Below, piece after piece: positions 1 through 11,907 of a stretch of DNA of 11,907 nucleotides. Position numbers and translations under genes: made by a program. Each line of letters starts with the position of its first letter. Positions within the stretch are counted from its first letter, which is position 1. The notes beneath the pieces are model-generated. The model did no database searches and was not told where the DNA came from. It saw nothing but the letters and a program-made list of their open reading frames with translations. Source of the stretch: Omnitrophica WOR_2 bacterium RIFCSPHIGHO2_02_FULL_52_10 (lineage in GTDB: Bacteria > Omnitrophota > Gorgyraeia > Zapsychrales > Zapsychraceae); assembly GCA_001805655.1 (NCBI GenBank), contig MHGR01000003.1, positions 1 through 11,907 of the forward strand, given 5' to 3'.

Positions 1-241
1 CGATCATCCGGTGTCCGTGCTCATAAAACACCCCACCGACCATGGGAGGGAAGAGCATGCCATAGGAAAGCGGCCAATCCGGCACGGCCAGGCCCGCGTC
101 CATGCTCTTGACCATGGCGCCGGCGAATATCAAAAAAAGCGTCGCGCCGCAGGTAATTTTTGAGAACCAGCGCAACCAAGGATCGGTGGCTGTGATTTGC
201 CGTTGGGGACTTTCGGCGGCTGCGGATTCCGGTGAGCGCAT
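1..241 (-). CDS. ctaA: Heme A synthase, CtaA/COX15 family (partial, N-terminal 80 residues)
   Basis: This is the start of a gene that runs off the left edge; no stop is seen. CtaA is a membrane enzyme that oxidises the C8 methyl of heme O to give heme A, the cofactor of aa3 oxidases. The visible protein has a polar cytoplasmic N-terminus (residues 1-23), a first membrane segment (about 28-45), the family signature AGLAVPDWPLSYG (49-61), and the EHGHR motif (74-78), matching the EHxHR motif whose His is a heme ligand. The ATG at 241 lies 19 bases after the coxB stop, with AGGTG upstream as a modest ribosome site, so it is probably cotranscribed with the oxidase it serves. The first 20 residues are not conserved-looking, so the exact start is less sure than the identity. 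Confidence 0.9.
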   Translation of the reverse strand, partial: MRSPESAAAESPQRQITATDPWLRWFSKITCGATLFLIFAGAMVKSMDAGLAVPDWPLSYGMLFPPMVGGVFYEHGHRMI

Positions 242-260
242 GAGGACACCTGCAAACAAT

Positions 261-1043
261 CTAGTTCCAAAAATCGTCGTATCCTTCTTCTCCGCCTTTA
301 CCGGCCGTGCTTTGCTCGCTTAACCACCGGTCAAATTCTTCCTGGGAATGAATGGTTAAGAACCCTTTCATGCGGTAATGGCCGAGCCCGCACAGCTGCG
401 CGCAGGCAATTTCGAATTGGCCGGTTTTCGTGGGCGTGAACCATGTGGGAATGCTTATGCCGGGGATGACATCCTGCTTGACGCGCATGACCGGCAAAGA
501 AAAACTGTGTATGACGTCTTTTGACGTTAAATGAATGATGGCGGGTTTACCTACTGGAAGATGCAATTGATTGATCGTGGTGACATCGTCCTTTCCGTTG
601 GCATCACTAGGGTCCAGCCCAACCGGGTTCGATTGTTTGTCAACGTGTTGGATATCGGTTTTGCCGAATATGCCATCCGCACCGGAATAGTGGACGTTCC
701 AGGCGAATTGCTCGGCGATCACGCGGATTTCAACGGTATCGGTGCGCTTGGGAAAGGCATTGACCTGCTTCGCCCAGAAGGGGATTGAAAATCCAATCAA
801 TAGGACCGCTTCCACAATGACCACGCCGATTTCAATCCAGGACGTAATATGAGATTGAACGCCGCGGTAATTCGCGGCCGGGTTCTTTCCCTTGCGAAAC
901 TTGACCAGAACAACAATAAAATAGACCGCCCATCCGACAAAAAGCACGAGCATCAAAACGTGCACGAGATAAATAATCATGTCCACTTCGTGGCCATGGG
1001 AAGAGGCGTTAATCGGCAAATTGAACAACTTGACAAAATCCAT
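261..1043 (-). CDS. coxB: Cytochrome c oxidase subunit II (CuA subunit)
   Basis: CoxB takes electrons on the periplasmic side into the binuclear CuA centre and passes them to heme a in CoxA. The 260-residue protein has two membrane segments (about 23-48 and 70-90), the aromatic strand AEQFAWNVHY (110-119), and a cupredoxin domain. CuA ligands are visible: H179, C214, C218, H222 and M225 in the order H...CxxxCxxxHxxM. Position 216 is Gln where most homologues have Glu; that residue binds CuA through its backbone carbonyl and its side chain helps hold a Mg ion. There is no fused cytochrome c domain, so an external donor is needed. No cleavable signal peptide or lipobox is evident. A Gly/Asp/Asn-rich stretch (120-155) lies between the aromatic strand and the ligand region. 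It sits after the small membrane proteins rather than first in the operon. Confidence 0.96.
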   Translation of the reverse strand: MDFVKLFNLPINASSHGHEVDMIIYLVHVLMLVLFVGWAVYFIVVLVKFRKGKNPAANYRGVQSHITSWIEIGVVIVEAVLLIGFSIPFWAKQVNAFPKRTDTVEIRVIAEQFAWNVHYSGADGIFGKTDIQHVDKQSNPVGLDPSDANGKDDVTTINQLHLPVGKPAIIHLTSKDVIHSFSLPVMRVKQDVIPGISIPTWFTPTKTGQFEIACAQLCGLGHYRMKGFLTIHSQEEFDRWLSEQSTAGKGGEEGYDDFWN

Positions 1044-1060
1044 CGCAGATCCCTAAACTT

Positions 1061-1228
1061 TTACGGCGCCAGGTTTGACCGTTTGCTCACACTGGCAAAG
1101 AATTTAATAAAAAACCCGAACAACAACACCAGAATGGCCAGCATGCAGACAACCGCCGCCCGAAGGCCGATATTCATGGGGTCTTCCGGTGCTCCGAAGA
1201 AGCAGATACTGCAGGCATAGATACTCAT
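1061..1228 (-). CDS. 55-residue membrane microprotein with an N-terminal CxxC
   Basis: This short gene is easily missed. It starts MSIYACSICFFGAPED, has one hydrophobic segment (about 23-45) and ends SVSKRSNLAP. The ATG at 1228 is one base after the stop of the preceding 64-residue gene, and an AAGGAG ribosome site overlaps that stop, so translation is probably coupled. It ends 17 bases before coxB. C6 and C9 form a CxxC, and C28 lies in the membrane segment. The basic C-terminus suggests the C-terminus is inside and the CxxC faces the periplasm, although there is no cleavable signal. I recall similar short proteins with a CSxCF-like motif near oxidase genes in some bacteria, but their function is unknown to me. 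Roles as an oxidase accessory subunit or in copper handling are guesses. Confidence 0.8.
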   Translation of the reverse strand: MSIYACSICFFGAPEDPMNIGLRAAVVCMLAILVLLFGFFIKFFASVSKRSNLAP

Positions 1229-1229
1229 G

Positions 1230-1424
1230 CTACTCCTTTATTTTGCGCAAAAAGAATGTACCGTACGCGGCCAGCCCCACTGCGCAGGCCAGCGAAATAA
1301 CTGCCGTCCACAGGTAACCGGCCGCAGGCAACCGTTGAAAATTTACATACGCCCACACTGAAAATCCAGCGGTCACAAAGATTGAACATACGATAAATAT
1401 CACATGAAAAGCCCTAAGAGACAT
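1230..1424 (-). CDS. 64-residue membrane protein of the oxidase operon
   Basis: A small hydrophobic protein with two membrane segments (about 6-26 and 36-58) joined by a short polar loop (YVNFQRLPAAGY), and a basic tail RKIKE. I do not recognise a named family. Its start ATG (1424) lies inside the end of the subunit IV-like gene with an 11-base overlap in another frame, and its stop overlaps the ribosome site of the next gene; this packing supports a real translated gene. Its place between subunit IV-like and CoxB genes suggests a small oxidase subunit or assembly factor, which is inference from context only. Confidence 0.82.
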   Translation of the reverse strand: MSLRAFHVIFIVCSIFVTAGFSVWAYVNFQRLPAAGYLWTAVISLACAVGLAAYGTFFLRKIKE

Positions 1425-1728
1425 ACTTTAATCCTTCCGGCACGTTAAAATGGGCGCTACAGATTAAGGCCATCATGGTAATAAGAACAATAAATGCTAA
1501 TAACAAGACCATGTAGACCAATTTCTTTTCCGCGGTCAGGTGCATGAAATTGCACGCAACCAGCCCGCCCTTGATGCCCGCGATGATCAGGGCGATAATC
1601 ACGCCGATGGTCACCCCGTTGCGGAAGCCGCTCGCCAGGACTGTGACAACCGTGAGAATCAGCAGCCCGCCAAACACGGCCATGTATTTTTTGGTTTCCC
1701 TCTGGAGATCATGTGCTTCGCTGGACAT
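1414..1728 (-). CDS. Cytochrome c oxidase subunit IV-like protein (prokaryotic COX4 type)
   Basis: A 104-residue protein with three membrane segments (about 15-33, 36-58 and 67-90). The motif GLVACNFMHLTAEKK (about 56-70) matches the conserved loop of the prokaryotic subunit IV family (CoxD/CtaF/CyoD type), a small oxidase subunit thought to help assembly or stability. I place the start at the ATG at 1728, not at the in-frame ATG at 1824, because AGAAAGG lies just upstream, and because residues before it would be a Cys/Arg-rich stretch overlapping the end of coxC. The gap to coxC is then 19 bases. The 3' end overlaps the next small gene by 11 bases. Confidence 0.88.
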   Translation of the reverse strand: MSSEAHDLQRETKKYMAVFGGLLILTVVTVLASGFRNGVTIGVIIALIIAGIKGGLVACNFMHLTAEKKLVYMVLLLAFIVLITMMALICSAHFNVPEGLKYVS

Positions 1729-1747
1729 GCGGCCTTTCTTTCGGGCC

Positions 1748-2341
1748 TTACAATAAATATAAGACCGGGAAGAGAAAAATCCAAACCAAATCGACAAAAT
1801 GCCAATACAGCCCCGCCACTTCAATGCGGTTGATGAAATGCTCGGGGTCGCTTTGCCACATCTTACACCCCGGCCCCCAAAAGTAACTGTTAACGATTAC
1901 CCCCCCTACAATATGTAACGCATGCAGCCCGGTCAATGTGAAATAGATAGCCAAAAACGTGCTCGTCTTAGGAAAGTAATGATGCTCAAATTTGGCGTTG
2001 TATTCAAACCCCTTGATCGCCAAAAACGCCAACGCCAGCAGAATTGTCAATCCGAGGCATAATTTAAATCTCCCGAAACTCTTGTCCTTGAGCGCGACCC
2101 AGGACATGACCATCGTCACGCTGGAGGTGATCAGAATGACCGTGTTCACGGCTCCAATCGGCACGTTGAGGATCGATGAACCTAAAGGCCATTGCGCCGC
2201 GCCTATCCGCAACAGGATATATGTTGAAAAAAGAGCGCCGAACAACATGACTTCGGAAGCCAAAAAAAGCCAAACACCCAGCTTCGCGTTATATAATCCG
2301 GTGTCCTGACGGGGCTCTACGGTATAGGGAATCGCATCCAT
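1748..2341 (-). CDS. coxC: Cytochrome c oxidase subunit III
   Basis: CoxC is a membrane subunit that supports the stability and proton uptake of the oxidase core. At 197 residues it is the short bacterial form with five membrane helices, lacking the first two helices of the seven-helix mitochondrial type. Conserved features are visible: SEVMLFGALFSTY (about 29-41) with the family Glu, FTLTGLHALHIVGG (about 133-147), and the terminal GLYWHFVDLVWIFLFP (about 177-192). The ATG at 2341 is six bases after the coxA stop; a near-perfect AGGAGG ribosome site is formed by the last codons of coxA, so the two genes are tightly linked and probably made in fixed proportion. Confidence 0.96.
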   Translation of the reverse strand: MDAIPYTVEPRQDTGLYNAKLGVWLFLASEVMLFGALFSTYILLRIGAAQWPLGSSILNVPIGAVNTVILITSSVTMVMSWVALKDKSFGRFKLCLGLTILLALAFLAIKGFEYNAKFEHHYFPKTSTFLAIYFTLTGLHALHIVGGVIVNSYFWGPGCKMWQSDPEHFINRIEVAGLYWHFVDLVWIFLFPVLYLL

Positions 2342-2347
2342 TCGGCG

Positions 2348-4084
2348 CTATCCTCCTGGTTTGTTTTGGGGCGTAAAATCCTCGGCGGCTCCCGGAACGC
2401 TGTATTCATACGGGCCGCGGTAGACCACCGGCTCCACGGGAAAATTCCCGTGGCCGGGTGGTGTCGGCGTCTGCCACTCCAATGTTGTTGATTTCCAGGG
2501 ATTATCGGACGTCACTATGTTTCTTTTGCACATGCTCCAGATCAAATTTATGATAAACGGCAATTGAAACAGGGCTAAGCCCCATGCGGACATGGATATC
2601 ATTTTATGGAGGTTTAGCGTGCCTTGCAAGTGCGCATATTGGGCGCCTCCGTCATACAGCCGCCGCGACATCCCGGCCAGCCCCTGGACAAACATCGGCA
2701 TAAAAATGCAGTTCATGAATAACAGCGACGGCCAGAAATGCAGGTGCCCTAAAAACTCGTTCATCTTGCGCCCCGTTATTTTGGGGAACCAAAAATATAT
2801 TCCGGCAAAAATCCCAAAAATCGTCCCCGGGGCGACGACGTAGTGAAAGTGCCCGATCACGTAGTACGTATCATGGAGGTGAATATCCGGGGCCGATAAG
2901 CCCAGCGGCAAGCCTGTCAAGCCGCCAATCCCGAACATAGGCAGGAACGCGACGGCAAACAACATAGGGGTGTTGAACCGAATGGACCCGCCCCAGAGCG
3001 AGATAAACAGGCAGGTCAAAATCACAACCGATGGGATAGAAATGATCATGGTTGTGGCCTGGAAAAAAGCGTTGATGGCCGTTCCCATCCCGGTCAAATA
3101 CATGTGATGCGCCCAAACAATGAACGACATGAAGCCGAGGAAAATTACCGAATAGACCATGGATTTATATCCCCATAGCGGCTTTCGGATATTGTTGGCA
3201 AGGATTTCGCTGACAATCCCCATGGCCGGCAGAATCAGGACATACACTTCGGGATGGGCGAGGAACCAAAACAAATGCTGCCATAGCAAAACGCTCCCCC
3301 CTCCGCTGACTTCCAGCGGCTCCCCGCTGACCATGAGGCCGCTGGGCAAGAAGAAACTTGTTCCGGCAACGCGGTCCAAAAGCTGTAAAATGCCGGCTGC
3401 TTCAAGGGGCGGGAAAGCCAGCAAAAGCAGGAAGGCCGTCACTAATTGCGCCCAAACAAAAACGGGCAGGCGCATGAAGGTTAACCCGGGAGCGCGCAGT
3501 TGAAATATTGTCGTGATGAAGTTGACAGCCCCCAGGAGAGACGACGTAATCAAAAAAACCATACCAAGGATCCACAGCGTTTGACCGGTCGTGGCTATGT
3601 CGGCAAGCGGCGGGTAGGATGTCCAGCCGGAATTGGCCGCCCCCCCGGGCACGAAGAAACTCACCAGCATGGTTATTCCGCCGGCCAAAAAAGCCCAGTA
3701 ACTGGCCATGTTAAGCCGCGGGAAGGTCATGTCCGGCGCGCCGATTTGAAGCGGAACGATGTAGTTGCCAAAGGCCCCGACCAACAGAGGGACAACGCCC
3801 AAAAACACCATGATGGTCCCGTGCATCGCGCCCAATTCATTGTAAAACTCCGGAAGCATAATGCCGCCCGGAGCCCTGTTCTCTCCCAGAAACTTCCCGA
3901 TAAACGGAATCGGCTCCCCCGGATAGGCCAACTGCCAGCGCATGAGCATCATCAAACAAAAGCCGAAAAACAAAAAACACAGAGCCGTGATGCCATATTG
4001 GATCCCGATGACTTTGTGATCCGTGGAAAAAATATATTTTTGCCAAAAGTTTAATCTATGGGAATTGTGCGGATCGTTGGACAC
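2348..4084 (-). CDS. coxA: Cytochrome c oxidase subunit I (heme a, heme a3, CuB)
   Basis: This is the catalytic subunit that reduces O2 to water and pumps protons. The 578-residue, at least twelve-helix protein shows every metal ligand: H88 and H414 for heme a, H412 for heme a3, and H277, H326 and H327 for CuB, with Y281 in HPEVY placed to form the His-Tyr cross-link. D-channel residues D118, N125 and E279 are present, as in type A1 heme-copper oxidases. The helix VIII stretch SIPSVVILTC (349-358) has Ile355 where the K-channel Lys is expected and Cys358 where Ser is common. The loop before the HPEVY helix (about 240-266) is longer and Gly/Ser-rich. The start is a GTG at 4084; it keeps the conserved NFWQKYIFSTDHKVIG N-terminus, but its ribosome site is weak. 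Its 3' end carries the coxC ribosome site. Confidence 0.97.
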   Translation of the reverse strand: MSNDPHNSHRLNFWQKYIFSTDHKVIGIQYGITALCFLFFGFCLMMLMRWQLAYPGEPIPFIGKFLGENRAPGGIMLPEFYNELGAMHGTIMVFLGVVPLLVGAFGNYIVPLQIGAPDMTFPRLNMASYWAFLAGGITMLVSFFVPGGAANSGWTSYPPLADIATTGQTLWILGMVFLITSSLLGAVNFITTIFQLRAPGLTFMRLPVFVWAQLVTAFLLLLAFPPLEAAGILQLLDRVAGTSFFLPSGLMVSGEPLEVSGGGSVLLWQHLFWFLAHPEVYVLILPAMGIVSEILANNIRKPLWGYKSMVYSVIFLGFMSFIVWAHHMYLTGMGTAINAFFQATTMIISIPSVVILTCLFISLWGGSIRFNTPMLFAVAFLPMFGIGGLTGLPLGLSAPDIHLHDTYYVIGHFHYVVAPGTIFGIFAGIYFWFPKITGRKMNEFLGHLHFWPSLLFMNCIFMPMFVQGLAGMSRRLYDGGAQYAHLQGTLNLHKMISMSAWGLALFQLPFIINLIWSMCKRNIVTSDNPWKSTTLEWQTPTPPGHGNFPVEPVVYRGPYEYSVPGAAEDFTPQNKPGG

Positions 4085-4108
4085 TGCGGATAGGCGCTTT
4101 CTTTATGA

Positions 4109-4822
4109 TTAACGCGAATAGGTAAAATTCACCTGATTGCTGGAGCCATCCTTAACGGAAACGGTGGCTTTTTGCTGGCCTAATTTCTCATGCCACGCCT
4201 CAATTTCATATTCACCGGGTGGGACATCCCTTAATACAAACCCGCCGTCCTCCTGAGTCACGGCGAAAAAAGGATGATCCATGACGGAAATCCACGCCGC
4301 CATCCAGGGGTGGACGTCGCATTTAATGGGAAACATAAACTCGGCCTTGCTAAATGTCTGCGTCATTTCCTCCCTGAATTTGGGCATGGCCAAATTAAAT
4401 TCCGGGTTGATCTTTGACAGGGCATGGACATTGTGCAGGGTGCCGTCAGGATTGAGGATTTTCACCGTTTGCCCAACCATGACCCCTAAAACATGCGGGT
4501 CATACATGCATCCCTGCTGATTGATAACGGCCGGTTCGGCTGGGACGGGGTATTTAACGCCTTGGGGCAACCCCTTCGTGATATGGACAAACACATCGGC
4601 CATGGTCTTTTCCGGCCCTAATCTCAGCGTTTGGGGGAAAACTGCTTCCGTGTGCTTCGACAGGCAAATCGGATCGGCATCCATTTTGATTTCCCGAAAA
4701 TTTGGCACTTCCCCGTTATACGTGATGACACCGGAAATATTGCCGGCAGCGAAGGCGTACGTCGAAACCGCCAACACGATGCCTGTGGTTAGACTCATTA
4801 ATCCTGTGCGTATGTTTTTCAT
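4109..4822 (-). CDS. Exported cupredoxin-like protein with C-terminal Ig-like domain
   Basis: A 237-residue protein with a signal peptide (basic start, hydrophobic core 8-22, likely cut after AFA at 23-25), so it acts in the periplasm. A cupredoxin-type copper site is suggested by H130 or H133 in GTLHNVHA and by C168, H171 and M174 in KCDVHPWM, the type 1 copper order H...CxxHxxM. The last part (about 183-237; DGGFVLRDVPPGEYEIEAWH) resembles a carboxypeptidase regulatory-like beta-sandwich. It is the first gene of the oxidase block, directly behind a promoter and 24 bases before coxA, with an AAAGGA ribosome site. As the only small exported redox protein in the window it may carry electrons to CuA; a copper-delivery role is also possible. 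Fold assignment is fairly safe, function is inferred. Confidence 0.8.
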   Translation of the reverse strand: MKNIRTGLMSLTTGIVLAVSTYAFAAGNISGVITYNGEVPNFREIKMDADPICLSKHTEAVFPQTLRLGPEKTMADVFVHITKGLPQGVKYPVPAEPAVINQQGCMYDPHVLGVMVGQTVKILNPDGTLHNVHALSKINPEFNLAMPKFREEMTQTFSKAEFMFPIKCDVHPWMAAWISVMDHPFFAVTQEDGGFVLRDVPPGEYEIEAWHEKLGQQKATVSVKDGSSNQVNFTYSR

Positions 4823-4860
4823 GCTTCCATCCTTTTGATTAAGTAAATCACTGGAAAATT

Positions 4861-4880
4861 ATGTAATAACTTATTGACAT
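4861..4880. promoter_or_regulatory. Imperfect palindrome overlapping the promoter start region
   Basis: The 20 bases read atgtaataac ttattgacat: arms ATGTAATAA and TTATTGACAT around a central C, symmetric except for one extra G in the right arm. The element overlaps the edge of the predicted -10 box and the expected transcription start, a typical place for a repressor operator. It does not match a consensus I can name with confidence, and the surrounding DNA is AT-rich, so chance symmetry is possible. Confidence 0.3.
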
Positions 4881-4906
4881 TATACACAAAAAGTTAAATT
4901 ACTCAA
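4879..4906 (-). promoter_or_regulatory. Sigma-70-like promoter of the oxidase block
   Basis: On the minus strand there is TTGAGT (4901-4906), a 16-base spacer, and a perfect TATAAT (4879-4884). A start near 4872 would leave a leader of about 50 bases before the cupredoxin ATG at 4822. The AT-rich surroundings and the position in the largest gap of the window support it. Since 189 bases separate the two gene blocks, this would let the oxidase be expressed separately from the bc-type complex. Confidence 0.65.
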
Positions 4907-5011
4907 TACGTAATTCTATATTTTCGACGTGGGAAAACGCCATATATTACTGTCGGATTAACTGAAAGGAGCCACCGGGTTTGGGGCATAAAAGAATCCA
5001 GGAACATCCTC

Positions 5012-5422
5012 CTATCGGCATTTGTCATATTTCAAACCAATATGATGCATAAACGGCTTGAGATTTCCTTTCGGAAATCCCCGGAACTCGCTTCCGCACT
5101 TATAGCAATTGATGATCGTTTGAACCTTGCTGTGGAGTAACCAGTCGATAAGGGCAAACACGGGCAGGCTGAGACAGTAAGTGAAGGGCACCAGGATAAT
5201 GCCAATAAGCATGATGAGGCAGCCGACAAATTGGTTAAAATCCTTTGAGAGATAGAATTGCCGGCACTGGCAAATCGGACACTGTTCCAGGACTTTGGTT
5301 ATGTCCCCCATTCTGCCCCATTCAAAACGACAATGAGGGCAACGCAGGATTTTCCCCGCTTGCGCGGTTACTTGCCCATATATTTTGCATTGATTGCAGA
5401 TTTTGGCAACCGAGCAGTTCAC
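5012..5422 (-). CDS. Membrane zinc-ribbon protein of unknown function
   Basis: A 136-residue protein with four CxxC pairs: C9-C12, C28-C31, C48-C51 (plus C53) and C106-C109. The first two pairs fit one zinc ribbon. The last two flank a hydrophobic hairpin (about 65-96), as if a second ribbon were split by two membrane helices; both halves would then face the same side. Conserved-looking stretches are FYLSKDFNQFVG (56-67) and NCYKCGSEFRGFPKG. The start is a GTG at 5422 that overlaps the stop of the upstream gene by four bases (GTGA), so translation is likely coupled. I recall conserved hypothetical proteins with this layout but no function. It is the last gene of the bc block; a role in assembly is a guess. 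Confidence 0.8.
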   Translation of the reverse strand: MNCSVAKICNQCKIYGQVTAQAGKILRCPHCRFEWGRMGDITKVLEQCPICQCRQFYLSKDFNQFVGCLIMLIGIILVPFTYCLSLPVFALIDWLLHSKVQTIINCYKCGSEFRGFPKGNLKPFMHHIGLKYDKCR

Positions 5423-6192
5423 AGAACGACACCGTATTTCACTAAATAATATTTATACGCGATATCGCCTATGAGAACAGAGCACAAAATAACGTAAAGG
5501 ATGCCTGTGGCGGATTGCGTGTTCTTTAGTTTCAGGACTTCATTGGCAAAATACAGAGACGCTAAGGGAAAGACCGTCCCGAACAAGAGACCGATGAATA
5601 CGAGGAACCCCTCGCTGGTTAGCGCGAAACGCATGATAGGAACGGTGTCCTCCCGATAGATAACGCTTCCCCTCCACAAATAATACGCGTCCCACAGCAG
5701 GCGCACCGACAGGGCCGCCGCAAAAACTTGGATGGCGCGCGCCAGGTGTTTGATCGGAAGCCCATGGACGTTCAGGTACCAGTGGCCGAGATTCATGGCA
5801 TACAACGCGGCGCAAAAAATGACTCCTCCCAAAATACCGATAACGGCGATGTCCCAAGCCGGCGCGATTAAATGTCCCTGAAGCCGCAGAAACGCGAATA
5901 TTCCCAATAGACTCGCCATCGCCATGAGCGCGGGGGCTGGGGACTCCTTTTTCCAGGAATACCAGGAAACCGAGAGAAAAACCGCTTTCCAAGCCGTGAC
6001 GGTCCATTTCAAAGCCAATGGGATATCCATCAGCCATACAAAGATCAGGACAACCCCGCCGACCGTGTTGGGCAGGCCGATGTGAAATTTGTGAAATTGA
6101 TTTTTGAGGGGATCATCCGCGCTGATCAAAAAGCACAACGGGTATATCGCCGCAAACGCGAAAGCCGTAACTAAGGATATCGTGCCGAGCAT
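5419..6192 (-). CDS. Polytopic membrane protein with a GHWYL motif, unknown function
   Basis: A 257-residue very hydrophobic protein with about seven or eight predicted membrane segments. The most distinctive feature is MNLGHWYLNVHGLPIKHL (133-150), with three His within 13 residues after a membrane helix; other polar spots are NQFHKFHIGLPN (31-42) and FLRLQGH (101-107). I do not recognise a named family. It lies 55 bases after the octaheme cytochrome gene and overlaps the zinc-ribbon gene. The ATG at 6192 has no clear ribosome site, so the start is uncertain, although no other upstream in-frame ATG or GTG is seen before a stop. Heme or quinone handling, or assembly of the neighbouring complex, are possible from context and the His-rich motif, but unproven. 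Confidence 0.8.
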   Translation of the reverse strand: MLGTISLVTAFAFAAIYPLCFLISADDPLKNQFHKFHIGLPNTVGGVVLIFVWLMDIPLALKWTVTAWKAVFLSVSWYSWKKESPAPALMAMASLLGIFAFLRLQGHLIAPAWDIAVIGILGGVIFCAALYAMNLGHWYLNVHGLPIKHLARAIQVFAAALSVRLLWDAYYLWRGSVIYREDTVPIMRFALTSEGFLVFIGLLFGTVFPLASLYFANEVLKLKNTQSATGILYVILCSVLIGDIAYKYYLVKYGVVL

Positions 6193-6247
6193 AAGTCGCA
6201 GATGATGCGCGGTCGGGTCAGATGCCGCTCACTGAACTCGGACCACT

Positions 6248-9235
6248 TTAATTTAATCCCTCAATTGGAGTCAATTGAGGATTTTCCTCAGCGGACGACG
6301 ATGCTGCCGCCGGCTGAGGCTCCGCATTTCGCTCAGCAAGAGGCGGTTGTTCGGATAAGGTTAAAAGAAAATTGCGCAGGACGCGGATCTGCTCATGCTC
6401 GTCCCCATTGAGAATGTCATCAGGGCCGGACGCTTCAAAGGCCTGCGGGTCAAAATAATTAGGCATCTTTGTCCCCGGGAGAAGATTTTGGGGATTCTTG
6501 ATCCATTCAACAATCCAATCCGGTTTTAACCGGCGCTTTGCCAAGGCAAAATTCGGCGCCCAGTTTTCCGGCGACCCATCGGGAAGTTTATTGCCGACAA
6601 TATGGCATTTCACGCAATCAAAATACTCGGGAGAAAAAAGCGCCTGCGCGGCTTTGTATTCCTGCTCCGTCAACGAAACGTCAACCTTTTCCTCAAACGG
6701 AAAGTCCTGACCGTCTAACGCGCTGAAATATTTCAGCAGAATGTTCAATTGCTCTGACGCGAAGTTATAGGTCGGCATGCGCACCTTGAGCCAGGGTCGG
6801 ATTGTTTCTGGAGCGTGGATGAATTCAAAGAGCCACTGCGCCTGAACCTTTTTCCCCTCCCCTACTAAATTCGGCGGGCTGAAACTGTTGACTATCGCTT
6901 GCGCCTCCGTATCGCTGCGATTATCGTACTTGATCAGCCATTCCGCAACGCTGGGCCGGATCGATCCGCCCTCCCCTTCCAAAATATGACATCCTTTGCA
7001 ATTCATCTGGCGTACCAATTTTTGGCCGCTTTCGATATCAATGTTCCTGGCATCCCGCGGCACAACCTTCGCCTCGGGCACATCCCGGACAAACCCCAGT
7101 AGGGCGGTTACGACGGCCTCGATTTCCTCATCCGTGAAATGAAAATTGGGCATGCGCAATTTTTCATCATGGGCCTTAACCCGGCCTTGGTCAAAAATGC
7201 GGGGATCTTTCAATTTTTGCGTGAACCAGGCATAATTCATGTGCTCAATATTGACAAATCCGAAATCCAATCGATGGGTCGACTTGTCTCCCTCCTCGGT
7301 CATGGCCGTACCGATGGGCTTGTCGCTCTCAAATCCGGAGATGTCGTGGCAGGAAAAACACCCATAATGCCGGATGAGTTTTTCCCCGGCAAACAGCAGT
7401 TTTTCCTCCAGATTCATGGCCCCGAGAGCCTCCTCCGCCTGAGCATTAGTTTTTGATTTCGCCAGAAAATTAAAAACAATCTCATCCATGACGGTTTCGC
7501 TGACATCCGGGATCGGCGTGGCATTAAAATCCTCGTTTTTGAGGGTTCCAAGGAACGCCGCAATGTCGGCGGCTTCCTGATCGATAAGCCGAAGGTTCGG
7601 CATGCGAGTTGCCGGATGATACCGCTTCGGGTCCTTGAGCCAATTATAAATCCATTTTTCCGAAATTTTGGTGCCGACTCCCGTGAGATTCGGCCCATGT
7701 TCACGCCGCAGGGAATCCGCTGTCACCATCTGACTGGCCGCAAGAGGGCTGGTTTGATGACAGGCAAGACACCCCACCGAAGCGACAAGCTCTTCCCCCC
7801 GCACAGGGTCACCAGCCATGGGAGGCGCACTCTTGTCATACTCTTGGCTCTTTTTAAATAAATACTCTGCGATCGCGTGAATTTCCTGCTCATTGCGGGC
7901 GCGCGACTGCGGGTCGCTGGTGTTCGATTGAAAGAAAAATGAGGGCATCCACGTGTCTAGCCTGAAACCATGCGGGTCGCTGATCCAGCGGTAGGCCCAA
8001 TTTTTCGAGATTTTTGAGGCCACTTTTGTCAAATCCGGACCGGGCTTCGGCCATCCCTTAAATTTCTCGATTTCATGGCAATTATAACACCCCGCCTTCT
8101 CAATGACGTGCAAACCGAGGTTTAATTTATCGGCCTTTTTGACCTCGGTCTGCCCGGAGTGGCACTTAAAACAACTGGCTTCGGTATACTGAATCGGGAG
8201 CATCGGCTTCTCCCAGTGGTGAAGCTGGTGCCAATGGTATTTTTCCTCCCATGCCTTAGCCTGTTCGGGCGAAGAAGGCGTGTGCGCCGCAGAATTAAAA
8301 TCGGTTCCCCTACCCCTGCCTCCGTGACAGACCGAGCAGCCGAATTCCTCCATCGGATGCGGTGATTCGCGGCCAAGAAAATTGTTAAGATCAGGATGCG
8401 TCGTAAACGGTTGGTCCGCGTGTTCAAAATCAGGATTGTCGATTCCCAAATGGCATGTAATGCAGCGGTCGACTTTGGGGACAGTCATAAAATTCACGTC
8501 CTCCGTAATATCCTTTAAGACGATTTGGTTAATCTTGTATTTCGGGTTGGCAAGGTCCAGGATGGGCAGGTCGCGCACCATATCGGCGATCCTGCTCGTG
8601 AAACTCATTTTATCGGGGTCGATGTTGACAAGTTTCCGGTGCAGGATCTGCGCTTTATTAGAAAAATTGTGCTCTTGCCGCTCTAACTCTTTTAAACGGG
8701 CCCCGCACACTTCGACGCCTTTTGTCTTTTCATCCAAGGCTTGATTGGACTGCGCAACCGCCAAATCCAGCTCATCCAGCTTTTGCGATAGTGCGTTGAA
8801 TTCGGCGCGGCGGGAATCCGCGTCCCGAGCATTATTCTTAAGCGCGTTTTCGTAAAGATACCTCGACGCATCGAGCTTGGCGGATATAAATTTTTGCTCT
8901 TGAACAAGGAGGCCGTTTTGGGCGGTTAAATTTTTGACCTCTGCTTTAACGCTTTCTTTTGGGGCGCAGTTGGCGGCATATTCGCTCCTTGCCTGCTCCA
9001 GTTCAGCAACCAGCTCCTGGTATTCAGGGGTTTGTTCCAGCAAATTCTCTGTCGTGTCAAATTTAACACGTGTTTTTTCAATCTCCAGCGTTCGGAATTT
9101 CTTTTGAACGTCCTTCCAACTCCGGGAATAATCATCCGCCACCATCCACCCCAACACGGCCAGCAAACCGAGGCTGGAAACAGCAAAAAGAACGTTGAGT
9201 TTATCTATATTATAATGACGCTCTTGTGGTTCCAC
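6248..9235 (-). CDS. Membrane-anchored octaheme cytochrome c with coiled-coil neck
   Basis: A 995-residue protein. A short N-terminus is followed by one uncleaved membrane helix (about 13-32), a charged Lys/Glu-rich likely coiled coil (about 45-205), and a large periplasmic part with eight CxxCH heme sites at C258, C300, C355, C383, C489, C626, C746 and C874. The first three are close together and surrounded by many His (H280, H293, H318, H334, H336, H339, H340) that could be second ligands. The last five each start a class I-like module ending in an MP motif with a likely Met ligand: M430, M545, M695, M820 and M924. The tail (965-995) is low complexity. The GTG start at 9235 lies 8 bases after the cytochrome b C-terminal gene with GAGAGG just upstream. 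By position it replaces cytochrome c1 and probably moves electrons from the Rieske protein toward the oxidase. Confidence 0.92.
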   Translation of the reverse strand: MEPQERHYNIDKLNVLFAVSSLGLLAVLGWMVADDYSRSWKDVQKKFRTLEIEKTRVKFDTTENLLEQTPEYQELVAELEQARSEYAANCAPKESVKAEVKNLTAQNGLLVQEQKFISAKLDASRYLYENALKNNARDADSRRAEFNALSQKLDELDLAVAQSNQALDEKTKGVEVCGARLKELERQEHNFSNKAQILHRKLVNIDPDKMSFTSRIADMVRDLPILDLANPKYKINQIVLKDITEDVNFMTVPKVDRCITCHLGIDNPDFEHADQPFTTHPDLNNFLGRESPHPMEEFGCSVCHGGRGRGTDFNSAAHTPSSPEQAKAWEEKYHWHQLHHWEKPMLPIQYTEASCFKCHSGQTEVKKADKLNLGLHVIEKAGCYNCHEIEKFKGWPKPGPDLTKVASKISKNWAYRWISDPHGFRLDTWMPSFFFQSNTSDPQSRARNEQEIHAIAEYLFKKSQEYDKSAPPMAGDPVRGEELVASVGCLACHQTSPLAASQMVTADSLRREHGPNLTGVGTKISEKWIYNWLKDPKRYHPATRMPNLRLIDQEAADIAAFLGTLKNEDFNATPIPDVSETVMDEIVFNFLAKSKTNAQAEEALGAMNLEEKLLFAGEKLIRHYGCFSCHDISGFESDKPIGTAMTEEGDKSTHRLDFGFVNIEHMNYAWFTQKLKDPRIFDQGRVKAHDEKLRMPNFHFTDEEIEAVVTALLGFVRDVPEAKVVPRDARNIDIESGQKLVRQMNCKGCHILEGEGGSIRPSVAEWLIKYDNRSDTEAQAIVNSFSPPNLVGEGKKVQAQWLFEFIHAPETIRPWLKVRMPTYNFASEQLNILLKYFSALDGQDFPFEEKVDVSLTEQEYKAAQALFSPEYFDCVKCHIVGNKLPDGSPENWAPNFALAKRRLKPDWIVEWIKNPQNLLPGTKMPNYFDPQAFEASGPDDILNGDEHEQIRVLRNFLLTLSEQPPLAERNAEPQPAAASSSAEENPQLTPIEGLN
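6256..6283 (-). other. Stem-loop at the 3' end of the octaheme cytochrome gene
   Basis: A perfect 9-base inverted repeat, CCTCAATTG (6259-6267) and CAATTGAGG (6272-6280), with a 4-base loop; allowing one bulged G the stem extends to about 12 base pairs with AATC/GATT ends. It lies within the last codons (NPQLTPIEG) of the gene. On the transcribed strand no U-run follows, so it is not a typical intrinsic terminator. A role in mRNA processing or stability between the cytochrome and the downstream genes is plausible. Confidence 0.45.
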
Positions 9236-9243
9236 GGAACCTC

Positions 9244-10365
9244 TCAGATGTTAAAGAAAAACTCCGGAATGGCAACGATATATTTGATATTGAACGCCCA
9301 ACGTAGCAGCATCTTGATCGGCAGGCTTACAGCCATCAACAGTAAAATCGTGAAAATACTGTAACGCAAGGAACCGAGTTGATCAAACAACCGTTTGAAC
9401 AGCGTTTTTGCCAAGATTAGCGGCATGAGACCAAAATAACCGATAATCACCAGAAAACCGGGCAGCTCCCGCAGCAAAATGTTTGCCGGAAGCTGTTGTT
9501 TTAACCAAATCATATAAACAATCTCAGAAAGATTGACGTTGGTTAAGGCTTCCAGTTTATTGACATCCCAAAATTCAAACGGCCCAAAAAAGTTCCAGTT
9601 GGGTCCTCGCAAAAATGTTCCAACCATAATGAGGAATACCCACAGAACAAGCCAAAAAAACATAAATACCGAAATGGCCATTTTCCGTTCGTTGAATGAA
9701 AAATACCCCCTTCCCTTTTCGTTATGGTCAAGATAGGGAATGGCCATCATGCCGATGATAATAATTGTCGGAAAGAGAACGCCGGCAATCCATGGATCGA
9801 AATAGACCAGCATTTCCTGGAGGCCGAGGAAATACCACGGCGCTTTTGAAGGATTTGGAGACACTGCGGGATTCGCTGGCTCCTCCAAAGGCGCCTTCAG
9901 AAGGATCGACCAAGCAATGAGCAAAACAGTGCAGAGAATCAGGGCGATGAACTCGATATATACCAGATCCGGCCAGACCAGGACTTTTTCCTTGGAATCT
10001 GCGTCCTCAGCCGGCTTCTTGCCTTCCCCGATCCGTTGGTCATTTTCCACCGCCTGCTTCATGGCGAACCATAGAAAAAACACGACAAGAAAAATCAACC
10101 CCACGATCGGGACATTGTCGGGCTTCGTCACAATCAATTTAAAATTCGGGTCCGTCAACCCGAATAAAAAGAACACAATCAAAATGGCAAAAATAGCAAT
10201 TCCGCCTTCCTTGGTCCAGAGCTTGTCAATGCGCAGCATTTTATTGAGTTTATACAGCCGATCGGTTGGCGGGAAAATAACAAAAAATACCAGGAGAATC
10301 AACGGCAGGATGATCTCCGGCGCGAAAATGATATTGACAAATTCCTTAATGGTTTCCAAGGTCAT
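9244..10365 (-). CDS. Cytochrome b C-terminal domain subunit (subunit IV-like), extended
   Basis: This 373-residue protein supplies the C-terminal part of cytochrome b, including one wall of the quinol oxidation site. The diagnostic stretch is NPSKAPWYFLGLQE (171-184), where APWY (175-178) takes the place of PEWY. It is followed by helices at about 192-210 and 229-251 and two more near 303-320 and 335-355. Unlike cytochrome b6f subunit IV (about 160 residues), it has an N-terminal extension with about three membrane segments (about 13-32, 55-70, 86-101) and a charged loop (103-130). No heme-ligand His pair is seen, as expected for this half. The ATG at 10365 has AAGGTG ten bases upstream and follows the cytochrome b gene by 21 bases. 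It closely resembles subunits of bacterial quinol:cytochrome complexes with KAPWYFLGLQE motifs. Confidence 0.9.
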   Translation of the reverse strand: MTLETIKEFVNIIFAPEIILPLILLVFFVIFPPTDRLYKLNKMLRIDKLWTKEGGIAIFAILIVFFLFGLTDPNFKLIVTKPDNVPIVGLIFLVVFFLWFAMKQAVENDQRIGEGKKPAEDADSKEKVLVWPDLVYIEFIALILCTVLLIAWSILLKAPLEEPANPAVSPNPSKAPWYFLGLQEMLVYFDPWIAGVLFPTIIIIGMMAIPYLDHNEKGRGYFSFNERKMAISVFMFFWLVLWVFLIMVGTFLRGPNWNFFGPFEFWDVNKLEALTNVNLSEIVYMIWLKQQLPANILLRELPGFLVIIGYFGLMPLILAKTLFKRLFDQLGSLRYSIFTILLLMAVSLPIKMLLRWAFNIKYIVAIPEFFFNI

Positions 10366-10386
10366 TGAAGCGTTACACCTTAAATA

Positions 10387-11178
10387 TTATGTTGGTCCCG
10401 AGATGCCGCCGTCTTTACGCACGCGCCAGAAATGGATGATCATAAAAATCATAATGATAAACGGCAGGCCGATGCAATGTAAAACGTAAAAACGCAGCAG
10501 GGCGCCCTCCCCAACAAACCGCCCTCCTAGCAGCGCAAAGCGCGCATCACTGGACGTGGTGATAAAATTAACGTCCCCCAGCGCCAGCAGAGACGACCCC
10601 GGGCCGGATGTTCCGGCAAACGGCGTTGCGCCGGCCATGTTGGATCCTACAGTAATCGCCCAGATCGCCAACTGGTCCCAAGGCAAAAGGTAACCGGTGA
10701 AGCTCAACAGCATGGTTAAGACAAGCAGAATGACACCGACAACCCAGTTGAATTCGCGCGGCGGCTTATACGATCCCGTCATGAAAACCCGGAACATGTG
10801 CAGCCAGACCGTTATGACCATGAGGTGCGCCCCCCAGCGGTGGATTTCGCGCATAATTCCCAACGGCACCTGCTCCCGGAGGTCCATGATATCCCCGTAA
10901 GCGTATTCTACCGTGGGCCGGTAATAAAACATCAGAAGAATGCCGGTCACGGTGAGCACAAGAAAAACAAAAAAGGACAGCCCCCCCATGCACCAGGTGT
11001 ATTTAACTTTGACCGCGTGCTTCGGCAAACGCACCGGGTGTAGATGCAGAAAAACACCGTTAAGAACAACCATCATCCGCTGGCGGCGGTTGCGCGGTAT
11101 CCCGGTACGGAAAATGGATTTCCATACTTGCGTTTCCGCGATCTTCTTTAGCCAGTTATCCCCATTGTTTTCTGCCAT
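10387..11178 (-). CDS. Cytochrome b (b6-type), N-terminal diheme subunit
   Basis: The 263-residue protein binds the two b hemes that carry electrons across the membrane during quinol oxidation. Ligands are H113 and H127 in REIHRWGAH...WLHMFRV (13 residues between) and H234 and H249 in RFYVLHC...IIHFWRV (14 between, the b6 spacing). Other conserved parts are [12 protein letters not shown] (134-145), TGYLLPWDQ (161-169) and the end [10 protein letters not shown]63 in KYTWCMGGL aligns with the Cys of cytochrome b6 and Bacillus QcrB that holds an extra covalent heme. The stretch between the third and fourth helices (about 178-226) is longer than in chloroplast b6. About four membrane helices are predicted. 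The ATG at 11178 has an AGGAGA site six bases upstream and lies 21 bases after the Rieske stop. Confidence 0.95.
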
Positions 11179-11199
11179 ACATGTCTCCTCTAGACACCA

Positions 11200-11871
11200 T
11201 CAGACGGTTAAATAGGATTCAGGATCGTCCCACTCGCCTTTTTCCTGCTGAAATTTTTTTGTCTTATCAATGGCAATTTCCCCATCGTCGTTCAATCCGA
11301 TCTTAAACCGTTCCAACGGCCTCGGCGCCGGGCCCTCAAAATTGATACCGGTTTTATAAAAGCCGCTGCCGTGACACGGGCATTTGAATTTGCTGTCATT
11401 TTCCAGCCAGTTCGGCGTACACCCCAGATGCGTGCAGACCGTGGAAAGAGCGTAAATTTTTGCCGGATCGCGAACGATCCACACGGCATGTTTTGATTTA
11501 TATTTCTCGGAAACTTTGCCTATTTCATATTCTTCGGGAAACCCTGCCAAAAAAGTCTGCTTGGGCTCAAACAGAACATTTGGAAATAAAAACCGCAGCA
11601 TCAGCGTTCCATAGCCAGAAACAACGGCGGCAAACGCGGTCCAGCCCACCACCAACCATTTGATGAATGTTCTCCTTCCCTCATCGGTTCCGGGAGACGC
11701 CGCGCCGGGGTCGACAGCCTCTGTATCTGGCTGTCTGGTAATCGGACGGGTAATAGCTACGGCCGGGTTACGTTCATTGGAAACCGACGGTGGTGGAACG
11801 GCGGGTTGCCCGGGAGGCACCGATTGACGCATCTCACTTGGACTCTTTGGATTGTTTAAATCGTCGGTCAT
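11200..11871 (-). CDS. Rieske [2Fe-2S] protein of the bc-type complex
   Basis: The protein takes the first electron from quinol and passes it to the cytochrome c partner. Both Rieske boxes are present: CTHLGC (146-151) and CPCHGSGF (164-171), giving cluster ligands C146, H148, C164 and H167 and a disulfide C151-C166. A twin-arginine motif GRRTFIKW (65-72) precedes the single membrane anchor (about 72-95), matching Tat export of a folded cluster protein. The first 64 residues are an unusual Pro/Ser-rich cytoplasmic tail. The ATG at 11871 lacks a strong ribosome site, and the reading frame stays open through the remaining 36 bases to the right edge, so an earlier start outside the window cannot be excluded. 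M14 is a less likely alternative start. It is the first gene of the bc block seen here. Confidence 0.95.
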   Translation of the reverse strand: MTDDLNNPKSPSEMRQSVPPGQPAVPPPSVSNERNPAVAITRPITRQPDTEAVDPGAASPGTDEGRRTFIKWLVVGWTAFAAVVSGYGTLMLRFLFPNVLFEPKQTFLAGFPEEYEIGKVSEKYKSKHAVWIVRDPAKIYALSTVCTHLGCTPNWLENDSKFKCPCHGSGFYKTGINFEGPAPRPLERFKIGLNDDGEIAIDKTKKFQQEKGEWDDPESYLTV

Positions 11872-11907
11872 TGAAATTGGTTTTACTTTTTCAAAACTGC
11901 CAATGCG

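Follow-up and report, generated by a model that had tools for sequence, protein, structure and literature searches.

Collectively, our analysis suggests, with a probability of roughly two-thirds, that a b6f-like, quinol-oxidising complex with an octaheme cytochrome passes its electrons through a cupredoxin to the CuA site of an aa3 oxidase in this member of the Omnitrophota. The window (the whole stretch of DNA analysed, 11,907 bases) is an entire contig, on which the bc operon (Rieske protein, b6-type cytochrome b, subunit-IV-like protein and octaheme cytochrome; positions 6248-11871) lies next to the aa3 operon and the Rieske gene is 36 bases from the contig end; all genes discussed are on the minus strand. 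In the proposed path, quinol would be split at the Qo site, with one electron entering a Q cycle by way of the hemes b and, probably, heme c_n, and the other moving from the Rieske cluster to the membrane-anchored octaheme cytochrome, which would replace cytochrome c1/f. The terminal His/Met hemes would then reduce a periplasmic type-1 copper protein (4109-4822), from which electrons would reach CuA of the adjacent oxidase. Behind this path stand gene content, gene order, the conservation of heme and copper ligands and co-occurrence across genomes; the direction of flow, the Q cycle, the docking of the cupredoxin and its role as a carrier, like its export and solubility, we infer from sequence.

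The b6-type complex and its octaheme cytochrome

The four-gene operon, including the 995-residue eight-heme cytochrome, is present as the original prediction described it, and the window proteins matched the Rieske, Cytochrome_B and Cytochrom_B_C families above the Pfam cut-offs. The Rieske [2Fe-2S] protein (223 aa; 11200..11871; PF00355) has an N-terminal anchor, recognised by eye. Its best solved relative is 9rk3 (Kustd1480 of Kuenenia), with identity in 64 of 115 aligned columns and a score of 159.5 bits, where the cyanobacterial b6f Rieske protein reaches about 55 bits; by bit scores and identity, the protein is predicted to belong to the Kustd1480 branch. Its conserved cysteines and histidines (C146 in 24 of 25 alignment rows; H148, C151, C164, C166 and H167 in 25/25) are presumably divided between cluster ligands and a disulfide.

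Cytochrome b is split into a b6-like and a subunit-IV-like part, as in complexes of the Nitrospina-Kuenenia type. The closest solved chain to the N-terminal part (263 aa; 10387..11178; PF: Cytochrome_B) is cytochrome b6, at 153 bits (bc1 cytochrome b, 95 bits), and the putative heme-b histidines are H113/H127 and H234/H249. Cys63 aligns with the b6 cysteine of 'FYCLGG', a position that we take to be the heme c_n site, and is retained in 24 of 25 readable rows (27 rows in total), the sole exception being a locus without the octaheme protein (L077). The C-terminal part is an enlarged subunit-IV-like protein (373 aa; 9244..10365; PF00032) with about 8 hydrophobic segments by eye, of which residues 130-243 align with b6f subunit IV; the Qo motif KAPWYF was found in all 26 readable rows (27 rows in total). 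The selenite/tellurite b-type cytochromes ExtP and ExtQ (Geobacter) were considered and rejected, both matches falling below the curated NCBIfam cut-offs (268 against 290 bits for ExtP and 67 against 150 bits for ExtQ).

The octaheme cytochrome c (995 aa; 6248..9235) has a single hydrophobic segment near its N-terminus, modelled as helix 10-36 (model pLDDT 86.7), and is laid out as a transmembrane helix, a long helical arm (about residues 39-205), three hemes and then five His/Met class-I domains; a search of the PDB returned no match. Its CXXCH motifs, at residues 258, 300, 355, 383, 489, 626, 746 and 874, cannot be put down to chance, since the two cysteines and the histidine of every motif are invariant across 79 aligned sequences, none of which has more or fewer than eight motifs. 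Conserved distal ligand candidates exist for each of the eight hemes, three histidines (H280 and H293, 100%; H318, 99%) and five methionines (M430, M545, M695, M820 and M924, 100%), and no open catalytic heme is therefore evident. The octaheme gene directly follows the gene for the cytochrome b C-terminal protein in 27/27 fetched loci showing both; L013, which begins within the former gene, falls outside this count, as do 4 of the 26 genomes with an octaheme protein. This arrangement supports the earlier proposal that the octaheme protein occupies the place of cytochrome c1/f in a b6-type complex.

The cupredoxin and the aa3 oxidase

Between the bc and aa3 operons, 24 bp before coxA, lies a gene for an amicyanin-like cupredoxin (237 aa; 4109..4822), which does not figure in the original prediction. 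The protein matches amicyanin at 1.9e-4 by sequence and 5.4e-6 by fold (model pLDDT 88.8). The type-1 copper ligand candidates H130, C168, H171 and M174, whose roles we assume by alignment to amicyanin, are invariant in 27/27 rows and form a complete Cys-His-His-Met site in amicyanin spacing; type-1 copper sites of this composition are typical of electron transfer. Alignment and model place the His-Cys-His-Met ligand set in a cupredoxin fold, as in type-1 copper cupredoxins such as amicyanin, pseudoazurin and auracyanin. Unlike these, the window protein has 237 aa and a CarboxypepD_reg-like C-terminal segment (residues 187-234; PF13620, 31.5 bits against a cut-off of 32.3), and we read the cupredoxin as inserted within a CarboxypepD_reg-like domain. 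With a signal-like N-terminus (modelled helix, residues 4-22) and without any later membrane segment, the protein is apparently exported and soluble; were the N-terminal helix left uncleaved, the cupredoxin would be anchored and not diffusible.

The adjacent aa3 operon is complete, as had been claimed, in the order CoxA-CoxC-CoxD-(64-aa gene)-CoxB. CoxA, the A-type heme-copper oxidase subunit I (2348..4084; PF00115, 452.6 bits), scored 578 bits against TIGR02891, under the cut-off of 671, and its conserved histidines are kept in 22-23 of 23 rows. CoxC, subunit III (1748..2341), was assigned from four NCBIfam matches, all to oxidase subunit III models and below their cut-offs, and the CoxD-like small subunit IV (1414..1752) from operon position and size. 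In CoxB (260 aa; 261..1043), the CuA domain was matched (PF00116), with the CuA ligands H179, C214, C218, H222 and M225 present in 19-20 of 20 rows; consistent with the original prediction, neither Pfam nor NCBIfam gave a match to a fused heme domain. The CuA site and the heme-copper histidines of subunit I are those predicted for an A-type aa3 cytochrome c oxidase. A CtaA-like heme A synthase, recognised by eye, is truncated by the contig end (2..259), and CtaA homologues follow CoxB in several relatives among the fetched loci.

Co-occurrence across genomes and alternative readings

The cupredoxin was found in 32 of the 33 genomes with CoxA of this kind (the genome under study counted), at most 2.5 kb from the CoxA match in 29 of the 33. 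Of the 26 genomes with an octaheme protein, 23 have it, the exceptions being G007, G055 and G067. Collapsed by genus, it is present in 22/22 CoxA genera and 19/21 octaheme genera. The Fisher tests of co-occurrence take no account of the relatedness of the genomes compared, several of which are far from complete. Among the 28 fetched octaheme loci, 14 have the cupredoxin on the same stretch, 10 end too soon, and 4 (L008, L048, L052 and L092), each showing 5 kb or more beyond the octaheme gene, have no cupredoxin there. The order octaheme gene, cupredoxin, CoxB recurs in L011, L012 and L013, the record titles of L011 and L013 naming Deltaproteobacteria and Binatia, respectively. The search of relatives for the same neighbourhood bore out the pairing of octaheme cytochrome and cytochrome b (27/27) and revealed the cupredoxin as a recurring component beyond those originally predicted.

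In three fetched loci of genus g40, of which six genomes carry CoxA of this kind, the oxidase genes adjoin a Rieske gene and a cytochrome b-triheme c frame, confirmed by Pfam in L074, and the cupredoxin lies beside coxA in the two loci that hold coxA (L074 and L075). The cupredoxin stays with the oxidase where a different bc complex replaces the octaheme complex, and a cupredoxin-oxidase pair common to two different bc complexes makes the question of the carrier directly testable with recombinant proteins.

The original prediction reasoned from the lack of a soluble carrier to a built-in wire, in which the octaheme protein would directly contact CoxB within a bc-aa3 supercomplex and make a diffusible carrier unnecessary. 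Its premise holds for small soluble cytochromes c, none of which is encoded in the window; class-I frames shorter than 200 aa are rare in relatives as well, a search with PF00034 alone finding them in 3 of 20 octaheme genomes. An anchored protein with eight hemes and a long arm would suit such a wire, the octaheme and oxidase genes share one cluster in several relatives, and direct transfer to aa3 has been argued, in the published account, for the alternative complex III of Flavobacterium (PMC8552683). Nevertheless, we consider it unlikely, given that the cupredoxin gene sits between the operons and accompanies CoxA in 32/33 genomes, 9 of these 32 giving no match to the octaheme protein at our cut-off (five of the nine being 70% complete or less). 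Moreover, one genome (G086) has a cupredoxin beside the octaheme gene (L079) and CoxA and CoxB on another contig (L081). Rather doubtful is an extended arrangement in which ATP synthase, the octaheme bc complex, a captive cupredoxin and aa3 would form one conserved Omnitrophota super-cluster for energy conversion and their products a physical unit, the octaheme arm docking the cupredoxin between quinol oxidation and CuA; if true, it would be a minimal respiratory chain without any mobile cytochrome c. In relatives, the genes upstream of the bc operon are those of HEAT-repeat proteins and ATP synthase, along with frames that fall in other families or in none.

The cupredoxin is tied more tightly to CoxA (32/33) than to the octaheme gene (23/26), as might be expected of a copper-handling factor for CuA/CuB assembly, in which case the true carrier would be another cytochrome; a diheme protein on contig C25 and a tetraheme protein on C20, other c-type cytochromes of the same genome, could serve as electron carriers. 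The complete and invariant type-1 site in amicyanin spacing and the G086 copy located by the octaheme gene, away from CoxA, make this quite improbable. A second cupredoxin copy in G086 (L080) is beside neither the octaheme gene nor CoxA/CoxB.

We give little credence to reverse or branched flow, in which high-potential donors would supply the cupredoxin/cytochrome pool, with the arsenite oxidase (AioAB) encoded in the genome as an example, and the bc complex would drive electrons uphill to quinone, a reading compatible with the cupredoxin path and not exclusive of it. AioA and AioB scored above curated cut-offs on C25, beside the diheme cytochrome c, in the one genome examined for them, and reverse flow through an octaheme-type bc complex has been proposed for Nitrospina, as that account describes it (PMC3578206); the conserved aa3 pairing in many relatives, however, fits ordinary forward respiration. 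A Kuenenia-like bifurcating complex making NAD(P)H, in which the octaheme protein would act as an enzyme and not a conduit, is scarcely credible despite the Rieske identity with Kustd1480, whose complex is described as having a putative NAD(P) oxidoreductase subunit (PMC12954380), as no such oxidoreductase was found among the scanned window proteins or the family-searched upstream frames of relatives and all eight hemes have distal His/Met candidates. One upstream frame (782 aa, in L051) gave no match in the family search.

Relation to known complexes and neighbouring genes

The octaheme bc complex is not a new architecture, and the novelty first attributed to it was overstated, as the same operon type is in print. 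In 2013, an atypical octaheme cytochrome c was described in b6-type bc operons of Nitrospina gracilis, Kuenenia and Methylomirabilis (PMC3578206); as far as that description goes, those operons share with ours the Rieske protein, the split b6-like cytochrome b/subunit IV and the octaheme cytochrome as the only adjacent c-type subunit, whereas here the bc genes lie beside a cupredoxin-aa3 operon, in Omnitrophota. The likeness of the octaheme protein to Kustd1485 and the Nitrospina protein is one of described architecture alone. Kuenenia Kustd1480-1485, as described in PMC12954380, likewise has a b6-like cytochrome b with a c_n site, an enlarged subunit IV and a large multiheme protein with a transmembrane helix and long alpha-helices, all in common with the window; the wording 'hexa- or octaheme' there covers two Kuenenia complexes, the number not being tied to Kustd1485.

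Cytochrome b6f resembles the window complex in that cytochrome b is split, the heme c_n cysteine is present, the Rieske protein is of the same type and, as proposed here, a copper protein is the acceptor, which for b6f is described as plastocyanin (PMC13053071). Assignment to b6f itself was rejected, no scanned window protein matching cytochrome f, in whose place stands the octaheme cytochrome; a canonical bc1 complex was likewise rejected, cytochrome b being split and no c1 model being among the matches of the scanned proteins. The alternative complex III paired with aa3 in Flavobacterium, according to the account cited above, also has a multiheme cytochrome feeding the oxidase; unlike the window complex, alternative complex III contains neither Rieske protein nor cytochrome b, and its core is described as molybdoenzyme-like (PMC9386147). 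Among published proposals for copper carriers are auracyanin, from alternative complex III (PMC3150298), and plastocyanin in Caldithrix, where that report found no soluble monoheme c (PMC5317091).

The printed descriptions of octaheme-type complex III that we found concern bacteria of the nitrogen and methane cycles; the present locus extends this poorly characterised class to Omnitrophota, homologous loci extend it further to Marinimicrobia and Binatia, and a copper-protein carrier is proposed to connect the octaheme complex with an oxidase. For Omnitrophota, Seymour et al. (PMC10066038) give counts of cytochrome c oxidases; their main text contains none of the terms 'complex III', 'Rieske' or 'plastocyanin'.

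Two further proteins are encoded between the octaheme gene and the cupredoxin gene, both without a Pfam or NCBIfam match. A polytopic membrane protein of 257 aa (5419..6192) is conserved across relatives, with H37 and H143 kept in 21/21 rows; in the fetched loci its homologues adjoin the octaheme gene or, in L086, the cupredoxin and cox genes, and it is possibly a subunit or an assembly factor. The second protein (136 aa; 5012..5422) has one hydrophobic segment and four CxxC pairs, whose eight cysteines are conserved in 18-19 of 19 rows; its gene has a 4-bp overlap with the preceding one, and the protein is possibly an assembly factor.

Gene layout and the proposed electron path

The window comprises the entire contig C3 (11907 bases) of a 1.56-Mb genome that is 76% complete. 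On its minus strand, a bc block runs in the order Rieske protein, cytochrome b N-terminal part, cytochrome b C-terminal part, octaheme cytochrome (6248-9235; 995 aa), 257-aa membrane protein and 136-aa CxxC protein, with intergenic gaps of 21, 21, 8, 55 and -4 bp. It is followed by the genes for a cupredoxin (4109-4822), CoxA (subunit I of the aa3 oxidase; 2348-4084), CoxC, CoxD, a 64-aa product and CoxB, for a total of 12 genes and a cut CtaA. Given that 189 bp precede the cupredoxin gene and only 24 bp separate it from coxA, it appears to open the cox block.

The cupredoxin, a partner absent from the original prediction, is a 237-aa protein with an N-terminus that by eye is signal-like and lacks a lipobox, and its core matches amicyanin both by sequence and by fold. 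The putative type-1 copper ligands H130, C168, H171 and M174 are invariant (27/27 rows). We consider it most likely, with a probability of about two in three, that quinol electrons would pass through the Rieske protein and the octaheme cytochrome to the cupredoxin, and from there to CuA, a path read from sequence. A diverged cupredoxin paralogue is encoded elsewhere in the same genome (contig C28, L073 4854-5723; 40% identity over residues 78-236).

The two genes at 5419-6192 and 5012-5422 are conserved and accompany either the octaheme gene or the cupredoxin-cox genes. Their products matched no Pfam or NCBIfam family; conserved His and CxxC pairs suggest a role in metal-site assembly.

Composition of the octaheme complex

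The N-terminal part of cytochrome b is closest to cytochrome b6 (153 bits vs 95 for bc1) and keeps the b6-type cysteine, which we take to be the carrier of heme c_n, in 24 of the 25 readable rows (27 aligned). In the C-terminal part, the Qo motif reads KAPWYF in all 26 readable rows (27 aligned). The best solved relative of the Rieske protein is 9rk3 (64 of 115 aligned columns identical), which corresponds to Kustd1480 according to PMC12954380.

All eight CXXCH motifs of the octaheme protein are conserved in 79/79 aligned sequences, an alignment that takes in two Marinimicrobia loci and one locus titled Deltaproteobacteria. Seven residues outside these motifs never vary (H280, H293, M430, M545, M695, M820 and M924), with H318 conserved at 99%, a pattern that fits three bis-His hemes forming a cluster, followed by five class-I His/Met domains; we infer the pairing of each ligand with its heme. 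In the AlphaFold2 model (mean pLDDT 86.7), a first helix (10-36) and long helices (39 to 205) lie ahead of the first heme. Neither a sequence search nor Foldseek at E <= 0.001 gave a match to a solved structure. Among the 120 homologues listed, those named by organism are Candidatus Omnitrophica/Omnitrophota, on which basis our genome is assigned to Omnitrophota. The names listed for homologues of the Deltaproteobacteria-titled octaheme protein (L011) include Candidatus Binatia, Deltaproteobacteria and one Terriglobales bacterium, indicating that the family extends to further phyla.

In the Kuenenia complexes, as described in PMC12954380, a hexa- or octaheme cytochrome c replaces cytochrome f, subunit IV has five helices and Kustd1485 has long alpha-helices. 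For Nitrospina, Kuenenia and Methylomirabilis, PMC3578206 reported in 2013 bc genes of the b6 type together with an octaheme cytochrome c described as atypical. The complex III studied here thus belongs to an already-known kind, the likeness of the octaheme proteins being one of description, not of alignment. In connection with a nitrite-oxidoreductase gene cluster, PMC3578206 further raises the possibility of copper carriers that connect to the oxidase or the bc complex.

Cupredoxin, oxidase and octaheme genes across genomes

Of 92 genomes compared (91 relatives plus our own), 26 were counted as having the octaheme protein, 32 as having the cupredoxin and 33 as having this CoxA. All 32 genomes with the cupredoxin also have this CoxA, and the sole CoxA genome without cupredoxin (G030) is 61% complete with CoxA at a contig edge; octaheme protein and cupredoxin coincide in 23. 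At the genus level, the overlaps are 22/22 for cupredoxin/CoxA and 19/21 for octaheme/cupredoxin; Fisher values for such overlaps count relatives as independent and are not literal.

The cupredoxin is on the same stretch in 14 of the 28 fetched octaheme loci, with 10 others ending too soon, and three loci (L011, L012 and L013) show the order octaheme, cupredoxin, CoxB. In genus g40, three loci were fetched out of six genomes with this CoxA. In all three (L074, L075 and L076), the oxidase genes adjoin a Rieske gene together with a cytochrome b frame of 760-778 aa that contains three CXXCH motifs, and the cupredoxin adjoins coxA in both fetched loci that contain coxA. This frame, a fusion of cytochrome b with three class-I cytochrome c domains (L074 12450-14753, similar in L075 and L076), replaces the octaheme complex in the genus; in L074, Pfam recovers the two halves of cytochrome b as well as the three class-I domains. 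Genome G088 has, in the octaheme's place, a cytochrome b frame of 622 aa plus a 415-aa protein with five hemes, and its cupredoxin adjoins CoxB on a different contig. In G086, one cupredoxin adjoins the octaheme gene, with CoxA on a different contig, and a second copy lies beside neither. The quinol-oxidising complex thus varies, the oxidase stays the same, and the cupredoxin is the constant element that links them, the appearance expected of a carrier.

Against such a link stand the four octaheme loci (L008, L048, L052 and L092) that show no cupredoxin though at least 5 kb are visible beyond, as well as the octaheme genomes G007, G055 and G067, in which no cupredoxin was found genome-wide. 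In G007 (93% complete) and G055, this CoxA was not found either, so that the octaheme complex there has another partner or the genes are unassembled. The original prediction had cast the octaheme protein as a built-in wire to the oxidase. Such a direct wire seems to us improbable as the main path; the cupredoxin path and a direct wire could also both operate.

Directly upstream of the Rieske gene, 17 of the 19 loci examined encode a HEAT-repeat protein of ~290 aa (L008, L009, L036, L037, L039-L044, L047, L048, L050-L052, L079 and L092). Judged by eye, the protein seems to have a hydrophobic segment at its N-terminus, and Pfam confirms HEAT in three loci; in the window itself, this gene would fall past the contig end. 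In 10/19 loci (L037, L039-L044, L048, L050 and L092), the bc genes are preceded, at a distance of a few kb, by genes for F-type ATP synthase subunits (four frames, in L037 and L040, confirmed by Pfam). Together they make an apparent ATP synthase-bc super-cluster, with cox genes on the same stretch in several loci.

Other c-type cytochromes and the arsenite oxidase contig

The further claim that no small soluble cytochrome c is encoded holds widely for the PF00034 model: among 20 octaheme genomes searched, from the 25 besides our own, only G006, G019 and G027 have PF00034 frames below 200 aa. In our genome, PF00034 matches only the octaheme protein and two diheme proteins on contig C25; a tetraheme frame on C82 is a further, weak hit (E 0.5) of PF13442. 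A whole-genome CXXCH scan returned 116 sites vs 41 in a reversed control; 100 of the 116 were listed, and the 20 stretches inspected around selected sites include tetraheme proteins on C20 and C82. Tetraheme cytochromes encoded outside the window (L094 20-637 and 898-1542; L093 1092-1922) are c3/c7-like, partly NapC-like, and c554-like.

Contig C25 encodes large and small arsenite oxidase subunits (L035 118-4312), above curated NCBIfam cut-offs and adjoining a diheme cytochrome c; a literature search pairing 'arsenite oxidase' with 'Omnitrophota' found no paper. Beyond them (L035 4328-12011) are encoded a 1146-aa molybdopterin oxidoreductase, two di-heme MauG/CCP-type proteins, one matching the MbnH and MauG models below cut-offs and the other Pfam CCP_MauG, and a protein of 562 aa that carries two class-I hemes and matches a DMSO-reductase-II heme-b model below its cut-off. 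This gene set resembles a nitrite-oxidoreductase-like set.
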